Shown here: positions 1 to 64,000 of the stretch, one piece after another
Numbering within the stretch: the stretch's first letter is position 1
How the letters are laid out: every line of letters begins with the position of its first letter
Assembly (NCBI GenBank): GCA_027364735.1
Contig: DAHXOT010000008.1
Location: 1 to 64,000 of the forward strand
Source of the DNA: Hydrotalea sp.
Lineage (GTDB): Bacteria > Bacteroidota > Bacteroidia > Chitinophagales > Chitinophagaceae
Direction: 5' to 3'
DNA length: 64,000 bases
Notes under the pieces: generated by a model
The model's database searches: none
What the model saw: the letters and a program-made list of their open reading frames with translations, nothing else
What the model was told of the DNA's origin: nothing
Program-made: the position numbers and the translations under genes

Positions 1-28
1 GCATTCTAACCAACTGAACTACCGATCC
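1..28 (-). tRNA. tRNA 5' part, probably tRNA-Asp (cut by window edge)
   Basis: Read leftward, these bases give the acceptor strand GGATCGG, then the D-arm region TAGTTCAGTTGGTTAGAATGC. This is the normal start of a bacterial tRNA and matches the 5' half of Bacteroidota tRNA-Asp as I remember it. The anticodon lies outside the window, so the amino acid is an inference. A promoter-like pair of boxes lies just upstream. Confidence 0.75.
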
Positions 29-48
29 ATTTCCGTATTTTCGGTCGG

Positions 49-81
49 CAAAGATAAGGGTATAGATTTTTTATAAACAAA
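49..81 (-). promoter_or_regulatory. Bacteroidota-type promoter for the partial tRNA
   Basis: On the minus strand there is TATCTTTG (positions 56 to 49), a perfect TAnnTTTG -7 box. A TTTG -33 box lies at 81 to 78 with a 21-nt spacer. The -7 box ends about 20 nt before the tRNA 5' end, a sensible leader. The spacer is slightly longer than the 19 nt seen at two other promoters in this window. Confidence 0.55.
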
Positions 82-134
82 TCTTTCTTAAAAAAATCTT
101 ATCCTATTTTTACATTTCTAATTTTAAACAATTT

Positions 135-1136
135 ATGCCGCAATACCCCAACCGACAATTTTTAGAATTTGAGCAACCTATTAAAACGTTGTTCGAAGAA
201 ATTGAAAAACTAAAGCAAACTGCTGAAAAAAGTAAAATTGATTTAAGCGATGCAATTAAAAAATTAGAAGATGCCATTATTGAAAAGCGAAAAGATATTA
301 CCGAACATCTTACGCCTTGGCAGCGTGTGCAATTAAGCCGGCATCCGGACAGGCCTTATACGTTTAAGTACATACAAAAAATATTTGACAATTTTATTGA
401 GCTACATGGTGATAGAAATGTAAAAGATGATAAAGCCATGGTGGGAGGGTTTGCTCAATTAGATGGAGAAACAATTATGGTTATTGGTCAGCAAAAAGGT
501 GTCAATACTAAAACAAGGCAATTACGCAATTTTGGAATGGCCAATCCGGAAGGTTATAGAAAAGCACTGCGTTTAATGCGGTTAGCTGAAAAATTTAATA
601 AACCTGTTATCACTTTTGTAGATACTCCCGGTGCATATCCAGGGTTAGAAGCAGAAGAACGCGGACAAGGTGAGGCCATTGCTCGAAATATTTATGAAAT
701 GATTCGATTGCGTGTTCCGGTTATTATCATCATAATTGGAGAAGGTGCCAGTGGTGGTGCATTTGGCATTGGCGTAGGAGATAGAACTTTAATGATGGAA
801 AATACATGGTACACTGTTATTTCACCAGAATCATGTTCTTCCATTTTATGGCGCAGTTGGGATAAAAAAGAAGTAGCTGCCGAGCAATTAAAACTTACTG
901 CTAAAGATATGAAGGGCTTTGGATTAATAGATGATATTATCAACGAGCCTATTGGTGGAGCACATTGGGATTATGATGAAGCTTCTTCTATTTTAAAATC
1001 GGTTATTCTTAGAGAACTGGCGGCTGTTAAAAGCATATCTGCTGAGGAAAGAATTAATCAACGAATTAATAAATATTGCAAAATGGGTTTCTGGGAAGAA
1101 TTACCTGAAGATGATATAGTGAATAATGCTGTATAA
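135..1136 (+). CDS. accA: Acetyl-CoA carboxylase carboxyltransferase subunit alpha
   Basis: AccA pairs with AccD to transfer the carboxyl group from carboxybiotin to acetyl-CoA, the committed step of fatty acid synthesis in the cytosol. The 333 residues are full length for the family. Residues 1-60 form the usual charged helical N-terminus. The crotonase-like carboxyltransferase core follows, with [16 protein letters not shown] (133-148), the DTPGAYPG segment (163-170) and the oxyanion-hole stretch [10 protein letters not shown] (202-211). The ATG at 135 is the only good start. The gene stands alone, as accA usually does in Bacteroidota, with dapA following after 105 nt. Confidence 0.97.
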
Positions 1137-1194
1137 AATAGCTATAAGATAGTATCTTTATTCATCCTCTGTTAGGTTACTTATTGATACTTCA

Positions 1195-1202
1195 TAACTT
1201 TG
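1195..1202 (+). promoter_or_regulatory. -7 box upstream of dapA
   Basis: TAACTTTG is an exact TAnnTTTG match 39 nt before the dapA ATG. The position 19 nt upstream holds TTAG (1172-1175), matching three of four bases of the -33 TTTG. It is probably the dapA promoter, giving a leader of about 35 nt. Confidence 0.45.
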
Positions 1203-1241
1203 GGCAAAATAATCTTTTAATCATTAATCAGACAATTTAAA

Positions 1242-2129
1242 ATGTCTCTCAAATCTCAATTGAAAGGAACAGGTGTAGCATTAGTAACACCTTTTACATC
1301 AACTCATGCAGTTGATTTTGATGCACTCAGCAGCGTAATTAATTACGTAATTGAAAACGGTGTGGAATACGTAATTACATTAGGAACCACCGGAGAAACC
1401 CCAACTTTAGACAAGCAAGAAAAGATTGATATAGTAAATTATACTTACGAAATTGTAAATGATAGAGTGCCTATTATTGTTGGTATTGGTGGTAATAATA
1501 CACATGAAATTATAAACGATTTAGATAAAATTCCTTTGCATAAGGCAATTGCTGTTTTAAGTGCATCGCCATATTATAGCAAACCTTCTCAAGAAGGCAT
1601 TTATCAGCATTATAAAGCCTTTGCCGAAGCTTCGCCCAAACCGGTATTATTATACAATGTTCCCGGAAGAACGGGCAGAAATATTGCTGCATCTACCACT
1701 ATCAGGTTAGCTCACGAAGTAAAAAATATAATAGGTATTAAAGAGGCTCACAACGATTTGCATCAATGTATGGAAATAATTAGAGATAAACCCGATGATT
1801 TTATAGTAGTAAGTGGTGATGATGAATTGAGCCTATCTCAAATTGCATTTGGTTTCGATGGTGTAATTAGTGTAGCGGCTAATTGTTTTCCCAAACAATT
1901 TTCTACCATTGTTCGGTTAGCACTATCAGGTAATTTTGCCGAAGCAGCTAAAAAACATTTGCAATTAATTCAAGCGTATGATTATTTATTTGTTGAAAAT
2001 AATCCTGCGGGAGTTAAAGCTTTTTTATATGAATTAGGATTGATACAAAATTATTTGCGATTGCCCGTAACACCTGTTAGCGAAGCATTACAACAAAAAA
2101 TTAAAAAATTTATACACGAAAAATTATAA
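1242..2129 (+). CDS. dapA: 4-hydroxy-tetrahydrodipicolinate synthase
   Basis: DapA condenses pyruvate with aspartate semialdehyde, the first step committed to lysine and diaminopimelate, and so feeds peptidoglycan synthesis. The 295-residue TIM barrel is full length. The motifs GTTGETPTL (48-56) and YNVPGRTG (138-145) are present. Tyr138 and the Schiff-base Lys167 (in GIKEA) are in place, as is Arg143 for carboxylate binding. The ATG at 1242 follows an AT-rich leader without a Shine-Dalgarno sequence, normal for this phylum. Related N-acetylneuraminate lyases share the fold, but the motifs and length fit DapA best. Confidence 0.95.
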   Translation: MSLKSQLKGTGVALVTPFTSTHAVDFDALSSVINYVIENGVEYVITLGTTGETPTLDKQEKIDIVNYTYEIVNDRVPIIVGIGGNNTHEIINDLDKIPLHKAIAVLSASPYYSKPSQEGIYQHYKAFAEASPKPVLLYNVPGRTGRNIAASTTIRLAHEVKNIIGIKEAHNDLHQCMEIIRDKPDDFIVVSGDDELSLSQIAFGFDGVISVAANCFPKQFSTIVRLALSGNFAEAAKKHLQLIQAYDYLFVENNPAGVKAFLYELGLIQNYLRLPVTPVSEALQQKIKKFIHEKL

Positions 2130-2222
2130 TAGAATAAGTGATATTTTAAGTGTGTAATAAGTCTGCAGTTGATTTTAAATTAATAAGCGATTTGCCCAAT
2201 AAAAAAATTGCATTTTTACAAG

Positions 2223-2900
2223 ATGAGAAAAATTATTATAGCAATTGATGGCTTTTCATCTTGCGGAAAAAGCACTTTAGCCAAGCAATTGGCCAAAGTA
2301 TTAGGGTATGTGTTTATAGATAGCGGGGCAATGTACCGAGCAATAACATTGTATTTTTTGCAACATACAGTTGATATACATAATGAAATTGCAGTAAATA
2401 ATGAATTGAAACAAATTTCACTTTCGTTTGATTATAATGCCAATATTGGAAAGAGCGATATGTTATTGAATGGAGAAAATGTAGAGGAAAGAATTAGAAG
2501 TATGGAAGTAACCAATAAAGTGAGTGATGTATCTGCAATTAAAGCTGTACGAGAATTTGCTGTGTTACAGCAACAGTTAATGGGAGAGAAAAAAGGAATA
2601 GTAATGGATGGAAGAGATATAGGAACAACTGTTTTTCCTAATGCTGAATTAAAAGTGTTTGTTACAGCAAATATTTTGGTTCGCACACAAAGAAGGTTAT
2701 TAGAGTTGCGTGAAAAAGATAAAAATATTACTGAAGATGCAGTAAGAAAAAATTTAGAAATGCGAGATACAATAGATAGTACACGCAGCATAAGTCCATT
2801 ACGTAAAGCAGATGATGCTATTGAATTAGATAATAGTAATATTACCCGTGAACAACAGTTGGATATTGTTTTAAATTGGGCAAAAGAAAAAATGAAATAA
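2223..2900 (+). CDS. cmk: (d)CMP kinase
   Basis: Cytidylate kinase phosphorylates CMP and dCMP with ATP. The start is the ATG at 2223, giving 225 residues. An in-frame TTG at 2208 would add five residues before the conserved MRKIIIAIDG beginning and is unlikely. The P-loop GFSSCGKST (10-18), the acceptor region DSGAMYRA (33-40) and DGRDIGTTVFP (129-139) are all present. In many Bacteroidota cmk stands next to ispH or rpsA, but here it is followed 2 nt later by the convergent DUF4954 gene. That leaves no room for a separate terminator. Confidence 0.95.
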   Translation: MRKIIIAIDGFSSCGKSTLAKQLAKVLGYVFIDSGAMYRAITLYFLQHTVDIHNEIAVNNELKQISLSFDYNANIGKSDMLLNGENVEERIRSMEVTNKVSDVSAIKAVREFAVLQQQLMGEKKGIVMDGRDIGTTVFPNAELKVFVTANILVRTQRRLLELREKDKNITEDAVRKNLEMRDTIDSTRSISPLRKADDAIELDNSNITREQQLDIVLNWAKEKMK

Positions 2901-2902
2901 TA

Positions 2903-5119
2903 TTATTTTAGTTGAAATCTTTTTTTAATAGATGCAATTTCTTTCTTAAAATTAGTTAATTCCTTTTTTTGGTGTATGATAAAGCTATTGTCTTCCAAAG
3001 AGCCAATTACTTTATTCATTTCTTCTTCCGATTCGTATACCATTAGTCTGTAAGGGTTATTATAATCTTTTTTGCGTGATGCGTAAATACTTTCTGTTAT
3101 CCATTCTTTTGTTTCAATAGCTTCATTAAATAAGGAATTTAATAAAGAAGCATCTATCTTTTTGATAGAAATATTTTTTATTTCAGTTAAAGAAGCGAGT
3201 GCATGAAGTAATTTTTGTGCAGTATATTTTTCCCCTTCTTTGCTATAAAAATCATGAATATCATCCCAACATTTTATTTTCCCTTTATGCACGTTTGTTC
3301 TTAATACATTAATGGTAGTTGTGGTAATTAATTGGCCACCTACATTTTCCCATTCTTCTCTTTTTAACTTAACCGGAATAGCCGATTGCAAAACAGAAAT
3401 ATCTGTTATTTTATTGGCTGTAATAAATTGTAATAACTGAGTAATACCATAATAAGCAATTAGTTTTTTATAAATACTATATGCATTATTTACTTTTATT
3501 AATATTGTTTTACGTTTTGCATTTTCAAAATTTTCGGCAATAATTTCTAACTCATTAACAACGGTATTTTGGTTGTTTAATAGTTCCTTTCCTTTGGCAA
3601 TATGTTGATCCTTAGTAAAAGTTTTTTCTGTTTCGAATTTTTTGTGATAAGCTTTACCTGTAAACAATTCCATTAGTTGTAAAGCATCAAACATTTCGTT
3701 GATACTGTCGGGTGCAAATACATCATATTCTATATTCTGAATTCTTTCTATTCTTTTATCTCTATCAATATATTTCCAACTATTTCTGGCTAATGCATAC
3801 ATGTTATACATAAACCAGTAACCGGGCATTACCAATAATTGATCTTTTGAAAGGTCGATACTAACCAGTGAAAATGGTATAGGAATATTTAGTTCAAACG
3901 GATAATCGCCTTTGGCAATAATGGTAAAGCCTGCAAATTTTGAATTGTGTTTAAGACTAACACATAGGCCGGGCCAAAATCCACGTCCCACAATAATTTC
4001 ACCATCTGCTCCTCGAGAATTATGATTTGAACCAATAGTTGCTCCGGCAGCAATATTACTTTGTCCCATAACAGTTGTTGCACATAAAAAAGAATTATTA
4101 TGGTGTTGTTCATGTGCCGGAAATATTAGCGAGTTTAGCACCTCGCAACAAGAAATAGTGGCATTATTGCCTAAGTACGAGTTAATTAGTCTGGCTCCAT
4201 ATTTTAATTGCGAATGCGAAGCCATAATAAAGCGAACTGCTTTTACTCCATAAAATATTCTGCAACCAAAACCTACAATGCCATTTACTAATTCGCATCC
4301 TTCACCAATTTGCGATTTACCTTCGGCTCCAGAATTGATAGTTATATTTTTTAGTTTATTGGCACCTTTAATGTAGGCATCGCTTCCAATCCATACATCT
4401 TTTAAAATTGCTGTATTTTTTATAACTGTTCTATCGCCAATTTTTCCATACCAGCCTCGTTTATTAGAGAATTGTTCTTGTGTAAATTGTTTAAATTTTT
4501 CGAGTAAAATGGTATCGGTACGGTATTTACTCCATAAATAAGCATCACCGGCTAACATACCATTAAATGGAATAACACTGCGACCGCCATTTTCATTGCA
4601 TATTTCTAACCAAATTCGTACATTTTCATCTTCACCATCTTTTACCAATCCTACACCAAACTTGGTATGGTTGGTGGTAACCATTTCATTTACATTGGTA
4701 ATAATTACTTCGTTGCCAATAATATAATGCGATAAATAATGTACATTTTCAATAACAACATTGTCCCCAAAATCGCAACTGATAATAGTAGAATTATATA
4801 AACCAACCGGAATTTTTAAATCGGAGAAGGTTAAACAGAAAGGTTCTAATTTTCCTATTCGTACTAAACCATAAAACTTACAGTTTTTTACCAATTCGGG
4901 GTTAAACGCATCCGACACTAAAATTTTATTCCAATCGTCGCTGGTATTTCTGTTTCTTACCAATACTTCAATTTCGTAAGCTGTAAGATGCCTGTAATGA
5001 ATGCCACTTCTATTTTGTTTATTTCTAAAAAAATATTCATTTTCTCCTTCGGGCAAAAATTGATCTGAAATGAAATTGTAACCTAAAGAGGAGATAGGTG
5101 TTTTTATAATATTGTTCAT
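2903..5119 (-). CDS. DUF4954 family protein (left-handed beta-helix, hexapeptide repeats)
   Basis: This 738-residue protein of unknown function has the DUF4954 profile found almost only in Bacteroidota and some spirochaetes. The middle (about 85-420) is rich in hexapeptide-like turns with small and branched residues, such as IGSDAYIKGANKLKNITI and GSNHNSRGADGEI. These are typical of left-handed beta-helix acyl- or nucleotidyl-transferase folds. The C-terminal 250 residues look helical and charged. It has no signal peptide, so it is presumably cytosolic. Its stop lies 2 nt from the cmk stop, and glmS lies 66 nt upstream on the same strand. Position beside glmS suggests sugar-nucleotide or envelope metabolism, but that is only inference. 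Confidence 0.85.
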   Translation of the reverse strand: MNNIIKTPISSLGYNFISDQFLPEGENEYFFRNKQNRSGIHYRHLTAYEIEVLVRNRNTSDDWNKILVSDAFNPELVKNCKFYGLVRIGKLEPFCLTFSDLKIPVGLYNSTIISCDFGDNVVIENVHYLSHYIIGNEVIITNVNEMVTTNHTKFGVGLVKDGEDENVRIWLEICNENGGRSVIPFNGMLAGDAYLWSKYRTDTILLEKFKQFTQEQFSNKRGWYGKIGDRTVIKNTAILKDVWIGSDAYIKGANKLKNITINSGAEGKSQIGEGCELVNGIVGFGCRIFYGVKAVRFIMASHSQLKYGARLINSYLGNNATISCCEVLNSLIFPAHEQHHNNSFLCATTVMGQSNIAAGATIGSNHNSRGADGEIIVGRGFWPGLCVSLKHNSKFAGFTIIAKGDYPFELNIPIPFSLVSIDLSKDQLLVMPGYWFMYNMYALARNSWKYIDRDKRIERIQNIEYDVFAPDSINEMFDALQLMELFTGKAYHKKFETEKTFTKDQHIAKGKELLNNQNTVVNELEIIAENFENAKRKTILIKVNNAYSIYKKLIAYYGITQLLQFITANKITDISVLQSAIPVKLKREEWENVGGQLITTTTINVLRTNVHKGKIKCWDDIHDFYSKEGEKYTAQKLLHALASLTEIKNISIKKIDASLLNSLFNEAIETKEWITESIYASRKKDYNNPYRLMVYESEEEMNKVIGSLEDNSFIIHQKKELTNFKKEIASIKKRFQLK

Positions 5120-5185
5120 AGTATTTCAATTTTCGAACGATGAATTAATAAGTAATGATATGCTACTTAATTAGTTATAACTGCA

Positions 5186-7021
5186 TCATTCTACTGTAAC
5201 ACTTTTAGCTAAATTTCTAGGTTTATCTACATCGTATCCTTTAGCAATACCTACAAAGTAACTTAATAATTGCAAAGGAATAACACTTAATAAAGGAGCA
5301 ATTATTTCATCTGCATCGGGTACAAACATTACATCATCGGCCATACTGGGAATAACTGTATCATTCTCTGTAGCAACGGCAATAACTTTTCCTTTTCTTG
5401 CTTTAATTTCTTGTACATTGCTTACTATTTTTTCGTAATAAGAATCTTTGGTTGCTACAAATACTACAGGTAAATTTTCATCAACTAAAGCAATGGGTCC
5501 ATGTTTCATTTCGGCGGCAGGGTAACCTTCGGCATGTATATAAGAAATTTCTTTAAGTTTTAAAGCACCTTCTAATGCTATAGGAAAATTATATCCTCTG
5601 CCTAAAAATAAAAAGTCGTGTGCATCTTTATATTTTTCTGCAATTCTTTCTATGTTAGAAGTGTTTTTTAAAATCATTGCAACTTTTTCGGGAACTGCAT
5701 TTAAATCGTTCATTAGTTGTAAATACCTTTCATTGGTAATAGTTCCTTTGGCAAAACCAATTTTTAAAGCCATCATGGTAAGTACAGTAATTTGTCCGGT
5801 AAATGCTTTAGTACTTGCTACACCAATCTCAGGACCGGCATGTGTATAAGCACCTGCATGACTTAAGCGTGCAATGCTACTGCCAACTACATTTACTACA
5901 CCAAAAATAAATGCACCTTTTTCTTTAGCACTTTCCAATGCTACCAAGGTATCGGCAGTTTCGCCACTTTGCGAAATGGCAATAATTACATCTCCTTTAT
6001 GAATAACAGGATTTCTGTATCGAAATTCGCTGGCATATTCTACTTCAACCGGAATGCGACATAATTCTTCAATCATATATTCAGCCAAAAGCCCTGCATG
6101 CCAACTGGTACCACATGCAACAATTAAAATACGTGGTGCATTTTTTAAGGCATCAATATGGTTTTCTATGCCACCCATCATTATTTTGCCCACTTCGGGT
6201 AATAATCTTCCTCTTAAACAATCGTGTATGGTTTCGGATTGTTCATGAATTTCTTTCAGCATAAAGTGGCTGTAACCACCTTTTTCAATAGCTGCTAATT
6301 CTAAATCTAATTTTTGAATGAAAGGCGTTTGTTTTTCGTTTCCTAAATTTTTAAGAATTAATTCATCAGGACGGATGATGGCAATTTCATAATCATTTAC
6401 ATATACCACTTCTTTAGTGTATTCAATAATGGGCGATGCATCGCTGGCTAAAAAGTGTTCTCCTTTTCCAATACCTATTACCAATGGGCTTCCTTTGCGG
6501 GCAGCAATAATAGTTTCCGGATCGTCTTTCGAAATTAATAAAATACAATAAGCGCCAACTACACGTTTAAGTGCAATACGCAATGCTTCTTCCAATCCGC
6601 AATTATTATTTTGTTGAATATCTTCAATAAAATTCAGCAATACTTCTGTATCGGTATCGCTTTTAAATGAGTAACCTTTTTTTAATAAATCGTTTTTAAT
6701 AGGAACATAATTTTCAATAATACCATTATGTATCATTGCCAAGTTACCACTATTTGATAAGTGAGGATGTGCATTTCTATCACTGGGTTCTCCATGTGTT
6801 GCCCATCGGGTATGGCCAATGCCAATATGCCCATGAAGGTCTTTGCCTATAATATCTTCTTCTAAATCTGCTACTTTTCCTTTCTTTTTATACACTTTTA
6901 AACCTGTATTCAATAACGCTACTCCCGAGCTATCGTAACCACGATATTCTAACCTTTTTAAACCTTTTATAATTACCGGATATGCTTCTCTATAACCGGT
7001 GTAACCAACTATTCCGCACAT
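5186..7021 (-). CDS. glmS: Glutamine--fructose-6-phosphate aminotransferase (isomerizing)
   Basis: GlmS makes glucosamine-6-phosphate from fructose-6-phosphate and glutamine, opening the UDP-GlcNAc pathway. The protein is full length at 611 residues. Cys2 in MCGIVGYTG is the glutaminase nucleophile. The N-terminal glutaminase domain covers about 1-220, followed by two SIS domains with SQSGETADT and the GVASTKAFTGQ stretch. HAEGYPAAEMKHGP and the C-terminal AKSVTVE, which carries the catalytic lysine, are present. The opposite reaction is encoded by nagB at 60368-62293. I see no glmS ribozyme in the short leader. Confidence 0.97.
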   Translation of the reverse strand: MCGIVGYTGYREAYPVIIKGLKRLEYRGYDSSGVALLNTGLKVYKKKGKVADLEEDIIGKDLHGHIGIGHTRWATHGEPSDRNAHPHLSNSGNLAMIHNGIIENYVPIKNDLLKKGYSFKSDTDTEVLLNFIEDIQQNNNCGLEEALRIALKRVVGAYCILLISKDDPETIIAARKGSPLVIGIGKGEHFLASDASPIIEYTKEVVYVNDYEIAIIRPDELILKNLGNEKQTPFIQKLDLELAAIEKGGYSHFMLKEIHEQSETIHDCLRGRLLPEVGKIMMGGIENHIDALKNAPRILIVACGTSWHAGLLAEYMIEELCRIPVEVEYASEFRYRNPVIHKGDVIIAISQSGETADTLVALESAKEKGAFIFGVVNVVGSSIARLSHAGAYTHAGPEIGVASTKAFTGQITVLTMMALKIGFAKGTITNERYLQLMNDLNAVPEKVAMILKNTSNIERIAEKYKDAHDFLFLGRGYNFPIALEGALKLKEISYIHAEGYPAAEMKHGPIALVDENLPVVFVATKDSYYEKIVSNVQEIKARKGKVIAVATENDTVIPSMADDVMFVPDADEIIAPLLSVIPLQLLSYFVGIAKGYDVDKPRNLAKSVTVE

Positions 7022-7116
7022 AAAAATTTGATTATTTTAATGCAATATCAATTATTTTAATCAATTTACGTGCGTTAAACTGTGTATCTTTTTTTTACAA
7101 TACAAGTATTTAGCAA

Positions 7117-7716
7117 ATGAACAATTTTAGTTGTAATGAAGATTATTTTTTAGAGGACGATATTGTTTTACTGAGACCTTTAAAGATAGACGATATTAAT
7201 AACCTATTACCATTTGCTTTATATGAGCCGGAATTGTGGAAATATTCTTTAACATCTGCAGCAGGGGAAGATAATTTAATAAAGTATGTTAGAACTGCTA
7301 TACAAGCACGAAGCGAAAATAAAGAATATCCTTTTATTGTATTTGATAAAGCAACAAAGCGTTATGCAGGCTGTACTCGGTTTTACGATATTCAAATACA
7401 ACACAATACTTTGCAATTAGGATATACTTGGTATGGCAGAGAGTTTTGGGGAACTGGCTTAAATAAACACTGCAAATTTTTGTTATTGCAATTTGCTTTT
7501 GATACGATGGGCTTTGAACGAGTAGAGTTTAGAGCAGATAATAACAATGCCCGAAGTATTGCTGCCATGAAAAGTATTGGCTGCAAAGTAGAAGGCGTTT
7601 TGCGTAGCAATACTTTTAAACCCGATGGAACAAGAAGAGACTCAATTATATTAAGTATTATAAAACAAGATTGGATAAATGAAGGAAAACTTTTTTTGTT
7701 GCATAAAATACAGTGA
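7117..7716 (+). CDS. GNAT family N-acetyltransferase (RimJ/RimL-like)
   Basis: This 199-residue protein has one GNAT domain of the RimJ/RimL type. These enzymes transfer acetyl from acetyl-CoA to protein N-termini or small amines. The acetyl-CoA loop region reads YGREFWGTGLNKHCKFLL (about 108-125). It is followed by the typical FERVEFRADNNNARSIAAM and GCKVEGVLR segments of this subfamily. The ATG at 7117 follows a 95-nt gap shared with divergent glmS. The substrate cannot be told from sequence. Confidence 0.85.
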   Translation: MNNFSCNEDYFLEDDIVLLRPLKIDDINNLLPFALYEPELWKYSLTSAAGEDNLIKYVRTAIQARSENKEYPFIVFDKATKRYAGCTRFYDIQIQHNTLQLGYTWYGREFWGTGLNKHCKFLLLQFAFDTMGFERVEFRADNNNARSIAAMKSIGCKVEGVLRSNTFKPDGTRRDSIILSIIKQDWINEGKLFLLHKIQ

Positions 7717-7836
7717 GTAATTTTTTGCAATATTGCTTCAAAAAAAAAAGAGGTTTTTTCCCCATATACTGCTATGCAATAATTTCATTACTTTGTATTC
7801 ATCCCCCTAACTAGACTACTACATTAAAATTTGTTT

Positions 7837-8523
7837 ATGTTTTCAATTGCAATTGTTGACGATCATTTGCCTACAATAGAACGGTTAAATGAATATTTTA
7901 AAACAAAATGGAACGCTTCGGTTTTATATGCACATGAAAACGGGTACGATTTTTTAAGAGCACTTACTCAAAAAAAACAAATACCCGACCTTATTTTAAC
8001 CGATATTAATATGCCTATTATTGATGGAATTTCTTTAACTCATTTTATAAAACTCAATTATCCATCTGTCAAAATTATTTGTACATCGGTATTCGATGAG
8101 CCTAAATTATTAAAAACTGCATTTGCATCGGGTGTAGATGCTTATATATTAAAAGCTGCTATAGAAATGCATTTTCATTTTGCATGGGAAGCTATACAAA
8201 AGAATGAAATTTTTATTGATCACTTTGCCGTAATTGGTATGGAAGATATTTTGCCGTATAACGAAAAAAGTAAAATAATGCTTTCGCCCAATCAGCCGTA
8301 TAATTTAACATTGGCAGAAAGAATATTTATTATACTATCTTCTACACGAAAACTTTTAAGCTTTGAGCAAATTGCTGAATTAATGCAAGTAGATACGGCA
8401 ACTATTGAATCTTATTTTAAAGTAGTTAAAAATAAATTAGCCATTTCTACAAGAGATGATTTGGAATTTTTTTCTTTGAAAAAAGGATTAACGTTAAATA
8501 CGATGCCTTACGCCGTTGCATAG
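7837..8523 (+). CDS. Orphan response regulator with LuxR-type output domain
   Basis: Residues 1-120 form a receiver domain with an intact phospho-relay set: acidic pair Asp8-Asp9, phospho-acceptor Asp56 in LTDINMP, Thr83/Ser84 and Lys106. The C-terminal region (about 150-215) is a divergent LuxR/NarL-like helix-turn-helix: LTLAERIFIIL, then FEQIAELMQVDTATIESYFK. No histidine kinase gene is nearby. The start is the ATG at 7837, two codons inside an in-frame TTG at 7831, because MFSIAIVDDH is the standard receiver start. The target genes are unknown. Confidence 0.85.
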   Translation: MFSIAIVDDHLPTIERLNEYFKTKWNASVLYAHENGYDFLRALTQKKQIPDLILTDINMPIIDGISLTHFIKLNYPSVKIICTSVFDEPKLLKTAFASGVDAYILKAAIEMHFHFAWEAIQKNEIFIDHFAVIGMEDILPYNEKSKIMLSPNQPYNLTLAERIFIILSSTRKLLSFEQIAELMQVDTATIESYFKVVKNKLAISTRDDLEFFSLKKGLTLNTMPYAVA

Positions 8524-8530
8524 GCATTTG

Positions 8531-9202
8531 TTATTTTACTTTTATTGGATGGGTTTCATTTTTTATATCTCTGTTTTCATAGATAGTGTTAGTTCCGCCA
8601 TTTAAGCCAACTGTAAATATTTTATTAGCTAAGTCGGTAGAACTAATACCAATATTGGGGTATATAAAAGCAAGTGGTTTATATAGTTTTCTCATTAAGG
8701 CATAAAAAATATTGGGTTCTTTTCTGGGAGTTGTTGGGTATATATATCCCGGTCTAAAAATATAGGTTGCTTTAAATTGTAATTGCAGTAAAATATTTTC
8801 TGCAATACCTTTTTCTCTTGCAAATAAAATATTGCTTTTTTCAGAAGAATCGGCACCGGCACCACTTAAAAAACAAAAACTGCAATTAGGGTTAAGTTGT
8901 TGTATTGTTTTAGCGAACGACTGCGTATAGTGTACCGTAATTTCTTTAAATTCATTCGAAGAAACTTGTCCTGTATAAACGCCCAAGCAATAATAAACAA
9001 TATCAATATTTTTTAATTGATCTTCAATGGTGCTAAAGTCTAAAAAGTTGTGATGAATTATTTCAATTAATTTATGATGCTTAATACCAAGTGGCTTTCT
9101 GGTAATAGAAATTACTTTGTTTATATTCTGATGCAGTAAACAATTTTCTAAAATTAATCTGCCAATCATTCCATTGGTTCCTGTAATAATTACTGTTTTC
9201 AT
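8531..9202 (-). CDS. NAD(P)-binding Rossmann-fold protein (atypical SDR)
   Basis: The 223 residues open with a dinucleotide-binding motif (TGTNGMIG, 7-14) and continue as an extended or atypical short-chain dehydrogenase/epimerase of the NAD(P)H-binding type. Where classical SDRs have YxxxK, this protein reads FAREK, so the catalytic Tyr appears replaced by Phe. It may therefore bind a nucleotide without normal dehydrogenase chemistry. It converges on the response regulator gene with a 7-nt gap. The substrate is unknown. Confidence 0.75.
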   Translation of the reverse strand: MKTVIITGTNGMIGRLILENCLLHQNINKVISITRKPLGIKHHKLIEIIHHNFLDFSTIEDQLKNIDIVYYCLGVYTGQVSSNEFKEITVHYTQSFAKTIQQLNPNCSFCFLSGAGADSSEKSNILFAREKGIAENILLQLQFKATYIFRPGYIYPTTPRKEPNIFYALMRKLYKPLAFIYPNIGISSTDLANKIFTVGLNGGTNTIYENRDIKNETHPIKVK

Positions 9203-9286
9203 ACTAAATTAAAATAAAGGTAATGTTATATAAATAAATGATGCATCATAAATATCAATTAACTTCGCCCGACTTATTTTTTTATT

Positions 9287-9670
9287 ATGATTTTGCCAAT
9301 TGTATTTATTGCCCCATCTGCAAAAGGTGGTAAAGGTGTTTTTGCCAATAAAAATATTAAAGCAGGTACTGTTATTGAAATATCTCCTGTACTTATTTTT
9401 TCGGTTAAAGAAAGAAAATCTATTGAAGAAACTAAACTTTTTCATTATATTTTTGAATGGGGCGTATCGAGAAAAAAAGGTGCATTAGGGTTAGGATATA
9501 TTTCTATGTATAATCATGATTATAATGCCAATTGCGATTATGATATGGATTTTGATAATAACCTTATGACAATTATTACTGTGAGAAATATTTTAAAGGG
9601 AGAAGAATTGTACATTAATTACAATGCTCACCCATCTGATGCAACGCCCGTATGGTTTAATGCTAAATAA
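9287..9670 (+). CDS. Small SET-domain protein (possible lysine methyltransferase)
   Basis: The 127 residues form little more than a SET domain. After an N-terminal strand region with AKGGKGVFANKNIKAGTVIE come YNHDYNANCDY, the NHxxxxN-type knot that binds S-adenosylmethionine, and GEELYINYN near the C-terminus. SET proteins methylate lysine side chains. Bacterial versions of this minimal length are scattered and mostly uncharacterised. No histone-like gene is adjacent, so the target is unknown. The ATG at 9287 is the natural start. Confidence 0.85.
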   Translation: MILPIVFIAPSAKGGKGVFANKNIKAGTVIEISPVLIFSVKERKSIEETKLFHYIFEWGVSRKKGALGLGYISMYNHDYNANCDYDMDFDNNLMTIITVRNILKGEELYINYNAHPSDATPVWFNAK

Positions 9671-9695
9671 ACAATAATTATTTGTTTGTATTTAT

Positions 9696-10994
9696 TTACC
9701 AATATTGATAGCCCATTATTTTAGCCAATTCTAATTTAGCTAAACATAGCTGATACTCGTACTGAAGTTTTGTTAACTCGGCTCTTTCTACATTGGTGCT
9801 TGCATTGGTAAGTTCTAAATTAGTGCCAACTCCATCTTTATACCTTGTTCCTGCTAATTGTTCAGCATATATCGTTTGTTCAATTTGTCCTTTCATGTTG
9901 CTAATACGTTCGTAATTGCTTTTAATATCAGTAATGGCTTGTGCTATATCTTTCTTATAATTATTATTGAGCGATTCAACTGCCAATTCATTTTGCTTAA
10001 TAAGATGTTCTTGTAATTTAATTTGTTGTTTTGTTTTGCCTCCATTATAAATTGGAACCGATAAAAAAATACCTGCAATATAGTTAAACCGAATTGCATT
10101 AACATCGGGTACATAGCCGTTTTTTACTCCTGCTGCAGCATGCACTCCAATATATGGTTTGTCAGTCAACATTGCAATAGATAAATCGCTTTTGGCTTGT
10201 TTAATTTTATCTTTTGCTAATACAAATTCAACATTATTTATTTGAGCCGAAAGTAATGAAGAAGCTGTATCGATAAGGTTTATATCAAAATCGAAATTAG
10301 TACCTGAACTTTGATTGGTATTAGTAGTATAGGCTAATAAGTTTAATTGTTTTTGTAAACTATTTTCTAAGTCTACTTTCTTATTTTGTTCTGCATCAAT
10401 AGTAGCTTTAATATTTAAAAGATCTATTTTTAATGCATCTCCATTCTGTAATTTACTTTCTGTAATTACTTTGTTATCATTTAAAAAATTTAATACACTA
10501 TCTTCAATTGAAATAGCTTTTTTCAAAAAAACAATATTATAGTAAATGGTAGCAACTTGGGCTGCCAATTGATTCTTAATCAAATCAACATTATGTTGTG
10601 CATATTGCAATTCATCTTTCGATTTTTGAATAGTAGCTTTCATTCTTCCAAAATCGAATAATGCATAAGACGCATTTATGTCGGTTGCAACATTATTTAC
10701 AGGTGCAAATTGAAAGTTTACTAAACTGCCATTAGGCCCCATTGGAAAAGGGATTTCAATTTTTGGTTTTACATAATTATATGAAGCTTCATACGCTACT
10801 TCGGGCGATTTATTTAGTTCTGTTAATGCAACTTTATCTTGCGCAGTAGCAACAATATTTTCAACTTCTTTAATCTTAGGAAAATAAGAAAATGATTGAT
10901 TGATTAATGTTTTTAGCTCGTTATTTACTTTCGTTTGTGCAAATGGTACAATTACTGAAAATTGAAATAGAATAATAGATAATGTTTGCTTCAT
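9696..10994 (-). CDS. TolC family outer-membrane efflux channel
   Basis: This is the last gene of the leftward tetR - hlyD - DHA2 - tolC operon. The 432 residues begin with a Sec signal peptide (MKQTLSIILFQFSVIVPFAQ). They continue with the two long alternating helix and strand repeats of outer-membrane efflux proteins, rich in Gln, Asn and Ala. Products of this family form trimeric channel-tunnels that meet periplasmic adaptor proteins. The gap to the transporter gene is 43 nt. It is likely to work with the adaptor and pump encoded just upstream. Confidence 0.9.
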   Translation of the reverse strand: MKQTLSIILFQFSVIVPFAQTKVNNELKTLINQSFSYFPKIKEVENIVATAQDKVALTELNKSPEVAYEASYNYVKPKIEIPFPMGPNGSLVNFQFAPVNNVATDINASYALFDFGRMKATIQKSKDELQYAQHNVDLIKNQLAAQVATIYYNIVFLKKAISIEDSVLNFLNDNKVITESKLQNGDALKIDLLNIKATIDAEQNKKVDLENSLQKQLNLLAYTTNTNQSSGTNFDFDINLIDTASSLLSAQINNVEFVLAKDKIKQAKSDLSIAMLTDKPYIGVHAAAGVKNGYVPDVNAIRFNYIAGIFLSVPIYNGGKTKQQIKLQEHLIKQNELAVESLNNNYKKDIAQAITDIKSNYERISNMKGQIEQTIYAEQLAGTRYKDGVGTNLELTNASTNVERAELTKLQYEYQLCLAKLELAKIMGYQYW

Positions 10995-11037
10995 TGTTAT
11001 AATTAGTTTTATTGGTTATACTTTTTTCTCAGTTTTT

Positions 11038-12621
11038 TTAATGTGATTCTGCCGCAGCTTTCATGGATTCGGCAACTTCTTGCGGAGTTTTTTTCTTTAC
11101 TCTTAAAAATGATACAAATGGAATTGCTACAATAAAGAATATACCTATCAATCTAAATGTATCTAAATAGGCTAAATAGTTGGCTTGTCTATCAACCGAT
11201 AAATTAATAAACCCCAGTGCTTTAGTAGTAGCAGTTGCAGCATCGCCGGTTTTTGCAATAATTCCTTGTGAAATTGTATGAATGCGTTCTGTTAATTGTA
11301 ATGAACCATTGGGAATATTACTTACTAAATCCATTCTATGTTGTGCGTATCTGTTAGCAATGTAATTATTGGCTAAAGCAATTCCAAAAGCACCACCCAG
11401 TTGCCTTATCATATTATTCAGTGAAATGCCCGATGCATAATCTTTTGGTTGTAACCCTGCAACTGCCTGATTTATTAAAGGCAATTGTACCATACTTATT
11501 CCTATTGCTCTTAATGCCAATGGAAAAAAGAAATCCCATTTATTTACATCTGGACTAATTGATGAGCTGGTATAACAATAAGCAGTAAACAAAAGAAAAC
11601 CTGTTATTACAAAAGGAATTGGCGAAACGCCTTTGCTCATTGTTTTGCCAATAATTGGCATCATAATAACGGTAATTAATGTGGGCGTTAATAACGTTAA
11701 TCCTGTTTCGTAAGCGGTAAAGCCTAATACACGTTGGGCTAATACAGGAAAAACAAATACTGAGGTAAATAATCCTAAGCCCACAATAAAAGTAAATAGG
11801 GTAGTAAAGGCAAGATTACGGTTGCGTAATACTTTTAAATTAACAGCAGGCGAAGGAATACTTAATTCGTAATAAATAAAACCAACCAAGCCTATTACTG
11901 CAAATACAGAAGCTAGTCGAATATACTCGCTGCTAAACCAATCTTCCGATTCTCCTCTTTCTAATACATATTGTAAACAGCCAATGCCCACTGCTAAAAG
12001 AATAATACCTAAGTAATCTATATGAATATTTTTTTTATTTTTCCCTTCATTTTCCTTTTTTGTTACAAAAGTAAATGTGAGCATAGTGGCTATAATTCCA
12101 ATAGGAATATTAATCATAAAAATTAAAGGCCAACTAAAATGTTCAATAATATATCCACCAACAGTAGGACCTAATGTTGGCCCTAATACTATACCCATTC
12201 CAAACAATCCCGATGCAATTGGCCGGTCTTTTGGTTCAAATGCATCAAACAAAATAGCTTGCGAAGTAGATAATAAAGCACCGCCGCCAACGCCTTGTAT
12301 AAAACGCCAGAAAATAATTTCAATGAGGGTAGTAGATTGAGCACACATGTACGATGCGGCTGTAAAAATGATCATTGAAACGATGTAATAATTTTTTCTT
12401 CCAAAATATTCTGCTAAAAAACCTGTTAGTGGTATAATAATTACATTGGCAATAGCATAAGAGGTAATTACCCAGCTTATGTCTTCAATATTTACACCTA
12501 AACTGCCACTCATATCACTTAAAGCAACATTAACAATAGAAGTATCAATTAGTTCCATTACAGCAGCCGTAACAGTAGTAATAACAATGATAGCTCTTGC
12601 AAATCCTCGTGGTGTAGCCAT
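11038..12621 (-). CDS. emrB: DHA2 family multidrug MFS transporter (EmrB/QacA type)
   Basis: At 527 residues and about 14 predicted membrane segments this is a proton-driven DHA2-family exporter. Family motifs visible include an early ELIDTSIVNVALSDM (first helix), GFLAEYFGRKNYY (motif A loop) and GVGGGALLSTSQAI. GPTLGPTVGGYI is motif C of antiporters. It sits between the HlyD-type adaptor and TolC genes, which is the EmrAB-TolC arrangement. The export substrate is unknown and probably hydrophobic or amphipathic. Confidence 0.92.
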   Translation of the reverse strand: MATPRGFARAIIVITTVTAAVMELIDTSIVNVALSDMSGSLGVNIEDISWVITSYAIANVIIIPLTGFLAEYFGRKNYYIVSMIIFTAASYMCAQSTTLIEIIFWRFIQGVGGGALLSTSQAILFDAFEPKDRPIASGLFGMGIVLGPTLGPTVGGYIIEHFSWPLIFMINIPIGIIATMLTFTFVTKKENEGKNKKNIHIDYLGIILLAVGIGCLQYVLERGESEDWFSSEYIRLASVFAVIGLVGFIYYELSIPSPAVNLKVLRNRNLAFTTLFTFIVGLGLFTSVFVFPVLAQRVLGFTAYETGLTLLTPTLITVIMMPIIGKTMSKGVSPIPFVITGFLLFTAYCYTSSSISPDVNKWDFFFPLALRAIGISMVQLPLINQAVAGLQPKDYASGISLNNMIRQLGGAFGIALANNYIANRYAQHRMDLVSNIPNGSLQLTERIHTISQGIIAKTGDAATATTKALGFINLSVDRQANYLAYLDTFRLIGIFFIVAIPFVSFLRVKKKTPQEVAESMKAAAESH

Positions 12622-12672
12622 TAACTTAATTTCTGAATTAATGATTAAGAATTTTAATTTAAAATGTATGAA

Positions 12673-13722
12673 TTAGTTTTTTGTATTGATACTTACAAAA
12701 ACACTTAGTCCTGCACGTAATTTATCTTTTAACTTATCGATGTTATTAATTTTAATTTTTACCGGAACTCGTTGTGTAACCTTAACAAAATTGCCGCTTG
12801 CGTTGTCGGGTGGCAATAAAGAAAATTTAGCTCCGGTTGCTTCACTAATGCTTTCAATGGTGCCAGTTACATGTAAATCGGGGTATGCATCAATATCAAT
12901 ATTTACTTCTTTGCCTGGTATAATATTTTTAATTTGATTTTCTTTAAAGTTGGCTATAATCCAATAAGTGGTATCATTAACAATAGAAAATAAGGGTGTA
13001 CCTGCTTGAACAAATTGACCTTCAGAAATATTTTTCTTTCCAATTTTTCCCGATTCGGGAGCTATTATTTTAGTGTAAGAAATCTTCAATTTTATTTGTT
13101 CAATTTTTGCTTTTTTTATGTTTAAAGCTGCTTCGCTTTTTGCTACTGAAGATTCTAAAACAGTAATTCTACTTTCTGCCGATGCTAAATCATTTTTGCT
13201 ATTTGATAATTGTTTTTGGGCGGTCTCAAAATCAAATTTGCTGTTATCTAATTGTTTTTTGGTAATAGCTTCACTGCTATATAAATGCTTATCTCGTTCG
13301 TAGTCTTCTTCTGCTTTTTGTAGTTTTACTTTGGTTATATCTATATTACCCTTATTCGTATTTAAAGAAACTAATGCATTGGCCAATATTGCTTTCGCAT
13401 TAACAATGTCTATTTCTGCCTGTTGATAATCGGCAAGTATTTCTAAAAGTTCTGTTTGTAATTCGGCATCATCTAATTCTACTAATAATTGACCTGCTTT
13501 TACCGAATCATAATCTTTTACGGTAATATTTTTTACATACCCCGAAACTCTTGGTAATACCGGAGTAATAGCTGTTTCTATTTGTGCATTATCTGTTGTT
13601 TCGTGTGTTAATGTAAAGCTTATTTTCTTATAAGCAAAAATTGAAGCAATAGTAATAAAAGTGCCTAATAAGATAAATTTGATGATAGGTTTTTTCTCTG
13701 AATTGTTATCTTGTTTTGCCAT
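12673..13722 (-). CDS. emrA: HlyD/EmrA-type periplasmic adaptor
   Basis: The 349 residues carry one N-terminal membrane anchor (about 14-31). Next comes the lipoyl/barrel-sandwich half AITPVLPRVSGYVKNITVKD, then a long alpha-helical hairpin (about 90-210). The second lipoyl half contains IIAPESGKIGKKNISEG, and a beta-barrel domain follows. This is the membrane-fusion protein that links the inner-membrane pump to TolC. It starts 11 nt after the tetR stop, so the two are surely cotranscribed. Confidence 0.92.
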   Translation of the reverse strand: MAKQDNNSEKKPIIKFILLGTFITIASIFAYKKISFTLTHETTDNAQIETAITPVLPRVSGYVKNITVKDYDSVKAGQLLVELDDAELQTELLEILADYQQAEIDIVNAKAILANALVSLNTNKGNIDITKVKLQKAEEDYERDKHLYSSEAITKKQLDNSKFDFETAQKQLSNSKNDLASAESRITVLESSVAKSEAALNIKKAKIEQIKLKISYTKIIAPESGKIGKKNISEGQFVQAGTPLFSIVNDTTYWIIANFKENQIKNIIPGKEVNIDIDAYPDLHVTGTIESISEATGAKFSLLPPDNASGNFVKVTQRVPVKIKINNIDKLKDKLRAGLSVFVSINTKN

Positions 13723-13733
13723 TTCTTGTAGCG

Positions 13734-14354
13734 TTATTTAATTAAAAGATGTGTATGAATAATTTGTTTAAGATGTGTTAATAGTCTTTTTCTGAAATCT
13801 TCGTCGGTATATGGGTCAAAATCTTTCTCTTTATTAATGAGTGTAATACACATTTGCTTGGATAGCATAATTTGATTTATAGTGCCAATAATACTGGCAA
13901 ATGTTAGCTCGGGATCTACTTTATTAAATTCTTTTTTTCTTATGCCTTGCTTTATAATACCAATAATAATTTGTGTATTTTTTATAAAATTGCTGATAAT
14001 TTTATCGTGTAATATTTCTCTCGATTTTAGCATTAACTCCTGATGAATAAGCCTATGGTAATGGGGTTGAGATAAAAAACGAGAAACATAATTTTCAATA
14101 ATTAAATCAATTTTTTCAATATCAGTTGTAGTGTTATCCGATGCAATTTCTTCTAATTTTTCTCTAATAAAAACCGATTTCTGCTCAACCATTGCTTCAA
14201 ATAGCTTGTCCTTCGATCCGAAATAGTAGTTTACCATAGCAATATTAACACCTGCCGTAGTTGCTAAATCTCTTATCGATGTACCTTCATACCCTTTTTC
14301 GGCAAAAAGTTGCATTGCGGTTTTAATGATTAATTCTTTTTTATCCGGAAGCAT
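13734..14354 (-). CDS. TetR family transcriptional regulator of the efflux operon
   Basis: This is the first gene of the efflux operon. The 206-residue protein has a canonical TetR N-terminus: IIKTAMQLFAEKGYEGTSIRDLATTAGV, then NIAMVNYYFGSKDKLF (helix-turn-helix within about 8-55). A ligand-binding C-terminal domain of the AcrR/CecR type follows. A promoter with overlapping inverted repeats lies immediately upstream. It therefore very probably represses its own operon until a ligand binds. Confidence 0.93.
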   Translation of the reverse strand: MLPDKKELIIKTAMQLFAEKGYEGTSIRDLATTAGVNIAMVNYYFGSKDKLFEAMVEQKSVFIREKLEEIASDNTTTDIEKIDLIIENYVSRFLSQPHYHRLIHQELMLKSREILHDKIISNFIKNTQIIIGIIKQGIRKKEFNKVDPELTFASIIGTINQIMLSKQMCITLINKEKDFDPYTDEDFRKRLLTHLKQIIHTHLLIK

Positions 14355-14373
14355 AAGAAGAATTTTAGAGCTG

Positions 14374-14416
14374 CAAAATTAAACAAATGTTTGAATTAAA
14401 CAAACGTTTAATTCAA
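14374..14416 (-). promoter_or_regulatory. Promoter and overlapping TetR-type operators of the efflux operon
   Basis: On the minus strand the -33 TTTG lies at 14404-14401 and the -7 TAATTTTG at 14381-14374, separated by exactly 19 nt. The -7 box ends 20 nt before the tetR ATG. Over this lie two copies of AAACAAAYGTTT (14381-14392 and 14398-14409), 17 nt apart. The second is the core of a perfect 11-bp inverted repeat (arms 14391-14401 and 14406-14416, 4-nt spacer). AAAC-N4-GTTT dyads are typical TetR-family sites, so repressor binding would cover the -33 box and abut the -7 box. Confidence 0.75.
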
Positions 14417-14482
14417 TTTTGGTAAATTATTATTTTTAGGGTATAGCTTTTTTAATCTTTGTATTAATTAATTGAAAAGAAT

Positions 14483-15820
14483 ATGCTTCATTCAAATCAA
14501 TTTGGCAATAATTTTTTATGGGGAGTTTCTATTGCTGCTGCACAAAATGAAGGTGCTTATAACTCTTATGGACGTGGACCTTCCATCTGGGATCAATTTT
14601 CTAAAAGAACAGGAAAAATTAAAAACAATGCCAAACCTTACATTGCTTGCGATTTTTATCATCGGTATAAAGATGATTTATTATTGGTAAAAGCATTAGG
14701 ATTTAAAGTTTTTCGTTTTTCTATTTCATGGAGTAGAATTTTACCCGAAGGTGTTGGTAAAATAAATAGAGAAGGCGTTTTGTTTTATCATAAAGTAATT
14801 GATGAATGTTTACAGTTAAATATAATTCCTTTTATTACTTTATATCATTGGGATTTGCCTCAAGCAATTGAAAATGAAGGAGGCTGGGCATCTTATCAGC
14901 TTATTAAGTGGTTCTCGAAATTTGTTACAATTTGTGCCGAAGAGTATGGTAATAAAGTTAAAAATTGGATTATTTTAAACGAGCCAATGGGCTTTACCTC
15001 TTTAGGTTATATGTTGGGTAAGCATGCCCCGGGCAAAACCAATATGGTTACATTTTTATCGGCCATTCACAATGCTGTTTTAGCACAAGCAGAAGGAGGC
15101 AGAATTATAAGGCATTATGTTGCAAATGCTACTATTGGAACTACTTTCTCTTGTAGTGAGGTGATTGCAAATTCGGATAAACAACAAGATATTGCTGCTG
15201 CCAATAGAATGGATATTTTATTAAACAGACTTTTTATTGAACCTGCCTTAGGCATGAATTATCCTAATGCAGATTTTGCATTTATGGATAAATTGCATTT
15301 GCATACAAAAGCATGGAAATATACTGAACGAATGCGTTTTGATTTTGATTTTATTGGTATTCAAAACTATTTTCCAATAACAATAAAACATAGCTCTATT
15401 ATCCCTTTTATCCAGGCAACAGATATTAAAGCAAAAACCAGAAAAGTTCCTTATACAGCATTGGGATGGGAGATTAATGCCGATAGTTTTTATCGAATCA
15501 TTCAAAAATTTGCCGCCTACGAAAATGTGAAATCAATCATCATTACAGAAAATGGGGCATGCTTTAAAGATGAATTAAAACAAGGCATTGTTGATGATAA
15601 GGATAGAATTCTATATTTTGAAAAATATGTAAATGCACTATTAAATGCTAAAATGGACGGACTTAAAGTTGACGGATATTTTGCATGGACTTTAATGGAT
15701 AATTTTGAATGGAGTGAAGGATATAATGCACGATTTGGATTAATATACGTTGATTTTTTAACTCAATTACGCACTATTAAAAATTCCGGATATTGGTGGA
15801 GAAGTTTTCTAACTAACTAA
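14483..15820 (+). CDS. GH1 family beta-glucosidase
   Basis: The 445-residue protein is a full-length glycoside hydrolase family 1 enzyme, hydrolysing beta-linked glucosides or related disaccharides. The acid/base Glu167 lies in LNEPMG and the nucleophile Glu356 in ITENGA. The N-terminal FLWGVSIAAAQNEGA and C-terminal DNFEWSEGYNARFGL are the usual subsite residues. No signal peptide is present, so it acts in the cytosol. It is divergent from the tetR operon. A GH16 glucanase gene lies 0.6 kb downstream, which suggests use of beta-glucans. Confidence 0.95.
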   Translation: MLHSNQFGNNFLWGVSIAAAQNEGAYNSYGRGPSIWDQFSKRTGKIKNNAKPYIACDFYHRYKDDLLLVKALGFKVFRFSISWSRILPEGVGKINREGVLFYHKVIDECLQLNIIPFITLYHWDLPQAIENEGGWASYQLIKWFSKFVTICAEEYGNKVKNWIILNEPMGFTSLGYMLGKHAPGKTNMVTFLSAIHNAVLAQAEGGRIIRHYVANATIGTTFSCSEVIANSDKQQDIAAANRMDILLNRLFIEPALGMNYPNADFAFMDKLHLHTKAWKYTERMRFDFDFIGIQNYFPITIKHSSIIPFIQATDIKAKTRKVPYTALGWEINADSFYRIIQKFAAYENVKSIIITENGACFKDELKQGIVDDKDRILYFEKYVNALLNAKMDGLKVDGYFAWTLMDNFEWSEGYNARFGLIYVDFLTQLRTIKNSGYWWRSFLTN

Positions 15821-15939
15821 TTATATTTTTCTATTTAGTCAGCTACATAAAAAATCTTATCTTCAAGCAATACATTTTCTGACAAAAGTCATAGATGATT
15901 TTTTCTTATTGTTTTTGCTTTGAATAAAATTGATGTAAC

Positions 15940-16428
15940 ATGAAAACAGTTCGACAATTTTCTGCTGCCTTATTATTTGTTATTGCTTTTACGGCTATAA
16001 TCATGGGCATTGTACTTTTAAATGATGTTTCCGGAAAAACCTTGCAATTATCTGTTGATGATTTAAAAGGAACAGGTTTTGTTGATTATTCAACTCCTGC
16101 ATGGTTGTTAATTGTAACAATAGGAATATTGGGATTGATTGCTTCTATTTTCACAATTGTACAAGCAAAGAAATATTTTATGTTGATACTTATTGAAGGA
16201 ATGATAGTGCTTATTTGGATAATACTTCTAATAATAACACAAGAATTTCGATTTGTTTATCTTGTATTTGGATTATTTGCATTGGCATTGTTGTTATTAG
16301 GCAATTTATTAGCTAAGAATCAAAATGCTATCCTGCATAATCACTCGCATCAGGCGGAGCATCAATCACAAAATAATGGTACTCACAAAAAAAGCCATTA
16401 TCATAAACACCGAAAAAGAGGGCATTAA
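15940..16428 (+). CDS. Small four-helix membrane protein with His-rich tail
   Basis: I do not recognise the family. The 162 residues predict four membrane helices (about 8-27, 55-75, 82-105 and 108-127). The last 30 residues are strongly basic and histidine-rich (HNHSHQAEHQ, KSHYHKHRKRGH). The tail could bind a divalent metal such as zinc, nickel or copper, or simply interact with lipids or nucleic acid. The gene sits between a beta-glucosidase and a convergent glucanase, with a 4-nt gap to the latter's stop. No functional link is evident. Confidence 0.7.
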   Translation: MKTVRQFSAALLFVIAFTAIIMGIVLLNDVSGKTLQLSVDDLKGTGFVDYSTPAWLLIVTIGILGLIASIFTIVQAKKYFMLILIEGMIVLIWIILLIITQEFRFVYLVFGLFALALLLLGNLLAKNQNAILHNHSHQAEHQSQNNGTHKKSHYHKHRKRGH

Positions 16429-16432
16429 AAAT

Positions 16433-17218
16433 TTATTGAAATACTCTTACATAATCTATTTCCATTTTCTGTGGAAAAATTGTATCATTAATTCCTTTAG
16501 CACCACCCCAAAATCCACCAACTGCAATATTCAGTAGCAAATAAAATGGTTTATTAAATGGCCATACATCATTACCGGTATATTCATTATGCATTGTAAA
16601 ATATTTTTTTCTATCTACAAAAATGCAAATAGAATCGGCATTCCATTCTAAAGCATAGATATGAAATTTTTCGCTGCAATCTGCAACAGTAGTAATAGCA
16701 GTTTTTTGTGTTCCAATGCTATGATAATATTTTTTACAATGAGTAGATGCATGAATAACACCCTGATTAAATCCAACATGTTCCATAATATCTATTTCAC
16801 CATCATCAGGCCATTTAAGTGGGGTGGTTGAAGACAGCATCCATATTGCAGGCCATGTGCCTAAACCTTTGGGTAGTTTAGCTTTTATCTCAAATCTGCC
16901 ATACTTCCAATCGCCTTTTCCTTTCGTTACTAATCTTGCAGAGCTATAAGCATTATTGCCAATTGGCTCTTTATGAGCTTCAATAATTAAATGTCCATTT
17001 TCTACTCTTACATTTTTTAATTGTTGGTAAGTGTAATACTGTTTTTCATTGTTTCCCCAACCATTTCCACCAACATCATAACCCCACTTTGTAGAGTCAG
17101 GTAAACCTGTATAATTAAACTCATCGCTCCAAACTAATCTCCACTTTTTTCTTTGTGCCATTAAAGTATTATCATGGCAAAATAAAACAGCCAATAAGAA
17201 CCAAGCCCATATTTTCAT
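16433..17218 (-). CDS. Exported GH16 beta-glucanase (laminarinase-like)
   Basis: A signal peptide (MKIWAWFLLAVLFCHDNTLMAQ) precedes a single family 16 jelly-roll domain. The catalytic ExDxxE motif is visible as GEIDIMEHVG, with the first Glu as nucleophile and the last as acid/base. WSDEFNYTGLPD and the KMEIDYVRVFQ ending are typical of beta-1,3(4)-glucanases. It would cut laminarin-type or mixed-linkage glucan outside the cytoplasm. The GH1 enzyme encoded nearby could finish the oligosaccharides. The length (261) is that of a bare catalytic domain without binding modules. Confidence 0.93.
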   Translation of the reverse strand: MKIWAWFLLAVLFCHDNTLMAQRKKWRLVWSDEFNYTGLPDSTKWGYDVGGNGWGNNEKQYYTYQQLKNVRVENGHLIIEAHKEPIGNNAYSSARLVTKGKGDWKYGRFEIKAKLPKGLGTWPAIWMLSSTTPLKWPDDGEIDIMEHVGFNQGVIHASTHCKKYYHSIGTQKTAITTVADCSEKFHIYALEWNADSICIFVDRKKYFTMHNEYTGNDVWPFNKPFYLLLNIAVGGFWGGAKGINDTIFPQKMEIDYVRVFQ

Positions 17219-17333
17219 AAAAAAATTTTATACAATAAAAGTATTCCAAGTATTAATTCATTAAAAATTTTATTCTAAACATGTACATGCCAATCTTTAT
17301 TTTTACAATAAATAGCAATTAAATTTATAAGGA

Positions 17334-18737
17334 ATGAATACTTCGCATATAACAGAAACCATTATTGATCGGCTATGCCTAATAATAGGCAAGGATAATG
17401 TTTTTGTAGATGCTGATAGTTTAAAAAATTATGCGCATGATGAAACTGAAAACTTAATATATTTCCCGGATGTTTTAGTGAAACCGGTCACTGCTCAGGA
17501 AATTGCTGCCATTGTTACTATTTGCAACGAATTTAAAATTCCAATTACACCGCGTGGTGCAGGTACAGGTTTAAGTGGTGCAGCATTGCCACATTTAGGT
17601 GGCATTGTTTTAAGTTTGGAACGGTTGAATAAAATTATTGAAATTGATGAAAGAAATTTACAAGTTACCACCGAACCAGGTGTAATTACGGAAGTGTTAC
17701 AAGATGCTGTTAAGGCTAAAGGATTATTTTATCCACCCGATCCAAGTAGCAAAGGAAGTTGTTTTATAGGAAGTAATATTGCACATAACAGTGGCGGACC
17801 AAAAGCTGTTAAATATGGTGTAGTGAAAGATTATGTATTGAATTTGGAAGTAGTATTAGCAACGGGTGAAATAATATGGACGGGAGCTAATGTTTTAAAA
17901 AATGCTACCGGATATAATTTAACGCAGTTAATTATTGGCAGCGAAGGCACATTGGCTATTGTAACTAAAATTGTTTTAAAATTAATACCCTATCCGCAAT
18001 TCGATTTGTTGTTATTAGCTCCATTTAACTCTTTAGAAAAAGCAAGTGAAGCTGTAAGTGCCATTTTTCGTGCCGGATTTATACCAAGTGCTTTAGAGTT
18101 AATTGAAATTGATGCACTTACAATTGCTGCAAAATATGTAGATTCTAACTTGACTTTAATAAGTAGCGATACAGCAGCTCATTTAATTATTGAGGTAGAT
18201 GGCAATAACAAAGAAGTTTTAATGAATGAGATAGAATCTATTACCGAATTGTTGATGCAATATGAAGCAGGAGAAATTTTATTTGCCGAGGATACCCAAC
18301 AAAAAAATGAATTATGGAAACTAAGAAGAAAAGTAGCAGAAGCTGTAAAATTAAGCGGATATACTATTGAAGAAGATACTGTAGTGCCGCGTGCAGAATT
18401 GCCTAAACTTATTAAAGCTGTAAAAAAATTAGGCATTGATAATGGATTTAATGTAGTGTGTTATGGCCATGCCGGCGATGGTAATTTACATATTCGCATT
18501 AACCACCCAACCATAAAAAACAGTTATGGGAATGCAACAATGAATGCTATTTTACAACAGTTATTTTTAGTAGTTAAAAAATTAGGAGGAACAATTAGCG
18601 GAGAACATGGCATAGGGTTAATACAAAAATCATATATGAATATTGTTTTTGAAAAAACCAATTTGCAATTGATGAAAAAAATTAAACAAATTTTCGATCC
18701 TAACAATATTTTAAATGCCGGAAAAATTTTTGATTAA
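17334..18737 (+). CDS. FAD-linked oxidase, glycolate/D-lactate dehydrogenase type
   Basis: The 467 residues hold an FAD-binding type 4 (PCMH) domain (about 40-215), with the flavin pyrophosphate loop PRGAGTGLSGAA and PDPSSKGSCFIGSNIAHNSG. A C-terminal FAD-oxidase domain follows, with YGHAGDGNLHIR and GTISGEHGIGL, where the His and Glu bind metal and 2-hydroxyacid. This is the GlcD/DLD group, which oxidises glycolate or D-lactate. No GlcE or GlcF partner is adjacent, so a stand-alone D-2-hydroxyacid dehydrogenase is as likely as glycolate oxidase. Confidence 0.88.
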   Translation: MNTSHITETIIDRLCLIIGKDNVFVDADSLKNYAHDETENLIYFPDVLVKPVTAQEIAAIVTICNEFKIPITPRGAGTGLSGAALPHLGGIVLSLERLNKIIEIDERNLQVTTEPGVITEVLQDAVKAKGLFYPPDPSSKGSCFIGSNIAHNSGGPKAVKYGVVKDYVLNLEVVLATGEIIWTGANVLKNATGYNLTQLIIGSEGTLAIVTKIVLKLIPYPQFDLLLLAPFNSLEKASEAVSAIFRAGFIPSALELIEIDALTIAAKYVDSNLTLISSDTAAHLIIEVDGNNKEVLMNEIESITELLMQYEAGEILFAEDTQQKNELWKLRRKVAEAVKLSGYTIEEDTVVPRAELPKLIKAVKKLGIDNGFNVVCYGHAGDGNLHIRINHPTIKNSYGNATMNAILQQLFLVVKKLGGTISGEHGIGLIQKSYMNIVFEKTNLQLMKKIKQIFDPNNILNAGKIFD

Positions 18738-18770
18738 TAATTTAATTGAAGTTTGCATAAATATCTTATC

Positions 18771-19412
18771 ATGAAAAAAATTGCTTTATTCATTTCATTT
18801 GCTTGTATTAGCTCTGTTTTATTGGCACAATATCATAATATGCCTCCTATATATAATGATCAGGAAAATCTTCCTCCACAAAATGGCTTTAAAAAAGAGA
18901 ACCTATATACAGGTGGAAGTTTAGCTTTGGGTTTTGGAAGTTATTCGTTTAATGTTGGCGGCACACCCGAAATTGGTTATTCATTAACACCATGGCTCGA
19001 TGCCGGTATTGCTGTTAATTTAAATTATACCTCTGTAAGAGCCGACCCTTATTACAACAACAATACAAGGCAAAGGATGTTTAATTATGGCGGTGGCCCG
19101 TATATTAGAGTATATCCGTTAAACCAATTTTTTATTCAAGGGCAATTTGAGCATAATTGGATTGATTATACTTTAACTGATATGGGTAGTGGGTTGGGGT
19201 CGAAATACGGAACACAATCTAATAGTTTTTTGGCGGGTATAGGATATGCACAAAGAATTATAGGGCAGAGTAATTTTTATACTGTTATAATGATGGATTT
19301 ACTTACAGATCCTAGTTCTCCTTATAGAGATGTTTATAGCAACGTAGCATTACCGGTTTTTAGAGCCGGATTTAATTTCTATATTAATACAGGTAAAGGT
19401 CGTCGAAAATAG
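18771..19412 (+). CDS. Outer-membrane beta-barrel protein, unknown role
   Basis: The start is the ATG at 18771, because it gives a proper signal peptide (MKKIALFISFACISSVLLAQ). An in-frame TTG at 18753 would add six residues in front. The mature part alternates hydrophobic and polar residues with Gly and aromatic girdles (LALGFGSYSFNVGGTPEIGYS, then FRAGFNFYINTGKGRRK). This is typical of small porin-like barrels of Bacteroidota. The 3' end overlaps the convergent LOG gene by 29 nt. No substrate can be inferred. Confidence 0.75.
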   Translation: MKKIALFISFACISSVLLAQYHNMPPIYNDQENLPPQNGFKKENLYTGGSLALGFGSYSFNVGGTPEIGYSLTPWLDAGIAVNLNYTSVRADPYYNNNTRQRMFNYGGGPYIRVYPLNQFFIQGQFEHNWIDYTLTDMGSGLGSKYGTQSNSFLAGIGYAQRIIGQSNFYTVIMMDLLTDPSSPYRDVYSNVALPVFRAGFNFYINTGKGRRK

Positions 19413-19929
19413 CAGTAGGTGTTGCGTATATAGCAATTCTATCTTCCCAATTTTCGTGTAAAAAACCTTCTTGCTGCATTGTGTAAAGGTGAGCAATTAA
19501 TTGGTTGTAATATCCGTTAGAATTAAGAATCATAATTCTTTTTTCATGAATTTTTAATGTATTCCAAGTAATTAATTCAAACAATTCATCTAATGTTCCA
19601 TTGCCGCCTGCAAGTATAATTGCTGCATCGCATAATTCATACATCATTTTTTTTCTGGTATGCATATCTGCAACAATATGCAGTTCCGAAATGGTATTGT
19701 TTTGTAATTCCCATTGAGATAAAATTTCAGGAATTATTCCTATTACTTTTCCATGATTGCTCATAGCACTATCGGCTAAAATGCCCATCAAACCAGATTT
19801 TCCACCTCCATAAATTAAAGTAATATTATTTTTTGCCAATAATTTGCCCAATTGTTTTGCATGTATGCTGTATAATGAATTATTGCCTGGTTTACTGCCA
19901 CAAAAAACTGCTATACTTTTATATTGCAT
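19384..19929 (-). CDS. LOG family protein (TIGR00730, nucleoside monophosphate phosphoribohydrolase-like)
   Basis: The 181-residue Rossmann-like protein has GGGKSGLMG (41-49), MHTRKKMM (89-96) and AGGNGTLDE (107-115), the LOG-type active-site motifs. Family members cleave the N-glycosidic bond of cytokinin or other nucleoside 5'-monophosphates. The family normally reads PGGxGTxxE, and here the Pro is Ala107, a conservative change outside the catalytic Arg and Glu. Its 3' end overlaps the convergent beta-barrel gene by 29 nt. Confidence 0.88.
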   Translation of the reverse strand: MQYKSIAVFCGSKPGNNSLYSIHAKQLGKLLAKNNITLIYGGGKSGLMGILADSAMSNHGKVIGIIPEILSQWELQNNTISELHIVADMHTRKKMMYELCDAAIILAGGNGTLDELFELITWNTLKIHEKRIMILNSNGYYNQLIAHLYTMQQEGFLHENWEDRIAIYATPTAIFDDLYLY

Positions 19930-20034
19930 TGAATAATTTTTATTAACAAATTAACTGTAATTTGTTTGATTGAAGAGATAATCTTGCAATACTTAACTTA
20001 AAGTTTTTATTTTGTTGCTTATATCTTATTGTAT

Positions 20035-21489
20035 ATGTCATCATTACTTTTATTTTCATTTGTATTTATTTATTTTTTGTTGCTATTAGCAGTTGCTTGG
20101 TATACAGGGAAAAATAGCAATAACGATTCTTTTTTTATTGGTAATCGTAAAAGCCATTGGATGTTGGTTGCATTTGGAATGTTAGGTACTTCTTTAAGTG
20201 GTGTAACTTTTGTAAGCGTTCCCGGGGCTGTTGCTAAAGAATCTTTTGCTTATTTTCAATTAACAATAGGCTATTTAATAGGATATGTAGTAATAGCCTA
20301 TGTTTTATTGCCTTTATATTATAAATTAAATCTCACCTCAATTTATAATTATTTAATTACCAGATTAGGGTTTGCCTCATATAAAACCGGAGCAAGTTTT
20401 TTTATACTATCAAGGGTATTGGGTGCCACTTCCCGATTGTATTTGGTGGTTAAAATTTTGCAAGATACTATACTCGAAAATTTGCATATTCCTTTTTGGA
20501 CTACTGCTTTAATAATTTTATTGATGATTCTTTTATACACGTATGAAGGGGGTGTAAAAACTATTGTTTGGACGGATACTTTGCAAACGAGTTTTATGTT
20601 ATTAGGATTAATTATTTGCAGTATTTATATATTAAACAGCCTGCATTTATCGGTTGTTGATAGTATTAGTGCAATGGCTGAAAAAAAATATTCTACCATT
20701 TTCTTTACTAACCCAAATAGTAAATTATTTTTTGTAAAACAAATATTGGCAGGTGCATTTATATGCATTACCATGACGGGGATGGATCAGGAAATGATGC
20801 AAAAAAATATTTCGGTAAGAACATTAAAAGATTCTCAAAAAAATGTAATTACTATGGGTTTAATTTTAACTGTTGTAATTCTAATATTTTTATTCTTAGG
20901 TGGCTTATTATATTTATATGCCAATCAGCAAAATATTACTCAAACAGGAGATAAGCTATTCCCTGAAATTGCCTTACACCACATGCCCTCTATTGTTTCG
21001 GTAATATTTATTATAGCACTTATCTCTGCATTATTCCCCAGTGCCGATGGAGCAATAACTGCTTTAACATCTACTTTTTGTATAGATATTTTGGGAATGC
21101 AAAGAAATGTTCATTGGAATGATGATAAAAAGAAAAAAATACGACAAAATGTGCACCTTGGTTTTGCCATACTATTTTTATTTTTTGTGATGGTATATAA
21201 ATGGATTGATAGCCAAAGTATGATTGGAATTATTTTAAAAGTAGCATCGTACACTTATGGACCATTATTAGGCTTATTTACTTTTGGTATAATTACCAAT
21301 AGAAAAGTAAAAGATCAAATTGTTCCTATAATATGTGTGGCTTCGCCCATTATTTGTTATTTAATTGATAGTTTTCAAAATAAATTATTCGGTTCATTTG
21401 AAATAGGATTGGAGCTATTAATTATTAATGGGTTAATTACTTTTGCAGGATTATGGATTTTCTCTTTGCCTGCTAAAGCAAAATCATAA
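20035..21489 (+). CDS. Sodium:solute symporter family protein
   Basis: The 484 residues predict about 13 membrane helices in the SSS fold (the family of sugar, proline and pantothenate symporters). FIGNRKSHWMLVAFGMLGTSLSGVTF near the N-terminus is the typical first repeat with its unwound helix. ISALFPSADGAITALTSTFCIDI matches the conserved helix that lines the sodium site. The start is the ATG at 20035 rather than the TTG at 20029. The methyltransferase gene follows after 9 nt. The solute cannot be told. Confidence 0.9.
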   Translation: MSSLLLFSFVFIYFLLLLAVAWYTGKNSNNDSFFIGNRKSHWMLVAFGMLGTSLSGVTFVSVPGAVAKESFAYFQLTIGYLIGYVVIAYVLLPLYYKLNLTSIYNYLITRLGFASYKTGASFFILSRVLGATSRLYLVVKILQDTILENLHIPFWTTALIILLMILLYTYEGGVKTIVWTDTLQTSFMLLGLIICSIYILNSLHLSVVDSISAMAEKKYSTIFFTNPNSKLFFVKQILAGAFICITMTGMDQEMMQKNISVRTLKDSQKNVITMGLILTVVILIFLFLGGLLYLYANQQNITQTGDKLFPEIALHHMPSIVSVIFIIALISALFPSADGAITALTSTFCIDILGMQRNVHWNDDKKKKIRQNVHLGFAILFLFFVMVYKWIDSQSMIGIILKVASYTYGPLLGLFTFGIITNRKVKDQIVPIICVASPIICYLIDSFQNKLFGSFEIGLELLIINGLITFAGLWIFSLPAKAKS

Positions 21490-21498
21490 TTTTGAAAA

Positions 21499-22137
21499 AT
21501 GGAATTAGTTCACCCCCTTGTAGAAGCATATTCAACAAAATATACTTCGCCCGACGATTGGTTGTTACAACAAATTCAACAACAAACCATAGCTACACAT
21601 GAACATGCTTCTATGATTAGTAGTTCGGTTCAAGGAAAATTTTTAACCTTCATAAGCACTATTTTACAACCAAAATACGTTTTAGAAATTGGTACTTTTA
21701 CCGGATATAGCGCTTTATGCCTTGCAAAAGGACTACAGCCGGAAGGAGAATTGCATACAATTGAATTGAGAGCATCTGAAATTATAACAGCTAAGGAAAA
21801 CTTTAGCATTTCGAAGTATAATAACCAAATACATTTGCATGCCGGAAATGCTATGGATATTATACCAACATTGCCTTATACATGGGATTTGGTTTTTATT
21901 GATGCCGATAAAACAGGATATTGCGATTATTACGATTTGGTTTTGCCGAAACTAAACAACAACGGATTAATAATAGTTGATAATGTTTTATTTCATGGGC
22001 AAGTTGTAGATGAAAAGGTAAAAGGCAAAAATGCATTGGCTATTCAGGCATTTAATGAAAAAGTAGCAAACGATGTAACTGTAGAACAAGTGTTAATTAC
22101 TATGCGAGATGGGTTAATGCTTATTAAAAAGAAATGA
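21499..22137 (+). CDS. O-methyltransferase (COMT/CCoAOMT-like)
   Basis: The 212 residues form a class I SAM methyltransferase. LEIGTFTGYSALCLA is the glycine-rich SAM loop, LHTIELRASE ends with the acidic ribose-binding residue, and FIDADKTGYCDYYDL carries the metal-binding acidic residues. VDNVLFHGQV supplies the Asp-Asn pair typical of cation-dependent O-methyltransferases. It overlaps the next gene by 4 nt (ATGA), indicating translational coupling. The acceptor is unknown, probably a catechol-like or small hydroxylated compound. Confidence 0.92.
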   Translation: MELVHPLVEAYSTKYTSPDDWLLQQIQQQTIATHEHASMISSSVQGKFLTFISTILQPKYVLEIGTFTGYSALCLAKGLQPEGELHTIELRASEIITAKENFSISKYNNQIHLHAGNAMDIIPTLPYTWDLVFIDADKTGYCDYYDLVLPKLNNNGLIIVDNVLFHGQVVDEKVKGKNALAIQAFNEKVANDVTVEQVLITMRDGLMLIKKK

Positions 22138-23258
22138 ACATGAAAAAATTATTGATACTATTTTTTTTACTCTCTACAGTAGTTGTAGCAGTAATAGCAC
22201 AAACTGAAAAAGGATACACTTATATCAATAAGTATAAAAATATTGCAATGGCCGAAATGCAACGAAGTGGCGTTCCTGCAGCAATTACTTTAGCACAAGG
22301 TATTCTTGAATCGCAATATGGCGAAAGTGAATTGTGCAAACAATCTAACAACCATTTTGGAATTAAATGTAAAGCAGAATGGACGGGTGATAAAGTTTAT
22401 CATGATGACGATGAAAAAAATGAATGTTTTAGAGTGTATCCCGATGCGGCAGCTTCATTTCGAGATCACTCAGATTTTCTAAAAAACAGACCTTATTATG
22501 CATCTTTATTTATACTTTCTCCTACCGATATAGAAGGATGGGCTTATGGTTTAAAAAAAGCAGGATATGCTACCGAAAAAGATTATCCTCAAAGGCTATT
22601 AAAAATAATTAACGATTATAACTTAAATCAATACACTATTGCTGCATTGCAACAAACAAATAAAAATAATAGTGTAGTTGCTGATTTTTCAACTCCAAAA
22701 AATATCAATCAAAAAAACAGCGATGCCACATTTGTAAAACAATCGGTAACGCCAACTCCAATGAAGGAGGAAAAAGAAGAAGTTGAAATATTTACCAATT
22801 ATCAAAACGGTAATAGAAATACTACATCTGTAACAAACAATAATTACCCACAAGGTATTTTTTCAATTAATCATTCTAAAGTAGTATTTGCAAATGCCGG
22901 TACTTCTTTATTGGCTATTGCATATCAATATCATGTAAGTTTAAGTAAACTGTTAGAGTTTAATGAAATGCCCGAAATAAATATTTTACCAAAAGGCAGG
23001 TTAATTTTTTTAGAAAGAAAATTGAAAAAAGGAGATAAAGATTTTCATGTGGTAACTAAAACCGAATCGTTATACGATATTTGCCAAAGAGAAGGTGTGC
23101 GAATGGAAAATGTATTGCAATACAATAGTTTAAAAAAAGATGCATTTCCTGTAATTGGCGAAAAAATATATTTAAGATATCAGGCTCCAAATAGTCCAAA
23201 AACTATTGCATTGGTAACTACATCTCAAGATGCATACAGTAATAACTCTTTCGAATAA
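22134..23258 (+). CDS. Exported glucosaminidase (GH73-type) with LysM domains
   Basis: A signal peptide (ending near VVAVIAQ, residue 23) precedes a glucosaminidase domain (about 28-165). It contains PAAITLAQGILESQYGES, where the Glu after IL is the probable catalytic residue, and NNHFGIKCK. After a polar linker come two LysM modules (about 245-290 and 300-345) for peptidoglycan binding. The protein probably trims cell-wall glycan during growth or division. ATG codons at 22134 and 22140 are both possible starts. The first overlaps the preceding stop. hpt follows after 11 nt. Confidence 0.92.
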   Translation: MNMKKLLILFFLLSTVVVAVIAQTEKGYTYINKYKNIAMAEMQRSGVPAAITLAQGILESQYGESELCKQSNNHFGIKCKAEWTGDKVYHDDDEKNECFRVYPDAAASFRDHSDFLKNRPYYASLFILSPTDIEGWAYGLKKAGYATEKDYPQRLLKIINDYNLNQYTIAALQQTNKNNSVVADFSTPKNINQKNSDATFVKQSVTPTPMKEEKEEVEIFTNYQNGNRNTTSVTNNNYPQGIFSINHSKVVFANAGTSLLAIAYQYHVSLSKLLEFNEMPEINILPKGRLIFLERKLKKGDKDFHVVTKTESLYDICQREGVRMENVLQYNSLKKDAFPVIGEKIYLRYQAPNSPKTIALVTTSQDAYSNNSFE

Positions 23259-23269
23259 ATACTACAACT

Positions 23270-23809
23270 ATGTCAGTTATTCAAGTACTCGATAAAAAAT
23301 TTGTTCCATTTATTTCGCAAGAAACTATTTATCATAAAGTAAAAGAGTTGGCCAATAGTTTATCTGAAGAATATAATGGTAAAAACCCTTTATTCATTGC
23401 CATCTTAAATGGGTCATTCATTTTTGCATCCGATATTTTTAAGCAATTAACTATAGAGGCCGAAATTTGTTTTATAAAATTAGCATCATATAAAGGCGTT
23501 AAATCTACCGGTAATGTTATTACATCTATTGGCTTAGATGTTAATATTCATAATCGGCATATAGTTATCTTAGAAGATATTATTGATACCGGAAAAACCT
23601 TACATAGTTTTTTACCACAATTACATAACCAGCAGCCTGCTTCATTAAAAATTGCCGTATTGCTGCATAAACCCGATGCAACAGAATATCCTGTTACAAT
23701 CGATTATTGCTGTTTTTCAATTCCAAATAAGTTTGTTGTAGGCTATGGATTAGATTATGATGGCTTTGGAAGAAATATACCCGAAATATATCAATTGCAC
23801 ATTGAATAA
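23270..23809 (+). CDS. hpt: Hypoxanthine phosphoribosyltransferase
   Basis: Hpt salvages hypoxanthine and guanine with PRPP. The 179 residues are the usual length. The PRPP-binding motif VILEDIIDTGKTL is exact, the flexible-loop region SYKGVKSTG is present, and FVVGYGLDYDGFGRNIPEIY is the C-terminal base-binding segment of the family. It sits 11 nt after the glucosaminidase gene, probably cotranscribed without functional connection. Confidence 0.95.
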   Translation: MSVIQVLDKKFVPFISQETIYHKVKELANSLSEEYNGKNPLFIAILNGSFIFASDIFKQLTIEAEICFIKLASYKGVKSTGNVITSIGLDVNIHNRHIVILEDIIDTGKTLHSFLPQLHNQQPASLKIAVLLHKPDATEYPVTIDYCCFSIPNKFVVGYGLDYDGFGRNIPEIYQLHIE

Positions 23810-23860
23810 AATAATAGTAACCTATCATTTATTGATTGCGTATTTATTAAACTCTCGTAT

Positions 23861-25621
23861 ATGAAGCTTGCTTCTATAATACTTGTTGTTGTTGGTGCTC
23901 TTTTCACATTCAGCACTAATGGCCAGTACTATTTGCGTGGCGAAGTAAGAGATGAAAAAGGAAAACTATTACCCGATGTTAAAATTATACTTCAATCAAA
24001 AGGTTCATTTCCTTTTAATAGCGGATATGATGGCAATTTTGGAATTGCTTTAAATACAGTTACCGATTCTATTACCTTACTTTACGATGGATACGAAACA
24101 ATACATCAGTTAGTAGATGCCAGAAATTACCAAGTTGTTGTTATGAAAATTTTAAATCAAAAACTTGCTCATATAAAACACAAACTCACCTCAAAAACTA
24201 AAAACTTAGCAACTAATTACAGTAATAATATTTCATCATTTGGAGAAAGCTATAGCAGTTTAATAGAAAATGATTTTATTGATGCTTCGGCCTATCCAGA
24301 AACCGGCTTTTCTTTAAATATTGATCGAGCATCGTATAGTAATATTCGCAGATTTTTGATGAATGAAATGGATGTGCCTGTTGATGCTGTTAGGATAGAT
24401 GAAATGCTCAATTATTTTGATCTGAAAATTATTGATACTGTTAAAACTACCAATAAATTTAACTACCATACGCTTGTAACCACTTGCCCATGGAATGCAC
24501 AAAATAATTTGCTATTTGTAAATATTATAGCACCTACCATTAATTTAGATACTGTTCCGCCAAGTAATCTTGTTTTTTTAATAGATGTTTCAGGCTCAAT
24601 GGATAGGCCTAATCGGTTACCATTATTGCAATCGGCATTTAAACTTTTGGTCAATAATATTAGAGAAAAAGATACTATTTCAATTGTAACGTATGGTGGC
24701 GGAGTTCAAGTAGTACTTAATCGTATCAGTGGTAATGAAAAAGAAAAAATTAAAAACGCAATTGATTCGTTGTATGCCGATGGCGATACTCCCGGAGAAA
24801 ATGCCATTCGTACGGCTTATTACATAGCTAAAAAAGCATTTATTAAAAATGGAAATAACAGAATTATTTTAGCTACTGATGGTGATTTTAATATTGGACA
24901 AACATCGGATAAAGAATTAGAAGATATGATTTTGTTTGAAAAACAAAGTGGTATTTATCTTACATGCTTGGGTGTTGGAATGGGAAATTATAAAGACAGT
25001 AAATTAGAAACACTCTCCAAAAAAGGAAATGGCAATTTTGCTTATTTAGATAATATAGATGAAGCCGAAAAAGTATTAATTGCCGAATTTGCCAAAACCA
25101 TGTTTGTTGTAGCGAATGATGCCTACTTTAATATTCAGTTCAATAAAAACATTGTAAAGGAATATAGATTAATTGGATTTGATAATAAAAAACAATCAAT
25201 TGCAGATACAACCAATGAATTACAAGGTGGCGAAATTGGGAGTGGGCATAATATGATAGCAGTATTTGAAATTGCTCCTGCCGAGCATATTGGAACCAAC
25301 ATGGTAATGGCAAATATGAATTTGCAATATAAACTTCCACCAAAAAATACTTATTGCGTTGAAAATTTTTCTTCCTCGTATCAGCCTATTTTATTTACCG
25401 AATCGCCGGCATCGGTAAGGTTTGCCACCGCTATTGTAATGCTGGGCGAGTTGCTAAAACAATCTAAATATTCAAAAAGCTTTAATTACGATAACTTATT
25501 AAATATTGCAAATGCCGCAATTAATGTAAATAATAGGCAACAGCAAGAATTTATTGAGCTGATAAAAAAAGCACAAAAAGTATATAATTATAAATACAAA
25601 AAGAAAAAACGATTTAACTAA
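23861..25621 (+). CDS. Exported VWA-domain protein (YfbK-like) with N-terminal carboxypeptidase-regulatory domain
   Basis: The 586 residues start with a signal peptide (to about 22). A CarboxypepD_reg-like beta-sandwich (23-96) follows, then the region that precedes the VWA domain in YfbK-type proteins (about 125-215). The VWA domain itself (about 235-415) has an intact metal site: DVSGS at 242-246 plus later Thr and Asp ([10 protein letters not shown]). The C-terminus fits DUF3520. Such proteins likely mediate calcium- or magnesium-dependent protein contacts at the envelope. Its last 8 nt overlap the convergent dnaJ stop. Confidence 0.9.
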
Positions 25622-26777
25622 ATGCTTCTTTTACCCTTTCAAAAAAACTTTTATCGCTTTTACTGGGTTGTGGTTTAAAATTAGCACTGGCATTAAGTTT
25701 ATCTAACATAGCTTTTTCTTCCGATGTAAGGTTTTGTGGTGTCCATACATTTACATGTACCAATTGATCTCCTCGTCCATAACCTTGTACTTCCGGAAAT
25801 CCTTTTCCTTTTAGCCGAAATATTTTTCCTCCTTGCGTACCTGCAGGAATTTTAATTTTTGCTCTTCCATCAATAGTGGGCACTTCAACCGATGTTCCAA
25901 AAGTTGCATCCGGGAAAGAAATATGCAAATCGTAAGCAACATTCAATCCGTCTCTTTGTAATTCGGCATGTTGTTCTTCTTCAATCTGAACAATTAAATC
26001 GCCGGAAGCACCTCCGCGTTCGCCGGCATTCCCTTTTCCGCCCATGCTTAATTGCATTCCTTCTTGCACACCTGCCGGAATATCAATAGAAATGGTTTCT
26101 TCTCCAAAAACTCTTCCTTCGCCTTTACATACGCTACATTTTGCTGTAACTGTTGTGCCTTCTCCATTACAAGTTGGACAAGTAGTTACTGTTTGCATTT
26201 GGCCTAAAAAAGTATTGGTAACTTTTCTAACTTGTCCGCTACCACCACAAGTTGTACAATTTTGTACACTGCCTTTATCTTTAGCACCGCTGCCATTGCA
26301 ATTGCTGCAAAAAACATGTTTTTTAACTTTAACTGTTTTGGTTACGCCTTTTGCAATTTCTTCGTAAGTAAGTTTAACTTTAATTCTTAAATTACTGCCT
26401 CGCTGGCCTGTAGCTCTTCTTCCACCACCACTTCCTCTACGGCTGCTACCACCAAAAAAGCTTCCAAACATATCTTCACCAAAAATATCTCCAAACTGAC
26501 TAAAAATATCTTCCATATTGCTGGCATGAAATCCGCTGCCACCACCCATACCAGGAGCAAAAGCTTGATGGCCATATCTATCGTATTTAGCTTTCTTATC
26601 GGCATCACTTAAAACTTCGTAAGCTTCTGCTGCTTCTTTAAATTTTTCTTCGGCAGCTTTATCTCCCGGGTTTCTATCGGGGTGAAATTGCATGGCCACT
26701 TTTCGATACGCTTTTTTTATTTCATCGGCCGAAGCAGTTTTTGAAACACCTAATATTTCGTAATAATCTCTTTTCAT
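25614..26777 (-). CDS. dnaJ: Chaperone protein DnaJ
   Basis: This is a full-length class A J-protein (387 residues). It has the J domain with HPD at 32-34, a Gly/Phe-rich linker (about 75-125) and four CxxCxGxG zinc motifs ([32 protein letters not shown]). Two C-terminal substrate-binding domains follow. It stimulates DnaK ATPase and hands over unfolded clients. grpE lies 79 nt upstream on the same strand, and dnaK is not in the window. A TAAATTTG box at 26828-26821 (minus strand) could give dnaJ its own promoter. Confidence 0.98.
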
Positions 26778-26856
26778 AATTTGAGTGAATATGCAAATTT
26801 TTAAATGTGCAAATGTGATACAAATTTATTTGCACACTTGCATTTTGGTAAAGCAA

Positions 26857-27417
26857 TTATTTGCCAACAACCACTTTTGCAAAACGAATAAGTTTATCGT
26901 TTAAATAATATCCTTTTTGAACTTCGTCAAGTATTTTGCCTTGTAAATTTTTTGATGGAGCCGGAATTTCGGTAATTGCTTCATGTTTTTCTACATCAAA
27001 CTCCGAATGAATGCTTTCCATAGCTTTTACACCTTTACTTTGCAAACTGCTTCTTAGCTTATTAAATACTAATAAAATTCCTTCTTTTTGCTTTTCTATT
27101 TCTTCACTCGATTGTAATTGTTTTTCTGCTCTATCGCAATCATCTAAAACTTCTAATAAAGAAAAAATTACCTCTTTGGCGGCTGTTTGGCGTAATTCAA
27201 GATTTTCTTTGGCTGTTCTGCGTCTAAAATTATCAAACTCTGCCATTAAGCGTAAGTACTTATCTTTTTGTTCTTCTAATTCAAGTAATAATTTTTCAAT
27301 TTCACTTTCTTCTGCCACAGGTTCGTTTAAATGTGTTGAGCCGGCTGCATTTTCGTCAGTATTTAAAGCATTATTGCCCTCAACAGGTTCACCGTTCAGT
27401 ATTTCTTTTTCTTCCAT
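26857..27417 (-). CDS. grpE: Nucleotide exchange factor GrpE
   Basis: GrpE releases ADP from DnaK. The 186 residues show a variable acidic N-terminus, then a long coiled coil (about 40-100) with AEFDNFRRRTAKE. The beta-domain ends with KGYYLNDKLIRFAKVVVGK, the family signature. It is the first gene of grpE-dnaJ. No CIRCE element or other heat-shock operator is visible in the 138 nt shared with the divergent rlmI-like gene. Confidence 0.97.
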   Translation of the reverse strand: MEEKEILNGEPVEGNNALNTDENAAGSTHLNEPVAEESEIEKLLLELEEQKDKYLRLMAEFDNFRRRTAKENLELRQTAAKEVIFSLLEVLDDCDRAEKQLQSSEEIEKQKEGILLVFNKLRSSLQSKGVKAMESIHSEFDVEKHEAITEIPAPSKNLQGKILDEVQKGYYLNDKLIRFAKVVVGK

Positions 27418-27543
27418 AGTTATTTTTAAATAAGTTAATCAATATCTTCAATTCTTTTGCCAAGCAATGGAAAAAGAAAAATTGTCATAAAATTATTTCT
27501 ATGTATCGTTAATTGATTCTGGTAATTAACTTTTTACTAAGCG

Positions 27544-27558
27544 TATCTTTGCGGTATG
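27544..27558 (+). promoter_or_regulatory. -7 box directly before the rlmI-like start (leaderless mRNA)
   Basis: TATCTTTG at 27544-27551 is an exact TAnnTTTG box ending only 4 nt before the ATG at 27556. In this promoter class transcription starts about four to five bases after the final G. The transcript would therefore begin at or next to the start codon. No clear -33 TTTG is found at the right distance. Confidence 0.5.
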
Positions 27559-28731
27559 ACTAAAGTTTTTTTAAAACGAAAAATAGCCAACCGAATTTTT
27601 AATGGCCATCCTTGGATTTTTTTGAATGAAGTTGAAAAAATTAATGGCAATGTAAATGCCGGAGATATAGTAGATGTATATTATGCCGATGAAAAATTTT
27701 GTGGAAGGGGATACATTAATCCGAAATCTCAAATTATTGTTCGATTATTAACCAGAAAAAATGAAACAATTGATGCCTCATTTTTTTATAAAAAAATTGA
27801 ACAAGCTTGGCAATACCGCCAAAAAATTGGATATACCGAAAATTGCCGTTTAATTTTTGGCGAAGCAGATGAATTACCTGCATTAATTATTGATAAGTTT
27901 AATGATTATTTTGTAATTCAAACTTTAGCTTATGGAATAGATATTTGGAAACCGGCTATTGCTGAAGCTTTGCAAAAACTATTTTCTCCTAAAGGTATTT
28001 ATGAACGAAATGATGTTCCTGTAAGAGAATTGGAAGGGCTACCACAACAAAAAGGGTTTTTATCTGCTGCATTTGATACTAATATTATTATTAAAGAAAA
28101 CGGTTTACAGTTTTATGTAGATATTGAAAACGGACAAAAAACAGGATATTTTTTAGATCAGCAAGATAATAGAAGAGCCATTAAGCAAATTGTAAAAAAT
28201 GCCAATGTACTTGGAGCATTTACTTACACCGGCACTTTCGAAATTCATGCAGCATATTATGGAGCAAAATCGGTTTTAGGATTAGATATTAGTGCTAATG
28301 CAGTAGCTCAGGCCAATAAAAATGCCGAGCTAAATGGATTAGCTCATATTTGCAAATTCGAAGCAATGAATGCTTTTGATGTATTAAAAGTTTGGGCTAA
28401 AGAAGAAAAGAAATATGATGTTGTAATGCTGGATCCGCCTGCATTTACAAAAAGTAGAGAAAATATACAAAAAGCTATTACAGGATATAAAGAAATTAAT
28501 TTGCGTGGAATGAAGTTAATTGAAAATGGAGGCTTTTTGGTTACATCGAGTTGTACCAATTTAGTTCAACCCGATTTGTTTTTGCAAACTATTGAAATGG
28601 CTGCTAAAGATGCAAGAAAAAAAATAAAACAAGTTATTTTTAATGCTCAAGCAAGTGATCATCCCATTATATGGGGATTGGATAATACTAATTATTTGAA
28701 ATTTTTAATTGTTGAAGTGAGAGATAAATAA
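27556..28731 (+). CDS. rlmI: Class I SAM-dependent rRNA methyltransferase (RlmI-like)
   Basis: The 391 residues consist of an N-terminal PUA-like domain (about 1-75), a central EEHEE-type domain and a C-terminal Rossmann methyltransferase domain. Visible motifs are ENGQKTGYFLDQQDNR, NVLGAFTYTGTFEIHAA (SAM loop), LDPPAFTKSR and TSSCTNLV, which carries the catalytic-type cysteine. E. coli RlmI makes m5C1962 in 23S rRNA, and close relatives such as RlmK/L differ mainly in target. The exact rRNA position is therefore an inference. Confidence 0.85.
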   Translation: MTKVFLKRKIANRIFNGHPWIFLNEVEKINGNVNAGDIVDVYYADEKFCGRGYINPKSQIIVRLLTRKNETIDASFFYKKIEQAWQYRQKIGYTENCRLIFGEADELPALIIDKFNDYFVIQTLAYGIDIWKPAIAEALQKLFSPKGIYERNDVPVRELEGLPQQKGFLSAAFDTNIIIKENGLQFYVDIENGQKTGYFLDQQDNRRAIKQIVKNANVLGAFTYTGTFEIHAAYYGAKSVLGLDISANAVAQANKNAELNGLAHICKFEAMNAFDVLKVWAKEEKKYDVVMLDPPAFTKSRENIQKAITGYKEINLRGMKLIENGGFLVTSSCTNLVQPDLFLQTIEMAAKDARKKIKQVIFNAQASDHPIIWGLDNTNYLKFLIVEVRDK

Positions 28732-28741
28732 AGTTCATTTT

Positions 28742-28778
28742 ATAATAATGCCCTTGATAATTTCAAGGGCATTATTAT
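28742..28778. terminator. Bidirectional hairpin terminator between rlmI-like and ROK genes
   Basis: A perfect 16-bp inverted repeat (arms 28742-28757 and 28763-28778, 5-nt loop) lies in the 64-nt gap between two convergent genes. The core is AATGCCCTTGA / TCAAGGGCATT, flanked by A/T-rich ends, so it can terminate transcription from both sides. It is the strongest hairpin I noticed in the window. Confidence 0.85.
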
Positions 28779-28795
28779 TGAAGTATGTAAAAAGG

Positions 28796-29770
28796 TTATT
28801 TAATATCCCATACTAATGCAGAAGCACCTAATATTGCAGCATCAGATTCTTTTAATTCACTGAAAATAAGTTTTACTTTATTTCTAAAAATTGGTAAAAC
28901 ATTGGCTTCTAAATGTTCTCTGGTTGGATTTAAAATTAAATCGCCTGCTTTTGTTAAGCCACCAAATAAAATGATAGCTTCCGGAGATGAGAACATCACA
29001 AAGTTTGCTAATGCCCTTCCTAAAACTTCTCCTGTAAAAGCATATACTTCTAATGCAAGCTGATCTCCTTCCATAGCACAATCATAAACAGCTTTACTAT
29101 CTAATTCATCTTTTGTATAATTACGCATTAATGATGGAGTAGTTGCATTTTGCTCTAATTTTTCTAAAGCAGTTAATCGAACACCTGTGGCAGAGCAATA
29201 TACTTCTAAACTGCCATGAGCTCCGGTACCTTGGTGTAATCTTCCATTAGGAATAATTATAGTATGCCCTAATTCACCTGCAAAACCATCATGTCCAAGA
29301 ATTAATTGACCATTAGCAACAATTCCACTTCCTACGCCTGTTCCTAATGTAATCATAATAAAATCTTTCATTCCTTTTGCAGCTCCATATTGCATTTCGC
29401 CTATAGCTGCGGCATTGGCATCGTTGGTAAGTGCAGAAGGTATATCGAACTTTTTGGTAATCATGTCGCACAAAGGAATAATTCCTTTCCAACTTAAATT
29501 AGGTGCATATTCAATATTGCCCGAGTAATAGTTGCCATTGGGAGCGCCAATACCAATTCCTTTAATTTTATCTTTTCCTCCAATTGTTTCAATAACGGGC
29601 ATCACTGCTTCGTACAATTCTTCAATAAAATCTTCTACACGTTCGTGTTTTTTGGTAGAAATAGCACCACGTGCTTCTATGTTTCCGCGGATATCTACAA
29701 TGCCAAATACGGTATTGGTTCCGCCAATATCAATTCCAATAGCATAAGAGTCGGAGATTGCTGTAGCCAT
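28796..29770 (-). CDS. ROK family sugar kinase (probable glucokinase)
   Basis: The 324 residues have the phosphate-binding start DIGGTNTVFG (14-23), the catalytic region ALTNDANAAAIGE and the ROK stretch GELGHTIIIPNGRL. The zinc-finger motif CxCGxxGCxE of most ROK kinases is replaced by HQGTGAHGSLE, so the usual cysteine ligands are gone although the GH histidine remains. It is transcribed after a sugar transporter gene (42-nt gap), suggesting phosphorylation of the imported sugar. Glucose is the most likely substrate, but N-acetyl sugars or mannose are possible. Confidence 0.88.
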   Translation of the reverse strand: MATAISDSYAIGIDIGGTNTVFGIVDIRGNIEARGAISTKKHERVEDFIEELYEAVMPVIETIGGKDKIKGIGIGAPNGNYYSGNIEYAPNLSWKGIIPLCDMITKKFDIPSALTNDANAAAIGEMQYGAAKGMKDFIMITLGTGVGSGIVANGQLILGHDGFAGELGHTIIIPNGRLHQGTGAHGSLEVYCSATGVRLTALEKLEQNATTPSLMRNYTKDELDSKAVYDCAMEGDQLALEVYAFTGEVLGRALANFVMFSSPEAIILFGGLTKAGDLILNPTREHLEANVLPIFRNKVKLIFSELKESDAAILGASALVWDIK

Positions 29771-29812
29771 AATATTTAACTTTTCGGTTTAATGAGTATA
29801 AATTTTTTTGCA

Positions 29813-31096
29813 TTAATTAACCACAATATCTTTATTTACATTTTTACTGCCAATGAGTGCGTAAAATAAAATGTATGTCATACCAATAAAAATTACCCAG
29901 TAGCTTGAAATATAAGTTGTTTTATCGGCAACAAAACCTTGTAATAATGGAATAATTCCACCACCACAAACCATTACCATAAAAATACCTGAAGCTGCTG
30001 CTGTATATTTTCCTAAGCCTTCTACTGCTAAATTAAATATGCCGCCCCACATTACCGAAGTGCAAATACCGCATAGAACTATAAACATGATGCTGATGGG
30101 TACTTGAGCTAAGCCAAATGAAAAATTGGATTGAAATACCGGCATATACACTTTCGTATCAACAGAACTGATAATAGCAATTAGCAGAAACAATATTCCT
30201 AATAAAGCTGAAAATGTTATCATTGCTTTACTCGAAATTTTTGCTCCTACCGAGCCACCTGCCAATCGGCCAATTAACATTAAAAACCAGTAAGTTCCAA
30301 CAACGGTACCTGCAATGGTAGCATCAATATTTAATCCGCCTTTTTCTGCGGCTGTTGTCATAAACAAATTAGCTGTACTTGGTATGCCCACTTCAACTCC
30401 TACATATACAAAAATGGCAATAGCACCTAAAATAAAATGGCGAAATGAAAGAGGACTATGCGTTTCTTTTTCTTTTTTAATGTTGCCAGTTTCCATATGT
30501 GGTTCGGGCATTGAAACAAATAATAAAACTATAAATGCCAAAGCAAAAATTCCCATAGCTAAAAATAGAGCAGGATTGGCTTTTTCTATGGTACGTCCGG
30601 CTTCTTCACCCATTAAATATCCTACAAGCATGGGAGTAATGGTTGCTCCAATAGAATTTAATGAACCTCCAAACTGAATTAGCTGATTACCTTTATTGCC
30701 ACCACCGCCTAATGTATTAAGCATTGGATTTACTACGGTATTAAGCATACACATAGAAAATCCGGAAACAAATGCACCGGCTAAATAAACTGAAAAACTA
30801 CCCAAGTTTCCGGAAAGAAATTGAATACCAACACCTACAAAACCAACAAAAATGGCAGTAAGTGCTGTTTTTTTGTATCCTATTTTTTTTAGCATAATGC
30901 CAGCAGGTATTCCCATAAAAGCATAGGCAATAAAATTGGCAAAAAAGCCAAGTTGTGATTCGAAATTGGTTGCTTTAAATTGTTTAGCAACTATAACACC
31001 CATGGGGCTTGGTAAGCCGGTAACAAAAGCAATCATGAAAAATAAAGCAAACATCATTGCAATAGGCAGTGCATAATTTTTCTTTTCTGTACTCAT
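29813..31096 (-). CDS. FucP-like MFS sugar transporter
   Basis: The 427 residues predict 12 membrane helices and resemble the FucP/glucose-galactose:proton symporter group. Family segments include FFANFIAYAFMGIPAGIMLKKIGYK, FVSGFSMCMLNTVVNPMLNTLGG and FAVEGLGKYT-like NLAVEGLGKYTAAASG. It is the first gene of a leftward pair with the ROK kinase, an import-then-phosphorylate arrangement. The start is the ATG whose complement ends at 31096. Confidence 0.9.
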   Translation of the reverse strand: MSTEKKNYALPIAMMFALFFMIAFVTGLPSPMGVIVAKQFKATNFESQLGFFANFIAYAFMGIPAGIMLKKIGYKKTALTAIFVGFVGVGIQFLSGNLGSFSVYLAGAFVSGFSMCMLNTVVNPMLNTLGGGGNKGNQLIQFGGSLNSIGATITPMLVGYLMGEEAGRTIEKANPALFLAMGIFALAFIVLLFVSMPEPHMETGNIKKEKETHSPLSFRHFILGAIAIFVYVGVEVGIPSTANLFMTTAAEKGGLNIDATIAGTVVGTYWFLMLIGRLAGGSVGAKISSKAMITFSALLGILFLLIAIISSVDTKVYMPVFQSNFSFGLAQVPISIMFIVLCGICTSVMWGGIFNLAVEGLGKYTAAASGIFMVMVCGGGIIPLLQGFVADKTTYISSYWVIFIGMTYILFYALIGSKNVNKDIVVN

Positions 31097-31431
31097 AAAA
31101 TATTTTATTAATTGTTGGTAAGTGTTGTTAATAGGTTATTGTAATAATTGGTGTAAATGATTAAGAATAATCTAATTTAAGTTGATGATGGTGAAGCATT
31201 GTTAGTTTTTTAGAAGTTGTAGATTTTGTATATACACAAACATTTTATTTGTGCTGGCAATCAAAACAAATGTAAAGAGTTATTTGCAGTAAAAAATAAA
31301 TTTTACAAATTCATTTTCTTTATTAAAACTGTCATAAAATTGTATTTTAAGTAGTAAAAAATAATTATCAAACAATTCACTATATAATATCGGTTTTATT
31401 TATACCTTCAGAAGGTTTTAATAAGTTGATT
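31097..31431. other. Divergent intergenic region between sugar uptake pair and glycogen genes
   Basis: These 335 AT-rich bases separate the leftward transporter-kinase pair from the rightward glgA cluster. I see no gene. A minus-strand -7 box TACATTTG lies at 31274-31267, without a clear -33 partner. A 13-bp dyad, ACCTTC-A-GAAGGT, occupies 31404-31416, ending 15 nt before the glgA ATG. It could be an operator or an mRNA hairpin over the start region. Confidence 0.5.
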
Positions 31432-32847
31432 ATGGAAATAATTCATGTAAGTGCCGAATGTTATCCGGTAGCAAAAGCAGGCGGATTAGGCGATGTTGTT
31501 GGTGCATTACCCAAATACCAATGTAAAGCCGGGCATAATGCAAAAGTTGTAATGCCCATGTATAGAACTAAGTTTTTATACAATAACGATTGGGTTATTG
31601 ATTATAAAGGCTATACTAATATGGGTAATTATTTTTTTAATTATACAGTTATCAAAGAAAAAACAAATAAGCTCGGATTTGATTTGTATTTAATTGATAT
31701 ATACGGACTATTAGACAGAGAAAAAATATATGGATATGATGATGATGTAGATCGGTTTGTTGCTTTTCAAATTGCTGTAACACATTGGATAAATCAGTGG
31801 CAAAATTTACCCGATGTTGTGCATTGCCACGATTATCATGCAGCTCTCATTCCTTTTATGTTTAAAAATACTTTAGCTTTTAGAAGGCTTACTATGGTTC
31901 CAACTATATTAACCATACACAATGCTCAATATCAAGGTTGGTTTGGATGGAATAGAAGCAATTTATTACCGGAATGGGATGCATGGAAGTGGGGCGATTT
32001 AGATTGGAACAATACTATTAATCCCTTAGCAAGCGGAATAAAATGTGCTTGGAAAGTTACTACCGTTAGTCAGAGTTACATGGATGAATTAAAATATAAT
32101 AGTAATGGATTAGAAAAATTATTTGAATATGAAAAAGGAAAATGTATAGGTATTTTAAATGGAATTGATAATGAAATTTGGAATCCGGAAACAGATAGTT
32201 TTATTACTCATAAATATAAAATAAGCACCATCAATACTGGAAAAAATAAAAACAAGTTAGAATTATGTACTAAATTTTCATTAAACAGCGACGTGCCTTT
32301 AATAGTATTTATTGGAAGATTAGTAGGTGAAAAAGCAGCAGATATTTTACCCGCTGCAATTAATGCAGCCTTAAATTATTTAAAAGGAAAAGTAAGCTTC
32401 TTAATTATAGGAACCGGCGATTTTTTTGTAGAAGATCAACTCCAAAAAATGAATACCGCTTTTCCTGAATATTATCGTGCCGAAATAGGATATAATGAAG
32501 CCTTATCCCATCAAATGTATGCAGGTGCCGATTTTTTATTAATGCCCAGTAGAGTAGAGCCTTGTGGATTAAATCAAATGTATGCTTTGCGTTATGGAAC
32601 TATACCAATGGTACGAAGAACAGGTGGCTTAAAAGATACAGTAACCGACATGGGTGATTGGGAAGGTTTTGGAATATGCTATAACAATGCAACAGTGGAA
32701 GATATTTTATATGCAATAGTAAGAGCCGTAGAAGTATATGAAGATAAAACACATTTCAACTGGATGCGTAAGCACATGATGAAGATAGACCATAGTTGGG
32801 AAAACACTGTTCAACAATATACCAATGTATATACTACTTTAAAATAA
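31432..32847 (+). CDS. glgA: Glycogen synthase (GT5)
   Basis: GlgA adds glucose from ADP-glucose to growing alpha-1,4-glucan. The start is the ATG at 31432 (471 residues). The TTG at 31426 adds only two residues in front. The ADP-glucose-binding KAGGLGDVVGALPKY lies at 15-29, and the C-terminal GT-B domain carries PSRVEPCGLNQMYALRYGTIP followed by RRTGGLKDTV. It leads a rightward cluster glgA - glgC - transporter - OM protein - amylase - glgB with short gaps. Confidence 0.95.
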   Translation: MEIIHVSAECYPVAKAGGLGDVVGALPKYQCKAGHNAKVVMPMYRTKFLYNNDWVIDYKGYTNMGNYFFNYTVIKEKTNKLGFDLYLIDIYGLLDREKIYGYDDDVDRFVAFQIAVTHWINQWQNLPDVVHCHDYHAALIPFMFKNTLAFRRLTMVPTILTIHNAQYQGWFGWNRSNLLPEWDAWKWGDLDWNNTINPLASGIKCAWKVTTVSQSYMDELKYNSNGLEKLFEYEKGKCIGILNGIDNEIWNPETDSFITHKYKISTINTGKNKNKLELCTKFSLNSDVPLIVFIGRLVGEKAADILPAAINAALNYLKGKVSFLIIGTGDFFVEDQLQKMNTAFPEYYRAEIGYNEALSHQMYAGADFLLMPSRVEPCGLNQMYALRYGTIPMVRRTGGLKDTVTDMGDWEGFGICYNNATVEDILYAIVRAVEVYEDKTHFNWMRKHMMKIDHSWENTVQQYTNVYTTLK

Positions 32848-32892
32848 CTTAATTTACCTATATTCAATTTTAATTTAAAAGAATAAGAAAAT

Positions 32893-34176
32893 ATGAAAGC
32901 AATTTCCGACTCAGTTGTAGCCGTAATTCTTGGTGGTGGTGCAGGTACAAGATTATACCCATTAACCGCAAGCCGCAGTAAACCTGCAGTTCCTATTGCA
33001 GGTAAGTATCGTTTAGTTGATATACCTATCAGTAATTGCATTAATTCCGATATCAACAGAATGTTTGTATTAACACAATTTAACTCGGCATCACTTAATA
33101 AACATATAAAAAATACCTATCATTTTGGAGCTTTCAGCATTGGCTTTGTTGATATTCTTGCAGCAGAGCAAACGCCCGATAATCCAGGATGGTTTCAAGG
33201 TACTGCCGATGCTGTAAGGCAATCATTACGGCATATTAATAATTTAGATTTTGAGTATATATTAATATTAAGCGGAGATCAATTATATCAAATGGATTTT
33301 AGAGAAATGCTTGAAACACATATTATTCAAAAAGCCGATATTTCTATTGCAACAATTCCGGTTATTGCTAAAGAGGCTTCGGAATTTGGTATCTTAAAAT
33401 CGAATGAAGAAAATTGCATTACTTCATTTATTGAAAAACCGAAACCCGATCTTTTGCCAGAATGGGTTAGTGAAACCGGTAATGAAATGAAAGCTCAGGG
33501 CAGAAATTATTTAGCATCAATGGGTATTTATATTTTTAATAAACATGTTTTATATAAACTATTAAAAGATGAACATCCGGATGCTACAGATTTTGGAAAA
33601 GAAATTATTCCTAATTCCATTCACGGATATAAAGTTGCCAGCTATCAATATGATGGTTATTGGACAGATATCGGAAATATTGCTTCATTCTTCGAAGCTA
33701 ACCTTGCATTAACACAAGATTTACCTCCTTTCAATTTATTCGATATAAATAGAACTGTATATACACGTGCTCGTATGCTTCCTCCTGCAAAAATTAGTGG
33801 TACTACTTTAGAAAAAACCATAATTGCAGAAGGATCTATTATTCATGCCAGCCGAATAGAAAACTGTGTAGTAGGTATTAGAGCTAGAATTGGCTTAGGA
33901 TCAACAGTAGTTAATTCATATATCATGGGAAATGATTTTTACGAAACATTAGAATTAATGGAAGAGAATGCACAAAAAGGAATTCCACGAATTGGGATTG
34001 GAGAAAGATGCCATATTAAAGATGCTATCATTGATAAAAATTGCCGTATAGGAAATGATGTAAGAATAAATGGAGGAAGCCATTTGGAAAATATTGATCA
34101 TGCTTTATATACTGTAAAAGATGGTATTATTGTAGTTAAAAAAGGTGCCATATTGCCAAACGGATTTACTGTTTAA
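32893..34176 (+). CDS. glgC: Glucose-1-phosphate adenylyltransferase
   Basis: GlgC makes ADP-glucose, the donor for GlgA. The 427 residues hold a nucleotidyltransferase domain with GGGAGTRLYPLTASRSKPAVP (the glycine-rich loop) and DIPISNCINSDI. A C-terminal left-handed beta-helix follows (about 290-427; SIIHASRIENCVVGIRARI and later repeats). The enzyme is the usual control point of glycogen synthesis. It starts 45 nt after glgA and is presumably cotranscribed. Confidence 0.96.
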   Translation: MKAISDSVVAVILGGGAGTRLYPLTASRSKPAVPIAGKYRLVDIPISNCINSDINRMFVLTQFNSASLNKHIKNTYHFGAFSIGFVDILAAEQTPDNPGWFQGTADAVRQSLRHINNLDFEYILILSGDQLYQMDFREMLETHIIQKADISIATIPVIAKEASEFGILKSNEENCITSFIEKPKPDLLPEWVSETGNEMKAQGRNYLASMGIYIFNKHVLYKLLKDEHPDATDFGKEIIPNSIHGYKVASYQYDGYWTDIGNIASFFEANLALTQDLPPFNLFDINRTVYTRARMLPPAKISGTTLEKTIIAEGSIIHASRIENCVVGIRARIGLGSTVVNSYIMGNDFYETLELMEENAQKGIPRIGIGERCHIKDAIIDKNCRIGNDVRINGGSHLENIDHALYTVKDGIIVVKKGAILPNGFTV

Positions 34177-34264
34177 TGCAACTATTTTACATAAAAAACT
34201 CAATTAATATTTGTAACTGGATTTTAAAAAATGTTCATTTTGTATATACTATAAAACGATTAAT

Positions 34265-35611
34265 ATGGCGTTTAGTAATAAAAGTTCGGTGCATTCGGCG
34301 GTAAGTAAACCTCAACTTCGTTTCTTTCAAATATGGAATATAAGTTTCGGTTTTTTGGGTGTACAAATTGGTTATTCCTTGCAAAATGCTAATACAAGTA
34401 GAATTTTATCGGCAATAGGTGCCGATGTTCATCATCTCAGCTTGTTTTGGTTAGCAGCTCCCTTATCAGGTTTAATTGTACAACCAATTGTAGGGTTGTC
34501 AAGTGATAAAACATGGACAAGGTTAGGCAGAAGAATTCCTTTTATTTTAGGAGGTTCAATTGTTTCGGCATGTGCTATGTTTTTTATGCCCAATTCCGAA
34601 CATTTTGCACAATTATTACCACCTGTATTTTTTGGTGCAGCAATGTTGCTTTTAATGGATACTTCATTTAATGTAACCATGCAACCTTTTAGAGCATTAG
34701 TAAGCGATATGGTTAACGATTCACAAAGAAATAAAGGTTATTCTATACAAAGTTTATTAATAAATGTTGGTGCAGCAGTTGGTTCCTTTTTACCTTTTTT
34801 TCTTACATGGATAGGCGTGGCCAATGAGCCTGCTGCCGGGCATAAAGTAGCCGATTCAGTTATTTGGTCGTTTTATTTTGGTGGAGCAGCTTTGTTATTA
34901 AGTGTTTTATGGACATCCTTCAGAACAAAAGAATATCCTCCTGAAGAATATGCAAAATACAATAATATTGACGCAGCTACGAAAGAGGAAAAAGTATCGG
35001 TTAAAGAATTAATTAAAAATATACCTCCCACAATGTGGCAATTAGCTGTTACACAATTTTTTTCTTGGTTTGCACTTTTTTTAATGTGGGTTTTTACCAC
35101 TCAGGGCATAGCACAGCAAGTATGGAATACTTCTGATCCACAGTCTAAACCATTTAATGATGCAGGCAATTGGGTAGGAATAATTTTTGGATTGTACAGT
35201 GTGTTTGCCGCAATATACTCACCATTAATTACACCACTTGCCAATAAATTTGGAAGAAAGAATACCTACATGGCATCTTTAATTGCAGGAGGAATAGGAC
35301 TTTTTATGATGCGATTTATTACTTCGAAATATGGATTAATTTTTCCAATGATTGGCGTAGGAATAGCTTGGGCGGCTATTCTTGCTTTACCGTATGCTAT
35401 TCTTTCCTCTACACTTCCACCAAGTAAAACCGGTGTTTATATGGGAATTTTTAATGCTACCATTACTATTCCACAAATTGCAGCAAGTTTATTGGGTGGT
35501 ATAATACTTAGTGTTGTGGGAGATAAAGCAATTAATGTTATTGGAGTTGCAGGTATTTCTATGATAATAGCAGGTGTTTTTGCAAAAATTGTAATTAAAA
35601 CCAAAGATTAA
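34265..35611 (+). CDS. MFS sugar transporter (GPH/SLC45-like)
   Basis: The 448 residues predict 12 membrane helices. ISFGFLGVQIGYSLQNANTS, GLSSDKTWTRLGRRIPFILGG (motif-A loop) and VTQFFSWFALFLMWVF resemble the glycoside-pentoside / SLC45 sucrose- and maltose-type symporters common beside amylase genes in Bacteroidota. Placed between glgC and an exported amylase, it most likely takes up maltose or maltodextrin. That is inference from context. Gaps are 88 nt before and 85 nt after. Confidence 0.85.
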   Translation: MAFSNKSSVHSAVSKPQLRFFQIWNISFGFLGVQIGYSLQNANTSRILSAIGADVHHLSLFWLAAPLSGLIVQPIVGLSSDKTWTRLGRRIPFILGGSIVSACAMFFMPNSEHFAQLLPPVFFGAAMLLLMDTSFNVTMQPFRALVSDMVNDSQRNKGYSIQSLLINVGAAVGSFLPFFLTWIGVANEPAAGHKVADSVIWSFYFGGAALLLSVLWTSFRTKEYPPEEYAKYNNIDAATKEEKVSVKELIKNIPPTMWQLAVTQFFSWFALFLMWVFTTQGIAQQVWNTSDPQSKPFNDAGNWVGIIFGLYSVFAAIYSPLITPLANKFGRKNTYMASLIAGGIGLFMMRFITSKYGLIFPMIGVGIAWAAILALPYAILSSTLPPSKTGVYMGIFNATITIPQIAASLLGGIILSVVGDKAINVIGVAGISMIIAGVFAKIVIKTKD

Positions 35612-35696
35612 GTTTTTGATGTTAATGCAACTTTTAAATTGCTCTAATTGCCTTTTTAGAAATGCTTTTTTTATATAATTACTTAAAATTTTGTTT

Positions 35697-36752
35697 ATGA
35701 GAAAGATATTTCTATCGTTTTTTGCGATTGTCTTTTTTAATCAGGTTCGCTCACAAGATATTGCACAAATTATTGCAGGTTCTAAAGCCGATGCCAATAA
35801 ATATTTTAGTAATTACATTCAGCCTTTTGGTGAAGGCGAAATTTATAATTTAGCACGAGGTTGGTATAGTACTGCCCGTGCACATAAATTATTAGGATTA
35901 GATTTTTCTATTAATATACAGGCTGCTGCAATACCAATAGAAAAACAAAATTTCACTTTTAATAATAGTGATTATACCACTTTTAAGCTTAGTGGCGGAG
36001 CTTCTTCTGCATCGTTACCAACTTTTATGGGAAGTACTACTTCGCAACAAATAAATGTAAGCAGCAATGTTAATGGGCAAACGGTTTCAACAAGTTTTAC
36101 TGCCCCCAAAGGAGTTGGAGATGATTTTAAGAAAAATATTTCTTTTTTACCGGTTTCTGTGCCCTTGCCGATTGCACAAATAGGAATAGGTTTATTTAAA
36201 CATACCGACTTAAAAGTGCGATATTTTCCTAAAACAAATTTTAACAATGTAGCTATTGGTGTATTTGGATTGGGCGTGCAGCATGAGTTTTCTAATTATC
36301 TTCCTTTTATTAAAAAAGTTCCTTTTTTACATTTATCTGCTTTAGCAGCTTACAATAAAATATCTGCATCGTATAATCCATCTATTTCTGGTACAAGTGT
36401 AAGTGCTTCAGATGCAAATATTAATTACGATATATCTGCTTTTACTCTACAAGGTATTGCCTCGGTTAAGTTGGCTTTTCTAGAAATATATACAGCAATT
36501 GGGTATTCTAATGGTAAATCAACTATTAATTTAAAAGGCAATTATGCAGTGAGTTATAATACCGGTTTTCCACCACCTAATAATGTTGTATCAACAAATG
36601 TGGTAGATCCTATCTCATTAAGTTATACCGGTGGAGGAATGTCTAATACATGGGGAGTACGATTTAATTTATTAATTTTTAAAGTGTATGCCGATTATAC
36701 TTTCGCAAAATATAATGGAGTTGGTGTAGGCATAGCATTAGCATTAAGATAA
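35697..36752 (+). CDS. Exported outer-membrane protein of unknown function (DUF6588-like)
   Basis: The start is the ATG at 35697 (an upstream in-frame TTG at 35691 is unlikely), giving 351 residues with a signal peptide (MRKIFLSFFAIVFFNQVRSQ). The region ADANKYFSNYIQPFGEGEIYNLARGW, then YSTARAHKLLGLDFSI, is typical of a Bacteroidota outer-membrane family that I believe is DUF6588. The rest is Ser/Asn/Gly-rich beta-barrel-like sequence. Only 6 nt separate it from the amylase start, so the two are translated together. It may help alpha-glucan capture or passage, but this is not established. Confidence 0.75.
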   Translation: MRKIFLSFFAIVFFNQVRSQDIAQIIAGSKADANKYFSNYIQPFGEGEIYNLARGWYSTARAHKLLGLDFSINIQAAAIPIEKQNFTFNNSDYTTFKLSGGASSASLPTFMGSTTSQQINVSSNVNGQTVSTSFTAPKGVGDDFKKNISFLPVSVPLPIAQIGIGLFKHTDLKVRYFPKTNFNNVAIGVFGLGVQHEFSNYLPFIKKVPFLHLSALAAYNKISASYNPSISGTSVSASDANINYDISAFTLQGIASVKLAFLEIYTAIGYSNGKSTINLKGNYAVSYNTGFPPPNNVVSTNVVDPISLSYTGGGMSNTWGVRFNLLIFKVYADYTFAKYNGVGVGIALALR

Positions 36753-36758
36753 CCAATT

Positions 36759-38609
36759 ATGAAACATTTTTTTTCTTTTCTGCTGATAAGTATATTGTAT
36801 TATACTTCAGTACAAGCACAGTATGCAACAATTTATCCTACCAATTGGTGGGTGGGTATGAAGCATCATTCCATTCAGTTACTTATTAAAAGTGATCACG
36901 AACATTTTAATACAGAGAAAATTTCTACCAACTATCAGGGGGTTTTTATTAAAGCTGTTCATTTATTAGATAATAGCAAATACGTAGCAGTTGATATTGA
37001 TATTGCAGCAACAGCTAAACCGGGTACAGTTCGCTTTGTATTTACCAATAATAAAATAGCTCATTCGGTAAATTGGTTATTGAAAGAGAGGAGAAAAGGT
37101 AACGGTACTGCATTTGCTCAAGGTATCAATTCTAAAGATTTAGTGTATTTAATTATGCCCGATAGATTTAGTGATGGCGATACAAGTAATGATAGAATTA
37201 AAGGCATGAGAGATCAATCGCTAAACCGTAATCAAATATATGATCGCCATGGCGGAGATTTTCAAGGTATCATTAATCATCTCGATTATTTACAAAAACT
37301 GGGAGTTACAACTTTATGGATGACTCCTGTAATTGAAAATGATGAACCTAATAGAACGGAACACGGATATTCCTTCACCAATCATTATGTTATTGAACCT
37401 CGTTTTGGAGGTGCAGAAAAGTATAAAGAACTAAGCAACGAATTGCATAAAAGAGGCATGAAATTAATACAAGATGCAGTGTACAACCATGTAGGCAGCA
37501 TGAACATTTTTGTACTCGACCCACCAACCAAAGATTGGTTTCATCAATGGCCTACCTACACCGGAACCAGTTATAAAGATCAGCCACTTTTCGATCCCTA
37601 TGCTTCACAGCACGACAAAAAAGTGATGAGTGATGGTTGGTTTACGCCTAAAATGCCCGATGTAAATCAATCGAATCCTTATTTTGCTAACTATTTAATT
37701 CAGCATGCAATATGGAGTGTAGAAGAATTTGGAGTAGATGGTTGGAGAATTGATACGTACATCTATAACGATTTGCCTTTTATGAATCGCTGCAATGAAG
37801 AGTTGGTAAAAGAATATCCTAAAATAACTATGTTTGGCGAAACATGGGTTCACGGAACTGCAAGCCAGGCTTACTTTACAGCAAATAATATTAATACTCC
37901 CTTTAAAAGTAATTTACTGGGAGCCACCGATTTTCAAACATTGTTTTATGGCATCATTCCTGCATTAACTCAAAATTTTGGTTGGACAGATGGCGTGAAT
38001 AAATTATACAGTACATTAAGCAACGATTTTTTATATAAAAATGCCAACAATAATGTCATCTTTTTAGACAATCACGATCTTACCCGTTTTTATTCCGAAA
38101 TGAAAGAAGATGTAAATAAACTAAAAATGGGTATTGCATGGTTACTAACTTGTAGAGGTATTCCGCAAATTTATTATGGAACCGAAGTATTAATGAAAGG
38201 AGAAAAAAATCCGCAAGATGGTTGGGTTCGATTAGATTTTCCGGGCGGATGGGCAGGCGATAAAAAAAATTCTTTTACAGGTGAAGGATTATCGGATGCA
38301 GAAAAAGATATGCAACGGCACACAACAATTTTGGCTAATTTCAGAAAAAAATCTTCTGCAATTACTTCAGGAAAAATGATGCAATATATTCCTAAAGATG
38401 GTTTGTATGTTTATTTTCGTTACGATGATAAACAAACGATAATGTGTGTGATGAATACGGCCGATAAAGAAATGAAAGTTGATGCAAAAGATTATGAAGA
38501 AAGAACTAAAGGCTTTTCAAAAGCCATTAATGTAGAAAATAATACTATTCTCTCAACAACTTTTTCCATTCCGTCAAAAACTATGTGGGTTTTAGAATTG
38601 AAAAATTAA
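36759..38609 (+). CDS. Exported GH13 alpha-amylase (neopullulanase/SusA-like)
   Basis: The 616 residues start with a signal peptide (to about 20). An N-terminal beta-sandwich (about 22-108, of the cyclomaltodextrinase-N type) is followed by the GH13 barrel. The four conserved regions are clear: DAVYNHVG (239-246), GWRIDTY with nucleophile Asp332, GETW with acid/base Glu361, and LDNHD with Asp440. It should cut alpha-1,4-glucans (starch, maltodextrin, pullulan) in the periplasm or outside the cell, supplying the transporter encoded upstream. Confidence 0.93.
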   Translation: MKHFFSFLLISILYYTSVQAQYATIYPTNWWVGMKHHSIQLLIKSDHEHFNTEKISTNYQGVFIKAVHLLDNSKYVAVDIDIAATAKPGTVRFVFTNNKIAHSVNWLLKERRKGNGTAFAQGINSKDLVYLIMPDRFSDGDTSNDRIKGMRDQSLNRNQIYDRHGGDFQGIINHLDYLQKLGVTTLWMTPVIENDEPNRTEHGYSFTNHYVIEPRFGGAEKYKELSNELHKRGMKLIQDAVYNHVGSMNIFVLDPPTKDWFHQWPTYTGTSYKDQPLFDPYASQHDKKVMSDGWFTPKMPDVNQSNPYFANYLIQHAIWSVEEFGVDGWRIDTYIYNDLPFMNRCNEELVKEYPKITMFGETWVHGTASQAYFTANNINTPFKSNLLGATDFQTLFYGIIPALTQNFGWTDGVNKLYSTLSNDFLYKNANNNVIFLDNHDLTRFYSEMKEDVNKLKMGIAWLLTCRGIPQIYYGTEVLMKGEKNPQDGWVRLDFPGGWAGDKKNSFTGEGLSDAEKDMQRHTTILANFRKKSSAITSGKMMQYIPKDGLYVYFRYDDKQTIMCVMNTADKEMKVDAKDYEERTKGFSKAINVENNTILSTTFSIPSKTMWVLELKN

Positions 38610-38654
38610 AACGTATATTCTTCTAATTGTTATAACTTACTGCATTAAATTTTA

Positions 38655-40658
38655 ATGATGGACAAATCAAAAGATTCGGCTAATAAAACCAATGTCGATA
38701 ATAAAGCGGAATTAGCTAATAAAAAATACGAAGAAATTTTTTTTGTAGATACACAGCAAGCAGTGTGGAATTATTCATTATTTACAGATGATGATATAAA
38801 GAACTTTCAAAATGGAACCCATTATAGTTTATATACCCTTTTTGGTAATAAACAAATGGAGGTATTAGGAATTGCAGGAACCTATTTTGCAGTTTGGGCG
38901 CCAAATGCAACATGGGTAAGTGTTACAGGGTATTTTAATAATTGGGATAAAGTAGCTCATCCATTAAAAGTACGATTAGATAATTCCGGAATTTGGGAAG
39001 GATTTATTCCCAACGTTCATGCAGGAGAAGCTTATAAATACCATATTCATGGATTTCAAGGTATTAAATTAGATAAAGGAGATCCATTTGCTCACTTCTG
39101 GGAAAAACGGCCATATACGGCTTCAATTACTTGGCAAACAACATTCGAATGGAATGATTCGGAATGGATGAAAATAAGGGCTAAACACAATAATCGCAAT
39201 GCACCTTATTCGGTATATGAAGTGCATTTGGCAAGTTGGATGCGGCCCGATAAAAATAATGAAGAAGAGTATAATACGTATCAGCAAATTACTGAAAGAT
39301 TAGTTCCTTATGTTAAAGAAATGGGCTTTACGCATGTAGAGTTTATGCCTGTTATGGAGCATCCTTTCGATGGCAGTTGGGGGTATCAGGGTACAGGATA
39401 TTTTGCTCCTACATCTCGGTTTGGTAATCCGCAAAATTTTGCTGCATTAGTTGATGCTTTACATCAAGCTAATATTGGTGTAATTCTTGACTGGGTTCCT
39501 TCACATTTTCCTTATGATGCACACGGATTATTTATGTTTGATGGAACACATACCTACGAATATGCCGATATGCGCAAAGGATATCATCCGGATTGGAACT
39601 CTTATATTTTTAATTATAAACGCGGAGAAGTAAAAAGTTTTTTAATAAGCAGTGCCAGATTTTGGTGCGACCAGTTTCATGCCGATGGATTGAGAGTAGA
39701 TGCAGTTTCATCAATGTTACGATTAGATTATAGTCGCAATAAAGGTCAATGGGAGCCTAATGAATTTGGAGGTAATGGCAATTTAGAGGCAATAGCATTT
39801 ATAAAAGATTTAAATGAAACTTTATATAGAGACTTTCCCGAAATTCAAACTATTGCCGAAGAAGCAACTGATTGGCCTAAAATTAGCAAGCCTACTTTTG
39901 AAGATGGATTAGGTTTTGGAATGAAATGGATGATGGGATGGATGCACGATACTTTAAATTATTTTAAACTCGATCCGGTATATAGGCAATTTCATCAAGA
40001 TAAATTTACTTTCAGTATGATGTATTTTTATAATGAAAATTTTATGTTGCCTTTAAGTCACGATGAAGTAGTTCATGGTAAAAGTCCAATGATTTATAAA
40101 ATGCCAGGCGATGATTGGCAAAAGTTTGCCAATTTACGTTTATTGTACACTTATATGTTTACGCATCCGGGTGCTAAATTATTATTCATGGGAAACGAGT
40201 TTGCCGCTACAAATGAGTGGAATTATAAAAGTGAGTTACAATGGGATTTATTACAACATATTAGTCATGGAGGTATGAAAAATTGTGTACAAAAACTAAA
40301 TGAGCTATATCGTCAGCAACCTGCTTTATACGAAAAACAATTCGAAGCCGGTGGATTTGAATGGGTTGATTTGAATCATAGAAATGAATCTGTTGCAGTG
40401 TATAAGCGAAAGGGGAATAATGAAAATGAAGAGGTGCTCGTAATATTAAATATGACACCTATTGTGCGATACGATTGGGAAATTCATGTATATGGAAAGG
40501 CAAAGTGGGAAGAAATTTTTAATAGTAACAGTAAAGATTTTTGGGGAACAGGCGATGTATATAACACAGAAATTAAGGCAGAAAAAGTTAATCCCAAAGA
40601 TAAATGGTATAAGTTAAAAGTTCATTTACCGCCATTAGCAGCCATCGTTTTAAAATAA
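38655..40658 (+). CDS. glgB: 1,4-alpha-glucan branching enzyme
   Basis: GlgB makes the alpha-1,6 branches of glycogen. The 667 residues comprise a CBM48 module (about 60-160; GTYFAVWAPNATWVSVTGYF), the GH13 barrel and a C-terminal all-beta domain. The nucleophile is Asp349 in GLRVDAVSS, and the acid/base lies in AEEATDWP (401-408). DEVVHGK is also conserved. Two adjacent ATG codons (38655, 38658) could start it. It completes the glgA-glgC-glgB set of the cluster. The 45-nt gap from the amylase suggests cotranscription. Confidence 0.96.
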   Translation: MMDKSKDSANKTNVDNKAELANKKYEEIFFVDTQQAVWNYSLFTDDDIKNFQNGTHYSLYTLFGNKQMEVLGIAGTYFAVWAPNATWVSVTGYFNNWDKVAHPLKVRLDNSGIWEGFIPNVHAGEAYKYHIHGFQGIKLDKGDPFAHFWEKRPYTASITWQTTFEWNDSEWMKIRAKHNNRNAPYSVYEVHLASWMRPDKNNEEEYNTYQQITERLVPYVKEMGFTHVEFMPVMEHPFDGSWGYQGTGYFAPTSRFGNPQNFAALVDALHQANIGVILDWVPSHFPYDAHGLFMFDGTHTYEYADMRKGYHPDWNSYIFNYKRGEVKSFLISSARFWCDQFHADGLRVDAVSSMLRLDYSRNKGQWEPNEFGGNGNLEAIAFIKDLNETLYRDFPEIQTIAEEATDWPKISKPTFEDGLGFGMKWMMGWMHDTLNYFKLDPVYRQFHQDKFTFSMMYFYNENFMLPLSHDEVVHGKSPMIYKMPGDDWQKFANLRLLYTYMFTHPGAKLLFMGNEFAATNEWNYKSELQWDLLQHISHGGMKNCVQKLNELYRQQPALYEKQFEAGGFEWVDLNHRNESVAVYKRKGNNENEEVLVILNMTPIVRYDWEIHVYGKAKWEEIFNSNSKDFWGTGDVYNTEIKAEKVNPKDKWYKLKVHLPPLAAIVLK

Positions 40659-40703
40659 GTGTAACTTTTTTTATACAATGTTCGTTGTATGTAAAACATT
40701 TTT

Positions 40704-41363
40704 ATGCGAATCATCTTTTTATGCCTAACTATACTTACACTTACAGTCCATTCCTTTGCACAAAAAAATATTCATGTTGAAAATGCCGATAAAAGAAATA
40801 TTCCTTCATTTCATGCTATAAATGCTGCTACAGGAATAGATGTATATATTTCGAAAGACAATACAGAGTCGTTAATTGTTAGTTCGAATAATGCGGCTAT
40901 TGTAAAATATATAAAAACAGAAGTAGAAAACGGGGTATTAAAAATATACAGAGAACCTAAGTTAAGCTTTATGAAAAGCTTTAGTGGAAATGTAAAAGTA
41001 TATGTTGCATATAAAAATATACATACTTTAAAAGCATCGAGTGGCTCAAGTATTTATGGAGAAGATTTTAATACTGACAATTTAAGTGCACATGTAAGTA
41101 GTGGAGGCGAAATTAAGTTACAGGGAAAAATTTCGTATTTAACTGTTGATGGAAATAGTGGAGGTACTTTTAAAGGATTCGATTTTGAAGTTGATAGTGC
41201 TGAAGCTACAGTAAGTAGCGGTGCCGATATTAAATTACAAGTTAGTAAAGAATTAACTGCCAAAGCCAGTAGTGGAGGTACAATTAGATATTCAGGCAAT
41301 TGTGCGTTAAAACTTATTTCGGTAAGTAGTGGAGGTGAAATTAAAAAGGTTTCAAGAAAATAA
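40704..41363 (+). CDS. Exported head GIN domain protein (DUF2807)
   Basis: The 219 residues begin with a signal peptide (MRIIFLCLTILTLTVHSFAQ). They continue as a right-handed beta-helix-like DUF2807 domain with repeated SSGG/SSGA turns (SSGSSIYGE, SSGGEIKLQG, SSGADIKLQ, SSGGTIRYSG, SSGGEIKK). Such proteins are common exported or lipoprotein-like products in Bacteroidota with no known biochemical role. It lies 45 nt after glgB on the same strand and may be read with it, but a metabolic connection is doubtful. Confidence 0.88.
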   Translation: MRIIFLCLTILTLTVHSFAQKNIHVENADKRNIPSFHAINAATGIDVYISKDNTESLIVSSNNAAIVKYIKTEVENGVLKIYREPKLSFMKSFSGNVKVYVAYKNIHTLKASSGSSIYGEDFNTDNLSAHVSSGGEIKLQGKISYLTVDGNSGGTFKGFDFEVDSAEATVSSGADIKLQVSKELTAKASSGGTIRYSGNCALKLISVSSGGEIKKVSRK

Positions 41364-41406
41364 ATTATTAATGTGTAAAGAGTAATACTTAATCTGATAA
41401 TTGGGA

Positions 41407-42696
41407 TTAATTAATCACTTCACCTACTAAAAACACACTGCCACAAACTAAAATTAAATCATCTTTTTTTGCGACCGATTTTGCTGAATGTAAGGCCAAA
41501 TTTACATCGGTAAAAACTTTTCCGTTTAATTCCAAATAAGCTGCTTTTTGTTGTAAAATTTTTGCATCTAATGCTCTGGGTATATGTGCTTGAGTATAAT
41601 AGTAAGTGGCATATTTTGGGAGTAGATTTAAAACACTATCTACATCTTTATCTTTTACCATGCCAATAATAATATGCAAATGATTAAAAGAAGTTACTTC
41701 CAATTGTTCAACAATTAATTTTATTCCATCAACATTATGCCCTACATCCATAATAACTGTAGGGTGCTGATGTATTAGCTCCCATCTTCCATGTAAGCCT
41801 GTTAAACATTTTACCTGTGTTAGTGCTTTTTTTATGTTTTGTAATGAAATATGCCATCCTTTTTTTTGAAGTTGATGTACAGATTCTAATACAGTTAGTA
41901 TATTTTTAGTTTGATATAGCCCTGGTAAATCCAATTGATAAGTTTCTCTTTCGGATGTAGTATGTTCTGCTATTTCTATTACTAATTGATGGTGCTGATA
42001 TTTCCATTCTGATACCCATCTTTTTTCTTGTGCCCAAATAATGGGCGATTGTACCGATGCAGCTTTATTCTCGAAAACGTGTTTAGTTTCGGGCAAATAT
42101 TCGCCAATAACCACAGGAATATTTTGCTTAATAATACCAGCTTTTTCAGAAGCAATTTTATCTAAACTATCTCCCAATAAATTCATGTGATCCCATCCAA
42201 TATTCGTAATAACAGATAATTCTGGAACAATAATATTGGTACTATCCAATCTTCCACCCAAACCTACTTCTACAATAGCAATATCTACTTTTTGTTGGGC
42301 AAAATAAGCAAATGCCATTGCTACCGTTATTTCAAAAAAAGAAGGTTGAATTTTTTCTATATAGGGTTGAATTTTTTCTACAAAATCTACTACAAATTCT
42401 TTCTCGCACATTTTCCCATTTACTTTAATTCTTTCTCTAAAATCTTTTAAATGCGGAGAAGTATAGAGGCCTGTAGTATAACCGGCAGTTTGTAAAATAG
42501 CAGCAAGCATGTGGCTGGTACTACCTTTGCCATTAGTGCCTGCAATATGTATTGTTTTAAATTGAGTATGTGGGTTGTTTAAAACTTTACAAAGTTCTAT
42601 AGTATTAGTAATATCTTTTTTAATAGCAGTTGCACCTACTTTGCTAAACATTGGCAAAGTTTGGTACAAATAATTTATTGTTTCTTGATACGTCAT
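41407..42696 (-). CDS. folC: Bifunctional folylpolyglutamate synthase / dihydrofolate synthase
   Basis: FolC adds glutamate to dihydropteroate and to folates, a Mur-ligase-type ATP reaction. The 429 residues are full length. The P-loop is HIAGTNGKGSTSHML (about 48-62), and VEVGLGGRLDSTN and NIGWDHMNLLGDSLDKIASEKAG hold the metal and substrate residues. The C-terminal domain contains DVGHNVDG. It follows the TonB gene on the same strand with a 23-nt gap. Confidence 0.95.
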   Translation of the reverse strand: MTYQETINYLYQTLPMFSKVGATAIKKDITNTIELCKVLNNPHTQFKTIHIAGTNGKGSTSHMLAAILQTAGYTTGLYTSPHLKDFRERIKVNGKMCEKEFVVDFVEKIQPYIEKIQPSFFEITVAMAFAYFAQQKVDIAIVEVGLGGRLDSTNIIVPELSVITNIGWDHMNLLGDSLDKIASEKAGIIKQNIPVVIGEYLPETKHVFENKAASVQSPIIWAQEKRWVSEWKYQHHQLVIEIAEHTTSERETYQLDLPGLYQTKNILTVLESVHQLQKKGWHISLQNIKKALTQVKCLTGLHGRWELIHQHPTVIMDVGHNVDGIKLIVEQLEVTSFNHLHIIIGMVKDKDVDSVLNLLPKYATYYYTQAHIPRALDAKILQQKAAYLELNGKVFTDVNLALHSAKSVAKKDDLILVCGSVFLVGEVIN

Positions 42697-42719
42697 TTAA
42701 AAATAAAAGTGTAAATAAA

Positions 42720-43598
42720 TTAACCTTTTAATTTAAAGTCAAATACTATTGTTCCTGTTTGTTGATCTTCTTTGCCTGAATTTAATTTTAATTGTTTGGC
42801 TTTGCGAATAGCAATAGCTCTTATAGAATAATTGGTAGTAGTAGTGCCTCTTGGATTAATAGTTGCATTCATTACATTACCATTAATATCTACAGTAATA
42901 TCAACAGCAACTTTAGCCGGTTCATTAAAATCATCTTGAAATGAGGGAAATTGAGTAAATTTTCTTCCATCTAATCCACTTCTTATACTTACGCCACTAT
43001 TCCCAAATCCGCCATTGCCTGTATAACTATCGCTGTTAGGATTACCATTTGGTTTACCTTGATCGCCTTTTCCACCGGTAATTCCTTGATTGTTGATGCC
43101 GTTATAACTATCGGCATAATTTCCACCATTTCCCTTATTAGATTCGGCTTTATATAAAGCTTTAGGCTTTGAAGGTTTAGAAACTACAGTGGTGGTATTA
43201 ACCGATTTTTTTTTAGTTATATCGGGAGTATTAATAGGTTTTGTATTTGAATTGGGTGTTGAAGTAGTATTAATTGCTTCATCGCCATTATCTGATGCAG
43301 AAATAGTTGCTTTTGATGGTATTGCAGCTGAAGGTGTAGGTGTGGCTTGGTTTTGCTGAGCATTGGTGGAAGGTGTGCCTGGAAGTTGCGGTGCAATATT
43401 TCCTAAACCTGTTTCGCTATTTCCTAAATTTACTTCAATACCGGTATCTGCAATTGGAGGAGATATTTGAGGCGAATTCCATTGTATAAAAAAGAATAAA
43501 AATGCAAGAATACTGCAAATGGCTATAGTATAGCCCGAGGCTTTTATATTTTTTTTGAGTTCGAAAGAGGATGCTTGCATTGATATATGGTTGTTCAT
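42720..43598 (-). CDS. Energy transducer TonB-like protein
   Basis: The 292 residues have one N-terminal membrane helix (about 23-39). A long low-complexity periplasmic stretch rich in Pro, Thr, Ser, Asn and Gly follows (about 45-200). The C-terminal domain (about 210-292) resembles TonB (VAVDITVDINGNVMNATINP). It would transmit proton-motive force to outer-membrane receptors. No exbB/exbD is adjacent. A -7 box TAAGTTTG at 43607-43600 ends only 1 nt before this ATG. The true start may therefore be Met7 (first base 43580), giving MQASSFELKKN. Confidence 0.8.
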   Translation of the reverse strand: MNNHISMQASSFELKKNIKASGYTIAICSILAFLFFFIQWNSPQISPPIADTGIEVNLGNSETGLGNIAPQLPGTPSTNAQQNQATPTPSAAIPSKATISASDNGDEAINTTSTPNSNTKPINTPDITKKKSVNTTTVVSKPSKPKALYKAESNKGNGGNYADSYNGINNQGITGGKGDQGKPNGNPNSDSYTGNGGFGNSGVSIRSGLDGRKFTQFPSFQDDFNEPAKVAVDITVDINGNVMNATINPRGTTTTNYSIRAIAIRKAKQLKLNSGKEDQQTGTIVFDFKLKG

Positions 43599-43738
43599 AC
43601 AAACTTATTCAATTGACTAATAAAATAATGCGATTGTTGAAAACTACACAAATAACGTTCCTTGTGTACACTAAAGTGCGTAAAGAAAGGTTAATATTAC
43701 CATTATATGTATCGTGCTTTTTTAAAAATAATTCGTTG

Positions 43739-45037
43739 CTAATGTGCAAAGTCTGTTTCGAAATTTCCTTTTATTCTTTCCATTGGCGGATTGAAATAGC
43801 CAAACTGAACTTTCGGAAATTCTTCATGAATTAAATCCATAACCTGTTTTATTCCTAATAACTCAGAAGTTTCTTTTATATCAATTTGTTTTAAATACCA
43901 ATCAGGATCAATGTTAAAATTTCTCCATTGAATCATATCTAAGTCGGTTTCTTTAATTATGGTTCGTAAAGCTTCATATTCTTCGGTGGTATCTGTCATT
44001 CCGGGAAAAACAAAATAATTGATACTGCTCCATCTTCCAAAACTTCTAATCACTTTTAAACTTTCAATTATATCTTCAAATTGATAATTATTAGGACGAT
44101 AATATTTGGTATAAATTTCTTTTCTGAATGAATTGGTACTTACCCGAATGCTGTCTAAACCAGCTTCACATAAAGCCTTTACTGCATTAGGTTTCGAGCC
44201 ATTGGTGTTAATATTGATACTTCCTTTATTGGTATGTTTTCTTATTTCAATAATGGCTTGTTTAATTGTTTCCCACATTAATAGCGGTTCGCCTTCGCAA
44301 CCTTGTCCAAAACTTACAATTGGATAAGGAGCATTGATAAGATGCGGAACAGCAAATTCAACAATTTCTTCTACCGAAGGTTTAAATATTAATCTATCTT
44401 GCGTAGCAACAATAGTTTCTTCTTCCGGTTGAAATGAAATACAACCTAAGCAATTTGCATTGCAGGATGGTGAGGTAGGAATGGGGCATTCCCATCTTCC
44501 CAAAGCAAAATTTCTTGCAGCAGGACAACTATACGTATTGCAACAATTATTCATTAAATGAGTTACCAATCTATTATTTGGGAATGCTGCTGTTAAATAT
44601 TGAGCACCCGATTTAATATTAGTGTCATCATATCCGGCACATTCTTGCCGAATATCTTGTTCAATTCTTATGGCCGAAACGTAAAATTTATTATTTAACC
44701 AGCCTGCAGCAGTATAACAAAATAATGGGAGTGTGGGAGCGTTTTTTGTAGTTTCAAAAGCTGCAATATATAAGCCTGTATGAGCAGGAGGAATAAAAGC
44801 AGCTACTGCCCATCCTTTAAGGCATAAGCGAAGTTCTCCCGATGCAACATCTAAACCAATGCCATGCCTGCCCGGCAGTTCGTATAAATTGCCACCATCG
44901 GGTAATTCAATCCAATCTTCAGGTGAAATAGGAAAGGCATCCCATGCTGAACGGCCTACTGCATACAAAGTAGTATCTTCAAAAATATTTCCTTTACCAT
45001 CGGAATATAATAAGTAAGGTGATTGATGTAAAGCCAT
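43739..45037 (-). CDS. Radical SAM protein with extra cysteine cluster
   Basis: The 432-residue protein has a radical SAM core (about 185-400) with CNANCLGC (Cys192, Cys196, Cys199) as the 4Fe-4S/SAM motif and GQGCEGEPLL as the GxGEP-type SAM-binding strand. Before the core is a long N-terminal region (1-180) with more cysteines (NCCNTYSC, 164-171, and Cys184) that might hold another cluster or zinc. The N-terminus resembles no domain I can name. The reaction is unknown; anaerobic maturation or peptide/nucleotide modification are possibilities only. Confidence 0.8.
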   Translation of the reverse strand: MALHQSPYLLYSDGKGNIFEDTTLYAVGRSAWDAFPISPEDWIELPDGGNLYELPGRHGIGLDVASGELRLCLKGWAVAAFIPPAHTGLYIAAFETTKNAPTLPLFCYTAAGWLNNKFYVSAIRIEQDIRQECAGYDDTNIKSGAQYLTAAFPNNRLVTHLMNNCCNTYSCPAARNFALGRWECPIPTSPSCNANCLGCISFQPEEETIVATQDRLIFKPSVEEIVEFAVPHLINAPYPIVSFGQGCEGEPLLMWETIKQAIIEIRKHTNKGSININTNGSKPNAVKALCEAGLDSIRVSTNSFRKEIYTKYYRPNNYQFEDIIESLKVIRSFGRWSSINYFVFPGMTDTTEEYEALRTIIKETDLDMIQWRNFNIDPDWYLKQIDIKETSELLGIKQVMDLIHEEFPKVQFGYFNPPMERIKGNFETDFAH

Positions 45038-45086
45038 TATGAGGGTTCTTATTTGTGATTTTTAGCGTATTTAATAACAGTACATG

Positions 45087-45680
45087 TTATTGTTTGGCAA
45101 TTAAATTATTTTTACAAAATTCGTTAAATTCTTTTTCAACTGAAATGGGTATTTCTTCATTTACCATTCGTTGAATTAATACATTATTCTTACAGTCTAT
45201 TGTTAATAAACCATCTTTCAAAATAACGTTATTGAGTTCTTCCCATAAAAATCTTTTTTTAGGAAAAGAATTGAATACAATTTCTGTACTATCAAAAGCT
45301 ATTTCGGGTAATATTTTTACAGGTTTTTCTAAAATAGCAGCTATAATATAAAAGAAAAAAAATAAGGTTCCTTTTGGATGAATATACCAACCCCATGCAC
45401 CAATTAATAATGCAAAGCGATAAAACGGAACATGACTTTTTAGAGATTGCCAATAAGAAAATAACCACCAAAAAATAATAATAATACTTAAAATAAAGAG
45501 TAAACCTGATTTTCCGGCAAGGCTAAATTGGTGCGAAACGGTATATTGTGTATATACCTCGAATAAAAAGCTTATTATAGCAATTAATAACATTAATTTG
45601 CTTATCCAATCAATATATTTATACGAGGAATGTTCTTTCAGTACAACAATATAATCATAGGTTTTAGCAGTTCTTTTCAT
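45087..45680 (-). CDS. Small integral membrane protein, unknown function
   Basis: I do not recognise a family. The first ATG reads from 45680 (197 residues); a TTG at 45689 would add three. Three to four membrane helices are predicted (about 24-43, 58-79, 87-102 and 105-120). A soluble C-terminal part of about 75 residues follows, resembling a small PH-like bacterial domain (EIVFNSFPKKRFLWEELNNVILKDG). A -7 box TAATTTTG on the minus strand (45694-45687) ends 6 nt before the ATG, suggesting an almost leaderless mRNA. Confidence 0.65.
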   Translation of the reverse strand: MKRTAKTYDYIVVLKEHSSYKYIDWISKLMLLIAIISFLFEVYTQYTVSHQFSLAGKSGLLFILSIIIIFWWLFSYWQSLKSHVPFYRFALLIGAWGWYIHPKGTLFFFFYIIAAILEKPVKILPEIAFDSTEIVFNSFPKKRFLWEELNNVILKDGLLTIDCKNNVLIQRMVNEEIPISVEKEFNEFCKNNLIAKQ

Positions 45681-45790
45681 AATTGGCAAAATTAGGTTTG
45701 ATTGTGAAGTATTTGCTAATTATTTCATTATTCGAAAGCAATGTTTATAAAACATGATGCATATCAAATCAATGGTAACAGTTAAAAAAT

Positions 45791-45798
45791 TACTTTTG
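45791..45798 (+). promoter_or_regulatory. -7 box upstream of ccmE
   Basis: TACTTTTG matches TAnnTTTG exactly and lies 20 nt before the ccmE ATG. No TTTG is found 19-21 nt further upstream, so the -33 part is weak or replaced by an activator site. Confidence 0.4.
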
Positions 45799-45818
45799 CT
45801 GGGAAACTTTTAAAAAGT

Positions 45819-46220
45819 ATGAAAAAAATTCACATCATAATTTTAGTATTAATTGCAGCAGCTATTACAATTTTAATAAGCTATACCGGTAATCTTACCA
45901 CTTACGAAACTATAGCTTCGGCCAAACAGAAGCAAGGTAAGCCGGTTAAATTAATTGTAATGCTCGATAAATCTTCTATACAGTATGATGCCAAAAATCC
46001 TAATTACTTAACATTTTCGGTGATAGATACTTTAGGAAATAAGGTTAATGTTGTTTATCATAATTCTAAACCGGAAAATATGGAGATGAGCAAACAAATT
46101 GTATTAGGCGGCAGAATGGAAGGCGATCATTTTGAATGTAAAGATATTTTATTAAAGTGTCCATCTAAATATAAAGACGATGCAAAAGCTGTAAACAACA
46201 GTATTAATGCTTCTAATTAA
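45819..46220 (+). CDS. ccmE: Cytochrome c maturation protein CcmE (CXXXY type)
   Basis: CcmE is the periplasmic heme chaperone of cytochrome c maturation system I. The 133 residues have an N-terminal signal anchor (about 4-22) and the OB-fold with LVMLD-like strands and VLGGRMEGDHFECKDILLKCPSKY. Instead of the classical heme-linking His in HxxxY, this protein has Cys114 in CPSKY (CxxxY). That variant is known from archaea, some deltaproteobacteria and other lineages. ccmF follows 17 nt later, so heme hand-over partners are coexpressed. Earlier genes of the pathway (ccmABC) are not in this window. Confidence 0.9.
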   Translation: MKKIHIIILVLIAAAITILISYTGNLTTYETIASAKQKQGKPVKLIVMLDKSSIQYDAKNPNYLTFSVIDTLGNKVNVVYHNSKPENMEMSKQIVLGGRMEGDHFECKDILLKCPSKYKDDAKAVNNSINASN

Positions 46221-46237
46221 AACATTCTTTCTACACT

Positions 46238-48664
46238 ATGCAATATATAGACGAACATTTATTACCCGGACAGTTAGGGCATTTTTTTGCCATTCTTTCA
46301 TTAGTAGCATCTGTATTAGCAACCATTGCGTATTTTAAGGCTAATCGGTTACAAGTTGTACAAGAAAAAACCAGTTGGTTACAATTGGCCCGTGTATTCT
46401 TTTTTATAGAAACAATTGCCGTTTTTGCCGTTTTTATTTTAATTTATTATATCGTTTCTAATCATTATCACGAATACTTTTTTGCGTGGAATCATTCCTC
46501 ATTATCATTACCTCCAAAATACTTGTTGGCTTGTATTTGGGAAGATCAATCGGGTAGTTTTTTATTATGGAATATTTGGCATTGTGTGTTAGGTTGGATA
46601 ATAATATGGAAAAATAAAAAATGGGAAGCTCCTGTTTTAACCGTTATCAACTTTGCACAATTTTGTATTGCAACCATGCTTATTGGATTATATGTTTTTG
46701 ATGTAAAAATTGGTAATAATCCTTTTATTTTATGGAGGCACGAAATGAGTCAGTTGCCCATTTTCAGCGATCCCAATTACTTACAATTGCCTCGTGTTCA
46801 TGAAGGAAATGATTTAAATACTTTATTACAGAATTATTGGATGGTAATACATCCGCCGGTTTTATTTTTAGGTTTTGCATCCACTATTATTCCTTTTGCA
46901 TTTGCGTATGCCGGATTAGTGAATAAGGATCATTCATGGATTAAAACTGCCATTCCTTGGACCTCATTTTCAGCCGCAATATTAGGTACAGGCATTATGA
47001 TGGGGGCCGCATGGGCTTACGAAAGTTTAAACTTTGGAGGCTATTGGGCTTGGGATCCTGTAGAAAATGCCTCTTTGGTTCCTTGGTTAACTTTAATTGC
47101 AGGCTTACATACCAATATTGTATATAAAGCCACCGGTTATTCTTTACGAAGTACTTACTTCTTTTACATCATTACATTTACATTGGTGTTATACTCTACT
47201 TTTCTTACCAGAAGTGGTGTATTAGGCGATACTTCGGTACATGCTTTTGTAGGTTCTGATATGACTGCCCAGCTTGTGCTATTTGTAGTAGTTTTCTTTG
47301 TTCCTGCGATAGTATATTTTGCTATCAGATATAAATCTATTCCGACAATTACGAAAGAAGAAAATACGAATAGTCGCGAATTTTGGATGTTTATTGGTTC
47401 TTTAGTTTTGTTTTTATCTTCTATTATTATCATTTCTAAAACTTCTATTCCGGTATTCAATAAAATTTTTAAAACCAATGTAGCGCCTCCGGAAGATCCG
47501 TTGAAAGAATATAATCAAATTCAAATTTTCATAGCAATCATCATTGGTATACTTACAGCTACTACACAATATTTTAAGTATAAAAATACTTCTAATAGTT
47601 TTTTTGGTAAAAGAATTGTATTGCCAACAGTCATTGCTTTGGTACTAAGTATACTTATTATTGTATTTGCCAATATTAATTACGATAAATACGGAATTGG
47701 ATTTTTAATTGCTATATATGTTGCAATTTTTGGTAGCATATATGCTATTGTAGCGAATGCCATGTATATATGGAGCGGATTAAAAGGTAAACTAAAAGCA
47801 GCTGGTGCATCGGTTGCTCATGTAGGATTTGGGTTAGTATTAGTAGGCATTTTATTGTCATCGGCTAAAAAAAATGTATTAAGCCAAAATACTACCGGAA
47901 TTGCTGTTTTTAAGAAAGATAAACGGGAAGATCCTGCTGAAAACATTACCCTATTTAAGCGTGTGCCCACTGATATGGGTAAATATACAGTTACCTATGT
48001 AACCGATACCTTTAATGTGGCCGAAAAGAAAACTTATTTTGAAATAGATTTTAAATCGAAAGATGGGAAGGAACATTTTAAGCTGTACCCCGATTTAATG
48101 AAAAATAATAAAGGCATGGAAGGAATGTCGGCTAATCCGGCTGCCCGTCATTATTTCAATAAAGATATTTTTGTGTACATATCTGCATACGAACAAAATA
48201 AGGAAAACGATACAGCGGTATTTCGTAAAAAAGAATTGAAAGTAGGCGATACGGTTTTTTATGGTAACGGATTTGTAGTGTTAAATAAAATTGAAGTAAA
48301 TCCCAAATCACTTCAAACAAAATATAATGCAGATGAGCAGGCATTATTTTTAAATATTACTGTATTATCAAAAGATGGAAAACAGTATAATGCAATGCCC
48401 GGAATTGCTTTAAAGGGAAATAGTTTAAGAGATATTCCGGATACTGTTCCGCAACAAAGCCTTGCCATAAAATTTAATAAGCTGATTGATCCAAAAACAA
48501 GTACCATAGAAATTGGCATTAAAGAAAGTGCTGCTGTGTCTGATTTAATCACTTTAAAAGTGTACGAATTTCCTTGGATAATAATTTTGTGGATAGGTAT
48601 TATACTTATGGTTATTGGGTTTATAATGTCTATTCTATACAGGCTTAATCGCATGACATCTTAA
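46238..48664 (+). CDS. ccmF: Cytochrome c-type biogenesis protein CcmF
   Basis: This is the heme lyase component that ligates CcmE-delivered heme to apocytochrome c. The 808 residues predict about 14-15 membrane helices. The periplasmic heme-handling WWD-like loop reads YWAWDPVENASLVPWL (269-284), conserved histidines lie at HPP (205) and HTN (291), and a large soluble periplasmic segment spans about 560-770. Length is somewhat above the roughly 650 of proteobacterial CcmF, the extra being in this soluble part. The ATG at 46238 is the natural start. Confidence 0.94.
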   Translation: MQYIDEHLLPGQLGHFFAILSLVASVLATIAYFKANRLQVVQEKTSWLQLARVFFFIETIAVFAVFILIYYIVSNHYHEYFFAWNHSSLSLPPKYLLACIWEDQSGSFLLWNIWHCVLGWIIIWKNKKWEAPVLTVINFAQFCIATMLIGLYVFDVKIGNNPFILWRHEMSQLPIFSDPNYLQLPRVHEGNDLNTLLQNYWMVIHPPVLFLGFASTIIPFAFAYAGLVNKDHSWIKTAIPWTSFSAAILGTGIMMGAAWAYESLNFGGYWAWDPVENASLVPWLTLIAGLHTNIVYKATGYSLRSTYFFYIITFTLVLYSTFLTRSGVLGDTSVHAFVGSDMTAQLVLFVVVFFVPAIVYFAIRYKSIPTITKEENTNSREFWMFIGSLVLFLSSIIIISKTSIPVFNKIFKTNVAPPEDPLKEYNQIQIFIAIIIGILTATTQYFKYKNTSNSFFGKRIVLPTVIALVLSILIIVFANINYDKYGIGFLIAIYVAIFGSIYAIVANAMYIWSGLKGKLKAAGASVAHVGFGLVLVGILLSSAKKNVLSQNTTGIAVFKKDKREDPAENITLFKRVPTDMGKYTVTYVTDTFNVAEKKTYFEIDFKSKDGKEHFKLYPDLMKNNKGMEGMSANPAARHYFNKDIFVYISAYEQNKENDTAVFRKKELKVGDTVFYGNGFVVLNKIEVNPKSLQTKYNADEQALFLNITVLSKDGKQYNAMPGIALKGNSLRDIPDTVPQQSLAIKFNKLIDPKTSTIEIGIKESAAVSDLITLKVYEFPWIIILWIGIILMVIGFIMSILYRLNRMTS

Positions 48665-48732
48665 CAATCGGTTAGGGTTACTATTAAAAGTTGGCGGCAT
48701 TAATACCAAACATGTATTTATTTTTATACTTC

Positions 48733-49365
48733 ATGCAACTTTTTAAAAAATATATTAACCAAATAATACTTCTAACAATAAGTAGCTTCTTTTTTATTTA
48801 TTCTCAAAAAGCTTCTGCCCAGCAATTCGGCATAAATGATACCATTCGAGTACATATTTTTATAACCTCAACCGGCGATACAATTCCTACCAGCGATTTG
48901 CCCCCTTTCTTTGTAGAAAAAAAATTAAATAGACAACAGTCTCGTTATTGGCAAGATTGGACAAGATTGCGTAATGCAATTTATGTTACCTATCCTTATG
49001 CAAAAGCTTCTTCTAAAATAATGAATGAAATAAATGCCAAATTGGTACATGTGAGCGATAAAAAAATGCGAAAAGCAATTATAAGATCTCGTGAAAAAGA
49101 GTTAAAAAAAGAGTTTGCAGATAAGCTTACACAACTTTCTATTTATCAAGGAAGAGTTTTAATGAAATTAATTTATCGCCAAACCAATAATAGTTGTTAT
49201 GAAATTATTGAGGAATATAAAGGCGTTTTTACTGCAGCTTTTTGGCAAACGGTGGCAGTTATTTTTGGAGGAAATTTAAAGTTGAAATATGAGGCAAATG
49301 GTGCAGATAGAGAAATGGAAAAAATTGTTCAAGATGTTGCTAAAATGTATGGAGATAGAATTTAA
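48733..49365 (+). CDS. Exported DUF4294 family protein
   Basis: A Bacteroidota-specific family of unknown function. The start was chosen as the ATG at 48733, because it gives a clean signal peptide (MQLFKKYINQIILLTISSFF, then FIYSQKASAQ). An ATG at 48712 and a TTG at 48691 are possible alternatives. The mature part has RYWQDWTRLRNAIYVTYPYA, the core of DUF4294, followed by a charged helical region (IIRSREKELKKEF) and YRQTNNSCYEIIEEYKG. It follows ccmF with a 68-nt gap and converges on aat. No function can be assigned. Confidence 0.8.
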   Translation: MQLFKKYINQIILLTISSFFFIYSQKASAQQFGINDTIRVHIFITSTGDTIPTSDLPPFFVEKKLNRQQSRYWQDWTRLRNAIYVTYPYAKASSKIMNEINAKLVHVSDKKMRKAIIRSREKELKKEFADKLTQLSIYQGRVLMKLIYRQTNNSCYEIIEEYKGVFTAAFWQTVAVIFGGNLKLKYEANGADREMEKIVQDVAKMYGDRI

Positions 49366-49377
49366 TTGCCCGCTATC

Positions 49378-50022
49378 TTAAACATAGTGTTGTAATAACT
49401 GAATAAATTGTTCTCTCATAATAAAACGTGCCCCTAAACTTTCTAAATGTTGCGTATGTATTTGGCAATCTATTAATACTACACCTTCTTTTTTTAACTG
49501 TTCAACATAATTGATAAATGCAAATTTGCTTGCATTACTTTCGGTACTAAACATACTTTCACCAAAAAAAATTTTACCTAAGCGTACACCATATAATCCG
49601 CCTACTAATTTCCCATCATACCAAGTTTCTGCACTATGGGCAATTCCTTTTTTATAAAGTTCTACATAGGCAGTGGTAACTTCTTCTTTTATCCAAGTTC
49701 CATCTTGGTCTTTGCGTTTAGTAATTTTACATTGGTTAATCACTTCTTTAAATGCGGCATTAACAGTAAACTCAAATTTGTTTTTTTTAAGTACACTTTT
49801 CATGCTTTTACTAACCTTTAATTCTTCCGGAAAAAGTACAAAGCGAGGATTAGGGCACCACCATAAAGGAATATCTCCATCATACCAAGGGAATATTCCA
49901 TTTTTATAAGCCAATAGTAATCTTTCGGTACTTAAATCTCCGCCAACAGCTAATAATCCATCCTCTAAAGAAGCTTCAACCGGAGGAAACCAGATAGATT
50001 CATTTAATGCAAATAATGGCAT
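49378..50022 (-). CDS. aat: Leucyl/phenylalanyl-tRNA--protein transferase
   Basis: Aat attaches Leu or Phe from tRNA to N-terminal Arg or Lys of proteins, marking them for ClpS-ClpAP degradation. The 214 residues are full length. Family segments are IWFPPVEASLEDGLLAVGGDLS, YKNGIFPWYDGDIPLWWCPNPR, GTWI, YGVRLGKIFFGESMFS and DCQIHTQHLESLGA. It starts 17 nt after clpS on the same strand, so both sides of the N-degron pathway are encoded together. Confidence 0.96.
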   Translation of the reverse strand: MPLFALNESIWFPPVEASLEDGLLAVGGDLSTERLLLAYKNGIFPWYDGDIPLWWCPNPRFVLFPEELKVSKSMKSVLKKNKFEFTVNAAFKEVINQCKITKRKDQDGTWIKEEVTTAYVELYKKGIAHSAETWYDGKLVGGLYGVRLGKIFFGESMFSTESNASKFAFINYVEQLKKEGVVLIDCQIHTQHLESLGARFIMREQFIQLLQHYV

Positions 50023-50039
50023 GAAGAAGTGGGGGGAGT

Positions 50040-50351
50040 TTAATGATCAGCTAATGCTTCAATAGTGGCACCAATACCACGTTCTGTAATAGCATCACAC
50101 ATTGGTTTAAGAATATCATATTCTCCTTTTTTTACGGCATATTTGCCATTGATATGAATAAGTAAAGCACATTGTTCTGCTTGCTCTTCGGAGTGGTTAC
50201 AAACCTTTATAAGCGTTTCAATAACCCATTCAAAGGTGTTTACTTCATCGTTCCAAACAATTAAGTTAAATGGTAATTGAATGTCTGTGAGCACATCCTG
50301 CTCTTCTTTCTTAAAAGGATTAGTTGTACTATTTGTAATTGAATAAAGCAT
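50040..50351 (-). CDS. clpS: ATP-dependent Clp protease adaptor ClpS
   Basis: ClpS recognises N-degron proteins and delivers them to ClpA/ClpC. The start is the ATG whose first base is 50351 (103 residues). An upstream TTG (50369) would overlap the promoter box. FNLIVWNDEVNTFEWVIETL contains the Asn-Asp pair that binds the alpha-amino group, and LLIHINGKYAVKKGEYD is the other side of the pocket. A -7 box TAACTTTG on the minus strand (50364-50357) ends 5 nt before the ATG. Confidence 0.95.
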   Translation of the reverse strand: MLYSITNSTTNPFKKEEQDVLTDIQLPFNLIVWNDEVNTFEWVIETLIKVCNHSEEQAEQCALLIHINGKYAVKKGEYDILKPMCDAITERGIGATIEALADH

Positions 50352-50364
50352 TGAAGCAAAGTTA
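50351..50364 (-). promoter_or_regulatory. -7 box directly before clpS (near-leaderless start)
   Basis: TAACTTTG on the minus strand (50364-50357) is an exact TAnnTTTG match, 5 nt before the clpS ATG. A partial -33 box (TTTC, complement at 50383-50386) is 18 nt further up. A start four to five nt after the box would give a leader of about one or two bases. It also argues against the TTG at 50369 as start. Confidence 0.5.
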
Positions 50365-50482
50365 AACAAGTTTTCTATTTCTGAAACACTATTTAGGTGA
50401 TGCTTATTGGTAGAAATATGGAAAGATTCGTGTATGATATTTTAAAACTATTCAGTTTTAGATGTTGAAAAGGAAAATAAAA

Positions 50483-50505
50483 AACCTCAGTAAGATACTG
50501 AGGTT
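50483..50505 (-). terminator. Intrinsic terminator after tRNA-Val
   Basis: A perfect 10-bp stem (AACCTCAGTA at 50483-50492, TACTGAGGTT at 50496-50505) with a 3-nt loop lies just downstream of the tRNA on the minus strand. It is followed there by a T-rich run (complement of 50470-50484). This is a classic rho-independent terminator. Confidence 0.85.
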
Positions 50506-50507
50506 AG

Positions 50508-50582
50508 TGGGAGTTGACGGGATCGAACCGCCGACCCTCTGCTTGTAAGGCAGATGCTCTAAACCAGCTGAGCTAAACTCCC
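50508..50582 (-). tRNA. tRNA-Val (anticodon UAC)
   Basis: The minus strand folds as a full cloverleaf. The acceptor stem is GGGAGTT/AACTCCC, and the D arm is AGCTCAGCTGGTTTAGAGC. The anticodon stem-loop CTGCCTTACAAGCAG has anticodon TAC (Val, reads GUA/GUG), and the T arm contains GGTTCGATCC. The discriminator base is A. The CCA end is not encoded. A promoter with ideal spacing lies upstream and a terminator downstream, so it is a single-gene transcription unit. Confidence 0.95.
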
Positions 50583-50599
50583 TTATTGTTTTGGGAGTG

Positions 50600-50630
50600 C
50601 AAAAATAGGTGCAGAAATGTAACAACCAAA
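50600..50630 (-). promoter_or_regulatory. Promoter of tRNA-Val
   Basis: On the minus strand the -33 box TTTG is at 50630-50627 and the -7 box TATTTTTG at 50607-50600, with exactly 19 nt between. The -7 box ends 17 nt before the tRNA 5' end. Both boxes match the Bacteroidota primary-sigma consensus without mismatch. Confidence 0.75.
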
Positions 50631-50637
50631 AAAAACT

Positions 50638-50928
50638 TTAATTAAGTTGTACAGCAGGTAATCGATATTGCTGACTATCGTACACAAAAAGCTCTTCAAT
50701 TGTATATTTCCAATACCTAACTAAAGGAGATTTTTCTAAAATTTCGGCTACATCTTCTTTTGTTTCGGCATTAATGGTTATCCATGAAGTTTGGCTTTCC
50801 ATACTTACCGCATAACTATCTATTTTACCTTTATTAATTAAGTAGTTGATATATGTACGATGTGAAGGAACATACGACATAAAATCTTCGTCCATTTCAA
50901 ACTTTATAATTGCCTGATATTTTTTCAT
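50638..50928 (-). CDS. Small YciI / muconolactone-isomerase-like protein
   Basis: The 96 residues form one ferredoxin-like alpha/beta domain with a beginning typical of the dimeric alpha+beta barrel superfamily: MKKYQAIIKFEMDEDFMSYV, then PSHRTYINYLINKGKIDSYAVS. Such proteins act as isomerases, YciI-like enzymes or simple ligand binders. This one has no diagnostic active-site set that I can name. It is preceded by a strong Shine-Dalgarno sequence, unusual here. Confidence 0.7.
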   Translation of the reverse strand: MKKYQAIIKFEMDEDFMSYVPSHRTYINYLINKGKIDSYAVSMESQTSWITINAETKEDVAEILEKSPLVRYWKYTIEELFVYDSQQYRLPAVQLN

Positions 50929-50933
50929 AAATG

Positions 50934-50942
50934 CCTCCTTTT
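50934..50942 (-). promoter_or_regulatory. Strong Shine-Dalgarno sequence
   Basis: The minus strand reads AAAAGGAGG five nt before the ATG at 50928, a near-perfect match to the anti-Shine-Dalgarno end of 16S rRNA. Almost every other gene of this window, as usual in Bacteroidota, has only A/T-rich sequence at this place. It confirms the start and sets the gene apart. Confidence 0.75.
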
Positions 50943-51048
50943 ATTTTAGGTACAATAGTCATGCTAAAATTTTCTTGTGGCAAAATGGCAATTAGCAATT
51001 TTAATTTAATAATTCGAGTATTATTGCAGGTAACACTATTATGAAGAT

Positions 51049-51246
51049 ATGAAAACTATAGCATTATTATTACTATCGAATATTTTTATGACATTCGCTT
51101 GGTATGGCCATTTGCGGTATCAAGGTTTTCCTTTGTGGAAAACAATTGTAGTTAGTTGGGGAATTGCATTTTTTGAGTATTGTTTAATGATACCGGCAAA
51201 TAGATTTGGTTTTGCTGCCGGCTGGAATGGATTTCAATTAAAATGA
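51049..51246 (+). pseudogene. Truncated DUF486 (DMT-type) membrane protein
   Basis: The 65 residues match the N-terminal part of the DUF486 family: LLLLSNIFMTFAWYGHLRYQG, then LWKTIVVSWGIAFFEYCLMIP and ANRFGFAAGW. Family members are normally about 110 residues with four helices. Here a TGA follows QLK, just where the family continues with the last two helices, and no frame downstream restores them. A terminator follows after 24 nt. It is either a decayed gene or a shortened two-helix form. The well-preserved reading frame up to the break suggests a recent loss. Confidence 0.7.
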
Positions 51247-51270
51247 ATAGTGAATAGTCCTAAAATAATT

Positions 51271-51300
51271 AGGCATCCCGTTTTGCGAGATGCCTTTTTT
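51271..51300 (+). terminator. Intrinsic terminator after the DUF486 remnant
   Basis: A stem of AGGCATC.CG / CG.GATGCCT with one internal mismatch (51271-51280 with 51285-51294, loop TTTT) is followed directly by six T residues. It is a rho-independent terminator for the rightward gene. Confidence 0.8.
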
Positions 51301-51372
51301 AACCCTGCTGCATAAAAAAATCGAAAATGAGACTTTAGGCTAATAGAAAAGTTTAATTAGTCTTTTATTTTT

Positions 51373-52377
51373 CTAAAAAATTATTTCGGCAATTCTTCCA
51401 TTATTGCCCGCTAAATAAACAGAATTTATTTTTGCAGACTTTTGAACAACATGAAAACTTTCTGATGAAATTAGCTGCCATGTAATACCTCCATTATAGC
51501 TTATATCCACGCCACTTGTTCCGCAGGCAATTATTGTTTTTTGATTGATATATAACACACAACTTCTATAGCCATGAGGAGATATTTTTGGTTTGTAGAA
51601 TGTAATTCCATTATTAAAATCAATTAACACACAATTATTGGTGGTATCTCTATCATTTGCAAAATCTCCTCCAACCACTACTGCTTTTTTTATTGCCATA
51701 TTTACCGATATAGAGTTGGCACCTGTAGTTTCGGTACCTTGAATAATAGGTAAGCTGTCGATTGTATCTCCAAAAAATAATCTCGATTTTTTTCCGCCGG
51801 AAACATATACAGGATAATGTTTTTTATGGGGTACATTTAAAAGACTGATATTACTGCCACTTGCTGCAAAAAATGCTTCGCCTTGATGCAATAGTGGTGT
51901 ATTTTTTATGGTTTTCCAAGATTCCCCTTTGTTGTAGGTTATTGCTTTAAATACCTGATTATTGATTGGATCGCCAATTACAATACCATAATTTCCGTTA
52001 AAATCCATGGCATCTAAAAACATTCCTTTAGTAGTATCTTCAAAAACTTTGTACCATTTATTGCCACCATCTTTTGTTTTTAAAATAAGAGCAGGTTGTG
52101 CTACAGCCATAATAATAGCCATATTGCTATCGAATGCTTTTATATCTCTAAAATCTCTTTGTTCGTAACCCTTTACTTTTAAATAGGTAAAATGTTTACC
52201 AGCATCGGTTGTTTTTATTACTAACCCATTACTTCCGCTTGCCCAAATAATGCTGTTGCTTACTACACTTAAGCCTCTAATAGATGTTTTTGTTCCTTCT
52301 GTTAATACTTTAATTTGCTGTGCAGTTACAATTATTGCAGTAAGTGATAAGTAAATTGAAAATAATATTTTTTTCAT
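51373..52377 (-). CDS. Exported YCF48-like beta-propeller protein
   Basis: The 334 residues start with a signal peptide (MKKILFSIYLSLTAIIVTAQ). They then show repeated propeller blades of the YCF48/BNR-type (IWASGSNGLVIKTTDAGKHF, ALILKTKDGGNKWYKVF, NKGESWKTI, VDISYNGGITWQLIS). In plants and cyanobacteria YCF48 assists photosystem II assembly. In non-photosynthetic Bacteroidota such proteins are exported with unknown roles, perhaps in protein or glycan binding. It starts 11 nt after the muramidase gene on the same strand. Confidence 0.85.
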   Translation of the reverse strand: MKKILFSIYLSLTAIIVTAQQIKVLTEGTKTSIRGLSVVSNSIIWASGSNGLVIKTTDAGKHFTYLKVKGYEQRDFRDIKAFDSNMAIIMAVAQPALILKTKDGGNKWYKVFEDTTKGMFLDAMDFNGNYGIVIGDPINNQVFKAITYNKGESWKTIKNTPLLHQGEAFFAASGSNISLLNVPHKKHYPVYVSGGKKSRLFFGDTIDSLPIIQGTETTGANSISVNMAIKKAVVVGGDFANDRDTTNNCVLIDFNNGITFYKPKISPHGYRSCVLYINQKTIIACGTSGVDISYNGGITWQLISSESFHVVQKSAKINSVYLAGNNGRIAEIIF

Positions 52378-52388
52378 CTTTATTCTTT

Positions 52389-53549
52389 TTAATAGAGTAA
52401 ATATGGACTAACTTTTTTTTGCCAATTTTCTGTATTATTTATTTCTTTTAATTGCTGATTGAATTGGGCAATTGGTAATTCAAATACATCTTCACTTTTA
52501 TAGATGCCTAATAATTTATCTAAATGATTTTTGCCGGATGGATTGACATTGGTAGGATAAGTTTTCCATTTAAAGTTGGATGGATAATTGTCTTTAATCA
52601 ACTTTATAAGCAATAAACCATTAGTAAGCGAATTGAACTTATGTAAGTTGGTTACATGGTATTTGATGCCATAGCAAATTTCACCGGCATATTTATTTTC
52701 GGTAGGAATAAATGTTGCAGCAGATATTGTTACTGCTGAACTATCCATATTATTCATCAATAAATTACTGTCTAACCAAGGTGCACCAACTAAGCTAAAT
52801 GGTTCTTGAGTTCCTCTGCCTTCACTAATGTTAGTAGCTTCTAATAATCCTAATCCGGGATATAATAATGCCGATTGTATATTTTTTATAGCAGGAGAAG
52901 TTGTCATAAAATCAATTTCCCAATCAGGTTGAAACATGTTTCTATTCCAATTTTTGCAGGTAATAATTTCAAGTGAAGTAGTAATATTTTTTTCTCGATT
53001 GAAATAAGAAGCTAATTCTCCTAAAGTGCAACTATGCCTAATGGGAATAGCCCATCTACCAATAAATGACGAACAATTTTTTTCATCTAATAAATTACCT
53101 TCTGCTAAACTTAAATTTCCTGAAATAGGATTGGGGCGATCGAGGATAATAAATTTTTTTTTATAATTGGCACATGCTTGCAGTAAATAAGTCATTGTCC
53201 ATAAATATGTATAAAATCTGCAACCAATATCCGGAATATCAAATAAAACAATGTCAATATCTTTTAAATCTTCTTCAGTTGGTGCCAATTTATCATTGTA
53301 TAAACTAATTACCGGAAGATGTGTTAATGAATCTTTGCCATCTTTTATTTTTGCACCATCTGCTCCTTTTATATCTAAGCCATGTTCGGGCGAAAATAAT
53401 TGTATAATATTAAAACCATTTTCTACAAGTGATTTATGAGAGGAAATTTTTGTATTAGTAGTAGCGGCATAATTGGTTACTAAAGCTATTCTTTGCTTTT
53501 TCCAACTTGGGTTTTGCTGTAGCACAATATCAATACCAAACTGAATCAT
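52389..53549 (-). CDS. namZ: DUF1343 / NamZ-like exo-beta-N-acetylmuramidase (GH171)
   Basis: The 386 residues match the DUF1343 family, whose members from Bacillus and Tannerella release N-acetylmuramic acid from the non-reducing end of peptidoglycan fragments. FSPEHG (52-57) has the conserved Glu-His, FDIPDIGCRFYTYLWTM is the core strand-helix, and PNPISG and EGRGTQEPF are other conserved parts. Many relatives are exported, but here the first ATG gives no signal peptide, so it is probably cytosolic and linked to muropeptide recycling. Confidence 0.87.
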   Translation of the reverse strand: MIQFGIDIVLQQNPSWKKQRIALVTNYAATTNTKISSHKSLVENGFNIIQLFSPEHGLDIKGADGAKIKDGKDSLTHLPVISLYNDKLAPTEEDLKDIDIVLFDIPDIGCRFYTYLWTMTYLLQACANYKKKFIILDRPNPISGNLSLAEGNLLDEKNCSSFIGRWAIPIRHSCTLGELASYFNREKNITTSLEIITCKNWNRNMFQPDWEIDFMTTSPAIKNIQSALLYPGLGLLEATNISEGRGTQEPFSLVGAPWLDSNLLMNNMDSSAVTISAATFIPTENKYAGEICYGIKYHVTNLHKFNSLTNGLLLIKLIKDNYPSNFKWKTYPTNVNPSGKNHLDKLLGIYKSEDVFELPIAQFNQQLKEINNTENWQKKVSPYLLY

Positions 53550-53599
53550 GCGATAATAAATATGATTTAAAATGAAAGATAAATGAAAATGCTACATGT

Positions 53600-54109
53600 T
53601 TATTGTAAGTTATCTGCAAAACCGGTTGTAGTTTTAAGTTGTTCAATTACGTTAAACACAATTGGGCATCGGGTATAATGCATAAAAACGGTAAATAATC
53701 GTTGTGTGAAATTGGGTAAATGCAACCCCGGAAATTCTCTGCAACCATCAAACCGATGTTCGTAAACAGTGCAAGAATTATCTTTTAAAAAATGGCAGGG
53801 AATAGTATTCATAAGCATCATTCCGTTACTGCCTTTTTCAATATATGTTTCTTCAAATTTTTGTACACTTTGTTGTAAATAACCGGCTAATTGTTTAGCT
53901 TTTTCTTCCGATACATTTATCAGTAAAGTTTTGCAGCAATTGCCGCATTGTGTACAATCTATTGCTTGTTCAACTTGCTTATTTAATTCACTAACCAGTA
54001 AATCAATATCTGTTATGTTTGCAGCTTGTAAAAAATCTTTAAACGCATCATTCTCTCCTTCTTTTTCGGCAGCAATTTGTATAATTTGTTGTAGTTGAGT
54101 TATAAACAT
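53600..54109 (-). CDS. YkgJ family cysteine-cluster protein
   Basis: The 169 residues (ATG first base 54109) contain CTQCGNCC (52-59). Later come CHFLKDNSCTVYEHRFDGCREFP, together the CxxCxxCC...C...C pattern of YkgJ/UPF0153 proteins. These are thought to bind zinc or an iron-sulfur cluster. A GTG at 54115 is in frame, but a -7 box TAAATTTG (54125-54118, minus strand) ends 2 nt before it. The promoter therefore favours the ATG. The function of the family is unknown. Confidence 0.88.
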   Translation of the reverse strand: MFITQLQQIIQIAAEKEGENDAFKDFLQAANITDIDLLVSELNKQVEQAIDCTQCGNCCKTLLINVSEEKAKQLAGYLQQSVQKFEETYIEKGSNGMMLMNTIPCHFLKDNSCTVYEHRFDGCREFPGLHLPNFTQRLFTVFMHYTRCPIVFNVIEQLKTTTGFADNLQ

Positions 54110-54307
54110 GAACACATCAAATTTACAGAAATGAAGTGAGTTATATTTTCTTATTCACATTGTAATTGATTTTGTTTAAAACTCTATGCTGTTAATGGGC
54201 TGAAATATTCTTTTTTTGCCAGTTGAATAAGGTGTGAATGCTGAACTGTGCAATGCAACCAATAATGTTGATGAATAATTTAAAAGCTGATTACTTAATA
54301 AACATCT

Positions 54308-56194
54308 ATGGCCGATATAAAGCAAAATAATTATACGGAAGACGATATTAAAAGTCTTGATTGGAAGGAACATATTCGATTGCGCCCCGGAATGTATATT
54401 GGTAAATTGGGCGATGGCTCTGCTCCGGATGATGGTATTTATGTGTTAATGAAAGAAGTAATTGATAATTGCATTGATGAGCATACTATGGGTTTTGGAA
54501 GGCATGTAGATATTACTTTGCAAAATAAAACAGTAACCATACGCGATTATGGCCGCGGTATTCCTTTGGGCAAATTGGTAGATGTGGTAAGCAAAATAAA
54601 CACCGGAGCTAAATACGATAGTAAAGCATTTCAAAAAAGTGTGGGCTTAAATGGGGTAGGTACAAAAGCCGTAAATGCCTTGAGTGGCTATTTTAAAGTA
54701 ACTGCATTTAGAGATGGGAAAGAAAAAACTGCAGAATTTGAACGAGGTGTTTTATTGAAAGAATATAAAGAACAAAAAACCACCGAAGAAAACGGAACAT
54801 TGGTAACATTTATACCCGATGAAACTGTATTCAGAAATTTTAACTTTAGGCATGAATATATTGATGCACAACTGTTGAATTATTGTTATTTAAATGCAGG
54901 ACTGGTAATTAATTTCAATAACAAACGGTATATAAGTAAAAATGGGTTATTAGATTTATTGCAACATAAAACCAATGCCGATGAATTGAGATATCCCATC
55001 ATTCATTTAAAAGGTGAAGATATTGAATTAGCCATTAGTCATAATAACGACTATGGTGAAGATATTTTTTCCTTTGTCAATGGCCAGTACACAACACAAG
55101 GAGGAACACATCAGCAAGCATTTAGAGAAGGATATGTAAAAATAATTAGAGATTTTTTTAAGAAAGATTTTGAAGCATCAGATATAAGAACCAGTATAGT
55201 TGCAGCAGTTTCGGTAAGGGTGCAAGAGCCTGTATTCGAATCTCAAACCAAAACAAAATTAGGCTCTCAATATGTTTTTGAAGGCGGCCCTTCAATGAAA
55301 AAATTTATTGAAGATTTTTTAGCGAAAGAATTGGATAATTTCTTACATAGAAATCCAACAGTTGCAGATGCATTAAAAAAACGGATTGAACAAAATGAAC
55401 GTGAAAGAAAAGAATTAGCCGGTATTAAAAAGTTGGCCAATGAAAGGGCTAAAAAAGCCAATTTGCACAATAAAAAATTAAGAGATTGTAGAATACATTT
55501 TAACGATGAACCACCTAATAAAAACAAAGAAGATTTTACAGAATTAAAAAATAAATCAACCATTTTTATTACGGAAGGAGATAGTGCAAGTGGTTCTATC
55601 ACCAAATCGCGAAGTGTAGATTCGCAAGCTGTATTTAGTTTGCGTGGTAAACCTTTAAATTGTTTTGGATTAACTAAAAAAGTAGTATATGAAAATGAAG
55701 AATTTAATTTATTGCAACATGCTTTAAATATTGAAGATGGAATGGAAGGCTTACGCTACAACAATATTGTAATAGCTACAGATGCCGATGTGGATGGAAT
55801 GCATATACGTTTATTGCTGATGACTTTTTTTCTTCAGTTTTTTCCTGATTTAATAAAACGTGGGCATGTATATATTTTAGAAACGCCTTTATTTCGTGTG
55901 CGAAATAAACAAGAAACAATTTATTGTTACGATGAAACAGAAAAACAAATTGCCACTAAAAAATTAGGTAGTAAACCAGAAATTACCCGATTTAAAGGAT
56001 TGGGTGAAATTAGTCCGGAAGAATTTGGACGATTTATTGGCGATGATATTCGGCTACAACCGGTAATATTAGAACAAGGCGATCATATTCAGCATTTGTT
56101 AGAATATTATATGGGCAAGAATACACCACAACGACAAGATTTTATTATTGATAATTTAAGAGTGGAATTGGATTTAATAGAAACCAATTCTTAA
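54308..56194 (+). CDS. parE: DNA topoisomerase IV subunit B
   Basis: This is the ATPase subunit of the type IIA topoisomerase that decatenates chromosomes. The 628 residues hold the GHKL ATPase with [27 protein letters not shown] and [13 protein letters not shown]. The transducer domain follows, then TOPRIM ([17 protein letters not shown]) and the C-terminal [10 protein letters not shown]. The length fits ParE rather than the longer GyrB. parC follows after one intervening gene. Confidence 0.95.
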
Positions 56195-56216
56195 TTTATA
56201 AATCTTATTTGAATAT

Positions 56217-57038
56217 ATGATTCACATAGTATTTGAAACGGCCAATATCGAAGCATTATCTAAAGCAATAGAATTGGATGAAACTTTGCATGGAGATATT
56301 ATTGAAATTAAAGATGATTTTGCCGTTGGCCACATTGTAGATATTTATGATGAATACGGCTATCAGTTACGAAGAGATTGGTGGAAAGAAGTACTTGAAT
56401 TTTCTCCATACACAGAACAATTAAATATTGTTGATGATAAACTTGTGGTTCATAACCTTATAAAAAAATTAGAGGAAAATACAAATGAAAAAATTTGGAT
56501 TTGGATGGGTCAAAATCAACATGATGTTTGTGGTTACTATTGGTTAATAAGTCAGTTAAAAAATTATCAAGGCAAATTAGAAGTTTTGTATTTAAATAAC
56601 CTTCCTTTTATTAATGAAAAAGGATTAATTTTTTATCCGCAACATTTATTCGAAATTCAGCCAAAAGAATTTTTGAAAGCCAAGAAATTAGCAAGAACCA
56701 TCACATTAAGTGAGTTGGAAGTAGACCCCGATGAATGGAAAAAAATATGTAATGAAAATGCAATAGTAAGAATATTAGAAGGAGGTAAAAAAATTGCAAG
56801 CAAGGAAGAAAGTTTTTATGACAATGAAGTGCTGAGTGCTGTTACTGCTGAGTTTCAGAAGTTGAGTAAAATACTTAATCATGTTTTCGGGAAACTAAAA
56901 GTTCAGACCGGCGATGTATTTTTAGTTTGGCGGATAAGAAAATTAATAGAAATTGGAAAATTAGAAATACAAGGCGATTGGAGTAAAGGTTGGAAAGAAG
57001 TTGAAGTAAAGCAAACCGTCATTCTAAATGAAGCGTAA
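56217..57038 (+). CDS. DUF1835 / DUF3658 domain protein
   Basis: The 273 residues fit DUF1835 in the N-terminal half (MIHIVFETANIEALSKAIEL, then GDIIEIKDDFAVGH) and the DUF3658-type region at the end (RIRKLIEIGKLEIQGDW). The family occurs across Firmicutes and Bacteroidota with no known function. It sits 22 nt after parE, between the two topoisomerase IV genes. Its last seven codons (from about 57018) lie inside a palindromic interspersed element, so the tail VILNEA is probably not native. Confidence 0.85.
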   Translation: MIHIVFETANIEALSKAIELDETLHGDIIEIKDDFAVGHIVDIYDEYGYQLRRDWWKEVLEFSPYTEQLNIVDDKLVVHNLIKKLEENTNEKIWIWMGQNQHDVCGYYWLISQLKNYQGKLEVLYLNNLPFINEKGLIFYPQHLFEIQPKEFLKAKKLARTITLSELEVDPDEWKKICNENAIVRILEGGKKIASKEESFYDNEVLSAVTAEFQKLSKILNHVFGKLKVQTGDVFLVWRIRKLIEIGKLEIQGDWSKGWKEVEVKQTVILNEA

Positions 57039-57091
57039 GCATAAAGAGAAGTCTGTTGAGTAATAGATTTCTCCCTTCGGTCGAAATGACG
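57017..57091. repeat. 75-bp palindromic interspersed element
   Basis: The element is bounded by CGTCATT (57017-57023) and its exact complement AATGACG (57085-57091). Inside lies a second stem, GAGAAGTCT with AGATTTCTC (57046-57054 and 57065-57073, one G-T pair). The stretch CTCCCTTCGGTCGAAATGAC resembles short REP-like repeats I associate with many Bacteroidota genomes. The element overlaps the last 22 nt of the DUF1835 gene. I noticed no second copy in this window. Confidence 0.65.
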
Positions 57092-57183
57092 AATTTATTA
57101 AAAGTTGTATATGCTTGCAAGGCAATAATGATGGTAGAATAAGAAAAGTTGATAAAATAAAATTTCCCTTTGGGAGTAAAAGC

Positions 57184-59700
57184 ATGGCAGAAAAGAAAGA
57201 TATTTCTCAAGTAACTAATAATGAAAGTGGTATTCAGGGGCAATATAAAAATTGGTTTCTGGATTATGCTTCGTATGTAATATTAGAGCGTGCGGTTCCT
57301 GCAATGGAAGATGGATTAAAACCGGTGCAAAGGCGTATTCTTCATTCTATGAAGGAAATGGATGATGGTCGTTATAATAAAGTGGCCAACATAATTGGTC
57401 AATCTATGCAATATCATCCTCATGGCGATGCCAGTATTGGCGAGGCTTTGGTGAATATGGGACAAAAAGATTTATTGATAGATACGCAAGGAAATTGGGG
57501 CGATGTAAGAACCGGCGATGACGCAGCAGCACCACGTTATATTGAAGCACGTTTATCTAAATTTGCTTTAGAGGTAGCCTTTAATGGTAAAACAACGGAC
57601 TGGCAATTAAGTTATGACGGAAGAAAAAATGAGCCCGTTACATTACCTATGAAATTTCCTTTGTTGTTGGCTCATGGTGCCGATGGTATTGCAGTTGGAC
57701 TATCTACTAAAATTTTGCCGCATAATTTTATTGAGTTGTGTGATGCATCTATCAAATATTTAAAAGGTAAAAAATTTGAATTATATCCCGATTTTCAAGT
57801 GGGAGGAATGATAGATGTAAGTAACTATAACGATGGAAAACGTGGTGGTAAAATTCGTGTTCGTTGCCATATTGAAGAACTCGATAAAAAAGTATTGGCC
57901 ATTCGGGATGTTCCTTATGGAATAACCGTTTCGCAACTTTGCGAAAGCATTACCAAAGCCAATGATGCCGGAAAAATAAAAATTAAAAAAGTAATAGACG
58001 TTACTGCAAAAGATGTAGAAATTCAGGTAGAGTTGGCTGCAGGAATTTCTCCCGATATTACCATAGATGCTTTATATGCTTTTACCGATTGTGAGGTAAG
58101 TATTTCGCCAAATGCTTGTGTTATTGAAAATCAAAAACCAAAATTTGTAACTGCTACCGAATTATTGCAAACATCGGCTCTTCTTACTAAAAATTTATTG
58201 CAAAAAGAATTAGAAATTAAGTTAAGTGAGTTGGAAGATAAATGGCATTATACTTCTCTCGAAAAAATATTCTTTGAAGAAAAAATATATAAAGAATTAG
58301 AAAAAAAATATGATACATGGGAAGTAGTTATAGAAGCAATTGAAAAAGCTTTTGTTCCTTTTAGAAAATTATTGAACAGAGATGTTATACACGAAGATGT
58401 ATTGAAATTAACCGAGAAGCCTGTTCGACGAATTTATAAATTGGATATTGATGAACTCAATGCTCAAATAAAAAATATAGAAGAAGATATTAATCAGGTA
58501 AAATATCATCTTGATCATCTTGTCGATTTTTCAGTTGCTTATTATGAAAATTTGATAAAAAAATATGGCAAAGGAAAAGAACGTAAAACTGAAATTCGTT
58601 TGTTCGATACCATAAAAATGCAACAAGTTGCAATTGCAAATACCAAGCTGTATGTTAATAGGGAAGAGGGTTTTGTAGGAACAAGCTTGAAAAAAGATGA
58701 ATTTTTATTTGATTGTTCTGATATTGATGATATTATTGTTTTTACTAAGCGAGGTATAATGAAAGTAGTAAAAGTAGGAGACAAGAATTTTATTGGAAAA
58801 GATATTATTTATGCTGCTATTTTTAAAAAGAATGATGAACGTACTACTTATAATATGGTTTATGTAGATGGATTAAGTGGTGTTAGTTATGGTAAACGAT
58901 TTAACGTTACCGGTATTACTCGCGATAAAGAATACGATTTAACAAAAGGTAGCGATAAAAGCCGAATACATTATTTTACCGCTAATGCTAATGGTGAAGC
59001 CGAAGTGGTTAAAATTGTTTTAAGTCCAAATTGTACTGCACGTAATAAAGAATTAGAATATTATTTTGAAGAGTTAGAAATAAAAGGCAGAAACAGTCAG
59101 GGTAATATTGTTACCAAATATCCTATTAAATCGGTTAAATTAAAAGAAGCAGGCAGAAGTACATTGGCCGGAAGAAGAATTTGGTTTGATGAACAATTTG
59201 GCAGATTAAATATGGAGGAAAAAGGCACTTATTTGGGCATCTTTGAAGACGAAAAAATTTTGGTAATATATGCAGATGGAAATTATGAAATTACCGATAC
59301 AGAATTAACACAGCGATTGAATGCCGATGAAATAGTATTAATTGAAAAATTCAATCCCGAAAAAATTATTACAGCAGTGTATAAAGATGCGGCTAAAAAT
59401 CAGTTTAATGTAAAGCGATTTAAAATTGAAACATCTACTTTAAAAACAAAATATTTATTTATTAAAGAAGGAGAGGGTAATACCGTAGAATGTGTAACAA
59501 CAGACGAAGAACCTATATTGGCAGTGCATACAGGCCGTGGCTCGCAGGTGCGTAGTGCCAAATTTAAAATTGCTAAAATGGTTGAAGTAATGGGCTGGAA
59601 AGCAGTTGGTGCCAAGTTGATGGACTTTAGTAAAAGCATTGAAATGGAATGGGAAATAAAGCCTAAAGAAGATACCAACCAGCCTGAATTATTTGAATAG
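57184..59700 (+). CDS. parC: DNA topoisomerase IV subunit A
   Basis: This is the breakage-reunion subunit. The start is the ATG at 57184 (838 residues). A TTG at 57115 would add 23 residues of intergenic origin. The winged-helix region has GLKPVQRRILHSM, YHPHGDASIGEALV and the catalytic Tyr119 in AAPRYIE. A long coiled coil (about 400-470) is followed by a divergent beta-pinwheel with SKSIEMEWEIKP-type ending. At the site equivalent to GyrA Ser83 it has Ala, and at the Asp87 site Glu. The pair with parE is separated by the DUF1835 gene. Confidence 0.94.
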   Translation: MAEKKDISQVTNNESGIQGQYKNWFLDYASYVILERAVPAMEDGLKPVQRRILHSMKEMDDGRYNKVANIIGQSMQYHPHGDASIGEALVNMGQKDLLIDTQGNWGDVRTGDDAAAPRYIEARLSKFALEVAFNGKTTDWQLSYDGRKNEPVTLPMKFPLLLAHGADGIAVGLSTKILPHNFIELCDASIKYLKGKKFELYPDFQVGGMIDVSNYNDGKRGGKIRVRCHIEELDKKVLAIRDVPYGITVSQLCESITKANDAGKIKIKKVIDVTAKDVEIQVELAAGISPDITIDALYAFTDCEVSISPNACVIENQKPKFVTATELLQTSALLTKNLLQKELEIKLSELEDKWHYTSLEKIFFEEKIYKELEKKYDTWEVVIEAIEKAFVPFRKLLNRDVIHEDVLKLTEKPVRRIYKLDIDELNAQIKNIEEDINQVKYHLDHLVDFSVAYYENLIKKYGKGKERKTEIRLFDTIKMQQVAIANTKLYVNREEGFVGTSLKKDEFLFDCSDIDDIIVFTKRGIMKVVKVGDKNFIGKDIIYAAIFKKNDERTTYNMVYVDGLSGVSYGKRFNVTGITRDKEYDLTKGSDKSRIHYFTANANGEAEVVKIVLSPNCTARNKELEYYFEELEIKGRNSQGNIVTKYPIKSVKLKEAGRSTLAGRRIWFDEQFGRLNMEEKGTYLGIFEDEKILVIYADGNYEITDTELTQRLNADEIVLIEKFNPEKIITAVYKDAAKNQFNVKRFKIETSTLKTKYLFIKEGEGNTVECVTTDEEPILAVHTGRGSQVRSAKFKIAKMVEVMGWKAVGAKLMDFSKSIEMEWEIKPKEDTNQPELFE

Positions 59701-59701
59701 A

Positions 59702-60331
59702 TTATGGTGTAATTGGTTTAGTAATTAATTGTGCTAATTTATATACTGCCCAAGCAAATAAAGGTGCTGCAATAATATCAATAGTATAATGTGCATGCTG
59801 AATAAGCATCATAAACCCAATAACGATAGTGGCAATTAAGGCCAATAGTTTGTCTGTTTTTTTAGGCAAGCATAAAAATAACAAAAACTGTGTTGAGGTA
59901 TGGCCCGAATAGAAAAGGTCCTTTGTTATTAATTTATTTCCATAAAAAATGCTGATGATAGGGTCTATTAGCGGTACATAGTGATAGGGCGGATTTAAAG
60001 CAATACAACTAATGGTTATCATGCGAGTAATACTTAGCAAAATATAACTCCACAAAAACAAAATAGCCGTTGCAGGAAATTGTATACATCTTATTACCGA
60101 AAAAATAATCATTAGCCATATAATGCTAAATATGGGAATAGATAGATCGGCATTCAATAAATTGTTTAAAATAAAATCATTCAATACATAGCCATTTCTT
60201 TTTTCAATGGCATTAAAAAAATAGGGAAAATAAATGAGTATACTCAATAACAGTAGTATTCCTGCAATAAATAACAACCGGAAATTTCTTATTTTCCAAT
60301 ATAACTTCCACGCTAATATTATCTTATTCAT
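59702..60331 (-). CDS. PAP2-type membrane phosphatase (sphingomyelin-synthase-like)
   Basis: The 209 residues predict six membrane helices. The active-site motifs of the PAP2_C / sphingomyelin synthase-type group are visible: DLFYSGHTSTQFLLFLCL (His of SGHT) and QHAHYTIDIIAAPLFAWAVY (His and Asp). The protein probably removes or transfers phosphate or a head group on a lipid. Many Bacteroidota make sphingolipids or phosphoceramides, so a role there is possible but unproven. It ends one base after the convergent parC stop. Confidence 0.82.
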   Translation of the reverse strand: MNKIILAWKLYWKIRNFRLLFIAGILLLLSILIYFPYFFNAIEKRNGYVLNDFILNNLLNADLSIPIFSIIWLMIIFSVIRCIQFPATAILFLWSYILLSITRMITISCIALNPPYHYVPLIDPIISIFYGNKLITKDLFYSGHTSTQFLLFLCLPKKTDKLLALIATIVIGFMMLIQHAHYTIDIIAAPLFAWAVYKLAQLITKPITP

Positions 60332-60367
60332 TTGTTGTTTATACCTTCCAATAGCAAGTTATATAAA

Positions 60368-62293
60368 CTAATAATGCCATCGTACAAATGCTTCCATCGC
60401 AGCATATTTTGTTAATCCCAAATCGGCATAAAGTTTTGCGGTATTTAAATTTCTATCTTCGGCTCTTTGCCAAAATTCTCTGCTATCCGAACCTTGAAAA
60501 GGAACCATATCTTTTTGTGATTGATGAATAAAAATGCCAAAACGTTTTTTTACAATTTGATCGGGACTCATAGGAATAGCCATTTCAATATCGGCAATAT
60601 CCCATTCTTGCCAAGCACCTTTATATAACCAAACCCAACAATCTTTTACCCATTTATCGCCGGCTGCTTTTATTCTTCTCATACTTTCAAAAACAACATC
60701 CAAACAAACTTTATGTGTTCCATGCGGATCGGCTAAATCGCCGGCACAATAAATTTGGTGTGGTTTTATTTTTCTTAAAAATGCCATTGTAATTTCAACA
60801 TCGGCTTCACTCATTGGCTTTTTTTCTACTGCACCTGTTTCGTAAAATGGAAGGTTTAAAAAATGGCAGTTTTCATCTTTTAATCCAATATATCTGCAAG
60901 TTGCTTTTGCTTCACATCGTCTAATTAAACCTTTAATGGCTCTAATTTCATCGGTATCTAATTGATTAGGTTTTTTGCCGGCTAAAAAATTAGCGGCTTC
61001 GGTAAGTACTTGTTTGGTTTTTTGATTATCTATTCCAAATAAATCTTCGAAGCCTACTGCAAAATCGAGAAAACGAGTTACAAATTCATCGGTTACGGCA
61101 ATATTACCGCTGGTTTGATAACCAACATGTACTTCATGTCCTTGATCGTGTAAACGCATGAAAGTACCGCCCATGCTAATAATATCGTCATCGGGATGTG
61201 GAGAAAATATTACACAACGTTTTGGATGCGGTTCACTTCTTTCAGGATGTGCAGGAATAATGGCATTCGGTTTTCCTCCCGGCCATCCGGTAATACTATC
61301 TCTTAGCATGTAATACACTTGCAAATTAATTTCGTAGGCTTCTCCTTTTTCTGCCAGTAAATCGCCCAAACCATTTTCATTATAGTCGTGAGAGGTTAAG
61401 CTTAATATGGGTTTTTTTGTTTTAAGTGCCATTTGTATCACTGCTCTTTTAATCATTTGCGGAGTCCATTCGCATTCGCCGGTTAACCATGGCGATTTAA
61501 TTCTGGTTAATTCTGTAGAGGCCGTTTCGTCAATAACAAAAGTACAATCGTTATGTTGTTGTAAAATGCTGGCCGGTACTTGTTCGGTAACAAATCCTTC
61601 GGCAGCTTTTGCTACAATTGGTGCTTTCATACCCCAAGCCATTAATAATATTTTTTTAGCTTTTAAAATGGTGCTAATGCCCATGGTTACAGCCATTCGG
61701 GGTACTTGAGAAATATTTTGAAACTCGTAAGCATTGGCAATTCGGGTTATATTATCTAATGTTACCATTCTTGTTTTAGAAAATATACTCGATCCGGGTT
61801 CATTAAAACCAATATGCCCATTATTACCTATGCCTAAAATTTGTAAATCAATTCCGCCAACGGCTTCAATTAATTGCTCGTATTTTAAACAATGTTTTTT
61901 TACATCTTCTTTAGGCAATTCTCCATTAGGAATATGAATATTTTCGGGATCGATATCAATGTGGTTGAAAAGATGCCGATGCATAAAACTCGAATAGCTT
62001 TGTAATGCTTTTCGTTGTAGTGGATAATATTCATCAAGATTAAAAGTAATAACATTTTTAAAGCTTAACCCTTCTTGTTGATGCATGCGTACTAACTCTG
62101 CATACAAACTGATGGGGGTAGAACCGGTAGCTAAACCTAAAATACAATCCTCGCCTTTGCGTTGTTTTTCTTTAATAAGATTAGCAATTTCTATTGCAAC
62201 AAATTGCGAACCTAATTGTGGTGTAGCAAAAATTTTTACCGGAATTTTTTCAAAACTGTCAGATAAGTCAACATTGATTTTTTTATTAGCCAT
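60368..62293 (-). CDS. nagB: Glucosamine-6-phosphate deaminase fused to a LmbE/PIG-L-like domain
   Basis: Residues 1 to about 270 form NagB, with GLATGSTP phosphate binding (53-60), Asp87 in NLDEYY and the active-site GNNGHIGFNEPG (157-168). It converts GlcN-6-P to fructose-6-phosphate and ammonia. Residues about 355-600 form a PIG-L/LmbE deacetylase-like domain with the zinc motif SPHPDDD (364-370) and DPHGTHK later on. Plain NagB is about 265 residues, so this is a genuine 641-residue fusion, known in Bacteroidota. The second domain may deacetylate GlcNAc-6-P, which would make the enzyme two-step; that is an inference. Confidence 0.93.
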   Translation of the reverse strand: MANKKINVDLSDSFEKIPVKIFATPQLGSQFVAIEIANLIKEKQRKGEDCILGLATGSTPISLYAELVRMHQQEGLSFKNVITFNLDEYYPLQRKALQSYSSFMHRHLFNHIDIDPENIHIPNGELPKEDVKKHCLKYEQLIEAVGGIDLQILGIGNNGHIGFNEPGSSIFSKTRMVTLDNITRIANAYEFQNISQVPRMAVTMGISTILKAKKILLMAWGMKAPIVAKAAEGFVTEQVPASILQQHNDCTFVIDETASTELTRIKSPWLTGECEWTPQMIKRAVIQMALKTKKPILSLTSHDYNENGLGDLLAEKGEAYEINLQVYYMLRDSITGWPGGKPNAIIPAHPERSEPHPKRCVIFSPHPDDDIISMGGTFMRLHDQGHEVHVGYQTSGNIAVTDEFVTRFLDFAVGFEDLFGIDNQKTKQVLTEAANFLAGKKPNQLDTDEIRAIKGLIRRCEAKATCRYIGLKDENCHFLNLPFYETGAVEKKPMSEADVEITMAFLRKIKPHQIYCAGDLADPHGTHKVCLDVVFESMRRIKAAGDKWVKDCWVWLYKGAWQEWDIADIEMAIPMSPDQIVKKRFGIFIHQSQKDMVPFQGSDSREFWQRAEDRNLNTAKLYADLGLTKYAAMEAFVRWHY

Positions 62294-62647
62294 CGTTAGG
62301 TATTTAACATAAAAATAAAAATATTTATCGTATCATTTTTTTAAAACAATATTTTTAGTAATACTATTTTATCTTATAAAAGCAGTTAATTATAGCCAAC
62401 TAAAATATAATGCTTAGTGTTACTGCTTTTTAAGCGTATAATTATTTATAAAAGCTTTGCATATTTTGTAAAAAATATATTTTATTTTCTTCTAAAAGGC
62501 TTGTTATAACGCAGTAAATGGTATAAATACCCCCTTTCGAGTACGGGGAAAATACGGGGCACTTACGGGGAATTTCCCGTTATACAACTTTAGTGGTAGC
62601 CATAGGTTTGCAGTATCAATCAATCTTTAACCTCAAACTCATTCAAA
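62294..62647. other. Intergenic region with phased ACGGGG repeats and a promoter box
   Basis: These 354 bases hold no gene. The nagB side (62294-62520) is A/T-rich and I recognise nothing in it. The right part holds TACCCCC (62528-62534), three ACGGGG copies (62543, 62554, 62565), the near-palindrome ACGGGGAATTTCCCGT (62565-62580) and a -7 box TAGGTTTG (62603-62610). The first HTH gene starts at 62648. Confidence 0.6.
62528..62580 (+). promoter_or_regulatory. Phased ACGGGG direct repeats, probable activator site
   Basis: ACGGGG occurs at 62543-62548, 62554-62559 and 62565-62570, exactly 11 bp apart, so the copies face the same side of the helix. An inverted copy lies on each flank (CCCC at 62531-62534; CCCGT at 62576-62580). 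The G-run repeats stand out sharply in an AT-rich gap. They end 32 bp before the -7 box TAGGTTTG (62603-62610), which lacks a -33 TTTG, the layout of an activator-dependent promoter. Confidence 0.6.
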
Positions 62648-62860
62648 ATGCAACACCAAAACGCTGCAAGCTCTTTTACACAAAGAGAATTAGAAGTAAT
62701 TAAACTTTTGTCGGTGGGTAAACTAAATAAAGAAATTGCTTATCAGCTAAATATCTCCATTAACACAGTTAAAAAATTTAATAAGCAAATTTTTAAGAAA
62801 GTAGGATATACCAGACGAGTACAAGTTGCTCAATATTTTACCGAACAAATTAGAGCCTAA
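62648..62860 (+). CDS. Stand-alone LuxR-type HTH protein
   Basis: The 70 residues are only a GerE/LuxR helix-turn-helix: FTQRELEVIKLLSVGKLNKE, then IAYQLNISINTVKKFNKQIF and KKVGYTRRVQVAQ. No receiver, autoinducer or PAS domain is attached. Standard LuxR domains have His where this has Phe in VKKFNK, otherwise it is well conserved. It probably binds DNA, perhaps as a dimer, and may be regulated by abundance or by a partner protein. A paralogue follows 118 nt downstream. Confidence 0.8.
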   Translation: MQHQNAASSFTQRELEVIKLLSVGKLNKEIAYQLNISINTVKKFNKQIFKKVGYTRRVQVAQYFTEQIRA

Positions 62861-62863
62861 TAA

Positions 62864-62921
62864 ATGGGTACACCAAAGAGGTATTGTGAAAAAATATAAT
62901 TCGATTTAGGTTTGTACCCAT
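62864..62921 (+). promoter_or_regulatory. Inverted repeat and promoter box before the second HTH gene
   Basis: A perfect 9-bp inverted repeat, ATGGGTACA (62864-62872) and TGTACCCAT (62913-62921), encloses 40 nt. Within and at its end lies TAGGTTTG (62907-62914), the same -7 octamer as upstream of the first HTH gene. A partial -33 (ATTG, 62883-62886) is 20 nt up. The repeat may be an operator or an RNA hairpin after the first gene. Confidence 0.45.
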
Positions 62922-62978
62922 AAAGAATTAGAAAAAAAGAAGTACCACTTTTTCTTAATATATCATAAATCAATCATC

Positions 62979-63176
62979 ATGGTTCAATTCAACTTAACTA
63001 AAAGAGAAAAGGAAGTATATGAGCTGTTATGTAAAGGATTATTAGATAGGGAAATTAGTGAACTGCTTCAATTGTCATTAGAAACAATAAAAAAGCATAA
63101 TAAAAATATTTACTTAAAGCTGGGGGTACGAAACAGAACGGAAGCGGTAATAACAGCAAAACGAAAAATAGTATAA
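62979..63176 (+). CDS. Second stand-alone LuxR-type HTH protein
   Basis: The 65 residues again form a bare LuxR/GerE domain: LTKREKEVYELLCKGLLDRE, then ISELLQLSLETIKKHNKNIY and LKLGVRNRTEAV. This copy is closer to the family consensus than its upstream neighbour. The two share the RExEV, LL, KKxNKxI and KxG patterns, so they are paralogues. With only a recognition domain each, they could form heterodimers or compete for sites. The next gene encodes an outer-membrane protein on the same strand. Confidence 0.8.
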   Translation: MVQFNLTKREKEVYELLCKGLLDREISELLQLSLETIKKHNKNIYLKLGVRNRTEAVITAKRKIV

Positions 63177-63238
63177 GAAGTAACAATAGCCAATTTATCA
63201 ATATGCAAAATACAAGCTTAAACCCTAAACCTTACATT

Positions 63239-64000
63239 ATGAAAGTTAGACTTTTTTTATTGCAATGCCTGATAACATTAATTTGTTTTCATGCTTACGC
63301 TCAAAAAAGATCATTAAGTAAACATTGGTCTTTTCAGCTTACTTCGGGTACACAGTTTAATTATTTTACAGGGCAACAACCTCACAGAGCAATTAGTGCC
63401 GGATTTAATTCTCAGTTACGAGTTAATTATGCATTAGAAAAAGGATGGGGTCTGTTTGCTGAAGGAGGTTATGCCGGCGATGGTGGCAATCTGGTTTCTT
63501 TTACCGATAGGACCATGTTTGGATTTGCACCTACCATTCAGTTTAAAAATACAAAAGAGAGTGTATTTCTTATTCACTCAGGAGAGGCTGCATTGGGGGT
63601 TAGTTGTGTATTACCTATAAAGTTAGACTGGAAGATAAGATTGTATACGGCGCCTTTGATTAATGTTAATTTTGGTGAGTGGGAAAACTATCAAAAAACT
63701 GGTGCATTGGTTGCGGTTGCAACCGGCGATCAAACGGTGATAAGTACCATTAATGGTCATCAATATACCAATTACTTTCAGCCTTATTGGTTTAGTGCTA
63801 TGGGTGGTATTCAGTTAGAATTGCCCATTCACAGAAATGCAGTTTTAATTGATTTTAGATTTGTAAATGGAATTTCAACTGCTCGTTTTGACTATTCTTA
63901 TTTAAATACACCCGGAATACAAGGTAATATTCGTACCAACTCTTTTCGTGTAGCTGTTGGCTATTTGTTGCACGGATTTGCATCACGTAAAGCTTCTATC
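63239..64000 (+). CDS. Outer-membrane beta-barrel protein (3' end outside window)
   Basis: The reading frame is open from the ATG at 63239 to the window end (254 codons). The start was chosen because it yields a signal peptide (MKVRLFLLQCLITLICFHAY, then AQ). An ATG at 63203 in frame would add 12 residues in front. The mature part alternates as in an outer-membrane barrel, with Gly/aromatic strands (FQLTSGTQFNYFTGQQ, GWGLFAEGGYAGDGG, YWFSAMGGIQLELPI, FRVAVGYLLHGFA). No function can be assigned. Confidence 0.75.
   Translation, partial: MKVRLFLLQCLITLICFHAYAQKRSLSKHWSFQLTSGTQFNYFTGQQPHRAISAGFNSQLRVNYALEKGWGLFAEGGYAGDGGNLVSFTDRTMFGFAPTIQFKNTKESVFLIHSGEAALGVSCVLPIKLDWKIRLYTAPLINVNFGEWENYQKTGALVAVATGDQTVISTINGHQYTNYFQPYWFSAMGGIQLELPIHRNAVLIDFRFVNGISTARFDYSYLNTPGIQGNIRTNSFRVAVGYLLHGFASRKASI

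Follow-up and report, generated by a model that had tools for sequence, protein, structure and literature searches.

Three ACGGGG repeats in front of two small helix-turn-helix (HTH) genes probably form, judging from the sequence evidence, a class-II operator for a NarL/FixJ response regulator, which would drive the HTH genes. The repeats lie near the end of the window, the whole 64,000-nucleotide stretch of DNA analysed here. This reading is based on the anatomy of the site, its recurrence in related genomes, a 22-bp spacing rule between site and promoter, and the co-occurrence and adjacency of the site with genes for regulators of this type. Sequence alone yields a half-site, a likely regulator with a short target list, and the spacing rule (palindrome, 22 bp, TAnnTTTG). 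Orphan HTH-only genes would thereby be tied to a two-component system, and a group of unclassified CPPxC-tailed proteins that travel with a kinase and a regulator is brought to attention. Few transcription-factor sites of defined geometry appear to have been described for Bacteroidota sigma-A promoters.

Anatomy of the repeat array and its promoter

The three ACGGGG copies occupy positions 62543–62548, 62554–62559 and 62565–62570 on the forward strand and follow one another in exact 11-bp steps, as described in an earlier note on this DNA. The third copy faces an inverted CCCGT (62576–62580) and forms with it a 16-bp near-palindrome, ACGGG-N6-CCCGT (ACGGGGAATTTCCCGT; 62565–62580, without strand assignment), which is the predicted operator. 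Upstream of the palindrome, the half-sites are direct and the 11-bp lattice is kept. Inverted copies had been claimed as flanks of the array; the downstream one is present, but upstream there is only a degenerate half-site, CCCCCTT by sequence (62530–62536, reverse strand), whose CCCTT (62532–62536) falls by arithmetic on the lattice position 11 bp ahead of the first ACGGG. With its two inverted half-sites, ACGGGGAATTTCCCGT has the form of a NarL-type palindromic operator, as expected of a dimer site. NarL itself recognizes the heptamer TACYNMT in a 7-2-7 arrangement. This arrangement was not found at the window operator; the half-site is ACGGG, and the operator is therefore NarL-like rather than a NarL site.

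A predicted Bacteroidota sigma-A −7 box, TAGGTTTG (62603–62610, forward strand; consensus TAnnTTTG), lies 32 bp past the third ACGGGG copy and 22 bp past the CCCGT, and no TTG was seen by eye at the −33 position of this promoter. Both the 32-bp placement of the box and the missing −33 partner agree with the earlier description. In Flavobacterium psychrophilum, according to PMC9723704, the −7 consensus TAnnTTTG spans −12 to −5. The transcription start (+1) predicted from the −7 box is at about 62615 on the forward strand. Relative to this start, the near-palindrome is centred at −42.5, a class-II position (such sites overlap the upstream promoter element and have their centre near −41.5 to −44.5).

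The earlier note had also called such G-runs rare. The hexamer ACGGGG alone is not below chance in the window (5 matches against a shuffle mean of 6.7), but the triple arrangement is unusual: among perfect triples of 6-mers that contain three or more different bases, at spacings of 7–39 bp, the array is the sole case in 64 kb, counted in two overlapping registers, TACGGG and ACGGGG. The GC content is 32% for the window and 27% for 62300–62650. An RNA-level reading of the array was rejected, as no unusual fold is predicted (z 0.29).

Genes downstream of the array

The gene downstream had been called HTH-only, and this holds for two consecutive genes on the forward strand, which encode GerE/LuxR-type proteins of 70 aa (62648–62860; Pfam PF00196, E 5e-16) and 65 aa (62979–63176; PF00196, E 4e-16). 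Both proteins fall under the curated cut-off of each of the 25 NCBIfam families among the matches listed, with PedR as a weak match. Close relatives of the first protein (HTH1) were not found in 17 searched genomes outside the genus, where the best matches share 41–45% identity over the GerE domain. The third gene (63203–64000, forward strand) continues beyond the window end, and its product had no match in a Pfam and NCBIfam search.

An intercistronic element, GGTACACCAAAG...GTTTGTAC (62859–62937, forward strand), recurs in the transcript leader at the second array of this genome (contig C6; L016:534–609), with 77% identity over 79 columns. A good fold is predicted for the window copy (z −3.3) but not for the one at C6 (z 0.96).

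A second array in the same genome and its counterpart in G001

The window's own genome (G000, 2.77 Mb) contains the window on contig C24 and one other array on contig C6, and the genome-wide scan for 11-bp ACGGGG repeats that the earlier note had proposed returns two loci in all. Without mismatch, ACGGG-N6-ACGGG occurs in the whole genome at the window array (twice) and at C6:347 and nowhere else, and ACGGGG-N5-ACGGGG occurs only at the window array; the direct triple is found only on C24 and, degenerate, on C6. Positions 335–384 of C6 read CCCGT-N7-ACGGGG-N5-ACGGGT-N5-ATGGGG-N5-CCCGT. The segment C6:369–414 consists of the near-palindrome, N22 and TATCTTTG, so that the gap to the −7 box is identical to that in the window.

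The C6 region is 94–96% identical in G001, a genome of the same genus. In the G001 orthologue, 45 bp are missing between two 11-bp repeats (TTTTTCCCGTA), and a single CCCGT, followed after 22 bp by the −7 box TATCTTTG, is still there. With 11-bp direct repeats at the ends of this 45-bp indel (L016:330–385 versus L219:2613–2623), the number of half-sites differs between the two genomes of the genus.

The HTH genes are also kept in G001 (529 bp at 94% identity; HTH1 96% identical; the second gene truncated by the contig end), and neither site nor array was found in the 400 bp upstream of them. Similarity between G001 and the window at this operon ends at 62614, one base short of the predicted +1. 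The break (window versus L018) looks as though the promoter and beyond alone had been swapped. The two genomes of the genus thus have different promoters at the HTH operon; since the G001 assembly is 86% complete and in 310 contigs, the difference may be a rearrangement or an assembly error alike. Conservation in relatives, by which the earlier note had proposed to judge the repeats, is therefore divided: the window promoter site is not in G001, but the site family recurs across a set of 195 genomes (see below). With three mismatches allowed, the N22 pattern (near-palindrome, N22, −7 box) has 8 matches in G000 and 4 in G001 against 15 and 5 for the controls, and beyond both arrays these matches are at noise level. 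One weak candidate for the pattern is apparently orthologous in the two genomes (C1:35556/C254:8907). A plasmid search with an 801-bp query gave no match.

A family-wide palindrome at a fixed distance from the −7 box

The comparison set comprises 195 genomes from one family, probably Chitinophagaceae. The exact sequence ACGGG-W6-CCCGT is found 38 times, in 27 of the 195 genomes, against 15 sites in 14 genomes for the reversed control; the window site, whose spacer starts with G, stands outside this strict W6 set. The 38 sites were picked blind to promoters, and both of their sides were scanned for TAnnTTTG. Four exact boxes lie within 60 bp of a site, three at offset 22 and one at 44. When one mismatch is allowed, 8 boxes fall at offset 22, compared with about 0.5 per other offset (Poisson ~3e-6, corrected for 60 offsets), and 9 form a second cluster at 44–45.

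The palindromes also occur in tandem. Among 62 sites, a second palindrome within 16–60 bp was counted 16 times, with each pair counted from both ends; 10 of these counts fall at 22 bp, 5 at 23 bp and 1 elsewhere. A −7 box at −12 to −5 places the centre of the proximal palindrome at −42.5 and that of the distal one at −64.5. The consensus of 24 sites selected for a box at 22 shows a weaker second palindrome 22 bp upstream. Exact half-sites sought around single palindromes gave little signal, whereas the palindrome-pair version is clear. The family norm is one palindrome or a tandem of two, and the window site is mainly a direct repeat. The N22 pattern alone has 27 matches in 21 of the 195 genomes; this count is uninformative by itself because the reversed control is as high (28).

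The direct-repeat pattern has 66 matches in 23 genomes of the family against 67 in the reversed control. Among the matches listed (L100–L175), 11-bp TACGGG tandem arrays are seen in Chitinophaga, Paraflavitalea, Paludibacteraceae, Cloacimonadota and others; most of them lie outside ORFs, and some have inverted arms. The underlying scan covered genome contigs; 39 loci of Bacteroidota/Cloacimonadota type were examined among at least 80, and many listed rows are GC-rich Streptomyces. By a rough ORF caller, 12 of these 39 arrays lie inside an ORF (among the matches listed), and the genes flanking the arrays are mixed in orientation. The TACGGG arrays were set aside as a separate phenomenon, since they are no commoner than the reversed control and their flanking genes show no single orientation.

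A NarL/FixJ regulator encoded beside the site

Genes for GerE proteins are enriched around the site. Of 55 site loci (the 38 W6 sites and the N22 matches outside G000), 14 encode a GerE protein within 5 kb, compared with 2 of 40 control loci (two-sided p 0.011); 41 site loci have no such gene in this range. Control stretches 20–30 kb away were taken for 40 of the 55 loci, the other 15 being mostly on short contigs, with a few omitted by choice. A (V/I)DGYR recognition helix is found at 12 of the 55 site loci, all among the 14 with a GerE gene, and at none of the 40 controls. A VDGYR profile (14 of 55 versus 1 of 40) was built partly from site-locus regulators, and the counts quoted here are therefore those of the generic GerE profile and of the helix motif. 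By gene sizes, at least 8 of the 14 GerE genes (in L346, L350, L356, L365, L368, L382, L383 and L392) close an operon of the same plan: a small protein, a protein of ~200–230 aa, one of ~260 aa, and the regulator. The 200–230-aa protein is 178 aa in L346 and, by the rough caller, 75 aa in L392. Except in the G001 and G000 modules, proteins are called membrane protein or kinase here by their size and position. Seven of the 14 GerE proteins belong to one clade, with receivers 57–72% identical to that of the regulator beside the C6 array, which served as the query.

The regulator beside the C6 array is encoded at G000:C40:1671. It consists of a receiver followed by a GerE domain (Response_reg, Pfam PF00072, 80.9 bits; GerE, PF00196, 43.5 bits), and among solved structures its sequence scores best with NarL (1a04). 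Its operon is divided in G000 between the starts of C6 and C40, which join at about G001:C90:3884, and was read via the G001 orthologue; C40 maps at 96% to the G001 contig of the operon. The order is CPPxC-tailed protein, membrane protein, histidine kinase and, as the last known gene, regulator. What is left of the array in G001:C90 has a divergent outer-membrane gene on one side and, on the other, the operon of a 162-aa CPPNC protein, the membrane protein, the kinase, and the regulator, and the kinase of this orthologue carries HisKA_3 and HATPase_c domains. The C40:1671 protein, whose operon has the only other array of the genome in its upstream region, is the likely regulator of the window site; because G000 also has two further paralogous kinase/regulator modules (C21 and C45), it is named here as a candidate. 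The earlier note had listed an orphan response regulator among the proteins to be assayed for binding; the one in the window (7837–8523) is only 31% identical to the receiver of the site-linked regulator and is not supported as the binder. The C-terminal helix-turn-helix of this orphan is divergent (E 2e-4 to the GerE profile).

Co-occurrence of site and regulator clade

The threshold for the clade of the site-linked regulator was fixed beforehand from the receiver comparison, and the clade is present in 30 of the 195 genomes. It is found in 14 of the 27 genomes with an exact site (4.2 expected, p 1e-6), being missing from the other 13, and in 13 of the 21 genomes with an N22 site (3.2 expected, p 2e-7). 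The corresponding reversed-pattern controls give 2 of 14 (p 0.67) and 5 of 25 (p 0.33). Removal of the window's genus leaves 14 of 27 (p 4e-7) and 12 of 20 (p 5e-7), and p stays below 1e-5 at two stricter clade cut-offs. Related genomes are not independent, and a test by genus, a partial correction, gives 12 of 25 against 5.2 expected (p 3e-4) and 12 of 20 against 4.2 expected (p 1e-5).

Regulator operons were also approached without regard to sites. Clade regulators occur at 32 places; 7 of these were already site-linked, and 19 others outside the genus were taken blind to sites, with G143 (two places), G004 and G144 outside this sample. Nine of the 19 operons have a site 0.9–3.2 kb upstream of the regulator gene and 4 to 170 bp ahead of the operon's first ORF. 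A site was defined here by at least 8 of 10 half-site letters, the nine including degenerate ones (8 or 9 of 10), and intergenic by not lying within a same-strand ORF of more than 150 aa; short ORFs of 62 and 82 aa overlap the sites in L479 and L488. The other 10 operons have no recognizable site in the expected place. In L482 (G007), 70 bp before the operon's first gene, the site is ACGGGGAATTTCCCGT, identical to the window 16-mer. A −7 box at 22 or 44 is absent from L481, L482 and L485. A looser count of any site-like match gives 11 of 19 regulator loci versus 5 of 40 longer controls (one-sided p 5e-4).

Proposed mechanism and alternatives

In the proposed mechanism, ACGGG would be the half-site and two facing copies (ACGGG-N6-CCCGT) would accommodate a dimer, further half-sites sharing the 11-bp lattice. 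The palindrome is centred where the missing −33 element would be, and the regulator would therefore substitute for this element: a phosphorylated dimer at −42.5 would stand in its place and bring RNA polymerase to the promoter (class-II activation). Cooperative binding of extra monomers or dimers, all on one face of the helix, may take place at the two ACGGGG copies further upstream. In the window, the regulated genes would be those of the two GerE proteins that lack any other domain, together with the third gene without a family match, and the HTH proteins would then form a second tier. We infer binding itself, its dependence on phosphorylation, activation over repression, and the role of the HTH-only proteins as second-tier regulators.

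The earlier note had proposed that the LuxR-type genes are controlled either by their own products or by a response regulator. Autoregulation is common among LuxR-type proteins, and the GerE genes lie directly downstream of the array; moreover, in G144 an 81-aa GerE-only protein (L382:8780–9025) is encoded ~3.7 kb off a site, a second HTH-only gene near such a site. Binding of the array by the HTH-only proteins, with autoregulation of their operon, is nevertheless unlikely: in one relative, G001, these proteins are kept without the upstream site, and exact sites are spread over the family although close relatives of HTH1 were absent from the genomes searched outside the genus. The part of the proposal that we retain as most likely is control by a response regulator, to which the family motif, the fixed 22 bp, the co-occurrence and the NarL/FixJ adjacency all point. 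The same regulator could instead block RNA polymerase at −42.5 and act as a repressor, and position alone cannot tell activation from repression. We regard this as quite improbable, because the lack of a −33 element and the preferred 22 bp (with alternatives at 44–45) suit activator geometry better, and because NarL activates E. coli ogt from −44.5, −67.5 or −77.5 (PMC7419079).

There is little chance that the array arose by spread or slippage of a repeat and has no regulatory role. Its likeness to the 11-bp TACGGG arrays of other Bacteroidota and further groups, with their mixed flanking orientation, would suit such an origin, and the 45-bp indel between 11-bp repeats in the G001 C6 orthologue means that copy number does change. 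Against this, the array is confined to two loci in the genome, both 22 bp from a −7 box, and the palindromic form has the 22-bp rule and the regulator linkage family-wide. PhoB/OmpR boxes are 11-bp direct repeats, and PhoB binds pho boxes head to tail. Three direct copies at 11 bp match this geometry, and a winged-helix regulator of the OmpR/PhoB type would bind them head to tail as 7-bp TACGGGG units with 4-bp spacers. This is very improbable indeed: direct repeats are not the conserved form of the site, the promoter- and regulator-linked form being palindromic family-wide and linked to GerE-domain NarL/FixJ regulators.

Relation to known systems

For the preferred reading, a class-II operator of a NarL/FixJ regulator, activation by NarL at E. 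coli ogt is a worked precedent. The linked regulator shares with E. coli NarL the Response_reg and GerE domains, as well as being closest by score to the solved NarL structure, and the operator resembles NarL operators in its palindrome of ~16 bp, and in the proposed activation near −44.5 and at more distant upstream positions (PMC7419079). It differs from the heptamer palindromes of NarL in its ACGGG half-site, in the 11-bp lattice, and in tandem palindromes at 22 bp. Further differences are that the Bacteroidota promoter here is without a −33/−35-type element, that a CPPxC-tailed small protein and a membrane protein are linked to the system, and that no nitrate sensor was seen. LuxR and TraR class-II boxes are centred near −42.5. 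The site resembles them in the GerE domain of its regulator and in a palindrome over the upstream promoter element with the same centre, but the linked regulator has a phospho-receiver and no autoinducer domain. As in PhoB/OmpR boxes, 11-bp direct repeats would take the place of a missing upstream promoter element, although the site here is palindromic across the family and linked to GerE proteins. The HTH proteins resemble HTH-only regulators of the GerE/PedR type in being stand-alone GerE domains of 65–70 aa; they differ in falling below the NCBIfam cut-offs and in being the regulated partner in the proposed reading.

Neither the site nor the kinase/regulator module was described in the titles and abstract starts among the matches listed from the open literature, and the site in five spellings gave no match in 5.39 million open-access papers (subscription journals lie outside this coverage). 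The operator is NarL-like in form, and the CPPxC-tailed proteins are the stranger part of the system.

CPPxC-tailed proteins

Many kinase/regulator modules begin with a gene whose product has a C-terminal Cys-(0–2)-Pro-Pro-(0–2)-Cys motif, such as CPYPPGC, CPPNC or LCPPYC. Genes of this kind are L442:3627–4115, L441:3513–3998, and those in L346, L350, L368, L392, L474, L481, L484, L487, L488 and L492; the L477, L479 and L482 modules open with a gene of ~200 aa that lacks the tail. CPPxC-like tails end 16 ORFs in 80 loci, 13 of which belong to modules, a pair of orthologues among them, while the other 3 appear spurious, against a single ORF in 40 control loci. Four such proteins from different modules (L442, L441, L346 and L368) had no Pfam or NCBIfam match. 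We consider it conceivable, though rather doubtful, that the operator belongs to an undescribed signalling circuit of CPPxC protein, unclassified membrane protein, kinase and NarL-type regulator, with feedback on the circuit's own promoter and genus-specific recruitment of the remote HTH operon as a second tier. The CPPxC-tailed protein is possibly an exported or modified peptide signal.
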